In this document: one piece after another, positions 1 through 64,000 of the stretch
How positions within the stretch are numbered: the first letter of the stretch is position 1
Layout: each line of letters opens with the position of its first letter
Assembly: GCA_017347445.1 (NCBI GenBank)
Contig: AP021856.1
Coordinates: forward strand, 2,736,613-2,800,612
Source: Candidatus Brocadia pituitae
GTDB taxonomy: Bacteria > Planctomycetota > Brocadiia > Brocadiales > Brocadiaceae
DNA length: 64,000 nt
Reading direction: 5' to 3'
Notes under the pieces: model-generated
Seen by the model: only the letters and a program-made list of their open reading frames with translations
What the model was told of the DNA's origin: nothing
The model's database searches: none
Made by a program: the position numbers and the translations under genes

Positions 1-479
1 ACATTCACCGAGTGTGTATAAGTATAGTAATCATAAGATAGCATCTTGATAATTGCTGAAGCACTTTTTTCTCTAATAATGATATCTATAGTATTACTTA
101 CCCAATCCTTAACACGTTCTACATACACACCTGAACGGGGGTTATTGAAGATATCCTCCATAATATTTTTTGCAATATTATAAGCTACCTGCACTTGTTC
201 TGTATTACTTATGATATTTTTTTTGATGATTTTTTTAAGGCTGGGTTCAAGATATTTTAAATATACTTTATGATCGCTTTTATGGATGTATAAGTTTTCA
301 ATATTGTGTTTCTGTAACCCATCAATTTTATCTTGTCCAACTGCGTTTATTCCCGTACAAAATAATACATATTTAATTTCATCGCCTTCACAATTTTTTA
401 TATAAAGATCGCAACCGATAATTGTATCAACCAGAATTGTACTCAATGGGACCGGCATATACTCATCTGATGTATTCAT
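1..479 (-). CDS. HD-GYP domain protein, N-terminal part (cut by window edge)
   Basis: An open frame starts at ATG 479 and stays open to base 1, giving 159 codons of an incomplete gene. The visible residues form an N-terminal region without catalytic motifs; the last residues read Y-T-Y-T-H-S-V-N-V, which fits the first conserved stretch of HD-GYP cyclic-di-GMP phosphodiesterases (HS..V). The HD and GYP motifs themselves would lie outside the window. It begins 4 bases after the stop of the preceding small gene, so it is the last visible gene of the fliA operon. A c-di-GMP phosphodiesterase acting on motility is the likely role, but this rests on family resemblance and context. Confidence 0.65.
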   Translation of the reverse strand, partial: MNTSDEYMPVPLSTILVDTIIGCDLYIKNCEGDEIKYVLFCTGINAVGQDKIDGLQKHNIENLYIHKSDHKVYLKYLEPSLKKIIKKNIISNTEQVQVAYNIAKNIMEDIFNNPRSGVYVERVKDWVSNTIDIIIREKSASAIIKMLSYDYYTYTHSVN

Positions 480-483
480 TTTT

Positions 484-744
484 CTATGCCTTTACATCAA
501 TGATATTTCCACACTGATTTTCACTTTCATGCTTATTATGGCGACCTTCTTCTCTTTCGTGCTTGTTTAAGATTGATTCGTGGTCTGTGTCTGCAACCGC
601 CTCCTCCTGCGCCTTAGGATCTTTCTTTTCTCTCTTTTTTTTTCTGCATTCAAAACCACTATCCTGTTTTCGCTCATTAACGACATTCTGCGCAGAGGCA
701 CACCGGAATATATGGTCTTCCTCTCTCAGTTTAATATCATCCAT
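484..744 (-). CDS. Small highly charged protein of the fliA operon, unknown function
   Basis: An 86-residue frame from ATG 744 sits between fliA (33 bases upstream) and the HD-GYP gene (4 bases downstream). It is rich in Lys, Glu, Asp and His, has no membrane segment or signal peptide, and should be largely disordered; the C-terminus ends in a short hydrophobic G-N-I-I-D-V-K-A. Small unassigned genes at this place after fliA are common in flagellar operons (for example swrB/ylxL after sigD in Bacillus), but I see no real similarity to any of them. Tight spacing on both sides supports it as a gene. Confidence 0.6.
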   Translation of the reverse strand: MDDIKLREEDHIFRCASAQNVVNERKQDSGFECRKKKREKKDPKAQEEAVADTDHESILNKHEREEGRHNKHESENQCGNIIDVKA

Positions 745-777
745 AATCTTTCCGTATACAAAAAACCGATATCGTAC

Positions 778-1542
778 TTAACAAACGTTCAACGATATCT
801 TATTCATCTTTGCCCGAAGCAAGAATAACGCCTTGTGATGAAGTTGAGATATTCTTGATTCCGAGATACCCATTATCTCACTGATTTCTCTTAACATAAG
901 ATCCTCAAAATAATACAAGCTAATTACCAGTCGTTCTTTTTTAGGAAGCTCTGCAATGGCATTTGCCAATAGTGCTTTCTCTTCTTTTGATTCTAAATCC
1001 CGTAACGGGTCGTGTGACTTAGGATCTTTAATTTCCTGGCATCTATTTCCCTCTTTATTATTATCTGATTTTTGGTAATACTCTTCCAAAGATAAAAACG
1101 TGCCCAGGCTAATTCCCGCCAATAATTTTTCCCATTCTGCAGGATTCATTTTAAGCTCAGCAGCGATCTCTTCCGACCTTGGAGGTCTGTTTAATTTCTG
1201 CTCTAACGATATGTATGTCTCCCTCACCATTGTTGCTTTGTCCCGCATGGAACGAGGCAACCAATCCTGGGAACGTAAATGGTCTAAAATTGCGCCTCGT
1301 ATACGGGAGATAGCATACGTTCCAAACTTTGTATTATTCTTTGCATCATATTTTTCTGCTGCTTCCATAAGACCAAGAATACCGTATTCTATAAGATCTT
1401 CTTTATCAACAAACGAAGGTAAATAAACCATGATTTTACCTACCACATACTTAACCAAAGAAATATTTTCCGTGATCAGTTTATCACGTTTCATTAAACT
1501 TGCATCCATATAACCTGATTTACTTTTATTTACCGCGCTCAT
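778..1542 (-). CDS. fliA: RNA polymerase sigma factor FliA/WhiG (sigma-28)
   Basis: This 254-residue protein has the standard FliA layout: region 2 in the first 100 residues (VDKEDLIEYGILGLMEAAEKY, then RIRGAILDHLRSQDWLPRS, typical of the sigma-28 group), region 3 around 105-170 and region 4 with a helix-turn-helix at about 205-250 (LREISEIMGISESRISQLH). It directs RNA polymerase to late flagellar genes and is held back by the anti-sigma factor FlgM, whose gene lies at 30412-30738. The start at 1542 is preceded by two purine-rich AAGGA stretches. It sits downstream of flhG and a small membrane-protein gene, an order common in flagellar clusters. Confidence 0.96.
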   Translation of the reverse strand: MSAVNKSKSGYMDASLMKRDKLITENISLVKYVVGKIMVYLPSFVDKEDLIEYGILGLMEAAEKYDAKNNTKFGTYAISRIRGAILDHLRSQDWLPRSMRDKATMVRETYISLEQKLNRPPRSEEIAAELKMNPAEWEKLLAGISLGTFLSLEEYYQKSDNNKEGNRCQEIKDPKSHDPLRDLESKEEKALLANAIAELPKKERLVISLYYFEDLMLREISEIMGISESRISQLHHKALFLLRAKMNKISLNVC

Positions 1543-1566
1543 TTTCCTTTTCCTTTATAAAAAACT

Positions 1567-1833
1567 TTATTTGGTATTATGATCGATTCCATGCTCATTC
1601 TTATGAGAAATGGAATCATGCATTTGGTCAGATTCAGCACTTGAAACCGTTTTTGACACACTTACAATATATCTCACAAACAAATGACTTAACACACCAA
1701 CAATGCACACAATCACCATACTTCTTGCGGCCAATATTGGAAGGGATACCCCTGACATTAACCCGATAAAGCATGAAGAAAAAAAGACAATCACCATAAG
1801 ATAGATACGCGCCTGGGATAATAAATATTCCAT
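1567..1833 (-). CDS. Small two-helix membrane protein between flhG and fliA, unknown function
   Basis: An 88-residue frame with a well-placed GGAGG Shine-Dalgarno 7 bases before ATG 1833. Two hydrophobic segments (about residues 11-30 and 37-57) suggest two transmembrane helices, followed by a polar, His- and Ser-rich tail of 30 residues. It ends 24 bases before the fliA start, so the two are surely co-transcribed. I do not recognise a family. Its place in the operon suggests a role in flagellar placement or sigma-factor control at the membrane, but that is a guess from context. Confidence 0.65.
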   Translation of the reverse strand: MEYLLSQARIYLMVIVFFSSCFIGLMSGVSLPILAARSMVIVCIVGVLSHLFVRYIVSVSKTVSSAESDQMHDSISHKNEHGIDHNTK

Positions 1834-1962
1834 TCAAACACCTCCGTTAAAGCGAAATAATGTTTCGATTCCCTCCCCAACAAGATATGCCTACAACAAA
1901 TCCTGAGACATTTTTGTTGATTTACCCGTATTAAAAGTTGTCCTCTGCCGGTTTGTAGAATT

Positions 1963-2781
1963 CTAAACAATTCCATCCGCGATTCTTTTAAAATATCCTT
2001 CAATCCCTAAAGTCAACGTTCCATCGTCATTTTTTAATAATGTAGACGCTATATTATTCAGACAACTGGTTGCTATCGTATTGGGATATTCTTTTACAAA
2101 GGATTTTTGTAACCTGGTTGCAATGGAGACATTCGGGTCATGTAATAAATATCCGAAATAATCAATATTAACATCCAAAAACCGTCGGCTTACCGACAAT
2201 ATTTTTTTCATCGTCAACTCAGCTTCTTCCCTGGTACAAGAAAGATTAACGAGTAACTTTATATTTACATCATTCTTTTTTTTAGAAAGGACTTTAATCA
2301 TAGCATAGGCGTCTGTTATTGCTGTTGGTTCAGGTGTCGTTACAAGTAGAACCTCATTTGATGCAAGGACAAAACTTATTACATTTGATGATATGCCAGC
2401 GCCGGTATCGACAATAACAATATCCACATCATCATCAAGCCCGCTGAATCCATGTAAAAGTTGTTCCTTTTGTGCTTTATTCAAATTCGTGAGTTCCTCA
2501 ATACCCGAACTCGCAGGAACAACCATAACTCCGTCGGGTCCATGTCGTATAATATCCCTTATTTTTTTCTGGCCAGTTATAACATCATGCAAGGTATACT
2601 CCGCATGAAAACCAAGTAGGACATCAATATTTGCTAGTCCCAAATCGAGGTCTACTAACAAAACCCTTTTTTTGTATTTTCTAAAGAGCATCGCTAGATT
2701 TGTGGCTATGTTTGTTTTTCCTACCCCGCCTTTGCCACTCGTTATAGCAATCGTTCTCACTTTTGAAAATCCAAAAGCCAT
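1963..2781 (-). CDS. flhG: FlhG/FleN flagellar number-control ATPase (MinD/ParA family)
   Basis: This 272-residue P-loop protein carries the deviant Walker A motif of the MinD family (residues 15-22, GKGGVGKT) near its N-terminus, then VDLDLGLANIDVLLG and VIVDTGAG. This is the FlhG/FleN signature. FlhG limits flagellar number or placement by an ATP-driven dimer-monomer cycle at the membrane. In many bacteria it stimulates the GTPase FlhF with an N-terminal DQAxxLR helix; here the protein starts only about 10 residues before the P-loop fold and that helix is absent. flhF is also missing between flhA and flhG. The C-terminus contains an amphipathic stretch that could be the membrane-targeting helix. 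Confidence 0.93.
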   Translation of the reverse strand: MAFGFSKVRTIAITSGKGGVGKTNIATNLAMLFRKYKKRVLLVDLDLGLANIDVLLGFHAEYTLHDVITGQKKIRDIIRHGPDGVMVVPASSGIEELTNLNKAQKEQLLHGFSGLDDDVDIVIVDTGAGISSNVISFVLASNEVLLVTTPEPTAITDAYAMIKVLSKKKNDVNIKLLVNLSCTREEAELTMKKILSVSRRFLDVNIDYFGYLLHDPNVSIATRLQKSFVKEYPNTIATSCLNNIASTLLKNDDGTLTLGIEGYFKRIADGIV

Positions 2782-2937
2782 TTTTAACTTGTCTCCAACA
2801 ACGTTTTACAATAGTTAAATTGCATACTTTATGCTCAACAATTCTTTAACCAGGAAAATTTTACCCTGTCACATATCACAATCATGCAGTGGAAAAAAGC
2901 ATTTTTTTAATACTCACATCCATCTATTGCATACCAG

Positions 2938-5022
2938 TTATAATTTCACTGTCCCTACAGAATCAATCTTAACGCCCGATGATACTTCCTTATATGACAA
3001 CACGGCCACTTGTGGTAATGCGTTTTCAATGAGGTGCCTAATATGGCTTCTTATGTTAGAAGAAGTTAAGAGAACGACCTCATAGCCTGTCGCGAGAGAA
3101 CCCCTTATAACCTCAGTTAATTTATCAATCAATTTTTGTGCCATAAGCGGTTCTAAAGCCAACAAGTTTCCCCGGTCTGTCTTATGAATTGCATTCGCAA
3201 TAGCCTGCTCAAGCTGTGGATCAAAAGAAATAACGCCTATCTTCCCTTCTACATTCTGATACTTCTGACAAATGGTTCTCGATAATCTTTGCCTTACATA
3301 TTCAGTCAGCAATTCAGTATCTTTGGTAGCAGTCACATAATCGGCAATTGTTTCAAGTATTGTTGCCATATCACGAATGGGTATTTGCTCTTTTAATAAA
3401 TTTTTCAGGACTTCTTGTACACTCCCCAAAGGCAAAACACTGGGCGTCAATTCCTCAATAAGTGACGGTGACTCTTTCTTTAAATTTTCGATAAGCTTTT
3501 GCACATCCTCGCGACACAAAATTTCATATGCGTGATTTTTAATTATTTCAGTAAGATGGGTAATCATAACGGAGACCGGATCAACTATAGTATACCCGGA
3601 AGCCTCAGCATCATCTTTTACAGAACCCGTTATCCACACAGCAGGTAAACCATACGCTGGATCGGTTGTTTTCGTCCCATCGATCGATTTTGTAGTTCCA
3701 CCAGAATCTATGGCAAGATAGCATTCCGGAAACAAATCTCCCTTTGCAATATCTTGTCCCCGTATTTTAATTACATATTGATTTGCTCCCAAGTGTAAGT
3801 TATCCCTTACTCTGATGGGAGGAACGATCATGCCCATGTCTCTTGCCATTTGCCTTCGCAATGCGTTAATTCTCTCTAGAATCCCCCCATTCTTCAGAGG
3901 ATCAACCAACGGCACTATTTTATATCCCACCTCAATTCCCATGCGGTCTACATGAAGCAGCTTTTCTACATCCTCTTCGGATGGCGGTTCCTGTGAATTC
4001 TTTTTGATCTCGTTTCCCTTCGACTCTTCCATAATCAGTTTCTTACTTGATTTTTTAAGCAAAAAGAACAATATTCCAAAAAAACCCGCAAAAATCATGA
4101 ATGGCAATTTCGGTAAACCAGGAATTATGCTGAATATAGCGAGGATTCCCGATGCAAATGCCACCGCATTGGGTTGACTAAACATCTGACCTGTTAAATC
4201 TCTACCCAAATTTTCACTTGATGACGTTTTCGTAATGATAACTGCAGAAGCGGTAGCAATGATAAATGAGGGAATTTGTGATACAAGCCCATCACCCACC
4301 GTTAAAATTGTGTAATGTTGCAGTGCTTCAGCTACAGGCATTCCATTACGCACACCCATCACCATTCCACCAACAATGTTAATGAGTACGATAACAATAC
4401 CTGCAATAGCATCCCCACTTACAAATTTGCTCGCACCATCCATGGCTCCGTGGAATTCTGCTTCTTTAGAAATTAATTCTCTTCGATGCCGGGCTTGTTC
4501 CTCTGTTATGAGGCCAGCATTCAGGTCTGCATCAATACTCATTTGCTTACCAGGCATAGCGTCAAGAGTAAACCTTGCAGCAACCTCCGAGATTCTTGTT
4601 GCCCCCTTCGTTATAACGATAAATTGAATTACAATAATAATTAAGAAAACTACCATTCCAACGACAACATTACCACCTACTACAAACTCACCAAACGACG
4701 CAATGACCTGTCCACCATATCCATGTAATAAAATCTGTCTTGTAGATGCCACATTAAGCGACAACCGAAACAGCGTTAAAAATAACAATATAGAAGGAAA
4801 TGTGGATAAATCAAGCGGGCCTTTTGCATGAAGAGTGACCAATAACAATAACAAGGTCACAGAAATGTTTACGGTAATAAGTAAATCGAGAATAAATGGC
4901 GGTATGGGTATAATAAGCACAACGAAAATGCCTATTACCCCGGCGATGAGGACAATCTCTCCTTGAGTTAAAAATTTACTAACAGAGGTTTTTTGCGTAG
5001 GATTTACTTTGTTTGACGTCAT
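2938..5022 (-). CDS. flhA: Flagellar export gate protein FlhA
   Basis: The 694-residue protein has the FlhA/InvA build: about eight membrane helices in the first 320 residues, then a large cytoplasmic domain that docks export substrates and chaperones. The family signature EVAARFTLDAMPGKQMSID lies near residues 145-165. FlhA forms a nonameric ring in the export gate and uses the proton gradient with FlhB, FliP, FliQ and FliR. Length matches the family. It follows flhB after 33 bases. The 156 bases between its stop and flhG hold no gene; flhF, often found there, is absent. Confidence 0.98.
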   Translation of the reverse strand: MTSNKVNPTQKTSVSKFLTQGEIVLIAGVIGIFVVLIIPIPPFILDLLITVNISVTLLLLLVTLHAKGPLDLSTFPSILLFLTLFRLSLNVASTRQILLHGYGGQVIASFGEFVVGGNVVVGMVVFLIIIVIQFIVITKGATRISEVAARFTLDAMPGKQMSIDADLNAGLITEEQARHRRELISKEAEFHGAMDGASKFVSGDAIAGIVIVLINIVGGMVMGVRNGMPVAEALQHYTILTVGDGLVSQIPSFIIATASAVIITKTSSSENLGRDLTGQMFSQPNAVAFASGILAIFSIIPGLPKLPFMIFAGFFGILFFLLKKSSKKLIMEESKGNEIKKNSQEPPSEEDVEKLLHVDRMGIEVGYKIVPLVDPLKNGGILERINALRRQMARDMGMIVPPIRVRDNLHLGANQYVIKIRGQDIAKGDLFPECYLAIDSGGTTKSIDGTKTTDPAYGLPAVWITGSVKDDAEASGYTIVDPVSVMITHLTEIIKNHAYEILCREDVQKLIENLKKESPSLIEELTPSVLPLGSVQEVLKNLLKEQIPIRDMATILETIADYVTATKDTELLTEYVRQRLSRTICQKYQNVEGKIGVISFDPQLEQAIANAIHKTDRGNLLALEPLMAQKLIDKLTEVIRGSLATGYEVVLLTSSNIRSHIRHLIENALPQVAVLSYKEVSSGVKIDSVGTVKL

Positions 5023-5055
5023 ATTTAGCCCCGGCCAGAATTATCATTCCTCAAT

Positions 5056-6129
5056 TTATACCCTTGTTTTTTTCAGTTGATATACATACGACAATACCTT
5101 CGCAACCGCATAGTACAATTTTTGCGGTATCTCTCTTCCAATTTCCACGGTTCTATACAATGTTTGTGCGAGAGGCTTGTCTTCTACCAACGTCACCTTA
5201 TGTCTCCTTGCAATCTCTTTGATGCGCTTTGCAATCAGATCAACACCTTTTGCAACTACCATGGGTGCCTTCATCGCTGAGCCGTCGTATTTCAACACAA
5301 CGGCAAAATGGCTTGGGTTTGTAATCACGACATCTGCTTTTGGTATTGATGACATCATGCGTTTCATGGCAATTTGACGTTGTATTGACCTGATTTTTGA
5401 CTTGATTAATGGATCTCCATCCATTTGTTTTCTTTCTTCCTTCACCTCTTGTTTGGTCATCCGTAGATTGCGTTTATACTGCCATTTTTGATAAATATAA
5501 TCTACAACTGCAAGAATAAATAATGCCGATGATACCCGCAATGCAAGGCCAAACATTAATTTTACGTTTGTTACTAGTATTGCAGAGAGATTCAGATCGA
5601 TCGTGTCCATAATATCTATACAACTAAATTCTTTTCTTATATAAAAAAATGAGACACAGCCAATCATTATAAGTTTCAAGATCGAAAAGATAAGCTTTAC
5701 AAATGATTTGAAAGAAAAAAGATTTTTTAATCCTGATATAATATTGAGTTTACTGAGGTTGGGTTTTAACAGGCCAAAATTAAACATAAAACCAACTTGA
5801 AGATACGAGGCGGCTAATCCGATCAGAAGCAATCCCCCCAAAAAAGGAGAAAGTATCTTTATCAGCATATAAACATGAGATATCATAATATTTATGACAG
5901 ATTCTGGTGTAACATCCCTGCACATGAGATTCACCAAAGATACTTTCATTGCATTGTAGAGACTGTTATAAGTATTCACACCTAAGGCATACCATAAAAT
6001 GAAACCAAATAACAAGATTACCGCATTATTTAGGTCAGCACTGAATGCAACGTTCCCTTTGTTGCGTGCTTCACCCAAACGTTTGCCAGTTGGTTGTTCT
6101 GTTTTTTCCGTATCAGAACCAAAGGACAT
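5056..6129 (-). CDS. flhB: Flagellar export specificity switch protein FlhB
   Basis: A 357-residue protein with an N-terminal SDTEKTEQPTGKRLGEARNKG stretch typical of FlhB, four membrane helices (about 30-210) and a cytoplasmic domain. FlhB cleaves itself between Asn and Pro of a conserved NPTH motif, which lets the export apparatus switch from rod-hook to filament substrates. Here the motif is N271-P272-S273-H274, with Ser in place of Thr. The nucleophile arrangement (Asn-Pro and the His) is kept, so cleavage is likely but its rate could differ. It starts 6 bases after fliR stops, inside the fliR-flhB-flhA run. Confidence 0.97.
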   Translation of the reverse strand: MSFGSDTEKTEQPTGKRLGEARNKGNVAFSADLNNAVILLFGFILWYALGVNTYNSLYNAMKVSLVNLMCRDVTPESVINIMISHVYMLIKILSPFLGGLLLIGLAASYLQVGFMFNFGLLKPNLSKLNIISGLKNLFSFKSFVKLIFSILKLIMIGCVSFFYIRKEFSCIDIMDTIDLNLSAILVTNVKLMFGLALRVSSALFILAVVDYIYQKWQYKRNLRMTKQEVKEERKQMDGDPLIKSKIRSIQRQIAMKRMMSSIPKADVVITNPSHFAVVLKYDGSAMKAPMVVAKGVDLIAKRIKEIARRHKVTLVEDKPLAQTLYRTVEIGREIPQKLYYAVAKVLSYVYQLKKTRV

Positions 6130-6135
6130 CTTAGA

Positions 6136-6924
6136 TTAACCTCGCATGACAGACAGAAGTGAAGTCATACTATTTTCCAAAGGGGTTAAATAGGATTTGA
6201 TAGCATTAATTACAAATGGAAGCGCTACGATAAGTATCAAAAAACCGATCAGTATCTTCAGGGGAAAAGCAATAAGAAACACATTAATTTCCTGAGCAAC
6301 CTTTGTCATTAATCCTAGAACAACAACCGTTAACAATAAAACGACTAAAGAAGGCGCTGATATCTTAATCGCCATTACAAGAAACGTTTTAAAAATAGTG
6401 AGTACCTTTGTGAGAGTTACTGTAGTATATTGAAAATTCCCAAGAGGAATCATTTCAAAACTTTGCGCCGTTGTTTTAATAAACCAATGATGTCCGTTGA
6501 TCGTAAAGAATATTAACAGTGCAATCATGTTGTAAAATATTGATAATGATTGTTCCTCCTCTCCTGTTTCTGAAGATGGATCCACAATCGATGCGGTATC
6601 AAGCCCCATTTGATTACTTATTAAATATCCTGCCATAGTAAACGTAGCAAATAGAATTGAGGCAGCAAAACCAATTACGGCACCAATAGCAATCTCTTTC
6701 ATGATAATGAAAGCATATGATATAATATCTTCAGGTATGGGAGACAAACTTGTCATTACCATCGGATACAGAATACAGGCAAACATCAAAGAGATAGCAA
6801 TCCTGATTTGTAAAGGTACGTTAGCATTCCCAAAGATAGGCGCAAAAAGAAGCATCCCCCCTATGCGAAAAAAAACAACCATAAAGAGGGGTAGGTTATC
6901 GATAAAATGTAAAAGATTTTCCAT
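6136..6924 (-). CDS. fliR: Flagellar export gate protein FliR
   Basis: This 262-residue, very hydrophobic protein has about six membrane segments and the order of conserved patches expected of FliR (an early F-F-R-I-G-G-M-L-L-F-A-P stretch, then NVPLQIRIAISL). With FliP and FliQ it forms the helical core of the flagellar type III export gate. It lies 6 bases after fliQ and 6 bases before flhB, so the three are translated from one message. Confidence 0.95.
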   Translation of the reverse strand: MENLLHFIDNLPLFMVVFFRIGGMLLFAPIFGNANVPLQIRIAISLMFACILYPMVMTSLSPIPEDIISYAFIIMKEIAIGAVIGFAASILFATFTMAGYLISNQMGLDTASIVDPSSETGEEEQSLSIFYNMIALLIFFTINGHHWFIKTTAQSFEMIPLGNFQYTTVTLTKVLTIFKTFLVMAIKISAPSLVVLLLTVVVLGLMTKVAQEINVFLIAFPLKILIGFLILIVALPFVINAIKSYLTPLENSMTSLLSVMRG

Positions 6925-6930
6925 ACATAG

Positions 6931-7200
6931 TTATTGACAGTATCTGGTGAGATCCCCCAACAAATTGACTGTGTATGAAGTCATCATGCGAAGCATCCAG
7001 GGTAAGCAAAATAAAAATACACCCATAACAGCAAAGATTTTTGGTAAAAACGTAATCGTTTGCTCATGTACACTCGTAACAGTTTGAAATATACCAATAG
7101 CCAAACCAACCACCATTGCTACTACAAGCAAAGGCGCCATAAGAATAACTGTTATCTGTAACAAATCTTTCCCAATATTGGTAACTATCTCCGGGGTCAT
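6931..7200 (-). CDS. fliQ: Flagellar export gate protein FliQ
   Basis: An 89-residue protein with two membrane helices and the family pattern LVVAMVVGLAIGIFQTVTSVHEQT followed by P-K-I. Size and pattern match FliQ closely. Four copies wrap around FliP and FliR in the export gate. A CCTCC (GGAGG on the coding strand) sits just upstream of ATG 7200. It falls between fliP and fliR as in most flagellar operons. Confidence 0.95.
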   Translation of the reverse strand: MTPEIVTNIGKDLLQITVILMAPLLVVAMVVGLAIGIFQTVTSVHEQTITFLPKIFAVMGVFLFCLPWMLRMMTSYTVNLLGDLTRYCQ

Positions 7201-7257
7201 AACAGCCTCCTTTCGTTTACGCTAACCACAACACACAAAAACATCGTATCACGGTCA

Positions 7258-8022
7258 TTACGATACACTTGAAATTAAAGACTGAATAATTAATTGCCAT
7301 CCATCGACCAGCACAAAAAGAATCAACTTAAATGGCATGGAAATCATGGCAGGTGGCAGCATAACCATACCCATTGCGGTCAATACACATGCAACTACCA
7401 TATCAATTACGAGAAAGGGAAGAAATAAGAGAAAACCCATTTGAAATGAAGTTTTAAGTTCACTGGTAATGAAAGCTGGAATCGTAATGTGCATCGGAAC
7501 ATCCTGTACCGATTTCGGCTTTTCCATTTTTGCAATTTTCATAAATAGGGCAATATCTTTTTCACGGGTCTGCCTGAGCATAAATTTTTGAAACGGAACA
7601 AGCCCCCTCTTTAATGCCTCATTTTGAGTAATTTCTTCTTTGAGATATGGTTGAACCGCCTCGGAATTTACCTGCTTCCATACAGGCGCCATTACAAATA
7701 CAGTTAAAAATAGTGAAATGCCTATGAGTATCTGATTCGGCGGAAGTGTTTGGAATGATAGCGCTTTTCGAACGAAAGAAAGCACAATAATAATTCTTGT
7801 AAACGAAGTCATCGTCAATAATAATCCAGGCAATAAAGAGAGTACCGTTAAAAAAAGTACAATCTTTAAGGTACTGGCCACATCTTTTGGCTTTCCAATA
7901 TTATCGATACTCATGGTTAATTTCAATGGTGCTGAAGACTCGTTGGCAGCCTGCGTTATATCCATACAGCCAAATACTACTATTACTGTACTAACACCCA
8001 AAAGCATGAACCATGTTTTCAT
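7258..8022 (-). CDS. fliP: Flagellar export gate protein FliP
   Basis: The protein has the FliP hallmarks: a cleavable N-terminal signal peptide, VLSLLPGLLLTMTSFTRIIIV, PPNQILIGISLFLT and a C-terminal run ending in ML-P-P. I place the start at ATG 8022 (254 residues) because an AAGGA lies 7 bases upstream and the signal peptide then begins properly; an in-frame ATG at 8061 would add 13 residues and overlap fliO. Five FliP copies form the main part of the export gate pore. The gene follows fliO and precedes fliQ. Confidence 0.95.
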   Translation of the reverse strand: MKTWFMLLGVSTVIVVFGCMDITQAANESSAPLKLTMSIDNIGKPKDVASTLKIVLFLTVLSLLPGLLLTMTSFTRIIIVLSFVRKALSFQTLPPNQILIGISLFLTVFVMAPVWKQVNSEAVQPYLKEEITQNEALKRGLVPFQKFMLRQTREKDIALFMKIAKMEKPKSVQDVPMHITIPAFITSELKTSFQMGFLLFLPFLVIDMVVACVLTAMGMVMLPPAMISMPFKLILFVLVDGWQLIIQSLISSVS

Positions 8023-8045
8023 ATTATAATCCTTATAATAATGGA

Positions 8046-8555
8046 TTACGTTCCTGTACATGCACGTTTAAAGATGCTTAAAAATTCTCCACTTTTTGAT
8101 TCTGACACAACGGAATCAACGATATCTTTTTCTGTTATTTCAGAAAGCGATTGAATTCTTTCATTCGTTACGCCAATTAACAAAACCTTTCCTGGCACTT
8201 TGATTAAAAGAACTGACTTTTTCGAACCGAGTGATACTGATTCCACAACATGAATGTATCGCTTTCTACCGGTCATGCCTGTTTTCATTCCCAACTTTTT
8301 ACGTAATAAAAAGATTCCAACAATAATAACAATTAGTACCAACCCTAATGCTTTTATCCATTGCGTAATCTCCAAGAAATTAACAGGCTCTGCAACATTC
8401 ATACTATCGGCTTCAGTAGTAGCAGTCCCATATATTTCTCCTTTTTCAACGTATTCCGGTACACAATATCCGTTGCTGCAAATAATCAGGAAAAAAAAGA
8501 ATATCACGAAAAACGATTTTATGATCATTTCATTATGCCTAAGAATAATATTCAT
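8046..8555 (-). CDS. fliO: Flagellar assembly protein FliO
   Basis: A protein of 169 residues when started at ATG 8555, which has GGAAGG about 9 bases upstream; the longer frame from 8621 would run into fliN. An N-terminal hydrophobic signal-like helix is followed by a second membrane helix (about residues 65-90, ALGLVLIVIIVGIFLLRKK) and a small cytoplasmic domain with the FliO pattern VVESVSLGSKKSVLLIKVPGKVLLIGV. FliO helps assemble the FliP ring and is not part of the finished gate. Its place between fliN and fliP is the usual one. Confidence 0.88.
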   Translation of the reverse strand: MNIILRHNEMIIKSFFVIFFFFLIICSNGYCVPEYVEKGEIYGTATTEADSMNVAEPVNFLEITQWIKALGLVLIVIIVGIFLLRKKLGMKTGMTGRKRYIHVVESVSLGSKKSVLLIKVPGKVLLIGVTNERIQSLSEITEKDIVDSVVSESKSGEFLSIFKRACTGT

Positions 8556-8586
8556 TGACAAAAACCTTCCAATGCGATTAATAGAA

Positions 8587-8964
8587 TTATCCAAGATTTC
8601 TAATTCGTTCCTCGGAACCACAAATATTGGTAATCTTCAAACCAAAGTTTTCATCTACCACCACAACTTCTCCCTGTGCAAGCAGTTTTCCTCTAATAAA
8701 CAAGTCTACCGGTGAACCGGCAATCTTATCTAACTCCACAATAGATCCCTGTGATAAGGCTAATATATCTTTCACAAGCATAGTAGTATGCCCAAGCTCA
8801 ACGGAGACGGGGACCGGAATGTCTAATATCAAGTCCAGGTTACGTTTCCCTTCATCTTTTAGATCAGGCGTATTAAATGAGTTCAGTTGGCTAAATTGAA
8901 TTGATTGTATTTGAGCCTCGTTTCCCGTGCCCGCATTCTCATTATTCTCTTTTACCTGTTCCAT
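8587..8964 (-). CDS. fliN: Flagellar motor switch protein FliN
   Basis: A 125-residue protein with a variable, polar N-terminal 40 residues and a C-terminal SpoA (CheC-FliY/FliN) domain: DLILDIPVPVSVELGHTTM and then GSIVELDKIAGSPVDLFI. This pattern is diagnostic for FliN. With FliM and FliG it makes the C-ring that sets rotation direction and helps load export cargo through FliH. An AAGGA lies 7 bases ahead of ATG 8964. No extra CheC phosphatase domain of the FliY kind is present. Confidence 0.96.
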   Translation of the reverse strand: MEQVKENNENAGTGNEAQIQSIQFSQLNSFNTPDLKDEGKRNLDLILDIPVPVSVELGHTTMLVKDILALSQGSIVELDKIAGSPVDLFIRGKLLAQGEVVVVDENFGLKITNICGSEERIRNLG

Positions 8965-8994
8965 ATTTTATTCCTTTCCAACAAACCTGCTCAA

Positions 8995-9951
8995 TTACGT
9001 AACTGCTGACGATACTTGAAATGCCAATTTCTTCCCTATTGCACCGGGTTTTCCATAATATTTTACTTTTTCCTCTATTACCATACAAACATCTTCAGTG
9101 ATTTTATTATCTAATCGTAGGACATCACCAATCCTTAAGTTAATGAGATCATTTAGTATCAACTGGGTGGAACCTAAAATCACAGAAGTAGTTAACTCTG
9201 TTTCCCTAATAACACTTTCAATAATTGCTAATTCATCTTTCCTTTCAATTATTTTTATCCTTGATTTTCCCATTATCATTTCAAGGCTTGTAACCGGAAG
9301 ACATAAAATAATTGTTCCATTACCCAAATCACCATTTGTTGCAAAATTAATTGCAATAACCAGCTCTGTAGCAGGAGCAATTTGCAACGATTTTATATCC
9401 ATATCCATTTTTTCAATCTTCCATTCGGGTTGCATCAATTTGAACCAACAATGTTTTATATCTTCTACAATACTTGACAATACAACACTTGTTACTGACT
9501 CTTCGATAAGTGTAAGTGGCCTTATTTTTTGTGGTATTTTTCCTGGACCTCCTAATCCTCTATCTACAATTGCAAGGCAGAAACCGATATCAACTGTCAA
9601 GCAACCATACCCATTGAGAGGTTTTAAATTTAATACATTTGCACAAATACGGTCAGTAAATGAATTTAAAAATACTTCGTAACAAAATTCCTCAATAGCA
9701 ATAAGTTCGACATCTATAGAAACTCTTAAAAATCTGGATAAAGAAACGCCTATTGTTTTAGCCATTTCCTCACTAATTTTTTGCAAGCGGCGTTTTTGCT
9801 CTCTTGGAAATCTATCAGGACGTCTGAAATCATAGTGTTGGATCTTCCTTTCCCTTTTAGGCTCAAGTTTCTGTCCTACTAATACTTTTCCATTCTCGAT
9901 TGCGGACAGAAGTGCTTCCACTTCTTGGTTGGTTAGTATAGCATTTGACAT
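8995..9951 (-). CDS. fliM: Flagellar motor switch protein FliM
   Basis: This 318-residue protein opens with LTNQEVEALLSAI, the FliM N-terminal segment that binds phospho-CheY, followed by a linker, the CheC-like middle domain (about 45-240, with DRFPREQKRRLQ and a D-R-G-L-G-G-P-G motif used to bind FliG) and a C-terminal SpoA domain similar to FliN. No chemotaxis genes are in the window, but the CheY-binding peptide implies that chemotaxis control exists elsewhere. It sits between fliL and fliN. Confidence 0.96.
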   Translation of the reverse strand: MSNAILTNQEVEALLSAIENGKVLVGQKLEPKRERKIQHYDFRRPDRFPREQKRRLQKISEEMAKTIGVSLSRFLRVSIDVELIAIEEFCYEVFLNSFTDRICANVLNLKPLNGYGCLTVDIGFCLAIVDRGLGGPGKIPQKIRPLTLIEESVTSVVLSSIVEDIKHCWFKLMQPEWKIEKMDMDIKSLQIAPATELVIAINFATNGDLGNGTIILCLPVTSLEMIMGKSRIKIIERKDELAIIESVIRETELTTSVILGSTQLILNDLINLRIGDVLRLDNKITEDVCMVIEEKVKYYGKPGAIGKKLAFQVSSAVT

Positions 9952-9974
9952 TGAATCGTCCCCGACATACCTGG

Positions 9975-10601
9975 TTATTGTATAACAAACTCAGTAAAAT
10001 ATACCTGTAATATGCCATCTTCTATTTTTAACACCATATCTGCCGCATCTTTTATCTCTCTGCGCAAACTTTCTTGTCCCTCTACTCCTTCAATATCCTC
10101 TAGAGTTTTTGAGGAAAGAATAGAAATGAATCTATCCTTTATTTGTACTATTTTTGATTCAATTTTATGCTTGGTCTCGCCATCTTTTGCTTCCAAATTT
10201 ATCAAGGCCTTGAGGTATCTCCTGCCGCCAGAACCACTCAAATTAACGATAACGGGGTCAAAGGGAACTATGGTAGATTCTTCTTCAGGACTATCATGTT
10301 GATCTTTTTCTTCTTTTTTTTTGGATGCAGATTTTGCAACCACTTCCCCATCAGCTTCCTTCGCTGCCTGGATTTCCTCTCCACCTTCACTTAGCATTTT
10401 CTCCTGACCAGGTATTTCAGGCAGAACGTTTCTCGTTAAAGAAGGATACACTTTTGAAACAAATAGAAATGCACACCCAACGGAAATTAAAACAACACTG
10501 CCTATCAACATAAGACTTTTATTTATCTTTTTTTGTTTAATTGATGGATCAGAAACTTCATTTATTTCTATCCCTTCGCCTTTATCTTCTCTGTTCTCCA
10601 T
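9975..10601 (-). CDS. fliL: Flagellar basal-body-associated protein FliL
   Basis: A 208-residue protein with a short cytoplasmic N-terminus, one membrane helix at about 30-50, a Glu/Lys-rich linker (about 60-110) and a C-terminal periplasmic domain with the FliL pattern FDPVIVNLSGSGGRRYLKA and a final TEFVIQ. FliL rings surround the stator units and help torque generation. The linker is longer and more charged than in Escherichia coli. The 137 bases before it, down to the motE-like gene, contain no gene and no clear promoter. Confidence 0.92.
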   Translation of the reverse strand: MENREDKGEGIEINEVSDPSIKQKKINKSLMLIGSVVLISVGCAFLFVSKVYPSLTRNVLPEIPGQEKMLSEGGEEIQAAKEADGEVVAKSASKKKEEKDQHDSPEEESTIVPFDPVIVNLSGSGGRRYLKALINLEAKDGETKHKIESKIVQIKDRFISILSSKTLEDIEGVEGQESLRREIKDAADMVLKIEDGILQVYFTEFVIQ

Positions 10602-10738
10602 ATCGTAATACCCTACTATTTCCCTTGTTTAGTGAATCATTTCAAAGTAATATCAAAATAACTCTTTATAGCAACTAATAATTGTCATCATCTCATTCAA
10701 TAGTCATATTTTCAACCGTCCTCATCTTTTGATAATAT

Positions 10739-11488
10739 TCATTTTTCCCCCTGTTTAAAATCGTTCTTCAATAGCTTTAATCTTTCACTTAATTTAACGG
10801 CGAGTTTAAGATCGACAGACTCTAAAATCCTGGCAGAATTTTTTCCATCCATCATTGTCAACAGCTTAACGGCAGTTTCTTCATCCATTTCCTTAATAAT
10901 CATTGCCGCCTTTTCTGGTTTCATACCACTATAGACAGCTGCTAATTTTTTTATATTCTTAGATTCTGTTTCATCAAATTGAACAGTTTCGTTTTTTAGT
11001 TCTATCTTTTTTGCAGAAATGACGTCAAGGATTTTGTTTAATTCTTGCTTTAAAGCGTTAAGATCTTTCCTTTCTGTTTCCAGCTCCGTGCGCAAAGACT
11101 CCAGAACCTTTTCCCTGAAGTTTAACAAATCATTCCTTTTCTCATACTTATACTTTTCTGTTTCAATTTCTTTAAGCATTTGTGTTATTTCATTTGCAGA
11201 AAGCGGTTTAAAAAGTGCAAATGCGTTTTGTTTGTAAATGGAAGGTACCTTTGCAGTTATCTTCTCTTTTTTGCCTTTGATTGGCTTCGCAATACCTGTG
11301 GTAGATGTACCAGTCTGTTTTGTTGTCACATCACCTTCCTTCTCCACTGGTGATGCAGCATTGGGTACCTGCTCATGCAATGGAGCTGTTGCGCCCTTCA
11401 TAAAAAGCATACCCATGACAGAAATACCAAAAACGAAAATCCCTATTCCTGGAAGCATTATCATCTTTTTGTTTATGGGAAGCTTCAT
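10739..11488 (-). CDS. MotE-like flagellar protein (MgtE N-like domain)
   Basis: This 249-residue protein has an N-terminal membrane helix (about 10-30), a Pro/Thr/Lys-rich periplasmic linker, a long coiled coil (about 105-170) and a C-terminal helical repeat (LAAVYSGMKPEKAAMIIKEM, then LLTMMDGKNSARILESV) like the MgtE intracellular N domain. This architecture and the place between fliJ and fliL match MotE of alphaproteobacteria, a chaperone of MotC, and the similar unnamed proteins in many flagellar operons. The coiled coil and the fliJ neighbour suggest an envelope or export role; the exact partner here is unknown. Confidence 0.75.
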   Translation of the reverse strand: MKLPINKKMIMLPGIGIFVFGISVMGMLFMKGATAPLHEQVPNAASPVEKEGDVTTKQTGTSTTGIAKPIKGKKEKITAKVPSIYKQNAFALFKPLSANEITQMLKEIETEKYKYEKRNDLLNFREKVLESLRTELETERKDLNALKQELNKILDVISAKKIELKNETVQFDETESKNIKKLAAVYSGMKPEKAAMIIKEMDEETAVKLLTMMDGKNSARILESVDLKLAVKLSERLKLLKNDFKQGEK

Positions 11489-11509
11489 AATTGAATTCTC
11501 CAGGAGCTA

Positions 11510-11968
11510 TTAACAGACTTCATTCTTTTGGTGTTGGTAATAAAACCTAGCCGTTGCAATTTCATCAAAATGCTTGTTTTCCAGTTTCAGCATCTGTTTC
11601 TTATATTCTCTCTCTTGACGTTCACACAATTTTTCAAGTACTCTTCTTTTTTTAAATACGTTCAAAAGTGTCTTCTGCACAGACTCTAAATTATTAAATA
11701 CCTCTCTTACTTTAGTCGATTGCAGAGTAATGTCGTGATTAAGTTTTGAAAAATATGATTCAAACAAAATAAATACCTTTGCTTCAGCCTGCGTACGTAA
11801 TACTTTTGCCATTTCCGTCTGTTGCAATGTTAATACCGATTGCAAGAATACGAGTAATTTATCTTCATCGTGTAACCTTTTCTTTAAGGTGTTTAATTCT
11901 TTTACAAGGTTATCCTCACGATATTTCTCAATTTCCAGTAATTTTTGAAATTTATAATAATATTTCAT
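11510..11968 (-). CDS. fliJ: Flagellar export chaperone/stalk protein FliJ
   Basis: A 152-residue, nearly all-helical protein that starts with the FliJ pattern Y-K-F-Q-K-L-L-E-I-E-K-Y-R-E and continues as a long antiparallel coiled coil. Sequence conservation in FliJ is weak, so the call depends on this N-terminus, size and position directly after fliI. FliJ is the central stalk of the FliI ATPase ring and couples it to FlhA. It starts 18 bases after the fliI stop. Confidence 0.88.
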   Translation of the reverse strand: MKYYYKFQKLLEIEKYREDNLVKELNTLKKRLHDEDKLLVFLQSVLTLQQTEMAKVLRTQAEAKVFILFESYFSKLNHDITLQSTKVREVFNNLESVQKTLLNVFKKRRVLEKLCERQEREYKKQMLKLENKHFDEIATARFYYQHQKNEVC

Positions 11969-11986
11969 AAAAGAAAAAGATTAGAC

Positions 11987-13351
11987 TCATCTTTCTATTT
12001 TTGCAGTAGTGCTCTTTTTTGATCCGTCATTTTTTGTAAGTAAATTTGTTAGCCTCACAACAGCGTCATCAAACAAGCTTTCTTCTGTAACATCTTGTTT
12101 AACGTAATCTCTTATACGTTCAATCATTGCTATGGAATAATCAATTTTATGGCTACTCCCTTTGACGTATGCCCCTATATTAATCAGGTCTTCTGATTCT
12201 TTATACGTTGCATATAATGATTTAAATTCTGTAGCTACCTTTTTATGTTCAAAGGTAACGATATCGTCCATACACCTGCTGATACTTTCCAAGATATCAA
12301 TTGCAGGAAAATGATTTTGATTAGCCAATGATCTTGACAACACAATGTGCCCATCAAGAATACCCCTAACAGCATCTGCAATAGGTTCATTCATATCGTC
12401 ACCATCCACCAGTACCGTATATAAACCGGTAATATTTCCTTTTAACCCCGTCCCGGACCGTTCTAAAAGTTTCGGCAATAAAGCAAACACAGAGGGCGGG
12501 TAACCCTTAACCGTAGGGGGTTCTCCTATTGCCAAACCAATCTCCCGCTGTGCATTAGCAAATCTTGTAACAGAATCCACCAGTAGCATCACCTGCATTC
12601 CCTGATCCCGAAAGTACTCAGCAATGGCAGAAGCTATATATGCCCCTTTTACTCTCAGCAAAGCTGGTTTATCAGACGTAACAGAGATTACCACAGATTT
12701 TTTTAACCCACCTGAGCCAAGATTTTTTTCAATAAATTCACGAACTTCTCTGCCTCTTTCACCAATAAGAGCAATGACATTAACATCCGCCTCGGAATTT
12801 CTTGCAATCATTCCCATTAAAGTGCTTTTTCCCACCCCACTGCCTGCAAATATCCCCATTCTTTGTCCTTTACCACAGGTACATAATCCATCTAACACAC
12901 GAACTCCCGTCCGTAATGGTTCCTGAATCCTATTTCTGGTTAATGGATCAGGAGGAGAATTATAGATCGAGCGATATTCTCCAGCATCTATTGAACCCTT
13001 CCCATCAATTGCTTCCCCAAGTCCTCCAATAATACGACCCATCAGTTTCATTCCTACCCTTATCCTCATGGGCGACCCAGAAGCAGTAACATGAGCACCA
13101 GGTCTGATTCTATCTAATTCACCAATAGGCATCAAAAGTACCCGTTCTTCTTTAAAGCCGACAACCTCTGCCGGTATCGGTGCATACCCATTGTTTATAT
13201 GAATATAACATAAATCTCCTATAGGCACAGAAGGGCCGTTTGCTTCAATCACTAAACCAGCAACGTGAGCCACTTTGCCCGTATGTCTGACGAGCATTAC
13301 GTTAGACAAGTATTTTTGATGTAGTTCAAAGTTAAGGCACTGTTTTATCAT
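11987..13351 (-). CDS. fliI: Flagellar export ATPase FliI
   Basis: The protein is an F1-beta-like ATPase with Walker A G-S-G-V-G-K-S-T, Walker B (MLLVDSVTRFA) and the arginine-rich RGREVREFIE loop. FliI forms a hexamer on the cytoplasmic side of the export gate and unfolds or releases export substrates. I start it at ATG 13351 (454 residues); the frame can be stretched to a TTG at 13378 but that deepens the overlap with fliH. Even so it overlaps fliH by 20 bases, implying translational coupling. Confidence 0.97.
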   Translation of the reverse strand: MIKQCLNFELHQKYLSNVMLVRHTGKVAHVAGLVIEANGPSVPIGDLCYIHINNGYAPIPAEVVGFKEERVLLMPIGELDRIRPGAHVTASGSPMRIRVGMKLMGRIIGGLGEAIDGKGSIDAGEYRSIYNSPPDPLTRNRIQEPLRTGVRVLDGLCTCGKGQRMGIFAGSGVGKSTLMGMIARNSEADVNVIALIGERGREVREFIEKNLGSGGLKKSVVISVTSDKPALLRVKGAYIASAIAEYFRDQGMQVMLLVDSVTRFANAQREIGLAIGEPPTVKGYPPSVFALLPKLLERSGTGLKGNITGLYTVLVDGDDMNEPIADAVRGILDGHIVLSRSLANQNHFPAIDILESISRCMDDIVTFEHKKVATEFKSLYATYKESEDLINIGAYVKGSSHKIDYSIAMIERIRDYVKQDVTEESLFDDAVVRLTNLLTKNDGSKKSTTAKIER

Positions 13352-14003
13352 CTTTATTTTCTGACAATGTCTTAACAATTTCTTCCCAACGGGTTTCTAT
13401 TCTGCTATCGATGCTCCCGAAATTCGTATCAATAACACATCCACCAGGGGAAATTGTTGTATCCTCAATAAATTTTATATTTTCATTTGTTATATTTATT
13501 TCTCCTAATTCATTCACTTTCTTTGCATCAGCACCGGAAAACCTCACCGCTATAATTCTTTTTTCCTTAGCATAAGATATCGCATCTTTAAGCACGTGTT
13601 GAGCAACATTGAGAGAATTACTATTGATCTCATACCCTACAACCTTGTCTGCTATCATTAAAATGAGTTTGATAATCTCGGATTCACTTTCTTCCCATAG
13701 CCTCTCTCTTTTCTCTATGAACTCCTTAGCCACATTCTGGAGCATAGTTACCAACGATACATTTCGGTTTTTTATTTCATTAAGTTCCTGTTCAAAACTC
13801 TTTTCAGCATCTAATCTCCCATTGCTGTATGCCTCATCCGCCACAGCCTTAAGCTCTGTTTCTCTTTTTTCTTCTTCTTTTCTTTTTTCTAAATCTTCTT
13901 CCACCTCATTATCTTTGAGCGACGGAACAGCATGATATATAACAGGCTGTAAAACATGAACACCTTTCACAGCAGGTAAGACATAAACCTTTTTGTTTTT
14001 CAT
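13332..14003 (-). CDS. fliH: Flagellar export ATPase regulator FliH
   Basis: A 223-residue protein: a variable N-terminus, a Glu/Lys-rich helix at about 30-75 and a C-terminal FliH/V-ATPase E-subunit-like domain (LILMIADKVVGYEINSN, then ISPGGCVIDTNFGSIDSRIETR). FliH dimers hold FliI at the C-ring. The 'SPGGCVIDTNFGSIDSRI' stretch is a dependable family mark. It overlaps fliG by 4 bases (ATGA) and fliI by 20, so fliG, fliH and fliI are tightly coupled. Confidence 0.93.
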   Translation of the reverse strand: MKNKKVYVLPAVKGVHVLQPVIYHAVPSLKDNEVEEDLEKRKEEEKRETELKAVADEAYSNGRLDAEKSFEQELNEIKNRNVSLVTMLQNVAKEFIEKRERLWEESESEIIKLILMIADKVVGYEINSNSLNVAQHVLKDAISYAKEKRIIAVRFSGADAKKVNELGEINITNENIKFIEDTTISPGGCVIDTNFGSIDSRIETRWEEIVKTLSENKDDKTVP

Positions 14004-15016
14004 ACAAATTTATCAACGCTCCCTTTTGCGCCCTTCTTTTTTAAAATTGCTTCTCCCTTTGATTCGAGCCGTTTGATTGCATCAACAATCTGTTGTTGTG
14101 CAGTTTCCACCTCTGATAAAAGCCTTGGCCCTAATAAATCCTTCACCTCTTTCACTGAATCTCCAACCCGTTTGGACATGTTTTTAAAAAACCTTTCTTC
14201 AATCTCCGGAGTTGCCGTTTTCAGTGCCAGGGCAATTACATTATTGTCAACCTCTGCAAGAATTTTTCTCAGTGCTTCATCCTGTACATTAGCAATATCA
14301 TCAAAGGTAAATAACAATTTTTTAATCTCGTCGGCTAGTTCTGGGTTCTTATAACTTATTTGGTCGATAACATTTTTGTCTGCTGTTCCCTCCATATTGC
14401 CAATTATTTCTGAGGCAAGTTTATATTTTTTCTTTGTTGGTGTTTTTCGCTGCCGGTCTCCACTTTTTATTTTTGACACCACAACCTCATTTACCTGTAG
14501 TAACAATTTTGTAGGTGGTGTTTCCATCGTTGCTATTCTCATAATAATTTCTGATTGGAGTTCCGTCGGGAAATTCGCCAATATTTTTGCTGCACGTTGT
14601 GACTCAATATAGGACAATACTAATGCAATTGTTTGAGGATGTTCACCAACAAGAATGCGCAATACATCTTCATCGCTCGACTCTCTTAAAGCGTAAAATG
14701 GGGAAGGGAATATTGTTCCTTCCTCAACACTGGTGAATATTTCTTCGCTTTTTTGTACGCCGATAGCCTTTTCAAGAAGTTTTTTAAAGGAGTTGTTATC
14801 ATATTTTACAGATTTTTCATTCGATTTTAATTCGACTGATAGATCAAAGAGTACTTTCTCGACAACTTCTTTATCAATCCGCTCAATATCTGCCATTGCC
14901 ACTGTAATTGCTGCAATCTGCTCGTCATTAAATTCCTTGATTACTTCTGTCGCTGTATCAGCGTCGAGCGTTGATAACAAGATTGCCACCTTCTGTATCC
15001 CTTTTAGATTTACCAT
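14000..15016 (-). CDS. fliG: Flagellar motor switch protein FliG
   Basis: This 338-residue protein has the three FliG domains, with the EHPQTIALVLSY motif in the middle domain (about 130) and the charged torque helix region in the C-terminal domain. FliG links the MS ring (FliF) to the FliM/FliN ring and contacts the stators. Length is typical. It begins 2 bases after the fliF stop and ends overlapping fliH by 4 bases. Confidence 0.97.
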   Translation of the reverse strand: MVNLKGIQKVAILLSTLDADTATEVIKEFNDEQIAAITVAMADIERIDKEVVEKVLFDLSVELKSNEKSVKYDNNSFKKLLEKAIGVQKSEEIFTSVEEGTIFPSPFYALRESSDEDVLRILVGEHPQTIALVLSYIESQRAAKILANFPTELQSEIIMRIATMETPPTKLLLQVNEVVVSKIKSGDRQRKTPTKKKYKLASEIIGNMEGTADKNVIDQISYKNPELADEIKKLLFTFDDIANVQDEALRKILAEVDNNVIALALKTATPEIEERFFKNMSKRVGDSVKEVKDLLGPRLLSEVETAQQQIVDAIKRLESKGEAILKKKGAKGSVDKFV

Positions 15017-15018
15017 AT

Positions 15019-16659
15019 TTATTTATTACCAGTTGCAAGGTCTGCAACGATCCATTTTTTTAACGAATTGGCAGTTGAACCTGGATCCTTTCTTATGTTA
15101 GTAAGAATCTGTGAACGTAATTCTGCTTGCAATGTTTCACTATCGTTTTCTTTTACTATTCTCTGCTTCTTATCATGCTCTACCATATTTGTGCTTTTAA
15201 CAGGCAATTGAAAATTATCATGACTACCCGTCTTTTTCGTATTTTTCAATTTTTTTATATTTCTCATTACAAACATGAGAAACGCTAATACGGTAATCGC
15301 AAGTGACCCATTTTTTGCCATCTTCACCATGAATTCTTTCTTCTGCTCTTTTTTTATTGTCTCTTCTTCTTGTTCATAGGATTGTTCATAAAATTGCACA
15401 TTCTGTATCTCAAACCCATCATTACGATTGCCAGACTCTTCTATTCCGATTGCCTGTTTTACCAGTGATGCAATTCGTGCCATGTCATCTTTACCGCGGG
15501 GAACATAAGTTTTTTGAATTTTGCCATCTTCAGATTTGTTTTCTTCATAAGTACCATCGACAAGAACGGCAACAGACAATCTTTTTATACTTGCACCATG
15601 GTTTGCAATGATTCTTTCCGTTCTGCTTAATTCATATTGTGTTTGCGCAGTCTCTTCTTCTTCTGATGATCCCACTGATTGGATAATTCCTGATTGGGAA
15701 AGATTAAGATTTGCCTGCATTCCTGGCACTCCTCCTCCTGAAAATGGTGCACCACCAGACACCCGAGTTGTCACTGTTTGAACTTTTGGCACTCTGCGTT
15801 CCGGATCATAATCAACAAGTTTTTCATCTATATGCTTAAAATCTAGATCTGCACTGACACGCACAACCGACTTGCCGGCCCCAACGATTCTTTCTAGCAA
15901 ATCTTGGGCTTTAGCAACAAAATATTCCTCGATTTTTTTCTTCACTTCTAATTGATCGTTACTTACGCCGGTATTTGAGGAAGATGAATCTTTTTTAGAA
16001 AGTAAATTTCCTCTGGTATCTGTGAGAGTTACATTCTCTGGGCTAAGGCCTTCAACACTGGAACTCACAAGGTGCGTTATACTGGATACCTGCTCAGGCT
16101 TTAAGACACCACCACTCTTCGTTTTCAACTTTAAAACAACAGAAGCAGTGGCAGGTTTCTCATCTTCCACAAAAAGAGAAGCTTCTGGTATAGCAAGATG
16201 CACCTGTGCCCATTCTACGTAATCAAGGTGTCTAATTGTTTTTGCAAGTTCCCCCTGAATTGCCCTGCGATAATTAATTCGCTGTACAAAATCGGACGTA
16301 CCAAAACCTACCTTATCAAGTAACTCATAGCCTGATTCCTCTCGTGGAAGCCCTTTACTTGCAAGTTTTAATCGGATCTCATGAATATTTTTTGTAGGAA
16401 TCAAGATAGCCGTTCCATTACCACCTATTTGATAATGGATGTTTTCTTCCTTAAGCAATGCTATAATTTCTCCGCTCTCTTTTGGATTTAACTCCCCATA
16501 CAACAACCCTAAATCGGGTTTTCTCGCCCATTGGGTTACTCCAAAGATGCTTCCGATAAACCCCATAGTCATCATTACCATAATGAATTTGTGCGAAAAA
16601 CTGATTTCATTCCAAATATTTCCAAATTGATTCATTGTTTTTTTCAAATCAAAATTCAT
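15019..16659 (-). CDS. fliF: Flagellar MS-ring protein FliF
   Basis: A 546-residue protein with an N-terminal membrane helix (about 25-45), the YscJ/FliF ring-building motif domain (G-L-L-Y-G-E-L, then LPREESGYELLDKVGFGTSDF and YRRAIQGELAKTI), a second ring domain, and a C-terminal membrane helix near 450 with a cytoplasmic tail that binds FliG. FliF builds the MS ring, the first structure of the basal body. A sigma-54 type promoter lies 57 bases upstream of the start codon, so fliF opens its own operon. Confidence 0.97.
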   Translation of the reverse strand: MNFDLKKTMNQFGNIWNEISFSHKFIMVMMTMGFIGSIFGVTQWARKPDLGLLYGELNPKESGEIIALLKEENIHYQIGGNGTAILIPTKNIHEIRLKLASKGLPREESGYELLDKVGFGTSDFVQRINYRRAIQGELAKTIRHLDYVEWAQVHLAIPEASLFVEDEKPATASVVLKLKTKSGGVLKPEQVSSITHLVSSSVEGLSPENVTLTDTRGNLLSKKDSSSSNTGVSNDQLEVKKKIEEYFVAKAQDLLERIVGAGKSVVRVSADLDFKHIDEKLVDYDPERRVPKVQTVTTRVSGGAPFSGGGVPGMQANLNLSQSGIIQSVGSSEEEETAQTQYELSRTERIIANHGASIKRLSVAVLVDGTYEENKSEDGKIQKTYVPRGKDDMARIASLVKQAIGIEESGNRNDGFEIQNVQFYEQSYEQEEETIKKEQKKEFMVKMAKNGSLAITVLAFLMFVMRNIKKLKNTKKTGSHDNFQLPVKSTNMVEHDKKQRIVKENDSETLQAELRSQILTNIRKDPGSTANSLKKWIVADLATGNK

Positions 16660-17072
16660 ATCCCATCATCTCCATTTTGAAAAATATTTTAGGTTTTTAG
16701 TGATGAATAATTAAAGCAATTATAATACCAAGAAAAATTATTAAATCGTTCATGTCAAAATATCTATAACCATTGACAATAAAACGAATTAAGAATTAAT
16801 TACACATGAGTTTTATCAGACTGATTTTTGTAGTTAATTATAAAAGTACAGAATTCCAATATAACGCATGATTAACTGTATATTATTTTAACGATTGCAT
16901 TGGATGCAAAATTCTGGATTTCCACAAAAGCACAGAAAGGTTTTTTAAAAAAATATATAACTGGAATTTTCACGAGAATTGGTTTTGCTAATTGAAAAGA
17001 AGCTGAAACATTGAATAGTGTACAAAAATGACTGCGGGTAAGAGGATATGTTATTTAACAGGTAGGGTAATA
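16660..17072. other. Intergenic region between fliE and fliF
   Basis: This 413-base stretch holds the fliF ribosome site (GGAGATGATGGGAT before ATG) and the sigma-54 promoter described separately. The rest is AT-rich with no frame of coding character and no convincing terminator after fliE; a short frame on the plus strand from 17028 merely runs antisense into fliE. Confidence 0.6.
16716..16730 (-). promoter_or_regulatory. Sigma-54 promoter of the fliF operon
   Basis: On the coding strand the sequence reads TGGTATTATAATTGC: the invariant GG and GC pairs are exactly 10 bases apart, with TTGC at the -12 element. The inferred start of transcription near 16704 gives a leader of about 45 bases that keeps the ribosome site intact. 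Two sigma-54 activators are encoded upstream (18359-19753 and 27313-28722), which fits the prediction. The -24 element departs from the consensus TGGCAC at two positions. Confidence 0.6.
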
Positions 17073-17375
17073 TTAAATTTGCATACGCATAACTTCTTTG
17101 TAGGTTTCCACGAGTTTATTGCGTGCTTCCATCATAAATTTAAAACTAACTTCTGCCTTTGCCATGGCAATCATAACTTCATGAACATTTTTAACCTTTT
17201 CAGTGGCAAGATTTTCAATACTCTCATTAGCTTTTAACTGAAGGTCGTTTACCTCATCAAGGAAACCGCTTAAAGTTTTTTTAAATGATGTCCCTTGCTC
17301 TTGTTCCTCTATGGGGTTCACAAGCTCTTTGTTTATTGGATTTGTTCCTTTGCCTTTTACGTGCATAATATCCAT
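17073..17375 (-). CDS. fliE: Flagellar hook-basal body complex protein FliE
   Basis: A 100-residue, helical protein with the FliE pattern: F-K-K-T-L-S-G-F-L-D-E-V-N-D-L-Q-L-K-A, then EVMIAMAKAEVSFKFMMEARNKLVETYKEVMRM near the C-terminus. FliE joins the rod to the MS ring and export gate. It is the third gene of flgB-flgC-fliE and starts 11 bases after flgC ends. Confidence 0.95.
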   Translation of the reverse strand: MDIMHVKGKGTNPINKELVNPIEEQEQGTSFKKTLSGFLDEVNDLQLKANESIENLATEKVKNVHEVMIAMAKAEVSFKFMMEARNKLVETYKEVMRMQI

Positions 17376-17386
17376 AGATCCGCCTC

Positions 17387-17830
17387 CTATTTCCCAATAA
17401 TTGCCAAAGCCCGATTGCTCATATCCTTTGTAGAATTTATCACAGCAAGATTTGCTTCATATGACCTTGTTGCAGTGACAAGATCTACCATCTCCATCAT
17501 AACACTTACATTTGGCATATCCACAAAACCTTTTGCATCTGCTTTAGGATGTCCCGGATTATATACCTTATTAAACGGTTCATTACTTTTCATAATTCTT
17601 TGAACTTTAACTCCACCCAGTCTTTCCACACCTTTGATATTATTATTTTTCATTGTCTTATTAAGTATCGAAGAAAATTCAACTAGTTCTCTCCGATATG
17701 GTCCACCTTCTGGCGTCTCCGTAGCATTTGCGTTTGCAATGTTATTGGCAATGACGTTCATCCGTATTCTTTCTGCAGACAGCCCTGAACTGCTAATATC
17801 AAGGACTGAAAACATGTTCTCTACGCCCAT
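17387..17830 (-). CDS. flgC: Flagellar proximal rod protein FlgC
   Basis: The 147-residue protein shows the N-terminal rod motif (DISSSGLSAERIRMNVIANNIANANA), the GGPYRRE segment, and the C-terminal M-V-D-L-V-T-A-T-R-S-Y-E-A-N rod motif. Both are typical of FlgC. A GGAG lies 7 bases before ATG 17830. Part of flgB-flgC-fliE, which makes the proximal rod. Confidence 0.97.
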   Translation of the reverse strand: MGVENMFSVLDISSSGLSAERIRMNVIANNIANANATETPEGGPYRRELVEFSSILNKTMKNNNIKGVERLGGVKVQRIMKSNEPFNKVYNPGHPKADAKGFVDMPNVSVMMEMVDLVTATRSYEANLAVINSTKDMSNRALAIIGK

Positions 17831-17842
17831 TTTCTTACTCCT

Positions 17843-18220
17843 TTACACCCTTGAATTCTCGATTGCAGATTTTATGAGTTCCATCTTTTTTGCAAGTAAT
17901 TGTGAGTATATATTATAAGAAGATGTGTTTTTCATCAAAGCCGAAATCTCTTTATCCATGTCAACATTATTGCCATCATTTCGAACTGTTTCATTTTTGT
18001 CATTTTCTGCAATAATGATTTTTGGTTGGATGGTATCAAATTTATTCATGGAGGTATCTTTTATTGCCTTGTCAAGCTGATCTGAAAAACTAATCTCCAT
18101 CTTTTTGTAACCGGGGGTATTAATGTTTGCAATATTGTTCGCAATAACCTTGTGTTTGATTGCAGAAACATCCAACATCTTCTCTAACAAATTAATACTT
18201 TTATCTACACCAGTAATCAT
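17843..18220 (-). CDS. flgB: Flagellar proximal rod protein FlgB
   Basis: A 125-residue rod protein with the N-terminal motif LDVSAIKHKVIANNIANINTPGYK and a C-terminal helix (SSYNIYSQLLAKKMELIKSAIE). A perfect AGGAGG precedes ATG 18220. It heads the flgB-flgC-fliE run, 138 bases downstream of the response-regulator gene at 18359. No promoter could be assigned with confidence between them. Confidence 0.96.
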   Translation of the reverse strand: MITGVDKSINLLEKMLDVSAIKHKVIANNIANINTPGYKKMEISFSDQLDKAIKDTSMNKFDTIQPKIIIAENDKNETVRNDGNNVDMDKEISALMKNTSSYNIYSQLLAKKMELIKSAIENSRV

Positions 18221-18358
18221 ACAAACCTCCTAAATAAGCAAATCATATACCACTACTTTAAAATCAGCCCAGAGACAAATTGCGTTTGTTAAATACTAAT
18301 GACACAATGTTTTATCATTATAACTATAGCAATTATGAATAATCGCTATGGAAGATAT

Positions 18359-19753
18359 TCACTTGACACAGGAAATTGTTTCCCGTTGATGCGAACATCT
18401 GTCCGCTGCATCGTATTTGTTAAGCTTATTTCGCAACGTCCGTGTTGTAATTTTAAGTAACTCAGCAGCACGAGTCTTATTCCCGTTCGTTTTTTCTAAT
18501 GTACTATAAATCAAGTCTCTTTCAACATCCTCAATAGCTTTTCCATCGGTTAATAAGCCTTCTGATTTCTTCGTGTCGTGATGGATAAAAAGATCATTAA
18601 ATTGCTCTAATTGAAGTCCATTGGGGAAGTTCATAACCACGGCTCTTTGAATAACATTTTTTAATTCTCTCACATTTCCAGGCCAATGGTATTGACATAA
18701 ATAATCCATGGTCTCTGTATCCATTGATTTTGCAATTGTGTTATTTTCGAGACTATATTTTTTAAGATAATAGTTTACAAGCAGCGGTATATCCTCTCGT
18801 CTTTCACGTAAAGGCGGCAAACAGATGGGAACAACATTCAGTCTATAATAAAGGTCTTCACGAAATGTACCCTTTTGAATTTCTTCAACCAAATCCCTGT
18901 TTGTTGTTGCCACAATCCTCACATCGATCTTTATCGTTTTTTCTCCGCCTACTCGCTCAAACTCTTCCTCTTCAAGTACCCTGAGTAATTTTGCTTGTAT
19001 ATTTGGTGATATCTCGCTAATCTCATCAAGCAATAAGGTGCCTTCATTTGCCAGTTCAAAACGTCCAACGTGCTTTGAAATTGCCCCAGTATAGGCACCA
19101 CGTTCATGTCCAAACAGTTCGCTTTCAAGAAGTGTTTCAGTCAAAGCAGCGCAATTAACCCGAATGAAGGGCCTTTCGTATCTGTGACTATGAAAGTGTA
19201 TTGCACGTGCAACAAGTTCTTTCCCAGTGCCACTTTCCCCTTGAACAAGAACACTCGCCTTGCTTTGCGCAATCTTTTTAATCTGTTCGTATATTTGAAA
19301 CATTTTAGAATTTTTAGTAAAAACAGAGTTCATCTTTTCATCTATATTCGAATTAGACCTCCAATATTTGTTTTCCACAATCAATTGTTGCCGCTCGTTA
19401 ATCCTTGCTATTACAAGTTCTACCTGGTCGGGTGAGAATGGTTTGATTATATAATCATATGCACCTTTTTTCATAGCTTCTACAGCAGTCTCTATTGTTC
19501 CATATGCGGTCATAAGAACAACAACTGTCTCGGGAGAAATAGTCTTTATCTTTTCAAGGACCTCCATACCACATATTCCCGGCATTTTCATATCCAAAAA
19601 GACGAGATCATATCCATCTTTACTAACACTGGCAAGCGCCTGCAATCCATCACAAGCCGATGTCACTTCATAGCCATTTCTTGTTAAAGTTTCTGATAAA
19701 TATTCACGACCTAAAAGGTCATCATCTACTACTAACACCTTTTCTACGCTCAT
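18359..19753 (-). CDS. Sigma-54-dependent response regulator, FlrC/FleR-like
   Basis: This 464-residue protein has a receiver domain with the phosphorylatable Asp54 (F-L-D-M-K-M-P), an AAA+ domain with Walker A G-E-S-G-T-G-K-E near 165 and the sigma-54-contact motif written GAYTGA, and a Fis-type helix-turn-helix at the end (NKTRAAELLKITTRTLRNKL). It should oligomerise on phosphorylation and drive open-complex formation at sigma-54 promoters. It lies 68 bases downstream of a PAS histidine kinase and just before flgB-flgC-fliE, as FlrBC and FleSR pairs do, so control of class III basal-body genes is likely. Confidence 0.9.
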   Translation of the reverse strand: MSVEKVLVVDDDLLGREYLSETLTRNGYEVTSACDGLQALASVSKDGYDLVFLDMKMPGICGMEVLEKIKTISPETVVVLMTAYGTIETAVEAMKKGAYDYIIKPFSPDQVELVIARINERQQLIVENKYWRSNSNIDEKMNSVFTKNSKMFQIYEQIKKIAQSKASVLVQGESGTGKELVARAIHFHSHRYERPFIRVNCAALTETLLESELFGHERGAYTGAISKHVGRFELANEGTLLLDEISEISPNIQAKLLRVLEEEEFERVGGEKTIKIDVRIVATTNRDLVEEIQKGTFREDLYYRLNVVPICLPPLRERREDIPLLVNYYLKKYSLENNTIAKSMDTETMDYLCQYHWPGNVRELKNVIQRAVVMNFPNGLQLEQFNDLFIHHDTKKSEGLLTDGKAIEDVERDLIYSTLEKTNGNKTRAAELLKITTRTLRNKLNKYDAADRCSHQRETISCVK

Positions 19754-19821
19754 TTTTTATTCCTCTTCGAAATGAACAGGGAAACACATAAGCACCACTA
19801 CATTTACCAAGACACTACCGC

Positions 19822-21144
19822 TTATAAATACTGTGATATCAAATATTCACTATTTTTCCAGGTGCTGCTAAAGGTATCTATTTCATAATGACCATGAATT
19901 GGTAAATGAACATAAAAGACGGTCCCCTTATTCTCTTGACTTTCAACAGAAATCTTACCTCTGTGGGCATCAACAATCTTATTCACCATTGCTAAACCCA
20001 AACCAGTTCCTTCTTGTTTTGTAGTAAAAAAAGGGTCAAATATCTTATGAATGTCTTCTTTTTTTATACCAATCCCCGTATCTCTTATTCCGACTTGGAT
20101 ACCTTCAAAACCTTTGCCCATACATGAGCGTGCAGATACTATTAAATCACCCCCAGAAGGCATAGCTTGAATTGCATTTAAGCAAAGATTTAAAAAAGCC
20201 TGTTGTAATCTATCAGGATCGCACGTTAAACCATCCATACCACAACCGTATTCTTTTCGAATATTGACATTCTGAACACCCTTTTGTTTAATATCCTCTG
20301 TCACAAAGAAAAGCGTTTTATCTAATATCTCGGAAATCCTACTTTTTTTTAAATTCATTCTCAGCGGACGAGCAAATACAAGCAGTTCAGTTATTGTTTT
20401 ATTTAGATTCTTCGCACCATGTATTATATTGTTTACTAATTTTTTTCTTGGATCTAAATCATCAAAGTCTCGCAAAAGCAAAGCAGAAAACCCCTCTATT
20501 CCATTGAGAGGATTTCGAATTTCATGGGCGATAGATGCAGCCATAGCACCAATTGTCGCTAATTTATCGGCACTTCTCAGTCGCTTCTCCAACTCTCTAA
20601 TTTCAGACAAATCTCTAAATACCTCCACAGCACCTATCGTATTTTCATTTGCATCTTTAATCAATGAAGCACTACTTTCAATCCATTTTTCAACTCCTTG
20701 ATTTGTCACGATTTTCCGTTCTACGTCTATATAGTCTTTTTTCTTTTTAAGAGCCAATAACAACAACGAAATAGTTCCGTCACTGTTTTTAAAAATCTCC
20801 TCTACCTTTTTTCCCATTAAATCTGACAGAGTTAATTTTAATATTGCTACGGCTGCTTTGTTAAGGGTCGATATTTCCCCTTGTAAATTTACAGCTATAA
20901 CTCCACTATGAATACTGCTTAAGAGGTTGTTTAAATATTTTGTTAAACTATCAAGCTCTTGTACTTTTTCCTTTAAACGTGCGTTTGCCAGCGCCATTTC
21001 CTTATCAATCTCTTTAACCCTGTTTTGAAGTTGATTATAAGATTCTTCCAGCCGTTGTGTGTACTGATTAAATACGTGGAAGGCTGAGGCAAGTTCATAA
21101 TCCCACTTCATTGATACTGGATTTAAAGATGTATTTTCAATCAT
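19822..21144 (-). CDS. PAS-domain histidine kinase, FlrB/FleS-like
   Basis: A 440-residue soluble kinase: coiled coil (about 25-70), one PAS domain (about 70-185), HisKA dimerisation domain with the phospho-acceptor His207 in S-I-A-H-E-I-R-N-P-L, and HATPase_c with an N box (LNLCLNAIQAM) and D-T-G-I-G-I near 350. There are no membrane helices, which agrees with FlrB/FleS kinases that sense basal-body assembly inside the cell. The neighbouring response regulator is the natural partner. Confidence 0.88.
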   Translation of the reverse strand: MIENTSLNPVSMKWDYELASAFHVFNQYTQRLEESYNQLQNRVKEIDKEMALANARLKEKVQELDSLTKYLNNLLSSIHSGVIAVNLQGEISTLNKAAVAILKLTLSDLMGKKVEEIFKNSDGTISLLLLALKKKKDYIDVERKIVTNQGVEKWIESSASLIKDANENTIGAVEVFRDLSEIRELEKRLRSADKLATIGAMAASIAHEIRNPLNGIEGFSALLLRDFDDLDPRKKLVNNIIHGAKNLNKTITELLVFARPLRMNLKKSRISEILDKTLFFVTEDIKQKGVQNVNIRKEYGCGMDGLTCDPDRLQQAFLNLCLNAIQAMPSGGDLIVSARSCMGKGFEGIQVGIRDTGIGIKKEDIHKIFDPFFTTKQEGTGLGLAMVNKIVDAHRGKISVESQENKGTVFYVHLPIHGHYEIDTFSSTWKNSEYLISQYL

Positions 21145-21192
21145 TATGTTCTATCTCTTTTATTCGGATTTGCGGCTGTTTGATATCTCCAG

Positions 21193-22107
21193 TTAACGAC
21201 TATGAGTTAATGCATTCTTCTCGTACCAAGATTTCCACCAATTTACATCGTCTATATACCACCTTGCCGGCCCTATTAAATCATCGCTAGAATATTGGTC
21301 TATAAAACGCTGGTACTCACTAATGGCAAGATCAAATTCTCTCATGTTTCTATAACAATTTGCCATCTGATATTGAATCCACGTATATTGGTCTGATGAA
21401 ACATCCGAAGAAGTGATTAATTTATACGTTTGCAGTGCATTATTGTACTCACCTAATTTATAAAAACATTCCGCAAGATCCAGTAATCTTCCGTTGCCAA
21501 CCATCTTTGACAACCGATGACTTAAATCTTCACTTGCATCTGCCGCTGGCTTTTTATCTTTCGTGATGCGAGGTTGATCTGTTGAACTACCAATACGAGA
21601 AATTACCTTTTTCGTTGTATCCCTTTTCTCCAGTACAGAAGGTGTAGCCCTTTCGGCAAATTTTTCGATGGATGTCATTGTATCATTACGGAAGGACATT
21701 GAACTTAATTCACCCACCTTAACTACGCTTAAATCGGAATTTTTTGCATCGACGTCCTCTATTAATTCTTTTTCTAATTTTCTATACTCATTCTCTAATT
21801 CGCTAAGCTTCATTTTTTCTGCACTGAGAATTGATGTTATGCCTTCTATGTTTTGCTCTGTTTCAGGCTTCAACGAAAAATCTACTGATTCCTGATTAAA
21901 GATGGTTGTATTTCCCTTTTCAAATTTAACTGGCCTTAGTAAAAGTCTTTCAATATCGTTACTCACCTCTGGCTGAGTAAATACTTTCCTTGATTCTGAC
22001 GAACGAAATTCAACTGTTTTACTAGTATCGACATGCTCATTACCCGTAAGAAAAGGCATATATGATAAGATAACATAAGTACACATAAATACTTTTCTGA
22101 TTAACAT
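21193..22107 (-). CDS. Secreted coiled-coil/TPR protein led by a sigma-54 promoter
   Basis: A 304-residue protein with a hydrophobic N-terminus that looks like a signal peptide (about 1-22), a low-complexity region, a coiled coil near 90-115 and two or three TPR units at 200-290 (L-A-E-C-F-Y-K-L-G-E-Y-N-N-A-L, then YQMANCYRNMREFDLAISEYQRFI) that end in a Trp-rich segment. The TPR part resembles BamD/YbgF-type periplasmic proteins. It is the first gene of a run that goes on to the FlrB/FlrC-like pair 49 bases later. Role unknown; co-regulation with flagellar genes suggests an envelope part of the flagellum. Confidence 0.7.
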   Translation of the reverse strand: MLIRKVFMCTYVILSYMPFLTGNEHVDTSKTVEFRSSESRKVFTQPEVSNDIERLLLRPVKFEKGNTTIFNQESVDFSLKPETEQNIEGITSILSAEKMKLSELENEYRKLEKELIEDVDAKNSDLSVVKVGELSSMSFRNDTMTSIEKFAERATPSVLEKRDTTKKVISRIGSSTDQPRITKDKKPAADASEDLSHRLSKMVGNGRLLDLAECFYKLGEYNNALQTYKLITSSDVSSDQYTWIQYQMANCYRNMREFDLAISEYQRFIDQYSSDDLIGPARWYIDDVNWWKSWYEKNALTHSR

Positions 22108-22566
22108 AAACCACCATTATTCGCACTGAAACTACTATATATAAACGATCTCTTGTAATTTATGATTATGCAAGCATTATGCCATTATAGTCACGACCTT
22201 AGCAGATCGATAACTCTTAATGTTTTATAGGGAGAGACAGCATGTCATAACTAACAGCTACAGGCAGATTTGAACAATATTGCTTTGGTTAGGCAAGAAA
22301 AGATGGTTGTCGTCTAATTTACTAGGGTTGTCAGTGGTAAAACGGCATTATGAAGCACCTAATTAATAAAAAATAAGCATTTTATTGAATTTTTAGTTGA
22401 AAATTCATACGTAAGTAGGCAGGAGTAAAGGAGGAATAATCATAGTAAATTATTAAAATGAAATGCTTAATTGAATGGTTTTGATCATATTGTTTATTTG
22501 TTCTATCTACATATGCTGTAAGTTACTAGTGGCAAAACCCAAGGAATCATCTCCACATAAGTTCGA
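22108..22566. other. Intergenic region between two TPR genes
   Basis: This 459-base stretch contains the sigma-54 promoter at 22170-22184 in its left part. The remainder is AT-rich and without a plausible gene. Two weak palindromic traces are present: GAATTTT-(6)-AAAATTC near 22389, and a pair of imperfect inverted copies of AAGCATTT about 70 bases apart. Neither has a clear function, and no terminator was found after the gene ending at 22567. Confidence 0.5.
22170..22184 (-). promoter_or_regulatory. Sigma-54 promoter of the TPR/FlrBC-like operon
   Basis: The coding strand reads TGGCATAATGCTTGC, followed by A: a near-perfect match to the consensus TGGCAC-N5-TTGCA, with GG and GC exactly 10 bases apart. 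The predicted transcript starts near 22158, about 50 bases before ATG 22107. This is the best sigma-54 match in the window and places the TPR gene and probably the downstream kinase and regulator under sigma-54. Confidence 0.72.
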
Positions 22567-24333
22567 TTAATTGGTATTTTTGTCATTATCCAAACCTTGT
22601 CTATATGCTTTGATTGCTTCTTCCAAGTTTCCCAAGTGTTTATGACACTCTCCTATACGATTAAACAGATAGGGTTTTATCTGATCATTGTTAGCTATTT
22701 TCAGCAATTCATAATACTTATCAATTGCTTCTGCATATTTTTTACCATGAAAAAGCGAATCAGCTTTTCCAACCATACCTTCAACTATAAACTCATCATC
22801 AGGATACTCTTTTATAAAATTATCGAATGCCTTATATGATAGCAAATAGTCTTCCTTATCAAAATAACATCTCCCTATCTCTAATGCCATTTTCGCAGCA
22901 CAAATATCTGCAGGATATGATTGCATTCCATCATAAAACACTTTTATTGCAGACTTGGCCATTTTCATTGCCATTAGGCATTTTCCTATATAGTACATTC
23001 CATAAGGTATCTTATTGCTCTTAGGATAGTTCTCGATTGTTTTCCTAAATACTTGAAACGCACCCAAATAATCATTTTGTTTGTATAAACATTCACCAAG
23101 CAAAAAACTTGCGTTTTCAGCAAATTCTAAGCTCTGACCACTCGCCAAATAATTTACAAATACATTCCCGGCATCCTGATATTCATTTAATGAATACAGA
23201 CAGTTGCCAATATGATATTCGATTGCCAATCTCGTTTGCTCTGAAAAATGTTTCCATCTTACCTTTAAGAACATAGGTATTGCAGTCCGATAATCACCCA
23301 TTTGCATATAAGTTTTTGCCATTCGGAATTGGGCATCGATGACAGCACGAGATTCATTTTCAGGATGTTCACGAATAATCTTTTTATAGATATCTATTGC
23401 TTTATGGTAGAAACCTTGTTCCGCCAATGAGTCACCAATTGATTGAAGCGCTTCACTAACCAATGGATCTTTTGGATAATTACAAATAAATTGGAAGTAA
23501 GCTCGACGCGCACTTTCCAAATCTTTTAGCTTGTTGTAGCAACGGCCTATTTTGAATAACGCCTCTTTTGCCTCCGAGCTATCTCGATATTTTCCCACAA
23601 CAATCTGATATTCTTGCAGCGCAAGAAAATAAAAACCAAGTTCAAAATAATAATTCCCTATCTCAAAATAGGCCTTTACGATCCTCCGGTCGTTAGGGTA
23701 TTTTATCTTGGCTTTTTGATACAATTGAATACTCTTGTCTCTATAATACTCGAAAGGTGTATCAAGCTTGAGTTTTGCCACAGAAGTGATAAATATAGCA
23801 TTCTCATCCTGGATGAATTCCAAGCCTTGCAGTCCCAAAACAATTTCTATAATATCTTGTAAGGGACTTTTTTTAACTGAAATGTTTGTGTAAGAGGCTA
23901 AATAGGCAGGATCTATTTCATCATCAACAAGGATGCTCTTACCAAGAAATGCAGACAATGCTTGTAATACATCTCCTATTTTTGCATGAGTTGCTTCGAG
24001 TGTGTATAAAGGGATATCATACTCGTCTATTTCTTTTGTAATCTCTATGTTATCATTTGGATTAATCACAATCGATTGACTGTTATCGCCTTTACCATTG
24101 ATTCTCGCACGAGTTCGAAAGTCCTTACTACGCCCAGGTTTTTCATTCTCTTTATTTGTCTCAAGAATTTGTAATTGAGTTCTAAGTTTTTCCAAATTAT
24201 GCTTTTCCATAGTTAGCTTCTCTTGCATATTATACAAACTGTTCTCAACTTGCCCTCCTTGCACGTTAGAATAATTTTGTATCAAAAAAACACAAATAAA
24301 TAAAGGCGCTTTAAACAATACCCTTCTCTTCAT
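22567..24333 (-). CDS. Secreted STN-domain protein with TPR array
   Basis: Starting at ATG 24333 (a TTG 15 bases earlier is also possible), the protein has 588 residues: a signal peptide (about 1-25), a coiled coil (about 35-60), a STN-like fold at about 105-190 (G-D-V-L-Q-A-L-S-A-F-L-G-K-S-I-L-V-D-D, then SPLQDIIEIVLGLQGLEFI) and about ten TPR units from 200 to the end. STN domains occur at the N-terminus of secretins and TonB receptors. No secretin or barrel follows, so this looks like a periplasmic scaffold. Next gene upstream is 47-62 bases away and also encodes a TPR protein. Function not recognised. Confidence 0.72.
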   Translation of the reverse strand: MKRRVLFKAPLFICVFLIQNYSNVQGGQVENSLYNMQEKLTMEKHNLEKLRTQLQILETNKENEKPGRSKDFRTRARINGKGDNSQSIVINPNDNIEITKEIDEYDIPLYTLEATHAKIGDVLQALSAFLGKSILVDDEIDPAYLASYTNISVKKSPLQDIIEIVLGLQGLEFIQDENAIFITSVAKLKLDTPFEYYRDKSIQLYQKAKIKYPNDRRIVKAYFEIGNYYFELGFYFLALQEYQIVVGKYRDSSEAKEALFKIGRCYNKLKDLESARRAYFQFICNYPKDPLVSEALQSIGDSLAEQGFYHKAIDIYKKIIREHPENESRAVIDAQFRMAKTYMQMGDYRTAIPMFLKVRWKHFSEQTRLAIEYHIGNCLYSLNEYQDAGNVFVNYLASGQSLEFAENASFLLGECLYKQNDYLGAFQVFRKTIENYPKSNKIPYGMYYIGKCLMAMKMAKSAIKVFYDGMQSYPADICAAKMALEIGRCYFDKEDYLLSYKAFDNFIKEYPDDEFIVEGMVGKADSLFHGKKYAEAIDKYYELLKIANNDQIKPYLFNRIGECHKHLGNLEEAIKAYRQGLDNDKNTN

Positions 24334-24395
24334 TTTGCTTATAAACAAAATATGAATACGAGCTTAAATTACAAGCCATATTTTGATGGAAACAA

Positions 24396-25268
24396 CTACT
24401 GATTGGTACTAGACGTTCCAACCGTGATTCTTTTAAGAAATCGCATTGCCTCTTCCATGTAATAATCTGCTATTTTAAAATATGAGTCTGTAACGATCAA
24501 TTCCTCGTCTTCAGAAGAGCATTTTCCTTCTTGTGCTAAAATAGCGTAAAGTGATCTCCGCGCCTTTTTATATTCACCAACTCTTGCATAACATTCACCT
24601 AGTTTCAGTCGACTTTTGAATTGATATGGACTATTTATATAATCGCTTGTTAAAGCATGAAATACTTTTAATGCATCTCCATATCGCTTGGATAATAAAT
24701 AACAATCTCCTAAACGATACATAATAAAATCCTCATTTAAAAAGGACATCGAATTGTCTAAACCTTCTTCATAAAAAACCGCTGCCTTTTCATAGCGACC
24801 TTGTTCGTAAAATCGATTTGCTTCTATTATATATCTTGAACTATCAATATGAGCTTCATTTAGGCTATTCAAAGAAGTTAAAGCACCCGTATCCTTATTG
24901 TTATTTACAGAAGATCCGGCTCTTTCATTTTCCCTGGAACCATCGATAATGGTATTATCTAAAGATATATTCTTCTTCATACTCTCTATTGCCTTTTCTT
25001 CTACAATACGTCCAATGTCTTTTTTTCCATAATTCGTCCAATACTTTTGTATTACAAACAAAAAACAAACTATACCTAATATAAATATGTTAATAGCAAT
25101 CGAAAGTCCATATCGCCGGAGTACTAAGGTAATTCGGGAAACTTCAGGAGATGAATTAGCATTTTTTCCATTTTCTGATTTCTTATTTGTATCAACCAAT
25201 ACCCCAGCAGACTGTTGGTGAATTTCCATTGTGCTGGGGGATTCATCTTGTTGAATAGAATCCGACAT
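24396..25268 (-). CDS. Membrane-anchored TPR protein
   Basis: I place the start at ATG 25268 (290 residues); the frame extends to a TTG at 25349 but would then overlap the STAS gene by 50 bases. A polar 50-residue cytoplasmic segment is followed by one membrane helix (about 53-76) and a presumably periplasmic part with three or four TPR units from 140 on (ANRFYEQGRYEKAAVFYEEG, then FIMYRLGDCYLLSKRYGDAL). Single-pass topology could link the cytoplasmic STAS/RsbW-like pair next door to the periplasmic TPR proteins, but that is inference from gene order. Confidence 0.7.
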   Translation of the reverse strand: MSDSIQQDESPSTMEIHQQSAGVLVDTNKKSENGKNANSSPEVSRITLVLRRYGLSIAINIFILGIVCFLFVIQKYWTNYGKKDIGRIVEEKAIESMKKNISLDNTIIDGSRENERAGSSVNNNKDTGALTSLNSLNEAHIDSSRYIIEANRFYEQGRYEKAAVFYEEGLDNSMSFLNEDFIMYRLGDCYLLSKRYGDALKVFHALTSDYINSPYQFKSRLKLGECYARVGEYKKARRSLYAILAQEGKCSSEDEELIVTDSYFKIADYYMEEAMRFLKRITVGTSSTNQ

Positions 25269-25299
25269 CCTTTTCTTTACCAGAAAACCATTAAGATAT

Positions 25300-25686
25300 T
25301 TAAAAAATACACTCTTTGGACCACAAAAGGTTTTTCTCAAGTTTACCAACCTGAGGACCGATGCTTGCTAGAACTGCATCTTCATTTTCAAATATTGAAA
25401 TAATTTTATTAACACCGGTAATATCAAACAACTCTATTATATTTTCATTCACATTAACAAGTTTCAAGTCTCTTCGCTGATCTCTGTAATATTTTACGTT
25501 ATCTACTATCATACTTATTGCCTTTGCAGAGAGATATTTTGTATAAGCAAGGTTAATTATGATACAACGAACTTCGCTTCTCAACTCTTTTAAAAGAGTT
25601 GAGAGTTCTTCTATTCCTTCATATACTAAATTGCCTTTCGGTAATACCATAACAGTCTTTTCATTTTCTTGTTTTTCAATTTTCAT
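25300..25686 (-). CDS. STAS-domain anti-sigma-factor antagonist-like protein
   Basis: A 128-residue single STAS domain protein (pattern I-I-I-N-L-A-Y-T-K-Y-L-S-A-K-A-I at 42-57). In SpoIIAA/RsbV the matching stretch is F-M-D-S-S-G and the Ser after Asp is phosphorylated by the partner kinase; here that position is Ala54 (Y51-L52-S53-A54-K55-A56). So the switch serine seems to be lost, unless Ser53 stands in for it. The gene overlaps the RsbW-like fusion gene by 11 bases, so the two products are made together. Confidence 0.85.
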   Translation of the reverse strand: MKIEKQENEKTVMVLPKGNLVYEGIEELSTLLKELRSEVRCIIINLAYTKYLSAKAISMIVDNVKYYRDQRRDLKLVNVNENIIELFDITGVNKIISIFENEDAVLASIGPQVGKLEKNLLWSKECIF

Positions 25687-27217
25687 TACAAGTTACTCGC
25701 TTTGCCATGTGAACAGTCGTCCCCGTTTTTTCTGAGGACTGTATCATTACCCTATCCATTAAATGTTTCATAAGCAATATACCTCTGCCTTTTTTTTCTG
25801 TTAACTCTGTATAAATTGTCATATCAGGCTCTCGATAACTCTTGGTGTCAAAACCACAACCATGGTCACAAACCTCAGTAATAATTTCGTTCCCCAATTT
25901 AATAAATCTAATAAAGACTTCGCCGTATTTATTTTTATTATATGCAAAAGTTACTGCATTCAAAATAGCCTCATTGACAGAAGTGATAATTTGATGTCTC
26001 TTGATATTATCCACTACCACAGAAGATAAGATCTTTTCAAATTGGTCTAAAATCTTTTCATAATTGCCGATAGGTATTGCGAGAGAAATCGTTTCCTCCC
26101 AATAAGAGGTATTTATTTCATATCCAAGCTCCGAAACCATTACAGAAATATCATTTTCCTTGTCAATGAACTCTTCACATCTTTCTATTTGAAGTTTAAC
26201 TTCTTTTGCTATCTCTTCACAGGTGCCAAAATTTCCATCAGTCATCACATTTTTTAACTTATCAATATAAAAGGTATGTGTTCCATTTTTCATAACTGTT
26301 GATAACAAACTGCCCATTACGAGAACTATTTTTCTGCCAGATACATCGGAAACTGTTTCTTCCAAAATCATTGTACCGGGAAACATATTTAACGAAAAAG
26401 GGTGTGATTCCAATACCACAGTTTCTTTATGAGGCATGTATAAAATACTCGCCAGTTCCTCTCCATACCCGGAATAGCAAAGCATTTGCCTTTGTGTATC
26501 TAATACAGCACAAAACACGTTAATTGGAAAACGTTGTAAAAGATTTTTACAAAAATATTGATTAATATTTTTCAACAAAGAAGCAGGAGATTTATCCACC
26601 TCTGTTATATAGCTATAACGGAAAATTGCTTTAACCACCCTATCTAAATTATCTAAACTAACCTTATTTGAAACACCAACGAACAGAAATGCACTTAATT
26701 TACCCAACGTAATACAATCATAAAAGATATGATTCATAGATTTTCCAGAATTCTTTGCAAGAAAACATGTTTTTGACTGATTCCATCTATTATTATACTC
26801 GACTTTAAGCCCTTCACTATTTTTACCATCAACAATATCACTATCAATCATGAAAGAATCATTTAAAATTTTATGGATAACAGCCTTTATATGTTCTATC
26901 TTAAATGGTTTTGTCATAAAATCTGATACACCAATATGCATAGCTTCTATTACTGTCTCTATTGAACCATAAGCTGTGATAATAACAGATTTGACATTTG
27001 GGCGTATCTTTTTTATTTCGGAAATCAATTGTATTCCACCCATTGTAGGCATTCTTAAATCACTAATCACCAAATCATAACTGATCTTCTTGGCAAACTC
27101 TAATGCCTTAACACCATCACTAATATTCTCAACTTCATAACCTTCTTCTGTCAAAGCTTCGTGCAATGCCCACCGTAGTGTTTCCTCATCATCCACTAAT
27201 AAAATCTTTTTTTTCAT
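25676..27217 (-). CDS. Response regulator fused to a PP2C/SpoIIE-like domain and an RsbW-like kinase
   Basis: A 513-residue fusion. Residues 1-120 are a receiver domain with Asp53. Residues of about 140-365 look like a SpoIIE/PP2C phosphatase fold (SPASLLKNINQYF, then VFCAVLDTQRQMLCYSGYG and a final NDISVMV), but the metal-binding Asp residues of the usual G-D-v-s-G-H-G and G-G-D-f-y-D motifs appear replaced. Residues 375-510 are a GHKL ATPase of the RsbW type with an N box (VNEAILNAVTFAY), D-H-G-C-G-F-D and G-R-G-I-L-L-M. Such proteins normally release sigma factors or other partners through a STAS protein, here encoded next. Confidence 0.82.
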   Translation of the reverse strand: MKKKILLVDDEETLRWALHEALTEEGYEVENISDGVKALEFAKKISYDLVISDLRMPTMGGIQLISEIKKIRPNVKSVIITAYGSIETVIEAMHIGVSDFMTKPFKIEHIKAVIHKILNDSFMIDSDIVDGKNSEGLKVEYNNRWNQSKTCFLAKNSGKSMNHIFYDCITLGKLSAFLFVGVSNKVSLDNLDRVVKAIFRYSYITEVDKSPASLLKNINQYFCKNLLQRFPINVFCAVLDTQRQMLCYSGYGEELASILYMPHKETVVLESHPFSLNMFPGTMILEETVSDVSGRKIVLVMGSLLSTVMKNGTHTFYIDKLKNVMTDGNFGTCEEIAKEVKLQIERCEEFIDKENDISVMVSELGYEINTSYWEETISLAIPIGNYEKILDQFEKILSSVVVDNIKRHQIITSVNEAILNAVTFAYNKNKYGEVFIRFIKLGNEIITEVCDHGCGFDTKSYREPDMTIYTELTEKKGRGILLMKHLMDRVMIQSSEKTGTTVHMAKRVTCNEN

Positions 27218-27312
27218 ACTTATTTGATATCGTTAAATTTACAAAACAAACAACCCAGACATTTCTTTTTTTACTATAAACACATAATCATTTTTTTAGC
27301 TTCATCATCCAA

Positions 27313-28722
27313 TTATGATGGGCAAAGACCGTATTCTTTTATTTTATTATATAATGTTGTTCTATTAATACCCAATATCTTCGCAGCCTCGGTTCTCCGC
27401 CAAGAAGTCTCATTAAGAACTTTCTGAATATGTTGTCTTTCAATATTAGCCAAAGAACGAATGTCTAAAGTTTCATTATTCTCCCCGTCATAGTTCTTGT
27501 CATTGGTAACATTAGCATTTACAATACCTCCTTTTCTCGAATCAATAGAAACACCGATTTCCGGGCTCAGTACGCCGTTACCAGCAATTAAAACAGCGCG
27601 CTCGACTACATTTTTCAACTCACGAATGTTTCCAGGCCATTTGTATTCCAAAAGCATTTTCTCTGTTTCTGCAGGTATGTGATGAACATTTTTGTTAAAT
27701 TCATTATTATATTTATGCACAAAATGTTTCACCAAAAGCATAATATCGTCTTTTCTTTCCCTCAACGGCGGTATATAAATGGGTAAAACCTTTAATCTAT
27801 AATAAAGATCTTTTCTAAAATTATCGGATTCTACTTCTTCTTCCAAGTTTCGGTTTGTTGATGCAATAACCCTGACATCAATCTTAATGTCATTAATTCC
27901 CCCAACCCTTTTAAATTGCCGTTCTTGTAAAATTCTCAAAAGTTTCGCCTGTAAAGTAATACCCATTTCACCTATTTCATCTAAAAAGATAGTACCTTTA
28001 TCCGCAACTTCAAACAAACCAGGCTTCCCTGTTGTAATTGCACCCGTAAACGAGCCTTTTTCATAACCAAATAATTCTGCCTCAAGAAGACTCTCTGTTA
28101 AAGCTGCGCAATTTATATCTACAAAACGACCATTTTTCCTTGAACTTAAATGATGAACAGCCCGCGCTACAAGCTCCTTGCCAGTCCCACTTTCTCCTTG
28201 TATTAATACCGTTGTTGATGGACTCTTTGCTACCTGTTTTATAAGGTTATAAATTGCTTTCATCTGGTAACTATTTCCTATAATTACAGAACCAGGCTCA
28301 TCAGCAAAAGTACACTGCTGTGCCCGCAATTCAAGAACTTCTCTTCTTAATGCCTGAGTACTCAACGCCTTTTCAACAACTAGCTTTAAATGCTCCGTTT
28401 TAAAAGGCTTTTCCAAATAGTCATAAGCCCCAGATTTCATTGCCTCCACTGCAGAGTCAACGCTCCCATATCCAGTCATAACAATAATTAAAGCATTAGG
28501 ATCTTTTGTTTTTACTTTTTCCAGAAGCTCTATTCCACCCATGTTAGGCAATCGCAAATCCAATAACACTAAGTCTGGTAAAAATTCGTTTATCTTCTCC
28601 AGTGCCTGCTCACTAGTTTCTGCAACAATAACATCATACCCTAATCCAGATAAAAACTCTTTTATCGAAAAACGAATCGTTTCCTCATCGTCCACAATAA
28701 GAATTATTGCCTTAGACGACAT
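27313..28722 (-). CDS. Sigma-54-dependent response regulator (NtrC family), second copy
   Basis: A 469-residue protein: receiver with Asp55 (LLDLRLP), AAA+ domain with Walker A G-E-S-G-T-G-K-E, the sigma-54 loop written GSFTGA, and a Fis-type helix-turn-helix (EAAKILGINRTTLYNKI) at the end. A strong AAGGGGG precedes ATG 28722. It is similar in plan to the regulator at 18359 but clearly a different gene. The adjoining receiver-RsbW fusion and TPR genes suggest it belongs to that group; a 10-bp palindrome upstream could be its own operator. Confidence 0.9.
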   Translation of the reverse strand: MSSKAIILIVDDEETIRFSIKEFLSGLGYDVIVAETSEQALEKINEFLPDLVLLDLRLPNMGGIELLEKVKTKDPNALIIVMTGYGSVDSAVEAMKSGAYDYLEKPFKTEHLKLVVEKALSTQALRREVLELRAQQCTFADEPGSVIIGNSYQMKAIYNLIKQVAKSPSTTVLIQGESGTGKELVARAVHHLSSRKNGRFVDINCAALTESLLEAELFGYEKGSFTGAITTGKPGLFEVADKGTIFLDEIGEMGITLQAKLLRILQERQFKRVGGINDIKIDVRVIASTNRNLEEEVESDNFRKDLYYRLKVLPIYIPPLRERKDDIMLLVKHFVHKYNNEFNKNVHHIPAETEKMLLEYKWPGNIRELKNVVERAVLIAGNGVLSPEIGVSIDSRKGGIVNANVTNDKNYDGENNETLDIRSLANIERQHIQKVLNETSWRRTEAAKILGINRTTLYNKIKEYGLCPS

Positions 28723-28809
28723 TTATACCCCCTTTTTACTAAAAAACAGCCTGCCAGACCCCTTAAATTAGCGTTCTATTATTAAACATGCCGTTAGCAA
28801 ACTACCATA

Positions 28810-28832
28810 ATATGTTGAATATTTCAACATAT
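28810..28832. repeat. Perfect 10-bp palindrome upstream of the NtrC-type gene
   Basis: Arms ATATGTTGAA and TTCAACATAT flank a 3-base TAT centre. It lies 88 bases upstream of ATG 28722 and 51 bases after the stop at 28883. No T-run follows on the coding strand, so it is not an intrinsic terminator; a dimeric activator or repressor site is more likely. Confidence 0.5.
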
Positions 28833-28882
28833 TTAGATGGCATATCTTACTATTTGAATTAGCAAACAACATTCCGTCTATA

Positions 28883-30061
28883 TCATTTCCTATGAACATC
28901 TATCAACAATTGCAATTGTTTAATCTTCTCTTTTGATCGCGATTTTTCGTTAATATTTTTTGTAAATTTCAGGCTATACTGGTATTGCTCAAGAGCGCCC
29001 GCCAGATTTCCGTTAGCTTCATAGAGAGAAGCGAGATTCAATCTCGTCTCATTGTCGGCTTGATTTCTGCTTAAAACCAGGTTAAATGCACTGATAGCTA
29101 ATTCATCTTTGCCTTTAAGTTTATATAATTCCCCTAAATGTTTATAGTATTTTATCTGATTCATGGGGTAGATTGGGATTACTCGATTATAAACATTAAT
29201 TGCATCATCTAACATCCCCATATTATGGTAAATATTCGCAAGTTCATAAAAAGGATCAACTTCCAAAAATGACAAACAACGGATATCTTCCTCATCGGCG
29301 GCAAAATATTTTATCAACTCCTTGCCTTCTTCAATTAAAGAGTCCTTCATTTCCGGATATTTCGAATAATGTGAAAACAAAGCACTGTGAATTAAAAATG
29401 ACCCAGGTATCTCAACAGAGAGATTTTTTAATCTTTCTGTTGCCTCTTCATAGGTAATATTTCCTTGTTGATAATTGCATTGTATATAGTCAATTTCTTT
29501 TTGAACATTTGCACCTTTACATACATGAATAATTTGTTGCACAAGTTGCTCTGTCATTTCTGGTATTTTTTCCCGTGATTCACATTCACCAACCAACACA
29601 CTTACTGTTTTTTTTGCTTTCACGTGGACAACCTCAATATTGGCCCGCAGGATATCTCCAAACTGGTTTACAGTACCCTTGAGAGCAAAATCAGCATTTG
29701 TTTTTTCTGCAACTCGAATGAGTACCTTTGAATTAACGTTAGCAAATAAATCTACAATATTTGCCTTTGTCAGCATATTTTTCACATCCGCATTCTCAAT
29801 TTTAATAATATTTGACAACACGGCTTCTTGAATAAACTCATATGTTCGCTCTTGCTCCATTACATCACTATACCCAGAACGAATTAATTCAGACCTTATT
29901 ACATCATCAATTTCCGGAAAAAGACCATTTGAATCACAATTGTACTGAAAAGGGAAAATAACAATCTTTATCTTTCTCTCATTCCCAGAAATAATACTCT
30001 GAAAACTAATCGAAAGCATGAACAGCATTGCAATAAATTGGCAATATATTTTCAAACGCAT
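28883..30061 (-). CDS. Secreted protein with CsgG/TolB-like N-terminal domain and TPR repeats
   Basis: From ATG 30061 the protein has 392 residues: signal peptide (about 1-25), an N-terminal domain at 30-160 that resembles the CsgG/FlgO/TolB-like nucleotide-free fold (IKIVIFPFQYN, then ADFALKGTVNQFGDILRA), and four or five TPR units from 240 to 385. A longer frame reaches TTG 30133, but those codons lie within a transcription terminator, so I reject that start. The ribosome site before 30061 is weak. Proteins of this group act in outer-membrane assembly; this one sits between flgM and the NtrC-type regulator. Confidence 0.7.
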   Translation of the reverse strand: MRLKIYCQFIAMLFMLSISFQSIISGNERKIKIVIFPFQYNCDSNGLFPEIDDVIRSELIRSGYSDVMEQERTYEFIQEAVLSNIIKIENADVKNMLTKANIVDLFANVNSKVLIRVAEKTNADFALKGTVNQFGDILRANIEVVHVKAKKTVSVLVGECESREKIPEMTEQLVQQIIHVCKGANVQKEIDYIQCNYQQGNITYEEATERLKNLSVEIPGSFLIHSALFSHYSKYPEMKDSLIEEGKELIKYFAADEEDIRCLSFLEVDPFYELANIYHNMGMLDDAINVYNRVIPIYPMNQIKYYKHLGELYKLKGKDELAISAFNLVLSRNQADNETRLNLASLYEANGNLAGALEQYQYSLKFTKNINEKSRSKEKIKQLQLLIDVHRK

Positions 30062-30102
30062 GATTAACCCAAGCACTATTCTCGTCACGAGTTTATTTAA
30101 TA

Positions 30103-30154
30103 AAATAAAAAAGCCCGTTAATTTGTATTTCAACCTTATACAAACTGACAGGCT
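30103..30154 (-). terminator. Intrinsic terminator after flgM and the zinc-motif gene
   Basis: On the minus strand a 17-bp stem (arms 30138-30154 and 30112-30128, one mismatch, two G-U pairs, starting AGCC and ending GGCT) with a 9-base loop is followed by TTTTTTATTTT. It stands 44 bases after the stop of the gene ending at 30198 and closes the flgM operon. Confidence 0.85.
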
Positions 30155-30197
30155 CTATAGTCTTCATAACTATCCAGCTATTTTATGGAACGCTCTT

Positions 30198-30401
30198 TTA
30201 AAGTGCCGAAAAAAACTTACAATTCACACCATCCTTATGTATTTTGATACGTATTGTTCTCAGACATTTTGGACATCTGCCTTCGTATGCCGTCCCTTCT
30301 TTATTCGTATAAACCCTTGTATAAACGTGGCAACAATCAAATTTAACACCAACATGTCGTTTAAACATTCCTGGGATAGTTGTTGCCTTGTTTTCTAGCA
30401 T
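30198..30401 (-). CDS. Small putative zinc-binding protein downstream of flgM
   Basis: A 67-residue protein from ATG 30401, chosen because AAAGG lies 7 bases upstream; a TTG at 30428 would add 9 residues and overlap flgM. It has a C-C-H cluster near the middle and a C-P-K-C pair some 20 residues later, followed by basic residues. The Cys/His arrangement suggests one zinc site. It follows flgM by 10 bases and is closed by a terminator, so it is a two-gene operon with flgM. I do not recognise the family; a role in regulation of late flagellar genes is possible. Confidence 0.65.
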   Translation of the reverse strand: MLENKATTIPGMFKRHVGVKFDCCHVYTRVYTNKEGTAYEGRCPKCLRTIRIKIHKDGVNCKFFSAL

Positions 30402-30411
30402 AAAAACACCT

Positions 30412-30738
30412 TTACTTCCTATTACCAAAAAGATCCATAATCTTTTCCGCTGTCTGCAAAATCACTTCAGGTCTGTCATAATAACCTTCTTTTATTTTTT
30501 GTTTAATCTCCACCATTTTTTCATGCCTCACATCAGGCATCTCGTTTGCGAGTTTTTTTAGTTCTGTAATCGTCTGTCCTAGTTTTTTTGCTTCTGCGGA
30601 AATATCGACAGAATCGGCTTTTTCATCTTCAGGTTGATCTTCTTTATTAATCTTTATTCGCAATTGATTTTCCTCAACATAATTTGAATTAACTTCTCTG
30701 GTGTGTAAGGAAGTATTAGAAACATCTTTTATAGTCAT
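30412..30738 (-). CDS. flgM: Anti-sigma-28 factor FlgM
   Basis: A 108-residue protein with a disordered, polar N-terminal half and the FlgM core in the C-terminal half (V-D-I-S-A-E-A-K-K-L, RHEKMVEIKQKIKEGYY, AEKIMDLFG). FlgM holds FliA inactive until the hook is complete, then leaves the cell through the export gate. The perfect AGGAGG lies 6 bases before ATG 30738; an ATG at 30744 directly abuts it and is too close. A sigma-28 promoter 106 bases upstream would let FliA drive its own inhibitor, as in Salmonella. Confidence 0.92.
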   Translation of the reverse strand: MTIKDVSNTSLHTREVNSNYVEENQLRIKINKEDQPEDEKADSVDISAEAKKLGQTITELKKLANEMPDVRHEKMVEIKQKIKEGYYDRPEVILQTAEKIMDLFGNRK

Positions 30739-30843
30739 TGTCATCCTCCTAAAAAAATCAATGCAACCTTGATAGTGCCTATACTCATGTAAAAATAAAC
30801 ATCCAGAAACACTATCCTACGATGTATTATTAGACACTTTTAT

Positions 30844-30870
30844 ATATCGGTATATTTTAAAAATAATTTA
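30844..30870 (-). promoter_or_regulatory. Sigma-28 (FliA) promoter of flgM
   Basis: The coding strand has TAAA at 30867-30870 and ACCGATAT at 30844-30851, separated by 15 bases, the same spacing as in the FliA consensus TAAA-N15-GCCGATAA. Seven of the eight key bases of CCGATA and TAAA match. The leader to ATG 30738 would be about 100 bases. AT-richness makes chance matches to the TAAA part likely, but the CCGATA core at the right distance in front of flgM is telling. Confidence 0.65.
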
Positions 30871-30916
30871 AACCTTTTTAAACTCATTTACTGAACTTAA
30901 AAATAGCGTAACACTT

Positions 30917-30935
30917 AGTTCTTTGAAAAATTAAC
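30917..30935 (+). repeat. Left inverted repeat of the decayed element
   Basis: AGTTCTTTGAAAAATTAAC, a perfect inverted copy of the sequence at 33637-33655. Beyond it, similarity continues loosely for four bases (ACTT on this side against ACTTT on the other). Confidence 0.85.
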
Positions 30936-30963
30936 AAGCGGTCTTACAAGTTGACCCAGAAGG

Positions 30964-30990
30964 CGTTTTAACTGTAGGAGTGTTAAAACG
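30964..30990. repeat. Subterminal hairpin of the decayed element
   Basis: CGTTTTAAC and GTTAAAACG form perfect 9-bp arms around a 9-base loop, 29 bases inside the left inverted repeat. It may be a transposase site or a structure that blocks incoming transcription; no T-run marks it as a plain terminator. Confidence 0.45.
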
Positions 30991-31054
30991 TGACAAAACT
31001 GACGTCACAGCACTCTTTATGGTATAAGAAGCTTCAGAAAAGAGAACCCTTTTT

Positions 31055-31600
31055 ATGAAACCCATACTCCTCTACTACCATTCACGAGAACTGCATGCAG
31101 ACAATATTGTCTTTATCAAGACTCTCATTGAGCATCATTTTCTCAAAGGACGATGTTATATTTTCCGAGAACTCTGCAAGAGTTGAAACTGAATACAATC
31201 CAATGGCAAGTTTAAAGAATACGTAGCATGAGACCTCCTTCTGAGTTTGGAAGAGCATGGATTGGTTTTGTCTCCACCACGCATACGGTAAAAAAATAAT
31301 CACAAAACCAAGGTCTTTGATCAGATGCCTCTTTTTGACAAAAGGACACGGGAAAGTGTCCAACTATTACTGACACAGAGGGATGCTCTCCCCAATGATC
31401 CAGGTGGTAAGAGATAATCAAGGGATTTACCTCTGGGGTATCTCCTGTATCACTACCACTACCTCGGATGCTCAGGCCTGTTGGCAAACATCTCAAACCA
31501 TCGTACGTATCGGCAACCAGGCGTTGCCTGCCTTGAATGGGTAAGTACCGCATGAAAGGTCAAGACCGTGATCGTTTCATCGGATGGGATGAGACTACCA
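31055..31600 (+). pseudogene. DUF4338 (DruA-like) protein, pseudogene
   Basis: From ATG 31055 the frame spells the DUF4338 N-terminus with in-frame stops: R-E-L-C-K-(S)-stop-N-stop-I-Q-S-N-G-K, later L-L-S-L-E-E-H-G-L-V-L-S-P-P-R, then YHYHYLG and VACLEWVSTA-stop-K-V-K-T, and after a one-base loss R-D-R-F-I-G-W-D-E-T. Several stops are explained by TGG to TGA or CGA to TGA changes. DUF4338 is the domain of DruA in the Druantia anti-phage system and also occurs near transposases. The second half of the domain is deleted: after about 31600 the sequence changes to IS66-like. It cannot make a working protein. Confidence 0.72.
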
Positions 31601-31602
31601 AC

Positions 31603-32287
31603 ATGACCACTTGCAAACGTATAAGCGATACATCGAAGATATCCCGCTGGTTGACCCTGTCGTGACGGAACATACGGTTCATGGATACTGGTGTTTTTCT
31701 TGCAAAAAGATCGTTCAACCCCTGGATACAAATGCCTTGCCAATCGCCCGACTCGGATTGCACCTTGTTGTCTTTACCAACGGTGTTTCTATCATCTGTT
31801 CACAGAACTCATGAAAGTAGGCACACACAACCAGTTTATCTCATGGAAAAGGTTCGGGAGAAAACTCTCCCGGTTGCTCAAAGATGCCACCGGCTATCCG
31901 GGAAAAAGACCCACCTTAGCCAGGCATGCTTTCTTAGGCTCAAAAAAAGATTGTATCGCAGACTTAAACAGTTTCTGGGAACACCCACTCAGGAAAAAGA
32001 CGCACAAAGATTGACCAAGCACCTGAACCGTTATAAACAGGCACTTTTCACGTTTCTGGAACATGAGGGCGTATGTCCCTATAATAACCATGCTGAGCAA
32101 CAGATGCGAAAAACGGTATTGACCCGAAAAGCCTTACAGCAGAGCTGCTCTGAGGACGGCGCTAAGACACCAGACATCCTCATGTCTCTTCTTCGCTCTG
32201 CGGAATTACAGGGAATTAATCCCGTAGAAAACCTTCTGGCAAGCACAAAAAACGCTCTTACGGTTAAAACGTCTTCTGGGTTAGCTT
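31603..32287 (+). pseudogene. IS66-like transposase, frameshifted and truncated
   Basis: Pieces in different frames read as an IS66-type transposase: a zinc-finger-like stretch (H-G-Y-W-C-F-S-C-K-K-I-V-Q-P) at 31600-31790, then KLSRLLKDA near 31860, and in a third piece KHLNRYKQALFTFLEHEGV with N-N-H-A-E-Q-Q-M-R-K-T-V-L-T-R-K near 32080-32130, the conserved C-terminal motif of IS66 proteins. Most of the central catalytic region is missing. The frame is cut at 32287 by the IS4-type element; its last codons are found at 33618-33641. Confidence 0.75.
32279..32287 (+). repeat. Target-site duplication of the IS4-type element, left copy
   Basis: GGTTAGCTT directly precedes the left inverted repeat and recurs at 33616-33624 straight after the right one. 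A preceding G at 32278 matches 33615, so the duplication is 9 or 10 bases. Confidence 0.85.
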
Positions 32288-33615
32288 CACTACTGTCCGG
32301 ATGTTTAAATAAATATCTGTTGTAAATACTATGATTCAAGAGAGATACAAGCAAAAAAGGTCGTAATCGATTTGAAATTCAACGTATACTATAGCCATTC
32401 TATTCTTCATAACAAACAGAAAGGAATGGCTCATGAATATAGGAAAAACTGTTTTCGCACAAGTAATCGATTTTTTACCCATGCATGAATTTCGCAAATG
32501 TGTTCAGCGTTACGAAGGCAATCACAAAGTAAAAAGCTTTTCATGCTTTGATCAATTTCTCTGTATGGCATTTGCTCAATTAACCTACAGAGAAAGCCTC
32601 CGGGATATTGAAGCCTGCCTGCGCTCGATGCAAGAGAAACTCTACCATATGGGAATTCGTGGTAAGGTTTCTCGCAGTACTCTAGCGGATGCAAATGAGA
32701 ACAGAGACTGGCATATTTATGCTGATTTTGCTCAAGTATTGATTCATAGAGCAAGAGACCTCTACAGTAATGATGAATTTTGTATAGACCTTGATCAGAC
32801 CGTTTATGCCCTGGATTCCACAACGATTGACTTATGCCTTTCCCTTTTTCCTTGGGCAAAATTTAGAAAGTATAAAGGAGCTATAAAACTGCATACTCTC
32901 ATGGATTTGCGCGGCAGCATTCCTTCGTTTATCAAAATTACCGACGGTAAGGTTCATGATATAAACGTTCTTGACGACCTTATTCCAGAGCCTGGTTCTT
33001 TCTACGTAATGGATCGTGGGTATCTCGACTTTGCACGGTTGTATAACCTCACCTTGTGCTTGGCATTCTTTGTTATTCGTTCTAAAACAAATCTCAAATT
33101 TCGGAGAATCTACTCACACCCGATTGATAAATCTCTTGGCCTGATATGCGATCAAACCATAGTTCTTTCAAATGCTGACTCAGCGAAAGATTATCCGGAA
33201 AAGTTACGACGAGTGGGCTATTACGATGCTGAAAATCAAAAAAATCTTACTTTCCTGACAAACAACTTTTCCCTTCCCGCCATTACCATTGCTCTTATTT
33301 ATAAATCTCGCTGGCAGATTGAATTATTTTTCAAGTGGATAAAACAACACTTGAGAATAAAAGCATTTTACGGTACTTCTGAAAACTCGGTAAAAACTCA
33401 AATATGGATTGCAATCTCCGTTTACGTGCTTGTTGCAATCATCAAAAAGCGCCTCAATTTAGACATGAGTCTCTACACAATTTTACAAATTTTGAGTATT
33501 ACCCTATTTGAGAAAGTCCCTATTTTGCAAGTACTTACAAATTCTGATTACAAAAGCGAACCGCGCGTTCTTTATAAACAATTGTCTTTGTTAAACTTAT
33601 AACCGGACACTAGTG
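32288..33615 (+). mobile_element. Intact IS4-type insertion sequence
   Basis: A 1.33-kb element with 13-bp terminal inverted repeats that differ at one position (CACTACTGTCCGG at 32288-32300; CACTAGTGTCCGG inverted at 33603-33615) and a target duplication of 9-10 bases (GGTTAGCTT, 33616-33624). It carries one complete transposase gene. Its target was the 3' end of the older IS66-like transposase frame. Intact gene and clean duplication indicate a fairly recent insertion. Confidence 0.9.
32433..33602 (+). CDS. IS4-family transposase
   Basis: A 389-residue protein with an N-terminal segment typical of one IS4 branch (SFSCFDQFLCMAFAQLTYRESLRDIE) and the DDE catalytic core: Asp in A-L-D-S-T, Asp in V-M-D-R-G-Y and Glu in the YREK-type motif Y-K-S-R-W-Q-I-E-L-F-F-K-W-I-K. 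All three acidic residues are present and the frame is unbroken, so it is probably active. AAGGA lies 7 bases before ATG 32433. I think it belongs to the ISPepr1-like group, from memory of the N-terminal motif. Confidence 0.93.
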   Translation: MNIGKTVFAQVIDFLPMHEFRKCVQRYEGNHKVKSFSCFDQFLCMAFAQLTYRESLRDIEACLRSMQEKLYHMGIRGKVSRSTLADANENRDWHIYADFAQVLIHRARDLYSNDEFCIDLDQTVYALDSTTIDLCLSLFPWAKFRKYKGAIKLHTLMDLRGSIPSFIKITDGKVHDINVLDDLIPEPGSFYVMDRGYLDFARLYNLTLCLAFFVIRSKTNLKFRRIYSHPIDKSLGLICDQTIVLSNADSAKDYPEKLRRVGYYDAENQKNLTFLTNNFSLPAITIALIYKSRWQIELFFKWIKQHLRIKAFYGTSENSVKTQIWIAISVYVLVAIIKKRLNLDMSLYTILQILSITLFEKVPILQVLTNSDYKSEPRVLYKQLSLLNL

Positions 33616-33624
33616 GGTTAGCTT
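33616..33624 (+). repeat. Target-site duplication of the IS4-type element, right copy
   Basis: GGTTAGCTT, identical to 32279-32287. Joining the two copies restores the IS66-like frame through to its stop codon at 33639-33641. Confidence 0.85.
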
Positions 33625-33636
33625 ATAAAACCACTG

Positions 33637-33655
33637 GTTAATTTTTCAAAGAACT
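33637..33655 (+). repeat. Right inverted repeat of the decayed element
   Basis: GTTAATTTTTCAAAGAACT, exact inverted copy of 30917-30935. The TAA stop of the old transposase frame overlaps its first bases. Confidence 0.85.
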
Positions 33656-33773
33656 AAAGTACCCGAAATTTCTTCTACCCCTTGTGAAAGACTATTACAA
33701 ATTTTTACCCACACAAAACGGAGAAGACACGTATTTTTTGGTTCGCGTGATAATCTCTGCTTAATATTGTATT

Positions 33774-36272
33774 TCACACTTCAATCAAGCTCACCCTTTT
33801 TGCTGCGATACCAATCTTTTCTATGAAGGTGTTAAAGCGAAACGGCTTCGTAATCACAGGCACTTTACTCTTATCAACAAACGTCCTATATTCGGACGAA
33901 AGGGTGTCTCCTGTCATCAAAATTACCTTTCCCCTGATAACAGGTGAATAACTTACCATCCACTCATAGAATTGAATTCCAGACATTTCTCCAGGCATTT
34001 TAAAGTCCATAACAACGATATCAAACTGATCTTCTTGGATGGCCTGCATCGCATCTTTAATATTGTTTGCGGACGTTACGTGGCAACCTTTTGCAGTCAA
34101 CAATTCATTACAAGATTCTGCAATTCCCACCTCATCTTCTACGAGCAATAAACGTAAACCACTCAAATCATAGTCCTTTTTGATAGGGAATTTGACTTCT
34201 TTGCCAGTTTGCACTTTGATCGGGAGAGCGACAGTAAAAATAGCACCTTTCTGACTGTTCTTTCCAACAATCCCCCCCCCATGTTCCTTTATAATGCCAT
34301 AGCTTACCGCCAAACCTAACCCCGTTCCCTTCCCAACCTCTTTCGTTGTGTAAAAAGGGGTAAACAACTTTTCCGGCTCAAGGATACCAGGCCCAGTATC
34401 CTCAAATTCAATTACAATTTTATCCCCTTTTTGGTGAGTACGAATGGTCAAAATGCCCTTTCCATATGCAACCTTCATTGCATCATAAGCGTTATTAATA
34501 AGATTGATAAAGACTTGCATGAGTTGAACGCGATCAGCCATTGTCTTTGGCAAAGCCTGAGAAAGAAATTGTTCTACCTCGATATTATTGACTCTGAGAT
34601 CATTAATTTTTAGTTCAAGAGCATCTTTCAGAACGTCATTGATACAAACGTATTGTCCCTTTCGAACGTCTTTCCGTTTCGTTGCAAAAGTGAGCAGATT
34701 TTCTACAATCCGGGTACAGCGTTGGGAAGCATCGATAATATGTCGTAATCGGTTTGTTGCATTTTTTGATAGATTATCACATATCAACATAAGTTCACTA
34801 AAATTCAAAATAATAGATAATGGATTATTCAGTTCATGGGCAACCCCAGAAATCATAGTTCCCACGCTGCTCATCTTTTCAGCCTGAATAAGTTGTTCTT
34901 TTAGCATCTTTTGCTCAGTAATATCGTAACCAAATAAATTTATATTCAAAATAGCATTCCATTCATCTCTCAGATACGTTACAATCCATAAGATTTCCCG
35001 AATCTGATAATCGCGTGAAGCAAATGGTATTTCAATCTGTTCCCCTTTCTTTCCGCTCAAGAGCATCTGGATGTCATCAAATAGCTCTTCTACTTTATCT
35101 TGCGGAATAAAAACATCAACCACAGGTTTACCAAACACTTCGGACAGCGTAAAACCAAATCTCTTTTCTATTGCACGATTTACAAACACAATCTCACCTT
35201 TCGAAGTAATCGTGACGACATAAACATTGGTGTTTTGTATCAGTGCATCAAGAAATTTTCTTTGATTATACATTTCCTTTTCTGTTTCAGTTAACTTCTG
35301 TGATTTCTCTTTTAATAAACCCTTCAAACGCTCCTGATATTCAAATATTCTTTTTTCCAATACCCTTCTTTCAGTTACATCACGAACAAATGCCATTACT
35401 ATATAGTCATTTAAAATCATATCATACTGTATGGAACACATGATTTCTGCATCTATCCGTTTACCTCCCTTCATCAACAATGTCACAACCAAATTGTTAT
35501 CTATCCTTGAGTTAACGGAGGAATCATATTGTTTCTTAATAACAGGCCCATTTTCATCAGCAACCAGATCAAACAGATACAAGGAGGTCATTTCGTTTGC
35601 TCTATATCCAAAGGCCTCTAATCCCAATTTGTTTATGTGAAGAAACCTTCCTTGACTATTCAGTTTAAAAATTATCTCAGGCGCATTCTCAACCATGTCC
35701 TTGTATTTCTCCTCTGAGGCAGTAAGACTATCTAACAGCATAACATTCATTAAGGTAACAGTAATTTGTGCTGAAACCTGATCGATAAGGCTACTATGGG
35801 TTTCTATAAAATGAGTGCAATTTTTACTGAGAATATTTATACATCCAATTAACGCATTGTTAATAAATAGCGGATATACCATGAATGAGGTAATACTATT
35901 ACTCAGCAGAAGCTTATCGATATCATTTCCACTTTTATCCAATCCATTCCTCATGATGATTTTGTTTGACTTTGTCACTTCATTATAGAGAATCTTTTCC
36001 AAGATTGTTTTCAGTTCAGTACCTCTGTAAAAGTTTTTGGTGTTTTGTTCCAAATTCAACAAATACGTATAGTATTCACCTGAAGGTTGCGTCTTTAATA
36101 TTACACTAAAATAATCAAAGTTTATGATCTTTTTCAGTTCAAGGCATAAGGCGTTACAAAAATCTCTGTAATTCAAACGAGAAAGCACTAAACGGTTTAT
36201 ATTGAGGATAGTTTCCCGTTCCAACTCCAATCTTTTTATCATACAATCTTTATCAATTTTTTGCGGCACCAT
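33774..36272 (-). CDS. Hybrid histidine kinase (GAF-PAS-PAS-HisKA-HATPase-REC)
   Basis: From ATG 36272 (AAGG 8 bases upstream; an in-frame GTG lies at 36281) the protein has 832 residues without membrane segments: GAF-like domain about 45-180, two PAS domains about 185-300 and 340-460, HisKA with the phospho-acceptor His in G-V-A-H-E-L-N-N-P-L, HATPase_c (INNAYDAM, DTGPGI, GTGLGLAVSYGI) and a C-terminal receiver with Asp in V-M-D-F-K-M-P. The build suggests sensing of a soluble signal and a phosphorelay. It stands alone, with no response-regulator or phosphotransfer gene beside it, so its target is unknown. Confidence 0.9.
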   Translation of the reverse strand: MVPQKIDKDCMIKRLELERETILNINRLVLSRLNYRDFCNALCLELKKIINFDYFSVILKTQPSGEYYTYLLNLEQNTKNFYRGTELKTILEKILYNEVTKSNKIIMRNGLDKSGNDIDKLLLSNSITSFMVYPLFINNALIGCINILSKNCTHFIETHSSLIDQVSAQITVTLMNVMLLDSLTASEEKYKDMVENAPEIIFKLNSQGRFLHINKLGLEAFGYRANEMTSLYLFDLVADENGPVIKKQYDSSVNSRIDNNLVVTLLMKGGKRIDAEIMCSIQYDMILNDYIVMAFVRDVTERRVLEKRIFEYQERLKGLLKEKSQKLTETEKEMYNQRKFLDALIQNTNVYVVTITSKGEIVFVNRAIEKRFGFTLSEVFGKPVVDVFIPQDKVEELFDDIQMLLSGKKGEQIEIPFASRDYQIREILWIVTYLRDEWNAILNINLFGYDITEQKMLKEQLIQAEKMSSVGTMISGVAHELNNPLSIILNFSELMLICDNLSKNATNRLRHIIDASQRCTRIVENLLTFATKRKDVRKGQYVCINDVLKDALELKINDLRVNNIEVEQFLSQALPKTMADRVQLMQVFINLINNAYDAMKVAYGKGILTIRTHQKGDKIVIEFEDTGPGILEPEKLFTPFYTTKEVGKGTGLGLAVSYGIIKEHGGGIVGKNSQKGAIFTVALPIKVQTGKEVKFPIKKDYDLSGLRLLLVEDEVGIAESCNELLTAKGCHVTSANNIKDAMQAIQEDQFDIVVMDFKMPGEMSGIQFYEWMVSYSPVIRGKVILMTGDTLSSEYRTFVDKSKVPVITKPFRFNTFIEKIGIAAKRVSLIEV

Positions 36273-36468
36273 ATCTACCACCTTTTTTAGCTTTTCTAAA
36301 CAGAAGGTAAGGGTTGTAGTTACCGATACGATCTCTACTAATTTTTATACATCTACTTAATTTTATTTTCAATCAAAATATATTATCCCTTATCTTTCCA
36401 GTACAACAAACTCAATTCGGCAAGACTGAGGCATTCTAACCGTATCTATTACACCAAATTAAAATACC

Positions 36469-37101
36469 TTATACAATAATTTCACGAATTTTTATAGCCT
36501 TCTTTTTTCCTATCCCTTCCACACGAATAAGTTCCTCCTCATTGGCAGCAAAGACTTTCTCAACACTCCCAAAATGTTCTAACATCCTTTTTGCCATCTT
36601 TGGTCCAATACCTGGCAATCCCTGGAGTAAATACAATTTTCTAGTTTGGAGGCGTTTGGGTTTTCTTCCCATTCTTTTTAATACATCATGGTTGTATTTT
36701 GCATTGTGAATTCCTGCCATAATTAATATCTCAGCCGTCCCACAAGGTGTTTTAGAAAAAATCAATGGTATTTGCCAGGAAACAGACAATGAAACGATTG
36801 CCCCTTTTATGGCTTGATGGTTAATTTTATAACCAGTACAAAACAAATCTACTCCCTCTATTACCATAAACGGAGTTTCTGTATGCCTTTTTAAAAGCGC
36901 TGCCTGAGAAAACAGCCGTCCATCAATAATGGACACAACAAAGTCTTTGGTTGTCTTTCGTTCAACAACAATATGATTATTAATGCGATAATCACCTATG
37001 GGTAAATGTGTCTCTTCAACAACAAGACCCTCTGCGTTGCCAAGTACCTCCAGAATCCCAACATCTTTTTCGCGGTAATCAACTTCTATGAAGATTTCCA
37101 T
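36469..37101 (-). CDS. XPF/ERCC4-type nuclease with tandem helix-hairpin-helix
   Basis: A 210-residue protein from ATG 37101 (AAGG 9 bases upstream; a TTG at 37110 is less likely). It has the ERCC4 nuclease core: V-D-Y-R-E at 7-11, G36-D37-Y38, V-V-E47-R-K49-T-T-K-D53 and D-G-R-L-F-S-Q, then a C-terminal (HhH)2 domain (L-Q-G-L-P-G-I-G-P, VEGIGKKKAIKIREI). The layout equals archaeal XPF, which cuts branched or flapped DNA; such stand-alone proteins are uncommon in bacteria. Catalytic residues look complete. It follows the ABC transporter gene by 24 bases. Confidence 0.88.
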   Translation of the reverse strand: MEIFIEVDYREKDVGILEVLGNAEGLVVEETHLPIGDYRINNHIVVERKTTKDFVVSIIDGRLFSQAALLKRHTETPFMVIEGVDLFCTGYKINHQAIKGAIVSLSVSWQIPLIFSKTPCGTAEILIMAGIHNAKYNHDVLKRMGRKPKRLQTRKLYLLQGLPGIGPKMAKRMLEHFGSVEKVFAANEEELIRVEGIGKKKAIKIREIIV

Positions 37102-37125
37102 AGCAAACAACCTTAAATTCTTCAG

Positions 37126-38907
37126 TTACGCAAAATGCTTTGCAAACTTCTTATTGAATTGTTCTTCATATAACTGTCTGTAATGACCATACAAATTTTG
37201 CAACAGTTCATGATGGTTGCCGATTTCCACAATCTCCCCGTTATGAAAGACGACAATGATATTCGCTGATTGAATCGTAGAAAGACGGTGCGCAATTATT
37301 ATCGTTGTTCTGCCTTTCATTAATCGCTTCAATGCATCTTGGATCAGGTTTTCTGCCTTTGAATCCAAAGAAGAAGTCGCTTCATCCAAAATTAAAATGG
37401 GTGCATTCTTTAAAAACGCACGTGCCAGTGCAATGCGTTGCTTCTGTCCTCCAGAAAGTTTTACGCCACCCTCACCGATTTCCGTTTGATAACCCTTTGA
37501 AAGCTTACAAATGAAGTCATGCGCATTGGCCGAAATAGCAGAGTTCTGAACATCTTTCTCGGTAGCATTTTGCTTGCCAAAAAGAATGTTTTCATAAACA
37601 GTACCGGAAAACAAGATAGGCTCCTGTGGCACGGCAGCAATATGCCTTCTCAAACACTCGAGCCTGAAATCACGTATATCCAAGCCATCAATTGTAATTT
37701 CTCCTGAGGTAACATTATAAAACCTTGGAATAAGCTTTACAAAGGTAGATTTACCAGCTCCGCTTGGGCCAACCACAGCAACCGTACAACCAGCCGGAAT
37801 ATGCAAATTGATGTTCTTCAGGACAGTTTTTGAAAATTCATAAGCAAAATTCACATTAATAAACCTGATCTCACCTTTTATACATTTATAATCTTTGGCG
37901 GTGGGGCTGTCGGTAATCTCCGTAGAGGTGTTAAACACATCAAAGATCCTTTCCATGGCAGATTGGGAATTTGCCAAAAGGATATTGAGTTCGGTAAGGC
38001 GATTAAGAGGATTGTACAACATGCCAAGATATGCATAAAATGCAGCTAATTCTCCTACCGTTAGACTGCCATGCATCACCTGCATAGCCCCATACCAGAC
38101 CACAAGAACCGGTGCAATGGAAGTTAAATAGCCAATAATAGATTGGGCTGTTGCATGATGTTGTATATGTTTTAACTGATAGAATAAATGCTCCCGGTTA
38201 TCCTGAAAAAAGTGTTTTTGTTCCGCCTTTTCCCGCGTATAAGACTGTATGACGGAAATACCACAGAGCTTTTCGTGAACATTGCCGGATATCTCTTCCA
38301 TCTTTTGCCGGGCAAGTTTGCTCGTTTGCTTGATTTGGGCTTTGAAATGTTTGTTCAGCACCACATAAAGAGGAAAAATTGAGACAGAGACCAACGCCAA
38401 TTTCCAATTCATACGAAAAAGTAAAAAGGCAATCAAAAACAGGGAACTTGCGTCCATAACTGTATTGGTAAAGGCAGCTCCAACAAAGTTTTGGGCAACC
38501 GCTATATCTCCCAGCAGACGAGATGCAATCGACCCTACCTGACATTTTTCATAGAAACTCAGTGACATCCGCTGCAGATGAGCATATAATTCATTTCTCA
38601 GGTCAAAAACAAGCCTTTGCCCTGCCTGATCTGCATAGTAGGAACGAAAGTAGGTAACAACGGCCCACACCACATAGAGCCCCGTCATAGCCACCATAGT
38701 GTAATGTAATTTCAAGGTATTATAGGAAGACGGCGACAACAAATGATCAATCACAACCTTAAATACCCATGGAAATATTAGTGGAATGTTGTATTTCAAT
38801 AGACCACAAATGGTGGCTATCATAATCAACCGACGGTAAGGCTTTACAAAGGAAAGAAATTTTTTTAATGCAGGGTTGACAAAGACTTTTGTGACGTATT
38901 TTTCCAT
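37126..38907 (-). CDS. ABC exporter, fused membrane and ATPase domains (MsbA-like)
   Basis: A 593-residue half-transporter: six membrane helices in residues 25-310, then an ATPase domain with Walker A G-P-S-G-A-G-K-S-T, the signature L-S-G-G-Q-K-Q-R and Walker B with ILILDEATSSLDS. Such proteins work as homodimers and export lipids, drugs or peptides; the substrate cannot be told. The start is ATG 38907; a TTG at 38922 is possible. It probably forms a small operon with the ERCC4 nuclease gene. Confidence 0.9.
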   Translation of the reverse strand: MEKYVTKVFVNPALKKFLSFVKPYRRLIMIATICGLLKYNIPLIFPWVFKVVIDHLLSPSSYNTLKLHYTMVAMTGLYVVWAVVTYFRSYYADQAGQRLVFDLRNELYAHLQRMSLSFYEKCQVGSIASRLLGDIAVAQNFVGAAFTNTVMDASSLFLIAFLLFRMNWKLALVSVSIFPLYVVLNKHFKAQIKQTSKLARQKMEEISGNVHEKLCGISVIQSYTREKAEQKHFFQDNREHLFYQLKHIQHHATAQSIIGYLTSIAPVLVVWYGAMQVMHGSLTVGELAAFYAYLGMLYNPLNRLTELNILLANSQSAMERIFDVFNTSTEITDSPTAKDYKCIKGEIRFINVNFAYEFSKTVLKNINLHIPAGCTVAVVGPSGAGKSTFVKLIPRFYNVTSGEITIDGLDIRDFRLECLRRHIAAVPQEPILFSGTVYENILFGKQNATEKDVQNSAISANAHDFICKLSKGYQTEIGEGGVKLSGGQKQRIALARAFLKNAPILILDEATSSLDSKAENLIQDALKRLMKGRTTIIIAHRLSTIQSANIIVVFHNGEIVEIGNHHELLQNLYGHYRQLYEEQFNKKFAKHFA

Positions 38908-39176
38908 TTTTTCCAAGAACAAACTATTCTATAAAGGCCGACCCCAACCATAACAACCTTAAATATCTGTAAACCGATGATTGCTTGTAAGCATCCGGCA
39001 TAGTATACAATTCAGCTCCCCGGTGTGCAAGTTGTACGTTTGTACATTTCCCACTCATCTCCCATGATTGTAGGATGCTTCCGTGTGACCAGACAGGGCA
39101 TTGTAGTTATCCTTTCTGACAGCAGCAGGGACTTTTGCCTTGTTTTGCACGCCTGTTACGGTTATTATTATAACTT

Positions 39177-40010
39177 ATGAAAATAGTTGCAGGAATAGAT
39201 ATCGGCTCAACTACCACAAAGGTTGCGCTCTTAAGGGGGCATTCGTTTCTTGGATCAAAAACATCCTCAACAGGAACAAATTGCAAAAAAACAGTAAAAC
39301 TCCTGCTTCATGAAATACTCGAAGATTATGATTTACAAGAAGATAAAATCCAATATACCGTTGCTACCGGCTATGGCCGCAGGATAATACCGGCCGACGA
39401 AATTATTACCGAAATTACGGCGAATGCAAAAGCAGCCGCGTGGCTCATGCGCGAGCAGACAAAGGTAAGAACCATTATTAATATTGGTGGGCAGGACTGC
39501 AAGGTTATTGCCCTTGATGATCAAGGTATCATGACAGATTTTGCTATGAACGATAAATGTGCAGCTGGAACGGGACGATTTTTAGAGGTTATGAGTCGTA
39601 TTCTTGAAGTGGAATTAGATGAACTGGGCATATTATCAGAAAGGGCGAAAAATATCCCTCATATAAATAGTTTGTGCACTGTCTTTGGCGAATCGGAAGT
39701 CATTTCGCTCCTTTCGCAGGGCAGAAATGTGGAAGATATTATTGCAGGTATTCATAAGTCGATCGCAAAGCGGGTAAGTGCAATGGTAAAAAAAATTGGT
39801 ATCAAAAAAGCGGTGTTCTTTGATGGAGGCCCTGCATTCAATACCGGATTGAAGAGCGCATTAGAACGAGAATTGGAAACGGAAATCTACGTTCCCCCTG
39901 ATCCACAGATTACGACTGCCCTTGGTGCTGCCCTTGTTGCTTCTGAGAACTATTCAAAGACTCTATCGAGACATCATTGCAAAGAAAAAATCTTATCCTG
40001 CACTAAATAA
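39177..40010 (+). CDS. BadF/BadG/HgdC-family ATPase (acyl-CoA dehydratase/reductase activator type)
   Basis: The only chromosomal gene on the plus strand outside the transposons. The 277-residue protein has the ASKHA fold motifs G-I-D-I-G-S-T-T-T-K at the start, NIGGQDCKVI near 102-111 and FFDGGPAFN near 215. Two conserved cysteines, C128 (NDKCAAGTGRFLEVM) and C167 (LCTVFGESEVISLL), match the residues that bind the shared [4Fe-4S] cluster in HgdC. Such proteins use ATP to drive electron transfer into a 2-hydroxyacyl-CoA dehydratase or benzoyl-CoA reductase, yet no partner subunits lie nearby. No clear ribosome site precedes ATG 39177. Confidence 0.88.
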   Translation: MKIVAGIDIGSTTTKVALLRGHSFLGSKTSSTGTNCKKTVKLLLHEILEDYDLQEDKIQYTVATGYGRRIIPADEIITEITANAKAAAWLMREQTKVRTIINIGGQDCKVIALDDQGIMTDFAMNDKCAAGTGRFLEVMSRILEVELDELGILSERAKNIPHINSLCTVFGESEVISLLSQGRNVEDIIAGIHKSIAKRVSAMVKKIGIKKAVFFDGGPAFNTGLKSALERELETEIYVPPDPQITTALGAALVASENYSKTLSRHHCKEKILSCTK

Positions 40011-40067
40011 GAAATACTGTTATTTTATTTTTGATAAACTCCTGCTTATCCAGCCTATACTACACCG

Positions 40068-40535
40068 TTAGCCCCGGCGTCTTTTTAAAAGCCTCTCTTC
40101 GTATTTTACGATTGTTCCTTCTTGTTCCATTGTCTCAATAGAACCTGGCCTCTTCCTGCGCACCTCCGCCATTGCCCTTTGCGCACTATAACCCTTATTT
40201 ACAAGATAACAAGCCAACATTGTCCCTGTTCTCCCAATCCCTGCATCGCAATGTACAACAGTCTTTTTTTTAGAAGATATCAGATTATTTACAAAAGTTA
40301 CGAATTCATCAATTTGTTCTTGGGTTGGAGAGGTAAGGTCAGCTACCGGAATATGTTTATACTCAAAACCAAATTCTTCTATAAAGGTTTTATACAATGG
40401 TAGTTCGGTTAATGATACTATCGCCTCAATTCCGTTGTCTTTCAGAAATTCAAGGTCTAACACCACGGATACTGGCCTTGCCATTCCCGCTATTTCACCC
40501 TCAATAATCCAACTAAAATTTTTCGGCATTTGCAT
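40068..40535 (-). CDS. Dual-specificity/tyrosine phosphatase-like protein
   Basis: A 155-residue protein when started at ATG 40535; an ATG at 40529 is equally possible and an upstream TTG at 40586 is unlikely. The signature C-x5-R motif is H95-C96-D-A-G-I-G-R102-T, with the general-acid region around D-L-T-S. It should remove phosphate from Tyr/Ser/Thr or from a small molecule. It overlaps the 3' end of maf by about 23 bases, implying co-translation. The stop converges on that of the BadF-like gene, 57 bases away. Confidence 0.85.
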   Translation of the reverse strand: MQMPKNFSWIIEGEIAGMARPVSVVLDLEFLKDNGIEAIVSLTELPLYKTFIEEFGFEYKHIPVADLTSPTQEQIDEFVTFVNNLISSKKKTVVHCDAGIGRTGTMLACYLVNKGYSAQRAMAEVRRKRPGSIETMEQEGTIVKYEERLLKRRRG

Positions 40536-41115
40536 CTTTGATAAAATTTCTGAGCATTTCCAGAACAAGTTCCAAAGGTAAACCAACTACATTTGAGTAG
40601 CTGCCATCTATCTCTTCAATAAATTTTTTTCCTTCTCCCTGAATAGCGTACGCTCCCGCTTTATCCATTGGTTCACCTGACTGGATATACGCCTCAATTT
40701 CCTCTTCCGAAATATATCTCATTGTAATACGTGTTTGTTCGTTTCGCAATAATTTCTTTTTTGAAGGCATTTCTATGATGCAAACACCGGTAAAAATACT
40801 GTGTTCAGAATTACTCAGGAGAGAAAGGATCCTTTTCGCATCACGAGCATCCTTCGGTTTACCAATAATATTTTTTTTATGAAACACCAAGGTATCCGCG
40901 CTCACAATGATAGCATTATTCACTCTTTCAGCAACATCATTTGCCTTCATGAACGCGAGGTTCTGGACTAAATCCGTCGGCAATACATTACGAGGAATAC
41001 TTTCCTGTATGTTATGCGGTATAATATCAAAGCAGTATCCTAACGTCTTCAACAAGGCGACCCGTCTTGAAGAATTTGTCGCCAAGATCATGCGCTTTTC
41101 TATAATATTTTTCAT
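40513..41115 (-). CDS. maf: Maf-family nucleoside triphosphate pyrophosphatase
   Basis: A 200-residue Maf protein: LATNSSRRVALLKTLG near the N-terminus, VSADTLVFHKKNIIGKP in the middle, and AGAYAIQGEGKKFIEEIDGSYSNVVGLP near the C-terminus, all family marks. Maf proteins hydrolyse dTTP, UTP or modified nucleotides. ATG 41115 lies only 6 bases after the T-run of the ribosomal-operon terminator; ATG 41091 (M-I-L-A-T-N) is an alternative start. Overlaps the phosphatase gene that follows. Confidence 0.92.
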   Translation of the reverse strand: MKNIIEKRMILATNSSRRVALLKTLGYCFDIIPHNIQESIPRNVLPTDLVQNLAFMKANDVAERVNNAIIVSADTLVFHKKNIIGKPKDARDAKRILSLLSNSEHSIFTGVCIIEMPSKKKLLRNEQTRITMRYISEEEIEAYIQSGEPMDKAGAYAIQGEGKKFIEEIDGSYSNVVGLPLELVLEMLRNFIKDANAEKF

Positions 41116-41120
41116 TTGAT

Positions 41121-41159
41121 AAAAAAAAACCCTTCTACTATGAATTCTAGCAGAAGGGT
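41121..41159 (-). terminator. Intrinsic terminator of the ribosomal operon after rplQ
   Basis: On the minus strand ACCCTTCTGCTA pairs with TAGTAGAAGGGT (12 bp, one G-U) around a 7-base loop, followed by nine T. It starts 40 bases after the rplQ stop and is the clearest terminator of the window. maf begins right behind it, so maf may depend on read-through or on a promoter hidden in the hairpin region. Confidence 0.93.
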
Positions 41160-41198
41160 AAACTATAAAAGAACCATCACTTTCGAAATACTTTTCAC

Positions 41199-41759
41199 CT
41201 AACCGGTAGTAATTGTCGGTTTAACTTCTTCAATAGGCTGCATTTCAGCAGAACCATCAACCAACTCAAAGATCACCCGTGACGCATTATCATTAAGGCG
41301 ACGACCAAGCAATCGCAATTTTCTGTCCCTGCCTTCCGTCCTATATTCAAGTTCTGGTATCTTGCCCACACTGTTCCCTGATAAGACTCCCAACCGAGTC
41401 CCCGACAACTTCAAAATTCTTGTATAACCGCCGTTCCGATTGGCAAATCGTTGTGCAATGCCACCAGTTTCTCGCCATAATCCTTCCCCAAACAACTTCC
41501 TGGCAACATCGGTATTTCTCAATCGTGCTAAAACCTGACGATAGCAATGTACGTAGCCGGCTTTATCAGTATCCTTCTTTAATAATCCCTTTTTTGCCAT
41601 GGTGATGAGCTTTTCAGCAAAAGACTTTGTCTCTTTCGCTTTTTCCAGCGTCGTAATAATTCTTCCGTACGTAAAAAGACTATTGGTTATATTCTGCCTT
41701 AGTGCCTTTCTGTGTGCGGCAGTTCTCGATAAATGTCTCCCCCTCATTCTGTGTCTCAT
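41199..41759 (-). CDS. rplQ: 50S ribosomal protein L17
   Basis: A 186-residue protein starting M-R-H-R-M-R-G-R-H-L-S-R-T at ATG 41759, with AAGGA 7 bases upstream (an upstream frame to 41810 overlaps rpoA and is rejected). The core L17 motifs are present, such as L-F-T-Y-G-R-I-I-T-T and NRNGGYTRILKL. It is about 60 residues longer than Escherichia coli L17 because of a C-terminal tail (from about 120) seen in some other phyla. Last gene of the operon. Confidence 0.95.
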   Translation of the reverse strand: MRHRMRGRHLSRTAAHRKALRQNITNSLFTYGRIITTLEKAKETKSFAEKLITMAKKGLLKKDTDKAGYVHCYRQVLARLRNTDVARKLFGEGLWRETGGIAQRFANRNGGYTRILKLSGTRLGVLSGNSVGKIPELEYRTEGRDRKLRLLGRRLNDNASRVIFELVDGSAEMQPIEEVKPTITTG

Positions 41760-41763
41760 GGAA

Positions 41764-42780
41764 TCATCCTTTCCCCTTTTCCATTTGTTTAATCGCCACA
41801 GGCATTCCAATCGCTAAATTTAATTGAGCCAGTTTCGTCTTAACTTCCCTAAGAGTAGTCTTACCAAAATTTTTTATTTCTAAAAGTTGCTCTTCAGTCT
41901 TTGCAACAAGATCGCCGACAGTTGCTATACCAGAAATTTCAAGACAATTTGAGGCTCTCACCGATAAATCCAACTCAGCGATAGGAATGCACATCTTTTT
42001 TTCAAGCTCTTCCTCAGATATCTCGGGAATCGATTCAATGCCCATTCTTTTTTCCACTTGCTGCAATTCTCTGCCAATATCAAAGTATTGTACAAAAGGA
42101 TTCAGATGTTTTCTCATAATTTTTGCTGCTTCAACCAGAGCCATTTCAGGAGAAACAACACTATTCGTCCATATCTCCATAATAAGCTTGTCATAATTTG
42201 TACGTCTACCAACGCGCGTTTCTTCGATAGAGAAACGGACGTTTCTCACGGGAGAAAAAATTGAATCTATAGCAATAAGCCCAAATTCTTGTTCTTCCGG
42301 TTCATTTTCCTCAGCAGTTACATATCCACGACCTTTCTTCACTTCCATCTCTACATTAAATTTTACATCCTCAGAGAGCGTAGCGATATGCAAATCCCCG
42401 TTTATTATTTCTACTCCAGCATCAGCTATAATATCTTTTGCTTTCACCGCACCCTTTTTTTTTGTCTCAATTTTTATGACTTTAGGTTGTTCGGTATCCA
42501 ATTTTATCACAAGATTCTTTATGTTCAACATGATATCAGTCACATCTTCTACAATACCAGAAATACTCGTAAATTCATGACTAATCCCATCAATTCTGAC
42601 AGATACAACTGCGCTGCCTTCCAACGAAGAAAGCATAATCCTTCTCAAACTATTACCTATTGAGTGACCAAAACCACGCTCAAAAGGAGCCGCTATAAAC
42701 TTACCATAGGTATCGGTTAAAGTCTCTCTTTCCACATCAACTCTGACAGGAAGTTCAAGACCTCTCCACCTTATTCGCAT
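41764..42780 (-). CDS. rpoA: RNA polymerase alpha subunit
   Basis: A 338-residue protein with the alpha N-terminal dimerisation domain (ERGFGHSIGNSLRRIMLSSL, the classic motif) and a C-terminal domain with a helix-hairpin-helix (LDLSVRASNCLEISGIATVGDL, KNFGKTTLREV). AGGGGG precedes ATG 42780. The 156 bases before it, up to rpsD, hold no gene. Confidence 0.98.
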   Translation of the reverse strand: MRIRWRGLELPVRVDVERETLTDTYGKFIAAPFERGFGHSIGNSLRRIMLSSLEGSAVVSVRIDGISHEFTSISGIVEDVTDIMLNIKNLVIKLDTEQPKVIKIETKKKGAVKAKDIIADAGVEIINGDLHIATLSEDVKFNVEMEVKKGRGYVTAEENEPEEQEFGLIAIDSIFSPVRNVRFSIEETRVGRRTNYDKLIMEIWTNSVVSPEMALVEAAKIMRKHLNPFVQYFDIGRELQQVEKRMGIESIPEISEEELEKKMCIPIAELDLSVRASNCLEISGIATVGDLVAKTEEQLLEIKNFGKTTLREVKTKLAQLNLAIGMPVAIKQMEKGKG

Positions 42781-42936
42781 ATTTTTCCCCCTAATTCATA
42801 TAATAAGGGATCAGAAAATAAATTAAATTATCTGGCTGTGTACACGATATATCTTAAGAAAATCAACCATTAGTGAAGCAATCATCTATCATGTGTCGGT
42901 TCATCCTATTAAAAGAAACAACCAAACCAGACAGAA

Positions 42937-43563
42937 TTATTTAGAACACAGCTCAACAATTAACTGTTCTTGAGCAGGAACTGAAATGTCATCGCGCGTG
43001 GGAAGCTGAGTTACCAACCCTTCCATGGCGTCCAGCCGCAGCTGCATCCAAGAGGGAATATTTCGACCTTTCTCTAATTCCAGATTCGTTTTAACAATGT
43101 TTTGTGTTATCTCACTACCCCTAGGTTTTATAATATCACCCATCCTCACCAAATATGAAGAAATGTCTATCTTTTTATTATTCACCATGAAATGGCCGTG
43201 TAAAACAAGCTGTCTGGCACTTTTTCTCGAAGTAGCAAATGAAAGGAGATACACAACGTTATCCAGTCTTCTTTCTAGCATTATCAATAAATTTTCACCC
43301 GTATTTCCCTTTTGTCTCTCTGCTTTTTGAAAATAATTTTTAAACTGTCTCTCCAAGATTCCATAATAACGTTTAACCTTTTGTTTTTCTCTGAATTGAA
43401 CGCCATATTTTGATAATTTTCCTTTCCCCCAAGTAAATTGACCAGGGGGATATTTTCTTTTTGTAATCGCGCATTTCACCGTATCACAGCGTATTCCTTT
43501 CAGGAATAATTTTTCTCCTTCCCTCCTGCACAGTCTACATTGAGGACCCACATATCTCGCCAT
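42937..43563 (-). CDS. rpsD: 30S ribosomal protein S4
   Basis: The 208-residue protein begins with the S4 motif M-A-R-Y-V-G-P, contains [10 protein letters not shown] plus C-D-T-V-K-C, which form a likely zinc site, and an S4 RNA-binding domain ([28 protein letters not shown]). The four Cys (two pairs) are like those in zinc-binding S4 of many bacteria. Primary 16S rRNA binder and assembly starter. Confidence 0.98.
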
Positions 43564-43595
43564 ATCAATCCTTTCCCGATTCTAATAAAACTTAT

Positions 43596-43976
43596 TTATA
43601 CTCTTCGTTTTTTTCGCGGCCGACAACCATTATGCGGAAGCGGAGTAACATCTTCAATTACCTTCACACTCAAACCGGCCGCCTGAAGTGCAGTGATGGC
43701 TGACTCACGGCCCGGGCCAGGCCCCTTAACCCTGATTTCAATCTCCTGAACACCGTACTTTTGTGCCTTGTCGGCAGCACTTGACGCTGCCTTCTGTGCG
43801 GCAAATGGTGTGCTTTTCCGTGATCCCTTAAAGCCTACTGTACCAGCACTTGCCCAACATATCGTCTCGCCGTTAAGATCTGAAATAGTTACATACGTAT
43901 TATTAAATGTTGCTTTAATATTTGCAATTGCGCGTGCAACATTGCGCCTTACCTTTTTCTTGATTCCATTTGACAT
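43596..43976 (-). CDS. rpsK: 30S ribosomal protein S11
   Basis: A 126-residue protein with the S11 patterns [31 protein letters not shown] and the end [17 protein letters not shown]. It forms part of the platform of the small subunit. It starts 34 bases after the methyltransferase gene instead of following rpsM directly. Confidence 0.98.
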
Positions 43977-44010
43977 AGTATTTCCAATCTCAAACTAAAT
44001 AAACAGATTA

Positions 44011-44838
44011 TTAAGATTTCTCAAGCTGAAAATAATCTTTTAAAATAAATTCCGTATGAAACATTTCATTCAATTTATTATATTCATCCAAGTTAAATTC
44101 TTTATTCCCTTTTTTTTTCCTTGCTACAATCATTAAATTTTTTGGCGTATTCCTAGGAGACGTTATCTCAACAAGTTTAACGACATAACCGGTGCCAGTT
44201 AAGAATTGTGCCCTTAATGCTTCAGTCAGAATATCTGCAAAACGGTACCGTAAGAGACCAAATTCTGTCAGACCAACCAACGGATGCCCGTCTTTTAAAC
44301 GATTCCGTATTTGATTTTCGCAACAGGGAACGACAATTATATACTTAGCTCCCAGTTTAATCCCTTTGGCAATTGTCTCATCCGTAGCGGTATCACACGC
44401 ATGCAATGATATAACAATATCGATGGGTTTTTCTGGGATAACATCAATAATCTTGGCATGAACAAATTGCATGTTTTCATAGCCAAGACTATTTTTAATC
44501 TGCTCACATCTGTCTATTAGGACAGAATTACTATCAACCCCATAAAAAAAAGTCACAAAAGAGAATCTTTTCGAAAGTATATAATTTAACGCAAACGACA
44601 GATAAGATTTACCACAAGAACAGTCAAGAAACACATTTTCTTTGTTTTGCGGAGTCGTTTCAAATATCCGAAGTATCTGCTCACAAAAGCCTACCACTTC
44701 ATTGAATTTTTTAAAATCCCGTCCACATTCAGTCTTATCTATATCTAATGATAATGCCCTTAACAATTCTTTGGCGGATCTTAATTCATCTGCAATATAT
44801 TTCTTAGTTTCATCACGATTCGTTACAGAATATACCAT
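44011..44838 (-). CDS. SAM-dependent methyltransferase of the Methyltransf_32/METTL25-like type
   Basis: A 275-residue protein in the middle of the alpha operon. After a helical N-terminus (1-65) comes a class I methyltransferase core: motif I F-L-D-C-S-C-G-K-S-Y-L-S, a second acidic strand F-F-Y-G-V-D-S-N-S, and VISLHACDTATDETIAKGI followed by I-V-V-P-C-C-E-N-Q. The CGKGyLs-like motif I plus L-H-A-C and P-C-C are typical of the METTL25/RRNAD1-like family. Substrate is unknown; its place between rpsM (30 bases upstream) and rpsK suggests rRNA or a ribosomal protein. Start at ATG 44838, ribosome site weak. Confidence 0.8.
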   Translation of the reverse strand: MVYSVTNRDETKKYIADELRSAKELLRALSLDIDKTECGRDFKKFNEVVGFCEQILRIFETTPQNKENVFLDCSCGKSYLSFALNYILSKRFSFVTFFYGVDSNSVLIDRCEQIKNSLGYENMQFVHAKIIDVIPEKPIDIVISLHACDTATDETIAKGIKLGAKYIIVVPCCENQIRNRLKDGHPLVGLTEFGLLRYRFADILTEALRAQFLTGTGYVVKLVEITSPRNTPKNLMIVARKKKGNKEFNLDEYNKLNEMFHTEFILKDYFQLEKS

Positions 44839-44867
44839 GCCTAAATTTTAACAGAAACCTTTCCCAC

Positions 44868-45251
44868 TTAACCAAGTTCTTTTACACCCTTTTTACCTGC
44901 AACGGTCTTCTTTCGACCTTTTCTTGTGCGAGCATTTGTCTTCGTCCTCTGACCTCGAACCGGTAACCTTACTTTGTGCCGTATTCCACGATAACAATTG
45001 ATACTTTTTAGTCGCGCTATATTTTGCATCTCCTGCCTGCGCAATTGGCCTTCCACAGTAAAATTCTTTTCAATATAAGCATTCAAAACACTCATCTGAT
45101 CTTCATGCAGATTTTTTGCACGTAAATTCACATCGATATTCAACTCTTTTAATATTCTCGTTGCCAACGCCTTTCCGACACCATATGCATAGGTCAGTGC
45201 AATAACAATCCTTTTCTCTGAGGGAATGTCAATTCCTGCGATTCTTGGCAT
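44868..45251 (-). CDS. rpsM: 30S ribosomal protein S13
   Basis: A 127-residue protein beginning MPRIAGIDIPSEKRIVIALTY and ending with the basic tail RGQRTKTNARTRKGRKKTVAGKK, both typical of S13, which contacts the head of the small subunit and P-site tRNA. ATG 45251 lies 41 bases after the rpmJ stop. Confidence 0.98.
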   Translation of the reverse strand: MPRIAGIDIPSEKRIVIALTYAYGVGKALATRILKELNIDVNLRAKNLHEDQMSVLNAYIEKNFTVEGQLRRQEMQNIARLKSINCYRGIRHKVRLPVRGQRTKTNARTRKGRKKTVAGKKGVKELG

Positions 45252-45292
45252 TTACTTATTCCTTTCTCAATTTTTCAAAATCACGAGATTAC

Positions 45293-45406
45293 TCACCCCT
45301 GTCTCTGCTTATGCCTGGGGTTTACGCAGATCACTCGAACAACATTCTTCCTTCTTACAATCTTGCAATTCTCACAAATCCTTTTTACGGAAGCTCTAAC
45401 TTTCAT
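45293..45406 (-). CDS. rpmJ: 50S ribosomal protein L36
   Basis: A 37-residue frame from ATG 45406 to TGA 45293: [19 protein letters not shown] and later [13 protein letters not shown]. The C-x2-C and C-x4-H residues form the zinc ribbon of the C+ type L36. Located between infA and rpsM as usual. Confidence 0.97.
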
Positions 45407-45447
45407 AAAAATAACCCCCAAACACAAAACTAACCAATCCAATTCGC

Positions 45448-45666
45448 TTAAACTTGTCTGTAAATAATTCTACCTTTATCGAGATCATAGGGAGACATTT
45501 CAATCGTTACTTTATCACCAGGCAATATCTTGATAAAATGCATCCTCATTTTACCTGAAACATGCGCCAGTACTTTGTGACCATTCTGTAATTCTACCCA
45601 AAACATTGCATTAGGCAGCGCCTCTCTTACAGTAGCTTCCACTCTAATTGGTTCTTCTTTTGGCAT
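45448..45666 (-). CDS. infA: Translation initiation factor IF-1
   Basis: A 72-residue OB-fold protein: [36 protein letters not shown] and [15 protein letters not shown]-1 blocks the A site during initiation. It starts 23 bases after map ends. Confidence 0.97.
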
Positions 45667-45689
45667 ATGAATGAAAAGAGAAAACTATC

Positions 45690-46442
45690 CTAAATTGTCA
45701 AAATATCTGCCCCATCATTAGTAACTACTACAGTATGTTCAAAATGTGCAGATAATTTTCTATCTTTAGTCACAACTGTCCATTTATTACCCAATACTTC
45801 AGTGTCACATTTGCCCATACAAATCATTGGTTCAATAGCAATGGTCATCCCTTGTACCAGAACTTCATCTGCTTTCAATAAAGCCTTACTTACAAAATTA
45901 GGCACCTGGGGATCCTCATGCATGCATCTACCTATCCCGTGTCCTGTATAATTCCTTACCACTGAGTAACCATTGCCCTCCACATAATCCTGAATTGTTT
46001 TGGAAATCAGAGAAAGCTTTTCATTTGATTTTATAACCTTAATTGCAAGAATGAGCGAGTTCTCGCAAACATCAATTAACCGTTTAGCTTCATCTGTGAC
46101 AATACCTATAGGTATTGTCACAGCTGCATCTGCTGCGTATTTACGATAACCTACACCTACATCTATACTAAGAATATCGCCGTTTTTTAGTCGTCTCTGC
46201 CCTGGAATACCATGAACGACTTCTTCATTCACGGAGGAGCAAATACTTTTTGGAAAACCTCTGTACCCCTTAAAAATAGGTATACCACCTTTACTGAGAA
46301 TGTGTCTTTCCAGCTCTGTGTTTATATACTCTGTTGTTACATTCTCCTTTGCTATTTCTTGAGCTAATCTGAGTGCTTCTGCAGTTATCTTTCCCGCAAT
46401 CCTCATCAGTTCAACTTCACGGGGTGACTTACATACTATCAA
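45690..46442 (-). CDS. map: Methionine aminopeptidase
   Basis: A 250-residue type I methionine aminopeptidase. Metal ligands fit: D-V-G-V-G near 95, D-A-A-V-T near 106, H in TGHGIGRCMHEDPQVPN and E in I-A-I-E-P-M and in the terminal H-F-E-H-T. It cuts the first Met from new proteins. The only start that keeps the conserved first residues (I-V-C-K-S-P-R-E) is TTG 46442, with GGAG about 9 bases upstream inside the end of adk. Confidence 0.95.
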   Translation of the reverse strand: MIVCKSPREVELMRIAGKITAEALRLAQEIAKENVTTEYINTELERHILSKGGIPIFKGYRGFPKSICSSVNEEVVHGIPGQRRLKNGDILSIDVGVGYRKYAADAAVTIPIGIVTDEAKRLIDVCENSLILAIKVIKSNEKLSLISKTIQDYVEGNGYSVVRNYTGHGIGRCMHEDPQVPNFVSKALLKADEVLVQGMTIAIEPMICMGKCDTEVLGNKWTVVTKDRKLSAHFEHTVVVTNDGADILTI

Positions 46443-46443
46443 C

Positions 46444-47127
46444 TTAGACTACTCCGTGATTAATAAAACCTGGCTTTTGCGAAGCTTTCTTAATGGTATC
46501 CAAAATATTTTTAGTTATTGTTTCTATTTTAGATTCTGACTCAATCTCTTTCAAAATCCCATTTTTTTTATAATAATCAACCAGATCCTCTGTTTGCTCA
46601 TGATAAACTTTTATTCTTTCAACCACAGTTTCAAGCTTATCATCAGTACGCTGGTACAACTTTCCGCCACATTTATCACAAACACCGTCTTTAGAGGAAG
46701 GAACATATTCTATATGATAATTTGCACCACATGAATTACAAATTCTTCTGCCTGACAATCTCTGGACAATACTTTCCTTGGAAACGGAAAAATAAAACAC
46801 CACATCTATCCTGCTTTCAATTTTTTTTAACGTTTCATCTAAAACTTTTGCCTGAGAAAGTGTTCTGGGAAAGCCATCAAGGATAAAACCATTTTTACAA
46901 TCATTTTTTAAAATACGTTCTCGTATTATATCAACAACTATCTGATCGGGAACCAAGAGCCCTTTATCTATGTACTCACGTACTTTCACACCAGTAGTCG
47001 TTGCACTTTCAACAACTTCTCTCAGTAGATTACCGGATGAAATATGAGGTAGCCTTTTTGCTTTGCTCAGGGCCTCAGCCTGGGTGCCTTTCCCAGCTCC
47101 GGGAGGCCCGAGAAACACAATCCTCAT
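46444..47127 (-). CDS. adk: Adenylate kinase with zinc-type lid
   Basis: A 227-residue kinase with P-loop G-P-P-G-A-G-K-G-T, L-D-G-F-P-R-T, and a lid with two C-x2-C pairs (C-N-S-C and C-D-K-C), so it binds zinc as in Gram-positive and many other long-type enzymes. It keeps ATP + AMP and ADP in balance. It overlaps secY by 4 bases and is followed by map after one base. Confidence 0.97.
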   Translation of the reverse strand: MRIVFLGPPGAGKGTQAEALSKAKRLPHISSGNLLREVVESATTTGVKVREYIDKGLLVPDQIVVDIIRERILKNDCKNGFILDGFPRTLSQAKVLDETLKKIESRIDVVFYFSVSKESIVQRLSGRRICNSCGANYHIEYVPSSKDGVCDKCGGKLYQRTDDKLETVVERIKVYHEQTEDLVDYYKKNGILKEIESESKIETITKNILDTIKKASQKPGFINHGVV

Positions 47128-48506
47128 CCCATTCGTCCCCTGATTCTATTACCACCGCTTAGGAAACCGCTATATTGCCTCATAATCATATGGGATTCTA
47201 TCCGTTGCACCATATCAAGTGCAACACCAACGATGATAAGCAGCCCCGTTCCTCCATAAAAACCTGCTATAGCCCTGTTGAGCTCAAAACCACCCGCCAC
47301 GAGTTTTGGCAAAATAGCAATCAAGGCTAAAAATGCGGCACCAGCTAAGGTAATTTTACCCATAATTCCTTCCAAATATTCAGCCGTTCTATGGCCAGGC
47401 CGGATTCCTGGGATAAAACTCCCGTAATCTTTCATATTATTCGACATCTCTTTCGGATTAAACTGGATTGCAGTCCAAAAATAACAAAAAAAGGTTATAA
47501 GTAGGACATAAAGAAGAACATATACAACCCCGCCCTGTAAAATATCAGATAACCGTGAAGTTATCCAATAACCTACGCTACCAGGCTCTAGCCTTACCTG
47601 AATACCTTGCATAATCGCGGCCGGAAAGATTAATAATGATTGTGCGAAAATGATTGGCATCACACCTGCTTGGTTTACACGAAGGGGTAAAAAATGTCGT
47701 TGTCCACCGTACACTTTTCTTCCGCGAGTATGCTTCGCTTGCTGTACGGGAATGCGCCTTTGCCCTTGTGTAATATATACCACTCCACCAACAATCGTAA
47801 AAAACATTCCCAATAGTATAATTAGCTTAACAATCCCAATTTGATGCTCCGCTGGAGTAACAGAAAAGGTAAAACTCTGCATTACCTGGGAAAAAGCCCA
47901 TGGTAAGCGTTCTATGATACCAACCATGATAACAATAGAGATGCCACTTCCAATGCCATGTTCCTCAATTTGCTCCCCGATCCACATGAGCGTCATTGTC
48001 CCTGTAGTTAGAAGAAGCGCTGCCATCATCTGAAAACCTATACCCTGTAGATAGACAGGAATTACTGGAATACCATTGAATTCAACCGTATAAAGTGTTC
48101 TAGTCATCACAAAAGCCTGGAATAGACACAATCCAACTGTTGCCAGCCGTGTATATTGATTAATTTTTTTCCGCCCAGCCTCACCTTCCTTCTGCAATCT
48201 CTCTAAATAAGGAACAACACCAACCAGTAACTGAAATATGATAGATGCGCTAATATAAGGCATAACCCCTAAGCCAAATATCGCTCCAGACGTAAGGGCA
48301 CCACCAGCAAACATATCAACGAGTCCCAATAACTGGCCTACACCAGTTTGAGTAAATTGCTGAAAATAAGATTTTAATACCGTTGTGTCAATTCCCGGTA
48401 TTGGTATATAAACACCAACACGACACAAAGCAATAAGACCAAGGGTTATAAGCACCTTCTTGCGTAATTCCGGAATCCTGAAAATATTACCAAATTGTTC
48501 TATCAT
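47124..48506 (-). CDS. secY: Protein translocase subunit SecY
   Basis: A 460-residue, ten-helix channel protein with SecY patterns (RVGVYIPIPGID, SASIIFQLLVGVVPYLERLQKEGE, RPGHRTAEYL). It forms the Sec channel with SecE. Start ATG 48506 overlaps the rplO stop by 4 bases (ATGA), the same coupling as at its end with adk. Confidence 0.98.
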   Translation of the reverse strand: MIEQFGNIFRIPELRKKVLITLGLIALCRVGVYIPIPGIDTTVLKSYFQQFTQTGVGQLLGLVDMFAGGALTSGAIFGLGVMPYISASIIFQLLVGVVPYLERLQKEGEAGRKKINQYTRLATVGLCLFQAFVMTRTLYTVEFNGIPVIPVYLQGIGFQMMAALLLTTGTMTLMWIGEQIEEHGIGSGISIVIMVGIIERLPWAFSQVMQSFTFSVTPAEHQIGIVKLIILLGMFFTIVGGVVYITQGQRRIPVQQAKHTRGRKVYGGQRHFLPLRVNQAGVMPIIFAQSLLIFPAAIMQGIQVRLEPGSVGYWITSRLSDILQGGVVYVLLYVLLITFFCYFWTAIQFNPKEMSNNMKDYGSFIPGIRPGHRTAEYLEGIMGKITLAGAAFLALIAILPKLVAGGFELNRAIAGFYGGTGLLIIVGVALDMVQRIESHMIMRQYSGFLSGGNRIRGRMG

Positions 48507-48946
48507 AATACGGTCTTTGCTTCTCCTCCAGCAGCCTGAATCTTTTCTCTTGCAATTTTACTGAATTTGTGTGCTATCACGATCAATGAAATTTTTAACT
48601 CTCCATCACCAAGCACTTTAACACCATGCATTACTTTTTTAATGATTCCAGCATCCTTTAATTTTTCAGCGTCTACCTTCGTGCCTTTCTCAAAATGAGA
48701 AATATCTTTGAGATTTATAATGGCATATTTCTTCTTAAATGGATTATTAAATCCACGTTTTGGCAGGCGACGAAAAAGCGGAGTTTGTCCACCTTCAAAC
48801 TGTATCTTTGTTTCATTACCAGAACGCGCTGTAGCTCCTTTACCACCTCTGCCAGAAGTTTTTCCCATACCAGATCCCCTACCACGTCCTACCCTTTTCT
48901 TCCGTTTTCTCTCAAAAGGTAAGGCTTTGATATCCATGAAATTCAT
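48503..48946 (-). CDS. rplO: 50S ribosomal protein L15
   Basis: A 147-residue protein with the Gly/Arg-rich N-terminus of L15 (K-R-V-G-R-G-R-G-S-G-M-G-K-T) and FEGGQTPLFRRLPKRGF. ATG 48946 overlaps rpsE by 4 bases; ATG 48937 is an alternative. rpmD (L30), found between rpsE and rplO in many bacteria, is absent here. Confidence 0.97.
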   Translation of the reverse strand: MNFMDIKALPFERKRKKRVGRGRGSGMGKTSGRGGKGATARSGNETKIQFEGGQTPLFRRLPKRGFNNPFKKKYAIINLKDISHFEKGTKVDAEKLKDAGIIKKVMHGVKVLGDGELKISLIVIAHKFSKIAREKIQAAGGEAKTVL

Positions 48947-49428
48947 TCTATCTTCACCCCCCTCAGTGCTTCAATCTCTTCCCTAGTTCGCAAGGCCATG
49001 AGACCCATCAAGGTCGCCTTGACTACATTGAGTGGATTTCTTTTACCATAACATTTTGATAAAATATTTTTTATACCTGCCGACTCAAGAACTGCCCTTG
49101 CGGATGCCCCAGCCTTAATTCCAGTACCAGGCGATGCTGGTTTTAAAAAAATATTTGCAGCCTTGAACCTCCCCCAGCTTACATGCGGTATCGTACCACC
49201 TTTTAAGGGAATTTTTACCATTTGTTTTTTTGCCTCTTTAACCGCTTTACTAACGGCATTAGGCACTTCCCTCGCTTTCCCAAATCCGATACCAACACTC
49301 CCCTTTTTATCACCTACCACGACAATAGCACTAAAACTCATCGACTTTCCACCTTTTGTCACCGTGGTACAGCGATTAACTCTCACAACGGTTTCTTCCA
49401 AATTTATTGGTTCTTCCAAACGCGCCAA
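48943..49428 (-). CDS. rpsE: 30S ribosomal protein S5
   Basis: A 161-residue protein with the double-stranded RNA-binding fold of S5 (VTKGGKSMSFSAIVVVGDKKGSVGIGFGKARE) and the second domain RAVLESAGIKNILSKCYG. The start is a TTG at 49428 with AAGGAG 6 bases upstream; the first ATG lies 28 codons inside the fold and is excluded. Confidence 0.97.
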   Translation of the reverse strand: MARLEEPINLEETVVRVNRCTTVTKGGKSMSFSAIVVVGDKKGSVGIGFGKAREVPNAVSKAVKEAKKQMVKIPLKGGTIPHVSWGRFKAANIFLKPASPGTGIKAGASARAVLESAGIKNILSKCYGKRNPLNVVKATLMGLMALRTREEIEALRGVKIE

Positions 49429-49455
49429 ATCGATCTCCTTGTCTGAATCTGCTTA

Positions 49456-49824
49456 TCAAAAACTTAAATTATGTTTTCTTGCGTACTCCGCTAATGCCTT
49501 TATCCTGCCGTGATATTTATAACCACCTTTATCAAATACTACCTTTGTAATCCCTTTTTTTGCTGCCTCTTCTGCAATCTTTTTTCCTATAAACTCAGCG
49601 GCTTTCACATTTCCGCCATAAGGGATTTGAGTACGAATGTCAGGGGATTGTGTCGATACTGCAACCAGAGTTTTCCCCTCCACATCGTTGATTATTTGAC
49701 AGTAAATATTTTTTAACGTTCTACAAACACTTAGACGAGGCCTTTCGCTCGTACCGATTACTTTCTTTCTCAGCCTAAGATGGCGTGTCGTTCTTTTACG
49801 TAATTTTTCTTTAATATTGTTCAT
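49456..49824 (-). CDS. rplR: 50S ribosomal protein L18
   Basis: A 122-residue protein: basic N-terminus [33 protein letters not shown] and the end [20 protein letters not shown]18 binds 5S rRNA. Located between rplF and rpsE. Confidence 0.97.
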
Positions 49825-49842
49825 GTTTCATTCCTTTAACGT

Positions 49843-50406
49843 CTACGCTGAACCTGACGAAAAAGCCTTTCCGGCTTTTCTTCTGATAACTTCATTATCA
49901 TATTTAATCCCCATGCCTTTATATGGTTCTGGTGGCTTTTTGCCTCTAATCTCTGCGGAAAATTGCCCAACCAGTTGTTTATCAGAACCAGAAATCGTAA
50001 GTCTCGCAGGATTCGTTGGATTCGTTACTTCAACTTTAATGCCTTGCGGAATTGCCAAATGCACCGGATGTGAATATCCAAGCGACAAAACAAGCTCTTT
50101 ACCCTGCACCTTGGCACTATACCCAAGTCCTACAATTTCGAGTTTTTTGGAAAACCCCTTAGTAACACCCAAAACCATATTTGCAATAAGTGCACGTGTT
50201 AAACCGTGTAAGGCCTTATGGTATTTTTCCTCAAAAGATCTTTTCACTACAATTTGTCTCTCCTGCTGATCAAACTCAATTCGAATATCAGGATGAATAA
50301 CCTGAGTCATCTTTCCTTTTGGCCCTTCTAAGCTCACCGTATTGCCTGTTACGGAGACTTTTACATCATCTTGCATTTTAACTGGTTGTTTTCCTATTCT
50401 TGACAT
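49843..50406 (-). CDS. rplF: 50S ribosomal protein L6
   Basis: A 187-residue protein with two related alpha-beta domains and the L6 C-terminal signature P-E-P-Y-K-G-M-G-I-K-Y, preceded by R-G-K-K-P. It starts M-S-R-I-G-K-Q-P-V. Binds near the GTPase centre. Confidence 0.98.
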   Translation of the reverse strand: MSRIGKQPVKMQDDVKVSVTGNTVSLEGPKGKMTQVIHPDIRIEFDQQERQIVVKRSFEEKYHKALHGLTRALIANMVLGVTKGFSKKLEIVGLGYSAKVQGKELVLSLGYSHPVHLAIPQGIKVEVTNPTNPARLTISGSDKQLVGQFSAEIRGKKPPEPYKGMGIKYDNEVIRRKAGKAFSSGSA

Positions 50407-50433
50407 ATTCTACCTCAATCCGGAGAGAACTTA

Positions 50434-50835
50434 TTACGAAACAATACCAATAATTTCACCGCCTATTTTAAGCTTCCTGCAATCCCTATCACTTATAACG
50501 CCTTTTGACGTAGAGTAAATAGCTAACCCAATTCCACCATAAATCTTACTAATCTCCCCTGATTTTTTATAAATTCTCCGGCTAGATTTACTCACCCTGT
50601 TTATCTTATTAATTACCTGTTGCCGCAATGGACCATATTTAAGATAAATCCTGATAAAGTCTTTCTTCCCCTCTTGTGATATCTCTTTGAATTCTTTGAT
50701 AAAACCCTCTTCCCTCAGTATTTTCAAAACAGAAACCTTCAATTTTGATAAAGGAACATCTACGCTTTCGCGTTTAATTGCGTTAGCATTTCTTATGCGC
50801 GTAAACATATCAGAGATTGGGTCAGTCATGCTCAT
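50434..50835 (-). CDS. rpsH: 30S ribosomal protein S8
   Basis: A 133-residue protein with D-P-I-S-D-M-F-T-R-I-R-N-A near the N-terminus and the end GISTSKGVISDRDCR-like segment (Y-S-T-S-K-G-V-I-S-D-R). S8 binds 16S rRNA and in many bacteria represses the spc operon. Start ATG 50835, with a second ATG two codons on. Confidence 0.97.
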   Translation of the reverse strand: MSMTDPISDMFTRIRNANAIKRESVDVPLSKLKVSVLKILREEGFIKEFKEISQEGKKDFIRIYLKYGPLRQQVINKINRVSKSSRRIYKKSGEISKIYGGIGLAIYSTSKGVISDRDCRKLKIGGEIIGIVS

Positions 50836-50906
50836 TCTTTTTTCCTTATATGTTAAGACTTTATTTTAATTCTTGAGAGAATCTACATCTCCATTCATTC
50901 TACCAA

Positions 50907-51092
50907 CTACCAACTTGCCTTTTTTACTCCAGGAATCTCTCCTTTTGAGGCTAGCTTTCTAAAACATAGTCTGCAAATCTGAAATCTGCGAAAATATGCC
51001 CTGCGTCGACCACATAATTTACATCTGTTATATTGTCTAGATTTATATTTTGACTCTTTTTTCGACTTCTCTATCAGACATTTTCTTGCCAT
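50907..51092 (-). CDS. rpsN: 30S ribosomal protein S14, zinc type
   Basis: A 61-residue short S14 with C-K-L-C and C-R-L-C pairs, so it is the zinc-binding (C+) form, not the long zinc-free form. Ends with P-G-V-K-K-A-S-W, the standard terminus. It is 9 bases downstream of rplE. Confidence 0.97.
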
Positions 51093-51101
51093 TCAAACTC
51101 C

Positions 51102-51644
51102 CTATTCTAATTTAAAAGGCATCCCTAATAATTTCAACAGCATGCATGATTGTTCCTTCGAATTACCGGTAATAACAAAAGTAATATCCATACCCTGAAC
51201 AAACTCAACCGATTCAATTGTTATTTCGGGAAATACTATCTGTTCTGTAAGACCAAGTGTATAGTTACCCTGTCCATCAAAAGATTTTGTAGAAAGTCCA
51301 CGAAAATCTCTAATTCTTGGCAATACAATACTAATCAGCCGATCTAAAAACTCATACATCCTCCTACCACGAAGCGTTACTTTACATCCAATGGCCTGTC
51401 CCTGCCTAAGCTTAAAACCGGAAATTGCCTTTTTTGCTTTTGTAATAAGAGGTTTTTGACCGGTGATGATTGTAAGATGCTTTGTCGCTTCTTCAATGAG
51501 TTTTTTATTCTCTGTCGCCCTGCCTACCCCCATATTTAAAACAATTTTTTGAATCTTAGGCACAGATATTTTATTTTTGTATTGAAACTTTTCAATGAGT
51601 TGAGGCGCTACCTGTTTTCTATACTTTTCTATTAATCTTGTCAT
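51102..51644 (-). CDS. rplE: 50S ribosomal protein L5
   Basis: A 180-residue protein when started at ATG 51644 ([10 protein letters not shown], the usual L5 beginning, AGGA 9 bases upstream). The frame reaches ATG 51671, which would overlap rplX by 8 bases and add 9 unusual residues; I cannot exclude it. Motifs include [30 protein letters not shown] and FPEI. L5 binds 5S rRNA. Confidence 0.95.
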
Positions 51645-51663
51645 ATCTCTCAATCCTAAAACT

Positions 51664-51999
51664 TCACTCATCTGCCGTTATTTCGGAACTACAATACACA
51701 CACATACGAAGTTTGACTCCATTTTCCAATATTTTCTTCCTCGTTCGCACCCCTTTATTGTATTTTTTACAATTTTTGTCCTGACAAACTGGCAATACGT
51801 TTGAGATAGCGACAGAAGCTTCTTTCCGTATTCTTCCACCTTGTGGATTCTTTTGGCTTGGTTTTGTGTGTTTATAAATTAAATTTATTCCTTTTATTAT
51901 AACCCGTTTCTTATCAGTCAATACCTTAATTATTTTCCCCGTTTTGCCAGCCTCATTACCAGCCATTACTGCGACAAAATCATTTATGCGAACATGCAT
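51664..51999 (-). CDS. rplX: 50S ribosomal protein L24
   Basis: A 111-residue protein with a KOW-type N-terminus ([16 protein letters not shown]), then [11 protein letters not shown]. The C-terminal part carries two C-x2/4-C type pairs (CQDKNC, C-V-Y-C), which may bind zinc. Initiates large-subunit assembly. Confidence 0.96.
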
Positions 52000-52045
52000 A
52001 CTTCTCTCCAGATAATTTCCGTTATTTTCCTATCCTGACATCTGC

Positions 52046-52414
52046 CTATACCACTTCTGCAGCCAGAGATATAATCTTCATAAAATTTTTTTGCCTGAGC
52101 TCTCTAGCTACAGCACCAAAAATACGAGTACCTTTGGGATTACCATCATTATCAATGATGACTATGGCATTCTTATCGAATTTCAAATACGAGCCATCGT
52201 CTCTGCGAATATTCTTTTTGGTTCGAACAACAACCCCTTTCACCACATCTCCCTTTTTAACCACTCCATCAGGAATCGCCTTCTTCACCGCCGCAACAAT
52301 TATATCTCCAACACTTGCATACTTCCTGCTCGTTCCCCCAAGCACCTTTATGCAGGTTGCCCTTTTTGCTCCGCTATTATCAGCAATATCAAGCTTTGTT
52401 TGTTCCATTATCAT
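52046..52414 (-). CDS. rplN: 50S ribosomal protein L14
   Basis: A 122-residue beta-barrel protein, pattern [36 protein letters not shown] and the end [19 protein letters not shown]. Start at ATG 52414, because GGAG lies 6 bases upstream; ATG 52408 is possible. Confidence 0.97.
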
Positions 52415-52433
52415 GCATAACTCCAGTTCTTTT

Positions 52434-52706
52434 TTATCGGCTAGCTTTTTCTACTATGCGAACTAATTTCGTGGCCTTTGTTTTACTCAACGGCCTGGTT
52501 TCAATAATCTCAACCTTATCGCCAACCCTTGCTTGCCTGTTCTCATCGTGTGCTTTGTAAATGGTAGATCTCTTTATATACTTACCATATTTGACGTGCT
52601 TAACAAGACGCGTTACCTCTACCACGATCGTCTTCAGCATCGCATCACCGATCACCATCCCAATAACCTTTCTTCTACTGCCTCTGTCATTTTCCATACT
52701 CATCAC
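52434..52706 (-). CDS. rpsQ: 30S ribosomal protein S17
   Basis: A 90-residue OB-fold protein: [40 protein letters not shown] and [18 protein letters not shown]. The start is GTG 52706 (GGAG 7 bases upstream) or the ATG just after it at 52703. Confidence 0.96.
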
Positions 52707-52717
52707 TAATAAACTCC

Positions 52718-52930
52718 TTAACCTTGAATTATAGGATGAATCCCTAACTCCATCTCTCTCATGATCGTCTTCAGTCGTGCAATATTCCTTCTAACGCTCT
52801 TTTTTTGCGCAGGATTCCTCGTTTCACCAGCCAGCCATTGAAACTGCATATTAAGTAATTCACGTCTGCATGCACCAACTTCATCATTTATTTCCTGTCT
52901 TGATTTACCTCTCACTTCATTGGTCTTCAA
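52718..52930 (-). CDS. rpmC: 50S ribosomal protein L29
   Basis: A 70-residue two-helix protein (E-I-N-D-E-V-G-A-C-R-R-E-L-L-N-M-Q-F-Q, then ARLKTIMREME). The start is TTG 52930 in a TTGA overlap with the rplP stop; AAGGAG lies 9 bases upstream. The next ATG is 28 codons in, past the first helix. Confidence 0.95.
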   Translation of the reverse strand: MKTNEVRGKSRQEINDEVGACRRELLNMQFQWLAGETRNPAQKKSVRRNIARLKTIMREMELGIHPIIQG

Positions 52931-53346
52931 ATGGTCTTTCTCCTTTGCACAAGCCTTACCTTAATTGGCATTTTATGCGCTATTCTATTGAACGTTTGCC
53001 TAGCTATCTCCTCATTAATGCCACTAAGCTCATACAGCATTGTGCCAGGCTTAACTACAGCAACCCAAAATTCAGGTTCGCCTTTTCCCTTACCCATACG
53101 AGTTTCAATAGGTTTTGATGAAACCGATTTGTGCGGGAAAACTCTTATGGTTAATTTTCCTTCCCTAGGAAGATATTGAGATGCAGATACCCTTCCTGCC
53201 TCAAGCTGCTGCGCAGTTACCCAACCCGGCTCCAAAGATTGCAATCCGAAATCACCAAAGGCAACCGTATTGCACCGAGTGGCATTCCCTTTAATTTTCT
53301 GTCTTTGCGACTTCCTGAACTTCACCCTCTTTGGCATCAGGCGCAT
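52927..53346 (-). CDS. rplP: 50S ribosomal protein L16
   Basis: A 139-residue protein: [53 protein letters not shown]. Start ATG 53346 has AAGGAG 7 bases upstream. Its first 56 bases overlap the end of rpsC, an unusually long overlap for this operon. Confidence 0.97.
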
Positions 53347-53989
53347 GTCTCTTCTCCTTCTCTGAACTTATCAAGCCTTTGTAAATCCACACTTTTACTC
53401 CAATTACCCCATACGTCGTCTTGGCCTCAGCAAAACCATAATCAACATCAGCCCGTAACGTATGTAAAGGAACACTTCCAAAAGCCATTTTCTCTGTTCT
53501 AGCTATTTCCGCTCCACCCAGTCTGCCTGCAACCTGCATCTTTACCCCTAGTGCGCCTGCGTCTATCGAGGCATCCATAGCCTTTTTCATTGTTCTTCTG
53601 AAGGCAGCCCGTTTCTCTAATTGTTCCGCTATATTCTCTGCAACAAGCTGTGCGTACAATTCTGGTTTTGTAATCTCTTTTATTTTGATAACTACTTCCC
53701 GTCCGATAAATTTCTGTATCTCATCTTTCAGTTTCTCTACTTCTGCCCCTTTTCTCCCAATAATCAGCCCAGGACGTGCCGTGTAGAGGGTCACTTTTGC
53801 ATCTTGCCGAGTTCTTTCAATTGATATACACGGAATACCTGCAAAGCCGTAACTTTTTTTGATTATTTTGCGTATCTTTTGGTCTTCCACTAATAACGTA
53901 CCAAAATCTTTTTTATCGGCATACCAAAGTGATTTCCACCCTTGGGTAATCCCTAAACGCAAACCTATCGGGCAAACCTTTTGACCCAT
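53291..53989 (-). CDS. rpsC: 30S ribosomal protein S3
   Basis: A 232-residue protein with [13 protein letters not shown], a KH domain ([21 protein letters not shown]) and the C-terminal domain [31 protein letters not shown]. The last 20 residues are a charged tail that overlaps rplP. S3 lines the mRNA entry tunnel. Confidence 0.97.
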
Positions 53990-54023
53990 TTCATCTCCTC
54001 ATTTATTTCAAAATACCTGCACT

Positions 54024-54359
54024 CTATATTTTTTCTGACAAAACTACCGTAATATGGCTGGTACGTTTTAAAATACGCGCCGACATCCCACGTGGTCTCG
54101 TACGCTGCCATTTTCTCGTTGGCCCGGCGTCAATGAGAGCCTGTGTTACATAGAGCGAATCAACGTTAACGTCCAAATTTTCGTTTGCAGCAGCTATTGC
54201 CGCCCTTATTACTTTATCAATCATGTAGGATGACCGTTTGTGGGTAACTCTCAAAATCCGTAATGCATCATTTACCGACTTTCCACGGATAAGATCAATC
54301 ACATACCGCGCTTTTCGTGGCGATATCCTTGCATATCTATAACTGGATCTGAATTCCAT
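54024..54359 (-). CDS. rplV: 50S ribosomal protein L22
   Basis: A 111-residue protein: Y-A-R-I-S-P-R-K-A-R-Y-V-I-D-L-I-R-G-K, NENLDVDSLYV-like stretch and the end PTRKWQRTRPRGMSARILKRTSHITVVLSE. Its loop reaches the exit tunnel. Usual place between rpsS and rpsC. Confidence 0.97.
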   Translation of the reverse strand: MEFRSSYRYARISPRKARYVIDLIRGKSVNDALRILRVTHKRSSYMIDKVIRAAIAAANENLDVNVDSLYVTQALIDAGPTRKWQRTRPRGMSARILKRTSHITVVLSEKI

Positions 54360-54409
54360 TGCACAAAACCTTTCACTACAACTATCAAATAATTACAAAT
54401 ACCATCTCA

Positions 54410-54694
54410 TTAACCATGAGGCGTTTCTTTCTTTTTTACGCCCCCATGAGCTCTAAAAATTCTGGTTTGAGCGAACTCACCAAGCTTATGTCCTACCATG
54501 TCATCGGTAACAAAAAGCCTCTGAAATGTTTTACCATTGTGAATCATAAAGGTATGAGATACAAATTCCGGAGCAATCGTACAACTTCTTGCCCATGTTT
54601 TAATAGGTTCACTGCCACCGGACTCTTTTTGTTTGAGCACTTTTTTCATCAATTTACCATCAAGATACGGTCCTTTTTTTACTGAACGACTCAT
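54410..54694 (-). CDS. rpsS: 30S ribosomal protein S19
   Basis: A 94-residue protein, M-S-R-S-V-K-K-G-P-Y-L-D and IAPEFVSHTFMIHNGKTFQRLFVTDDMVGHKLGEFAQTR-like core in segments. AGGAG lies 5 bases before ATG 54694; a longer frame to 54724 is rejected because it would cover the ribosome site and reach rplB. Confidence 0.96.
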   Translation of the reverse strand: MSRSVKKGPYLDGKLMKKVLKQKESGGSEPIKTWARSCTIAPEFVSHTFMIHNGKTFQRLFVTDDMVGHKLGEFAQTRIFRAHGGVKKKETPHG

Positions 54695-54727
54695 AGCATC
54701 TCCTGCATTGTGCTGTAAAATCAATCC

Positions 54728-55573
54728 CTACAAATTGCCTCTTGCACCAACCCTTCTCCTCCGGATAATAAACTTACTACTCAACGACTTCTTTTTTCTT
54801 GTCTTCCCACCTTTTGCCAACAAACCGGTCCTGGAGCACGGATGTCTTCCACCTCCACTTCTGCCTTCTCCACCTCCCAACGGATGCGCTACCGGATTTT
54901 GAGCAACTCCCCTTACGCGCGGTCTTCTTCCTTTCCATCTTTTTCTACCTGCTTTTCCTAGGCGAATATTACTATGCTCCGTATTACCAATCTTTCCAAT
55001 GGTGGCCCTACATCCAAAAAAAACTTTTCTTACTTCACCCGAAGGAAGTACAATGTGTGCATAATTTCCTTCTTTAGCCATCAACTTAGCAGTTCCACCG
55101 GCAGAACGGACCAGCTGCCCCCCTTGGCCAACGCGCATCTCAATATTATGAATTTCTAAACCCAACGGAATATTTTTAAGAGGCATACAATTGCCCACTT
55201 CTGGTTCTACTTTTTCACCTGACATTAATTTTTGACCAACACGCAAACTATCAGGAGCAAGTATATAACGTTTTTCACCATCAACATAATGCAACAGGGC
55301 AATACGTGCTGTTCTATTGGGATCATATTCGATAGCAGCAACCGTGGCAGGGATATTATCTTTTTTACGCTTAAAATCAATAATCCTATAATGGCGTCTG
55401 CTTCCACCACCTATATGCTCTGCCGTTATCTTACCTTCAGTATTTCTGCCACCAGTCTTTCTTTTCGGTTCCAACAACGATTTTTCAGGTTTCGTTTTGG
55501 TAATTTCTGAAAAATCAGAAACACTCGCAAATCTTCTCCCTGCAGTTACTGGCTTATAATAGATAATACCCAT
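54728..55573 (-). CDS. rplB: 50S ribosomal protein L2
   Basis: A 281-residue protein with [24 protein letters not shown], and the C-terminal [22 protein letters not shown] with the catalytic-centre His (N-P-V-A-H-P). L2 is needed for subunit joining and peptide-bond formation. Confidence 0.98.
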
Positions 55574-55608
55574 AAATATTAGTCCCTTTTTCTTAATTAA
55601 CCTGGCCT

Positions 55609-55890
55609 CTAATAGCCAAGATCTATACTACTTCCTTCTTTCAAGGTAACGATTGCCTTTTTCCAATCTTTTGTTCTTCCCACTTTAAGCCTTACCCTTC
55701 TCCGCTTCCCTTTTCTAACTAATGTCCTGACATCATCAACCTTGACATTAAAAAAATTCTCTACCGCTTGCTTAATCTGAATTTTATTTGCCTTTAAATC
55801 AACTTCAAAATGATAAGAATTTGTCCTCTCACCATCGGCAACGCTTTTCTCTGTTCGTAAAGGCCTTTTAATAATATGATATGCATCCAT
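55609..55890 (-). CDS. rplW: 50S ribosomal protein L23
   Basis: A 93-residue protein: [33 protein letters not shown] and the loop-tail [19 protein letters not shown]. Exit-tunnel protein that docks trigger factor and SRP. It begins 13 bases after rplD. Confidence 0.96.
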
Positions 55891-55903
55891 TTGTGAACAA
55901 CTC

Positions 55904-56515
55904 CTATTGTATTTTTTCTAAAGCGCCACGCATTAGCAGTATTTTTTTCGGCTTGAGAACCTCATATGCGTTTAACGATGCGCTTGCCATAACTTTAACA
56001 TATGGAATATTTCTAGCTGATTTCCAAATCGTTTCATTCGGCTGTGGTAGCACGATTAAGCAACTCTCACCATATACGCCAAGGGCTCTTAAAGCACTTG
56101 CCATTTCTTTAGTCTTTGGTGCATCGAATTGAAAATCATTCACTATAATCAATTCATTGTCCCGCGCCCGTACTGCTATAGCTGAGTAAAGCGCTGATTT
56201 CTTCGCTTTTTTTGGAATCGTATACGAATAATTCCGCGGTTTTGGACCGAACACAATTCCTCCACCCTTCCATAAGGGAGATCGAATACTACCAGCCCTA
56301 GCCCTTCCTGTATGCTTTTGAGTCCACGGTTTTTTTCCACCACCAGCCACCTCTGCCTTTGTTTTTGTTGAAGCCGTCCCTTGTCTCCTATTTGCTTCAT
56401 ACATCGCAATCGTATCACGCAACAATGCCGTACGAATAGGCATTCCAAATTTTTTTTCGTCGAGCTGCACACTATCTACTTTTTCACCTTGTTTGCTATA
56501 TATCGATATCTCCAT
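55904..56515 (-). CDS. rplD: 50S ribosomal protein L4
   Basis: A 203-residue protein: R-R-Q-G-T-A-S-T-K-T-K-A-E-V, G-G-G-K-K-P-W-T-Q-K-H-T-G-R-A-R and RSPLWKGGGIVFGPKPRNY, all L4 marks. In enterobacteria L4 represses the S10 operon; no such leader is evident here. ATG 56515 follows rplC by 5 bases. Confidence 0.97.
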   Translation of the reverse strand: MEISIYSKQGEKVDSVQLDEKKFGMPIRTALLRDTIAMYEANRRQGTASTKTKAEVAGGGKKPWTQKHTGRARAGSIRSPLWKGGGIVFGPKPRNYSYTIPKKAKKSALYSAIAVRARDNELIIVNDFQFDAPKTKEMASALRALGVYGESCLIVLPQPNETIWKSARNIPYVKVMASASLNAYEVLKPKKILLMRGALEKIQ

Positions 56516-56520
56516 AGCTT

Positions 56521-57159
56521 TTATTTACCAACCTTCCCCGACTTTGCATTATCTAATATCAGATAACTTCCTTTATGCCCAGGCACCGCTCCTCTTAGAA
56601 ATAACAGATTTCTTTTTAAATCGATTTTAACCACATCAATATTCTTTATTGTTACGCGTTCACCCCCCAACCTCCCCGCCATCTTTTTCCCCCGAATTAC
56701 TCTTGCAGGGTCGGTATTTGAACTAATCGAACCAGGTGGACGATGCCTCGTTGATCCATGGGTGTTAAGACCACCTTTAAAATTCCATCTTTTCATTACA
56801 CCGGCATAGCCCTTTCCTTTGGTTATTCCGATCACATTAATCACTTTGACGTCTTGAAATACATCAACTGTAATACTTTGCCCTATTTTTACATCCGCAC
56901 TTGATTCATGTTTTATTTCACGAATAAATCTTTTTGGTTCTAGAGAACATTTCGACGCATGTCCTATCTCAGATTTTGTTGTACTCTTCTTTTTTCTGTC
57001 ATCAAACCCCAGCTGAATAGCCGAGTATCCGTCATTTTCAACCGTTTTTATTTGCATTACACTGCATGGCCCAGCCAGAACCAGAGTTACCGGTATTAAC
57101 TTACCGTCCTCTGAATAGATCTGCGTCATACCGATTTTTTTGCCAAGAAAGCTATTCAA
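56521..57159 (-). CDS. rplC: 50S ribosomal protein L3
   Basis: A 212-residue protein with F-L-G-K-K-I-G-M-T-Q-I, GVMKRWNFKGGLNTHGSTRHRPPGSI and MAGRLGGERVTIKNI. The start is TTG 57159 with a GGAGCGAGG stretch upstream; the first ATG (residue 10) would remove the conserved N-terminus. Confidence 0.97.
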   Translation of the reverse strand: MNSFLGKKIGMTQIYSEDGKLIPVTLVLAGPCSVMQIKTVENDGYSAIQLGFDDRKKKSTTKSEIGHASKCSLEPKRFIREIKHESSADVKIGQSITVDVFQDVKVINVIGITKGKGYAGVMKRWNFKGGLNTHGSTRHRPPGSISSNTDPARVIRGKKMAGRLGGERVTIKNIDVVKIDLKRNLLFLRGAVPGHKGSYLILDNAKSGKVGK

Positions 57160-57181
57160 GATCCACCTCGCTCCATTAAAG

Positions 57182-57490
57182 TTAAGCCTTTATCTTAATC
57201 TCTATGCCTGCCGGCATGTTTATTTTATTCAACGCATCCATGGTCTTTGCCGTAGGCTCGAAAATATCTATCAATCTTTTGTGCGTCCTAATTTCAAATT
57301 GTTCTCTGGATTTTTTGTCAACATGAGGCGATCTAAGCACCGTATATCGCTCAATACGCGTCGGTAAAGGAACAGGGCCAAACACCTTTGCCCCCGTACG
57401 TTTTGCAGTTTCTACGACTTCCAAAGATGATTGATCTAATATCCTATGATCGTATGCCTCCATGCGTATTCTTATTTTCTGATCCAGCAC
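57182..57490 (-). CDS. rpsJ: 30S ribosomal protein S10
   Basis: A 102-residue protein: [52 protein letters not shown] in segments. GTG 57490 is the start with GGAG 7 bases upstream. S10 also acts with NusB in antitermination. It follows tuf after 93 bases that contain no gene. Confidence 0.97.
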
Positions 57491-57583
57491 TATAACACTC
57501 CGATAAATAAAACGATAAAAGCTAATTGCAAAAAAGAATTACAATATCACAATTTCAGACAAAGTCAACATGAAAAAAAATAT

Positions 57584-58786
57584 TTATTCAATAATTTTCG
57601 TAACAACCCCAGCTCCGACCGTCTTTCCGCCTTCCCGGATGGCAAACCGCAGACCCTCATCCATCGCTACCGCCGTCAGCAACTCCACATTCACCTTTAC
57701 ATTATCCCCAGGCATCACCATCTCCGCACCACCCGTCAAACTCACCACCCCAGTCACATCCGTCGTCCTAAAGTAAAACTGCGGCCGATACCCGTTAAAA
57801 AACGGCGTATGCCTCCCCCCTTCTTCCTTCGTCAGAACATATGCCTCCGCCTCATACTTCTTATGCGGCGTTATGCTCCCAGGTTTCGCCAACACCTGCC
57901 CTCGCTCCAAATCCTCCTTCTCCACACCTCTCAACAACACCCCAAGGTTATCCCCAGCCTGGCCCTCATCCAGCGTCTTATTAAACATCTCCACCCCAGT
58001 CACCACAGACTTCTTCAAATCAGGCTTTATCCCAACAATATCCACCTCGTCTCCCACCTTCACCCTGCCACGCTCCACCCTGCCAGTCCCCACCGTCCCC
58101 CTACCCTTTATGCTAAACACATCCTCTATTGACATCAAAAATGGCTTGTCTATTTCCCTCACCGGATCCGGAATATACGTGTCCACCGCATCCATCAGCT
58201 TCAACACCGGACCACAATTCGCACACGACGCACTACCACATCCACACTCATTCGCCTTCAGCGCAGAACCACGTATCACCGGTATCTCATCCCCGGGAAA
58301 ATTATACTTGCTCAGCAACTCACGCACCTCCATCTCCACCAAATCCAGCAACTCCTTGTCCTCCAGCATATCCACCTTGTTCATAAACACCACTATCCTC
58401 GGCACACCCACCTGCCTCGCTAAAAGTATATGCTCCCGCGTCTGCGGCATCGGTCCATCAGGCGCACTCACCACCAAAATCGCCCCATCCATCTGCGCCG
58501 CACCCGTTATCATGTTCTTCACATAATCCGCATGACCAGGACAATCCACATGCGCATAATGCCTCTTCTGCGTCTCGTACTCCACGTGCGATATCGCTAT
58601 CGTTATCCCACGCTCCCTCTCCTCGGGCGCCTTGTCAATCGAATCGTACGGCCTATCCTTTGCCAATCCCTGCTTCGACAATACATGCGTTATTACCGAC
58701 GTTAACGTCGTCTTCCCATGATCCACATGACCTATCGTCCCTACGTTCACATGCGGCTTCGTCCGCTTAAATATCTCTTTACCCAT
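57584..58786 (-). CDS. tuf: Elongation factor Tu with a four-cysteine loop
   Basis: A 400-residue EF-Tu: P-loop G-H-V-D-H-G-K-T-T, switch II D-C-P-G-H-A, N-K-V-D and S-A-L, then domains 2 and 3. It brings aminoacyl-tRNA to the ribosome. After S-A-L-K-A-N-E (near 175-180) there is an insertion with Cys181, Cys183, Cys188 and Cys191 ([11 protein letters not shown]), a possible metal site absent from Escherichia coli EF-Tu. Third codon positions are strongly G-rich on the coding strand, unlike fusA and rpsJ on either side. GGAGG precedes ATG 58786. Confidence 0.97.
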
Positions 58787-58817
58787 TGATTAAACCTCCG
58801 ATTGTTTTGAAAATACC

Positions 58818-60872
58818 TTATGCAACACTACTGAATACCTTAGCAGGCGCAGGTCTGTACTCTAACGGTTCCATGGTAAACGTTCCCCTTCCTTGAGTAA
58901 TTGACCGCAACACCGTAGAGTATCCAAACATTTCTGCAAGGGGAACATCTCCTTTTATAATTCTTAAGTTTCCTCTTGTGCCCATCTCAATAATATTCGC
59001 CCTGCGACTGTGTATCTCGCTTATGACGTCTCCCATATACTGCTCGGGAACGACAATTTCCAACGACATGATCGGTTCTAACAATATTGATTTTGCCATC
59101 TCCACACCTTTTCTCAGCGCAATACTTGCAGCGGTGTAAAATGCCAAATCAGATGAATCTACCGGGTGTGTAGAACCGTCCGTTAAGGTGACTTTAATAT
59201 CTATTAATGAGTATCCACCAGCTACCCCGGTTGAAGCCGTTTCTCTGACGCCCTTTTCCACTGACCGGATATATTGCTTAGGTATTTTTCCACCGACAAT
59301 GGCATCCTCAAAAGTCACCGGTTCTTCACCCTTAAAAGGCTCCAAGGTAATCCAAACGTGTCCATATTGCCCGTGTCCACCGGTCTGCTGAATAAACTTC
59401 CCCTCAATTTCCACCTTTTTCCCTATCGTTTCTCTATAAGAAACTTTAGGTGCGCCCACATTCGCGTCCACCTTATATTCACTGAGCATTCTATTTTTAA
59501 TTACTTCCAAATGTAACTCGCCCATTCCGGAAATAATCATTTGACCGGTTTCCTTATCCATACGCACTTTGAATGTTGGATCTTCCTTTGCTAGCTTTGA
59601 TAAAGCAATTCCCAGTTTCTCTTTTTCTGCATCTGTTTTCGGTTCGATTGCCATGGAAATCACCGTGTCAGGAAATTCCATTTTCTCAAGAATGATTGCA
59701 TTATCAGAGTCGCACAAGGTATCACCCGTAACAGTATACTTTAAGCCAACTACCGCGCCTATGTCACCCGCAGATAGCATTTCAACCTGTTCTCTGGTAT
59801 TGGCATGCATTTTATAAATACGGCTGACTAATTCTTTTTTATCTTTTCCAGAGTTTATTACCCGCGCACCAGCGTTCACCCTCCCCGAATATACCCTGAT
59901 AAATGTTAAATCACCATGTTTATCAGATGCAATTTTAAAAGCTAAGGCACTAAAGGGTTCTTCGGGAAGCGGTTTTCGCGATATTTCTTCGTCGGTATAA
60001 GGATTCGTCCCAACAATCGATTTTCGGTCAAGCGGGGAAGGCAGATAATCACAAACGGCATCAAGCAACGGTTGCACTCCCTTTTTCTTAAAAGCAGAAC
60101 CACACATCACCGGCACAAGCTTCAAATTGATTGTCCCTTCCCGAATGGCTTTTTTTGTTTCTTCCCTAGTTATCGCTTCACCGTTTAAAAATTTTTCTGT
60201 AAGCCAGTCAACCTGCTCTGCTAATCCCTCGATCATTTTCTCGCGTTGTCCACGTGCTTTATCCTTGTACTCTTCCGGTATTTCCTCAACAGAAAAATTA
60301 ATTCCTAATTTATCGACATCATCTGAGTAAACGATGGCTTTCATTTCGATCAAATCAATAACACCACGAAAACCCTGCTCACTACCCAACGGTAGCTGAA
60401 TGGGGATAGCCCTCATTCCTAAACGTTCGTTTACTTCGCCAACCACTTTATTAAAATCAGCACCAATACGGTCCATCTTATTCACGAAACATATCCGTGG
60501 TACACCGTACCGGTCCGCCTGACGCCAGACCGTTTCAGACTGCGCCTCAACCCCACCTACGCCGCAAAAAACGCATATAGCCCCATCAAGTACACGAAGT
60601 GACCGTTCAACCTCTATCGTAAAATCCACATGACCTGGCGTATCAATTAAATTTATATGGTAATCATTCCATGAACAGGTAGTTGCTGCAGCAGTTATGG
60701 TTATCCCGCGTTTCTGTTCCTCCTCCATCCAATCCATAACTGCAGTACCTTCGTGGACCTCGCCCATCTTATATGATTTTCCGGTATAATAAAGAATGCG
60801 TTCTGAAGTCGTAGTTTTACCGGCATCAATGTGCGCTGCAATACCAAAATTCCTCATTTTTTCAATGTTCAT
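58818..60872 (-). CDS. fusA: Elongation factor G
   Basis: A 684-residue translocation GTPase: G1 [21 protein letters not shown] and the five-domain length. Domain IV contains the tip residues G-G-H-G-Q-Y. It starts with [14 protein letters not shown]. Follows rpsG by 23 bases, and tuf follows 31 bases later. Confidence 0.98.
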
Positions 60873-60895
60873 AAATTCACATCCTGTACTAAATA

Positions 60896-61378
60896 TTAAA
60901 ATTTTGACCAGGCAAAATGTGCAAAAGCCTTATTCGCCTCAGCCATCTTATGCGTATTTTCCCGTTGTGTTATCGCTAGTCCTTGTTTCTTATATGCATC
61001 CAATAATTCGTCTGCTAACCGTTGATACATGGGACGACCTTTTTTCCCTTTTGCTGCACCAATAATCCATCGTAACGCAAGTGACTGTTGTCTCTTTTTT
61101 GGCACTTCCACCGGTACCTGATATGTCGCTCCACCAACACGTTTTGAACGAACTTCCACTAAGGGTTTTACATTATTCACAGCCGTTTCAAATATTTCCA
61201 ATGGTTCAACATCAGCAATCTTTTTTTCAATCACTTCCATAGCACCATAAAAGACATTTTCTGCGACACTTTTTTTCCCTTTTCTCATCAGAGAATTAAT
61301 AAACTTTGTGACCATCCTGCTTTTATATTTTACATCTGGTTGTAGATATACCTCTGTACTCCTATATGCAAGTGCCAT
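60896..61378 (-). CDS. rpsG: 30S ribosomal protein S7
   Basis: A 160-residue protein with [46 protein letters not shown] and [19 protein letters not shown]7 starts assembly of the head of the small subunit. Third gene of the str group, 25 bases after rpsL. Confidence 0.98.
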
Positions 61379-61403
61379 ACACTAACTTCTCCTTCTTGAA
61401 AAC

Positions 61404-61775
61404 TTATTTTGGCGTCTTTGTCCCATATTTTGACCGAGACCGTCTCCGCCCATCAACTCCAGCGCAATCCAACGTCCCACGAACGATATGGTATTTAACA
61501 CCTGGAAGGTCGCGAACACGCCCTCCTCTAACCAATACAATAGAATGCTCCTGTAAATTATGTCCCTCACCTGGAATATAGGCAGTTATTTCTCTCCCGT
61601 TTGACAGCCTTACCCTAGCCACTTTTCGCAAGGCAGAATTCGGTTTTTTGGGCGTACGCGTCATTACCTGAAGGCATACTCCCTTTTTATGCGAGCTTTT
61701 ATGCAAATCTGGACTCTTACTTTTATTCTGAACTCGCTTCCTGCCTTTTTTGATCAGTTGATTTATCGTTGGCAT
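61404..61775 (-). CDS. rpsL: 30S ribosomal protein S12
   Basis: A 123-residue protein: [62 protein letters not shown] in parts. The streptomycin-contact residues (K in T-P-K-K-P-N and P-G-V-K) are of the sensitive type. It follows rpoC by 15 bases. Confidence 0.98.
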
Positions 61776-61790
61776 GGTTCCTCCCGCCTA

Positions 61791-64000
61791 CTAAGTTGAT
61801 GCGACAATTTCTTTACCCTCATATTTTTCTCCTTCTTCCGGTACAAAAGCCTCAGTCGGCACTGCAGAGAGCGAACAGTAAGATTTATATCCAGTTCCGG
61901 CTGGTACGAGATGCCCAAGAATGACGTTTTCCTTTAGCCCAACAAGACCATCAACCTTGCCTTCGAGTGCAGCCCTTGTCAATACCTTCGTCGTCTCCTG
62001 AAACGAAGCGGCAGATATAAAGCTGTCTGATTGTAATGATGCCTTCGTTATACCCATCAACAATGGTTTGGCGGTTGCTGGTTTTCCACCCTTTTCCATG
62101 ATTTTTTTGTTTTCGTTCTTGAATCTAAATTTATCGACAATTTGTCCTGGCAAAAAGCTCGTATCACCGACATCATCAACTTTCACTTTCCTGAGCATTT
62201 GTGCAATAATTATCTCTATATGCTTATCATCAATTGGTACATTCTGAGAACGATAGACATTTTGTACCTCTTTTAACATGTAGGTTTGCAACTCTTCCTC
62301 GCCACTTATTCTTAAGATGTCCTGCAAAATAAGAGGGCCTTCCACCAGCGGACTACCCGCCTTAATACGGTCACCCCTATGGGTCTTTAAATGTTTTCCC
62401 CTCGGCACAAGATGCTCTATTTCCATCCCCGTTTCACTCTTGACCAGTATTGTTCGTTTTCCTCTCCGCTTTTCACCAACCTCCACAATACCATCTATTT
62501 CGCTCATCACGGCCGGATCTTTTGGTTTTCTAGCCTCAAATATTTCAGCTACTCTAGGCAATCCACCCGTGATATCTTCAGTTCTTGAAATTTCCCTCGG
62601 TGTCTTTGCCAGCAATGTACCAGCAGTAACAGAGTCGCCTTCTTCAACCTCAATATGTGCCTTTTCCGGAATCGGATAGAGGCCTAATATTTTTCCCGTC
62701 TCATCTTCGATAATAATCTGAGGGTGTAAATCCCCTTTATGCTCCATGATAACCTTCCTCTTCACTCCGGTAGAAACATCTGATTCATGCCGCATCGTCT
62801 TCCCAAGCACAATATCTTCAAAACGGATTTTACCGGACATTTCGGTTAATATGGGTATCATATGGGGATCCCATCTCGATAATACTTGATGGGCAATCAC
62901 CGTATCGTTTTCGCGAACTAATATTTCCGCCCCAAGTACTATGGTATGCTTATCAATTTGTCTCCCTTTAGAATCAATAAGCAAGATTTCACCATTTGCA
63001 TTAATGGCAACGTTTTTCCCTTGTGGATTTTTCACCACAGTCAAATTATTATATTTTATACTACCGCCGCGTTTTGCTTTTATTTCCGACTCTTCCACAG
63101 AACGAGTTGCGGTTCCTCCAATATGGAATGTCTTCATGGTAAGCTGCGTACCAGGTTCACCGATTGATTGCGCTGCTATAATCCCCACCGCCATACCCTC
63201 TTCCACCTGTTGTCCTCTTGACAAATCCATTCCATAGCAATTCTTGCACAATCCCAAAGACATTTCACAGGTTAACGGTGATCTGACTTTAATCTTCTCA
63301 TATCCTAAAGCTTCTATCCTCTTAGCCTTTTCTTCCGTGATTACTTCATTTTCTCTTACAATCACTTCGTCTTTTACCAAATCTACAATATTATTTCTTG
63401 CGACCCGCCCCGTAATTACTTTGCTGAGCGGCACTTCCACTTTTTCACCCCGATAAACTACACTCTTCGTAATACCATTAGTCGTGCCACAATCATCCGC
63501 CGTAATAACCACATTTTGAGCAACATCTGCTAATTTTCTCGTTAAATAACCAGAGTCAGCTGTTTTTAATGCTGTATCCGCCAATCCTTTTCGTGCACCA
63601 TGAGTGGAGCTAAAATATTCCAGAACACCTAACCCTTCCCTAAAATTCGCCTTTATCGGAGCTTCGATAATCTTACCGGAAGGTTTCGCCATCAAACCAC
63701 GCATGCCAGCTAACTGTCTTAGCTGCTGAGAACTACCCCTTGCACCAGATGATGACATCAAGTACACTGGGTTCAAGTATGCCTTTCCATCCCTCACATC
63801 GTTTTTCAGTTCACTCAACATCTCCTCAGCAACTCTTTCACCTGCATACGTCCATGTATCAATAATCTGATTATATCTTTCACCTTCCGTGATAATTCCC
63901 TTCCTATATAATTTTTGTATCTTCTCGATTTCTTCCTGCGTTTTATCAATAATTTCCTGCTTCTTTTCAGGCATCTTTATATCTGTTATCGCAAATGAAA
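61791..64000 (-). CDS. rpoC: RNA polymerase beta' subunit, C-terminal part (cut by window edge)
   Basis: An open frame from the right edge to the stop at 61791 gives 736 codons; the residues before the first Met in the window (S-F-A-I-T-D-I-K) continue the beta' sequence. Seen are the trigger loop region ([25 protein letters not shown]), a zinc-site stretch ([11 protein letters not shown]), and the end of the subunit with [10 protein letters not shown]. The N-terminal half with the NADFDGD active site lies outside the window. Confidence 0.98.

Follow-up and report, generated by a model that had tools for sequence, protein, structure and literature searches.

Candidatus Brocadia pituitae, an anammox bacterium of the Planctomycetota, carries, within its flagellar gene region, two adjoining genes that may encode a phospho-dead HsbR/HsbA-type partner switch, driven by receiver phosphorylation and/or by the nucleotide state; we give this reading a probability of about one in two. 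It is supported, in sequences and models, by an intact receiver, a PP2C fold predicted to be metal-free, retained ATP boxes, a STAS protein in which the switch serine is replaced by alanine, and the strict linkage of the two genes. The pair was found in the window, a 64,000-nt stretch of the single 4.08-Mb contig that makes up the source genome; the features of the locus are collected in Table 1. The open reading frame (ORF) of the 513-aa protein overlaps the downstream ORF of the 128-aa STAS protein by 11 nt.

Table 1. Features of the partner-switch locus and its surroundings (window coordinates).
Feature	Position	Strand	Evidence
REC-pseudo-PP2C-GHKL protein, 513 aa	25676..27217	-	ORF, Pfam; full-length orthologues in 17 Brocadiaceae genomes and G335
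Receiver domain, aa 5-114	26876..27205	-	Pfam PF00072 (Response_reg) 7.1e-29
Degenerate SpoIIE/RsbU-type PP2C domain, about aa 148-363	26129..26776	-	Fold model; motifs GGD, DxSGxG and TDG lost
RsbW/SpoIIAB-type GHKL ATPase domain, aa 387-506	25700..26059	-	PF13581 (HATPase_c_2) 6.3e-17; SpoIIAB/RsbW alignment
STAS protein, 128 aa	25300..25686	-	PF01740 7.4e-12; SpoIIAA/RsbV profile matches; model against SpoIIAA Z 16.8
Codons of Ser53 and Ala54 of the STAS protein	25525..25530 (Ala54 = 25525-25527)	-	Profile alignment
Conserved STAS C-terminal tail GPQVGKLEKxLLWSKE, about aa 108-124	25315..25365	-	Family alignment; also in G335
Sigma-54 activator (REC-AAA-Fis), conserved neighbour immediately upstream of the pair	27313..28722	-	Domain search and synteny
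TPR protein with a hydrophobic segment, conserved neighbour immediately downstream of the STAS gene	24396..25349	-	Domain search and synteny
FlgM (anti-sigma-28), conserved neighbour	30412..30744	-	PF04316 2.9e-8 and synteny
FliA (sigma-28), candidate end target	778..1542	-	TIGR02479 E 1.2e-74, G000:C1:2737417-2738091 = window 805-1479
Histidine kinase, candidate upstream kinase, conserved neighbour	19822-21144	-	Domain search and synteny
Sigma-54 activator, cognate-looking to the adjoining histidine kinase, conserved neighbour	18359-19753	-	Domain search and synteny

An earlier note on the same DNA had read the larger protein as a receiver followed by a SpoIIE/PP2C-like fold and an RsbW-type GHKL ATPase, and Pfam and the fold model agree with this architecture. 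In the family alignment, all five signature residues of the receiver (the phosphoacceptor Asp53 together with D9, D10, T81 and K103) are invariant, and alignment with SpoIIAB and RsbW shows that the N-box residues E416 and N420, DxGxGF and GRG of the GHKL domain are kept in all members, invariance being judged in both cases among proteins that are 44-72% identical to the one in the window. The constancy of E416 and N420 suggests that ATP chemistry is still under selection, which would be odd if phosphorylation were absent. The N-box His of RsbW-type kinases, found after the N-box in 27 of the 34 surveyed RsbW-type relatives that have a residue there, is replaced by Phe (Phe424) in every family member, and the kinase competence of the domain is therefore uncertain.

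The middle domain matches the SpoIIE family of Pfam at 5e-5, slightly short of the family cut-off. Profile-profile comparison with the intact PP2C domains of the phylum gave probabilities of 97-98%; a profile search of the PDB sequences returned nothing at E 1, so that a fold model was needed. The model (mean pLDDT 74) matches the RsbU-RsbW protein Rv1364c (3ke6, Z 16.8), SpoIIE (5ucg, Z 16.2) and P. aeruginosa RssB (3f79, E 4.6e-10); these matches make the PP2C fold clear. When aligned against five intact comparators, the domain lacks the Asp of GGD and the Asp of DxSGxG in all 22 rows and the Asp of TDG in 20 of them, two rows keeping it, and the final DD motif is mostly broken in Brocadiaceae. 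The suspected loss of the metal-binding aspartates is thus real, two of them being gone in every member. A tree of PP2C domains places the degenerate ones in one order-wide clade (support 100/99), within which the branching order of Brocadiaceae, G335 (a genome from a different family of Brocadiales) and the sister family described below is not resolved. The complete genome holds no further SpoIIE, RsbW-type or STAS domain above cut-off besides the pair; a second SpoIIE phosphatase acting in trans was considered and rejected on the SpoIIE-type search.

For the smaller protein, a profile built from 13 family members was aligned with SpoIIAA (1tid, 1th8 and 1auz; E down to 1.6e-11) and with RsbV. 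The alignment is ungapped around the motif and pairs Ser53 with Asp57, Ala54 with the phosphorylated Ser58 and Lys55 with Ser59 of SpoIIAA. In 1tid, the phospho-Ser position is likewise occupied by Ala; we take this entry to be the S58A mutant of SpoIIAA, an artificial counterpart of the state that is natural in the anammox protein. The assignment of Ala54 to the phospho-site, proposed from the window alone, holds throughout: all 19 genomes that carry the pair, 18 of Brocadiaceae plus G335, have Ala in this column, against Ser in all 29 other STAS domains from the loci surveyed, mostly encoded beside RsbW-type genes and many reading YISSAGAG. The family motif is Y[LIV]SA[KNR], with F for Y once, and Ser53 is invariant. 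That Ser53, the first serine of DSSG, could itself hold the phospho-site position, a condition that the earlier note had named as refuting its reading, was rejected on the profile alignment, which puts it one residue early, at the preceding Asp57 position, and on the phylum relatives with ISS, which keep a second Ser; which of their two serines is the acceptor is assigned by alignment, not by experiment. In the model, helix 2 begins at residue 54 and Ser53 is its cap. The most plausible reading is thus that Ser53 is the original helix cap and that Ala54 has taken the place of the acceptor.

SpoIIAA and RsbV lack the conserved tail with which the STAS protein ends; this tail is predicted, with low confidence, to form a helix at residues 113-122, possibly an extra binding helix. 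As an active-looking comparator, a relative from the same class (L139:7125-8911) encodes an intact PP2C-GHKL protein and, next after it, a STAS protein in which the switch Ser is kept.

The full 513-aa-type protein is present in 17 of 33 Brocadiaceae genomes and the STAS protein in 18 (in the eighteenth, the STAS gene lies at a contig start), in the fixed gene order sigma-54 activator, REC-PP2C-GHKL, STAS and TPR protein. G335 carries the same pair in the same place, with FlgM and flagellar genes syntenic. A conserved pair in such synteny is not a chance association. Flagellin was found in 24 of the 33 Brocadiaceae genomes, and the pair in 18 of the 24 flagellin-positive and none of the nine flagellin-negative ones (Fisher p 1.3e-4, a value that ignores kinship). 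Two of the genomes that have flagellin but not the pair show a single flagellin-type match each; flagellin-bearing G239 has the neighbouring block without the pair; and G153 and G300, flagellin-bearing and of the same genus, yielded neither the pair nor the adjacent sigma-54 activator nor the 593-aa TPR protein. Since some flagellin-bearing relatives lack it, the pair is not essential for flagella. In G299, the STAS reading frame extends over only some 78 codons, which may be an assembly error.

A sister family within the order has, in this slot, a REC-pseudo-PP2C protein of about 380-400 aa, without GHKL domain or STAS partner. That the degenerate PP2C domain is kept there without a STAS protein argues for a role beyond dephosphorylating STAS. 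Immediately before the REC-pseudo-PP2C protein comes one of 160-168 aa that carries an isolated HisKA phosphoacceptor domain (H-K-[VI]-R-N-P-L) with no ATPase domain, and in the Brocadiaceae genome G239 such a small HisKA protein stands alone in the slot. By analogy, an orphan phosphoacceptor beside a REC-PP2C protein may recall HptB-HsbR. Orphan HisKA proteins occur at the switch locus in L171:7423-7917, L172:7812-8312, L173:7419-7922, L174:8296-8787, L175:7802-8281, L177:7567-8067 and L131:10310-10612; the longer ones have an N-terminal repeat that resembles MshEN/T2SSE_N by eye, with no such Pfam match.

Around the pair lie the genes for FliF, FliG, FliH, the flagellar ATPase, FliJ, FliL, FliM, FliO and FliP, as well as two sigma-54 activators, a histidine kinase, four TPR proteins, FlgM and FliA; domain searches thus uphold the placement of the pair in a block of two sigma-54 activators and TPR proteins inside a flagellar region. 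To the earlier note this setting was unfamiliar from described partner switches; it is nonetheless a described one, as HsbR-HsbA-FlgM controls flagellar FliA in Pseudomonas aeruginosa. There, unphosphorylated HsbA binds FlgM and frees FliA, and phosphorylated HsbA binds HsbR and HsbD (PMC6482189; PMC8256260); replacement of HsbA Ser56 by Ala abolishes HsbD binding (PMC5085249). HsbR-HsbA (PA3346-PA3347) shares with our pair the REC-PP2C-GHKL order, the single-domain STAS partner and the flagellar setting with FlgM and FliA, but HsbR is an active phosphatase and HsbA is switched at Ser56, both of which the anammox pair has lost. No HptB-like gene lies beside the pair in Brocadiaceae. CrsR-CrsA of Shewanella oneidensis has the same three-domain order and a STAS antagonist, but runs an active kinase/phosphatase cycle that controls RpoS, to which our pair has no known link. 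In Bacillus, SpoIIE/SpoIIAB/SpoIIAA and RsbU/RsbW/RsbV have homologous PP2C, GHKL and STAS folds in separate proteins, with intact phosphatase and switch Ser, whereas in the anammox pair the PP2C and GHKL domains are fused and both features are lost.

In Escherichia coli RssB, as in the anammox protein, a receiver is joined to a PP2C fold without active-site residues (PMC7226468); RssB and RsbU have linker and switch-helix control in common (PMC12143880). However, RssB has a truncated PP2C domain and no GHKL or STAS part, and delivers sigma-S to ClpXP, whereas the anammox protein has a GHKL domain; only the sister-family homologues, which lack GHKL, match RssB in ending after the PP2C part. 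The anammox pair thus joins the ideas behind HsbR/HsbA and RssB, failing the former's catalytic definition and the latter's domain definition. Both the flagellar REC-PP2C-GHKL/STAS setting (HsbR-HsbA-FlgM) and the REC-pseudo-PP2C arrangement (RssB) are already known; the novelty lies in the loss of both phosphatase and acceptor throughout the order while the switch is retained. A literature search on partner switching in anammox bacteria returned nothing specific.

With the acceptor Ser and the phosphatase site both lost, the classic kinase-phosphatase cycle on this serine should be unable to run, as the earlier note had argued would follow if both losses were real; they are real, and fixed in Brocadiales wherever the pair occurs. 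The STAS protein would then be permanently in the unphosphorylated, binding-competent state: fixed as Ala, it should, by analogy with HsbA, always bind the partner of that state, and the choice of partner would therefore have to come from the receiver or from the nucleotide state. Aspartyl phosphorylation of the receiver could be relayed through the pseudo-PP2C domain as a conformational change, as in RssB, and this relay, the ATP/ADP state of GHKL, or both would decide whether GHKL holds the STAS protein or leaves it to bind elsewhere. As output, the FlgM-FliA branch or the sigma-54 activators nearby, and hence flagellar gene expression, would be most likely; gene position and analogy make FlgM a candidate link. 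The whole chain, that is, a switch without serine phosphorylation in which a locked STAS protein answers to a relay from receiver to pseudophosphatase to GHKL, order-wide and wired to flagellar genes, is put forward tentatively, with the odds somewhat against it. If true, competitive STAS binding, as the requirement of a partner switch, would be separable from serine phosphorylation, its presumed driver, and the pseudophosphatase idea would extend from RssB to complete partner switches. The pair would then be a natural system for receiver control of PP2C/GHKL output once catalysis is gone, and a lead on flagellar gene control in anammox bacteria.

The classic cycle may, on another account, have shifted instead of being abandoned: an active GHKL kinase would phosphorylate Ser53, a different residue or a different protein, with an unrelated phosphatase reversing this. 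The invariant E416, N420, DxGxG and GRG boxes would fit such a cycle, as would the invariance of Ser53; however, the conservation of Ser53 has a structural reason, because this residue occupies the Asp57 position, is already Ser in the phosphorylatable-looking ISS relatives and caps the helix that starts at 54. Moreover, the exchange of the N-box His for Phe extends to all members, and a search of the genome for SpoIIE-type domains found no other such phosphatase; we regard a shifted cycle as unlikely. Equally, we doubt that the protein is an RssB-like adaptor, in which the REC-pseudo-PP2C part is the effector that binds FlgM, FliA or a sigma-54 activator and sequesters it or delivers it to a protease, GHKL and STAS being regulatory add-ons. 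Such an adaptor would share the REC-PP2C architecture without active-site residues of RssB and would suit the sister family, whose REC-pseudo-PP2C protein lacks GHKL and STAS at the same locus, beside an orphan HisKA protein, but in Brocadiaceae the GHKL-STAS half always accompanies REC-pseudo-PP2C and is conserved, and no protease link was seen.

Domain order, STAS partner and flagellar setting would also suit a plain HsbR/HsbA orthologue with working phosphatase and switch Ser, the losses being alignment errors; this we consider hardly credible, given that independent profile alignments, and comparison with intact domains, agree on where the lost residues lie. Decay towards a functionless remnant, which the several lost catalytic residues and the absence of the pair from some flagellin-bearing relatives might suggest, is very improbable in view of the open frames, the fixed synteny and the many residues invariant across the order.

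A scan of the 64-kb window for sigma-54 and sigma-28 promoter consensus gave matches not clearly above those in shuffled sequence. Between FlgM and a hybrid kinase gene (33774-36281), the window has two plus-strand ORFs that look transposase-like by eye (31681-33602); in the relatives L040-L042, the genes for FlgM and the hybrid kinase are about 0.4-1.4 kb apart. A further TPR protein kept in the block (22567-24348) has a weak GspD N0-like domain near its N-terminus (E 0.004).
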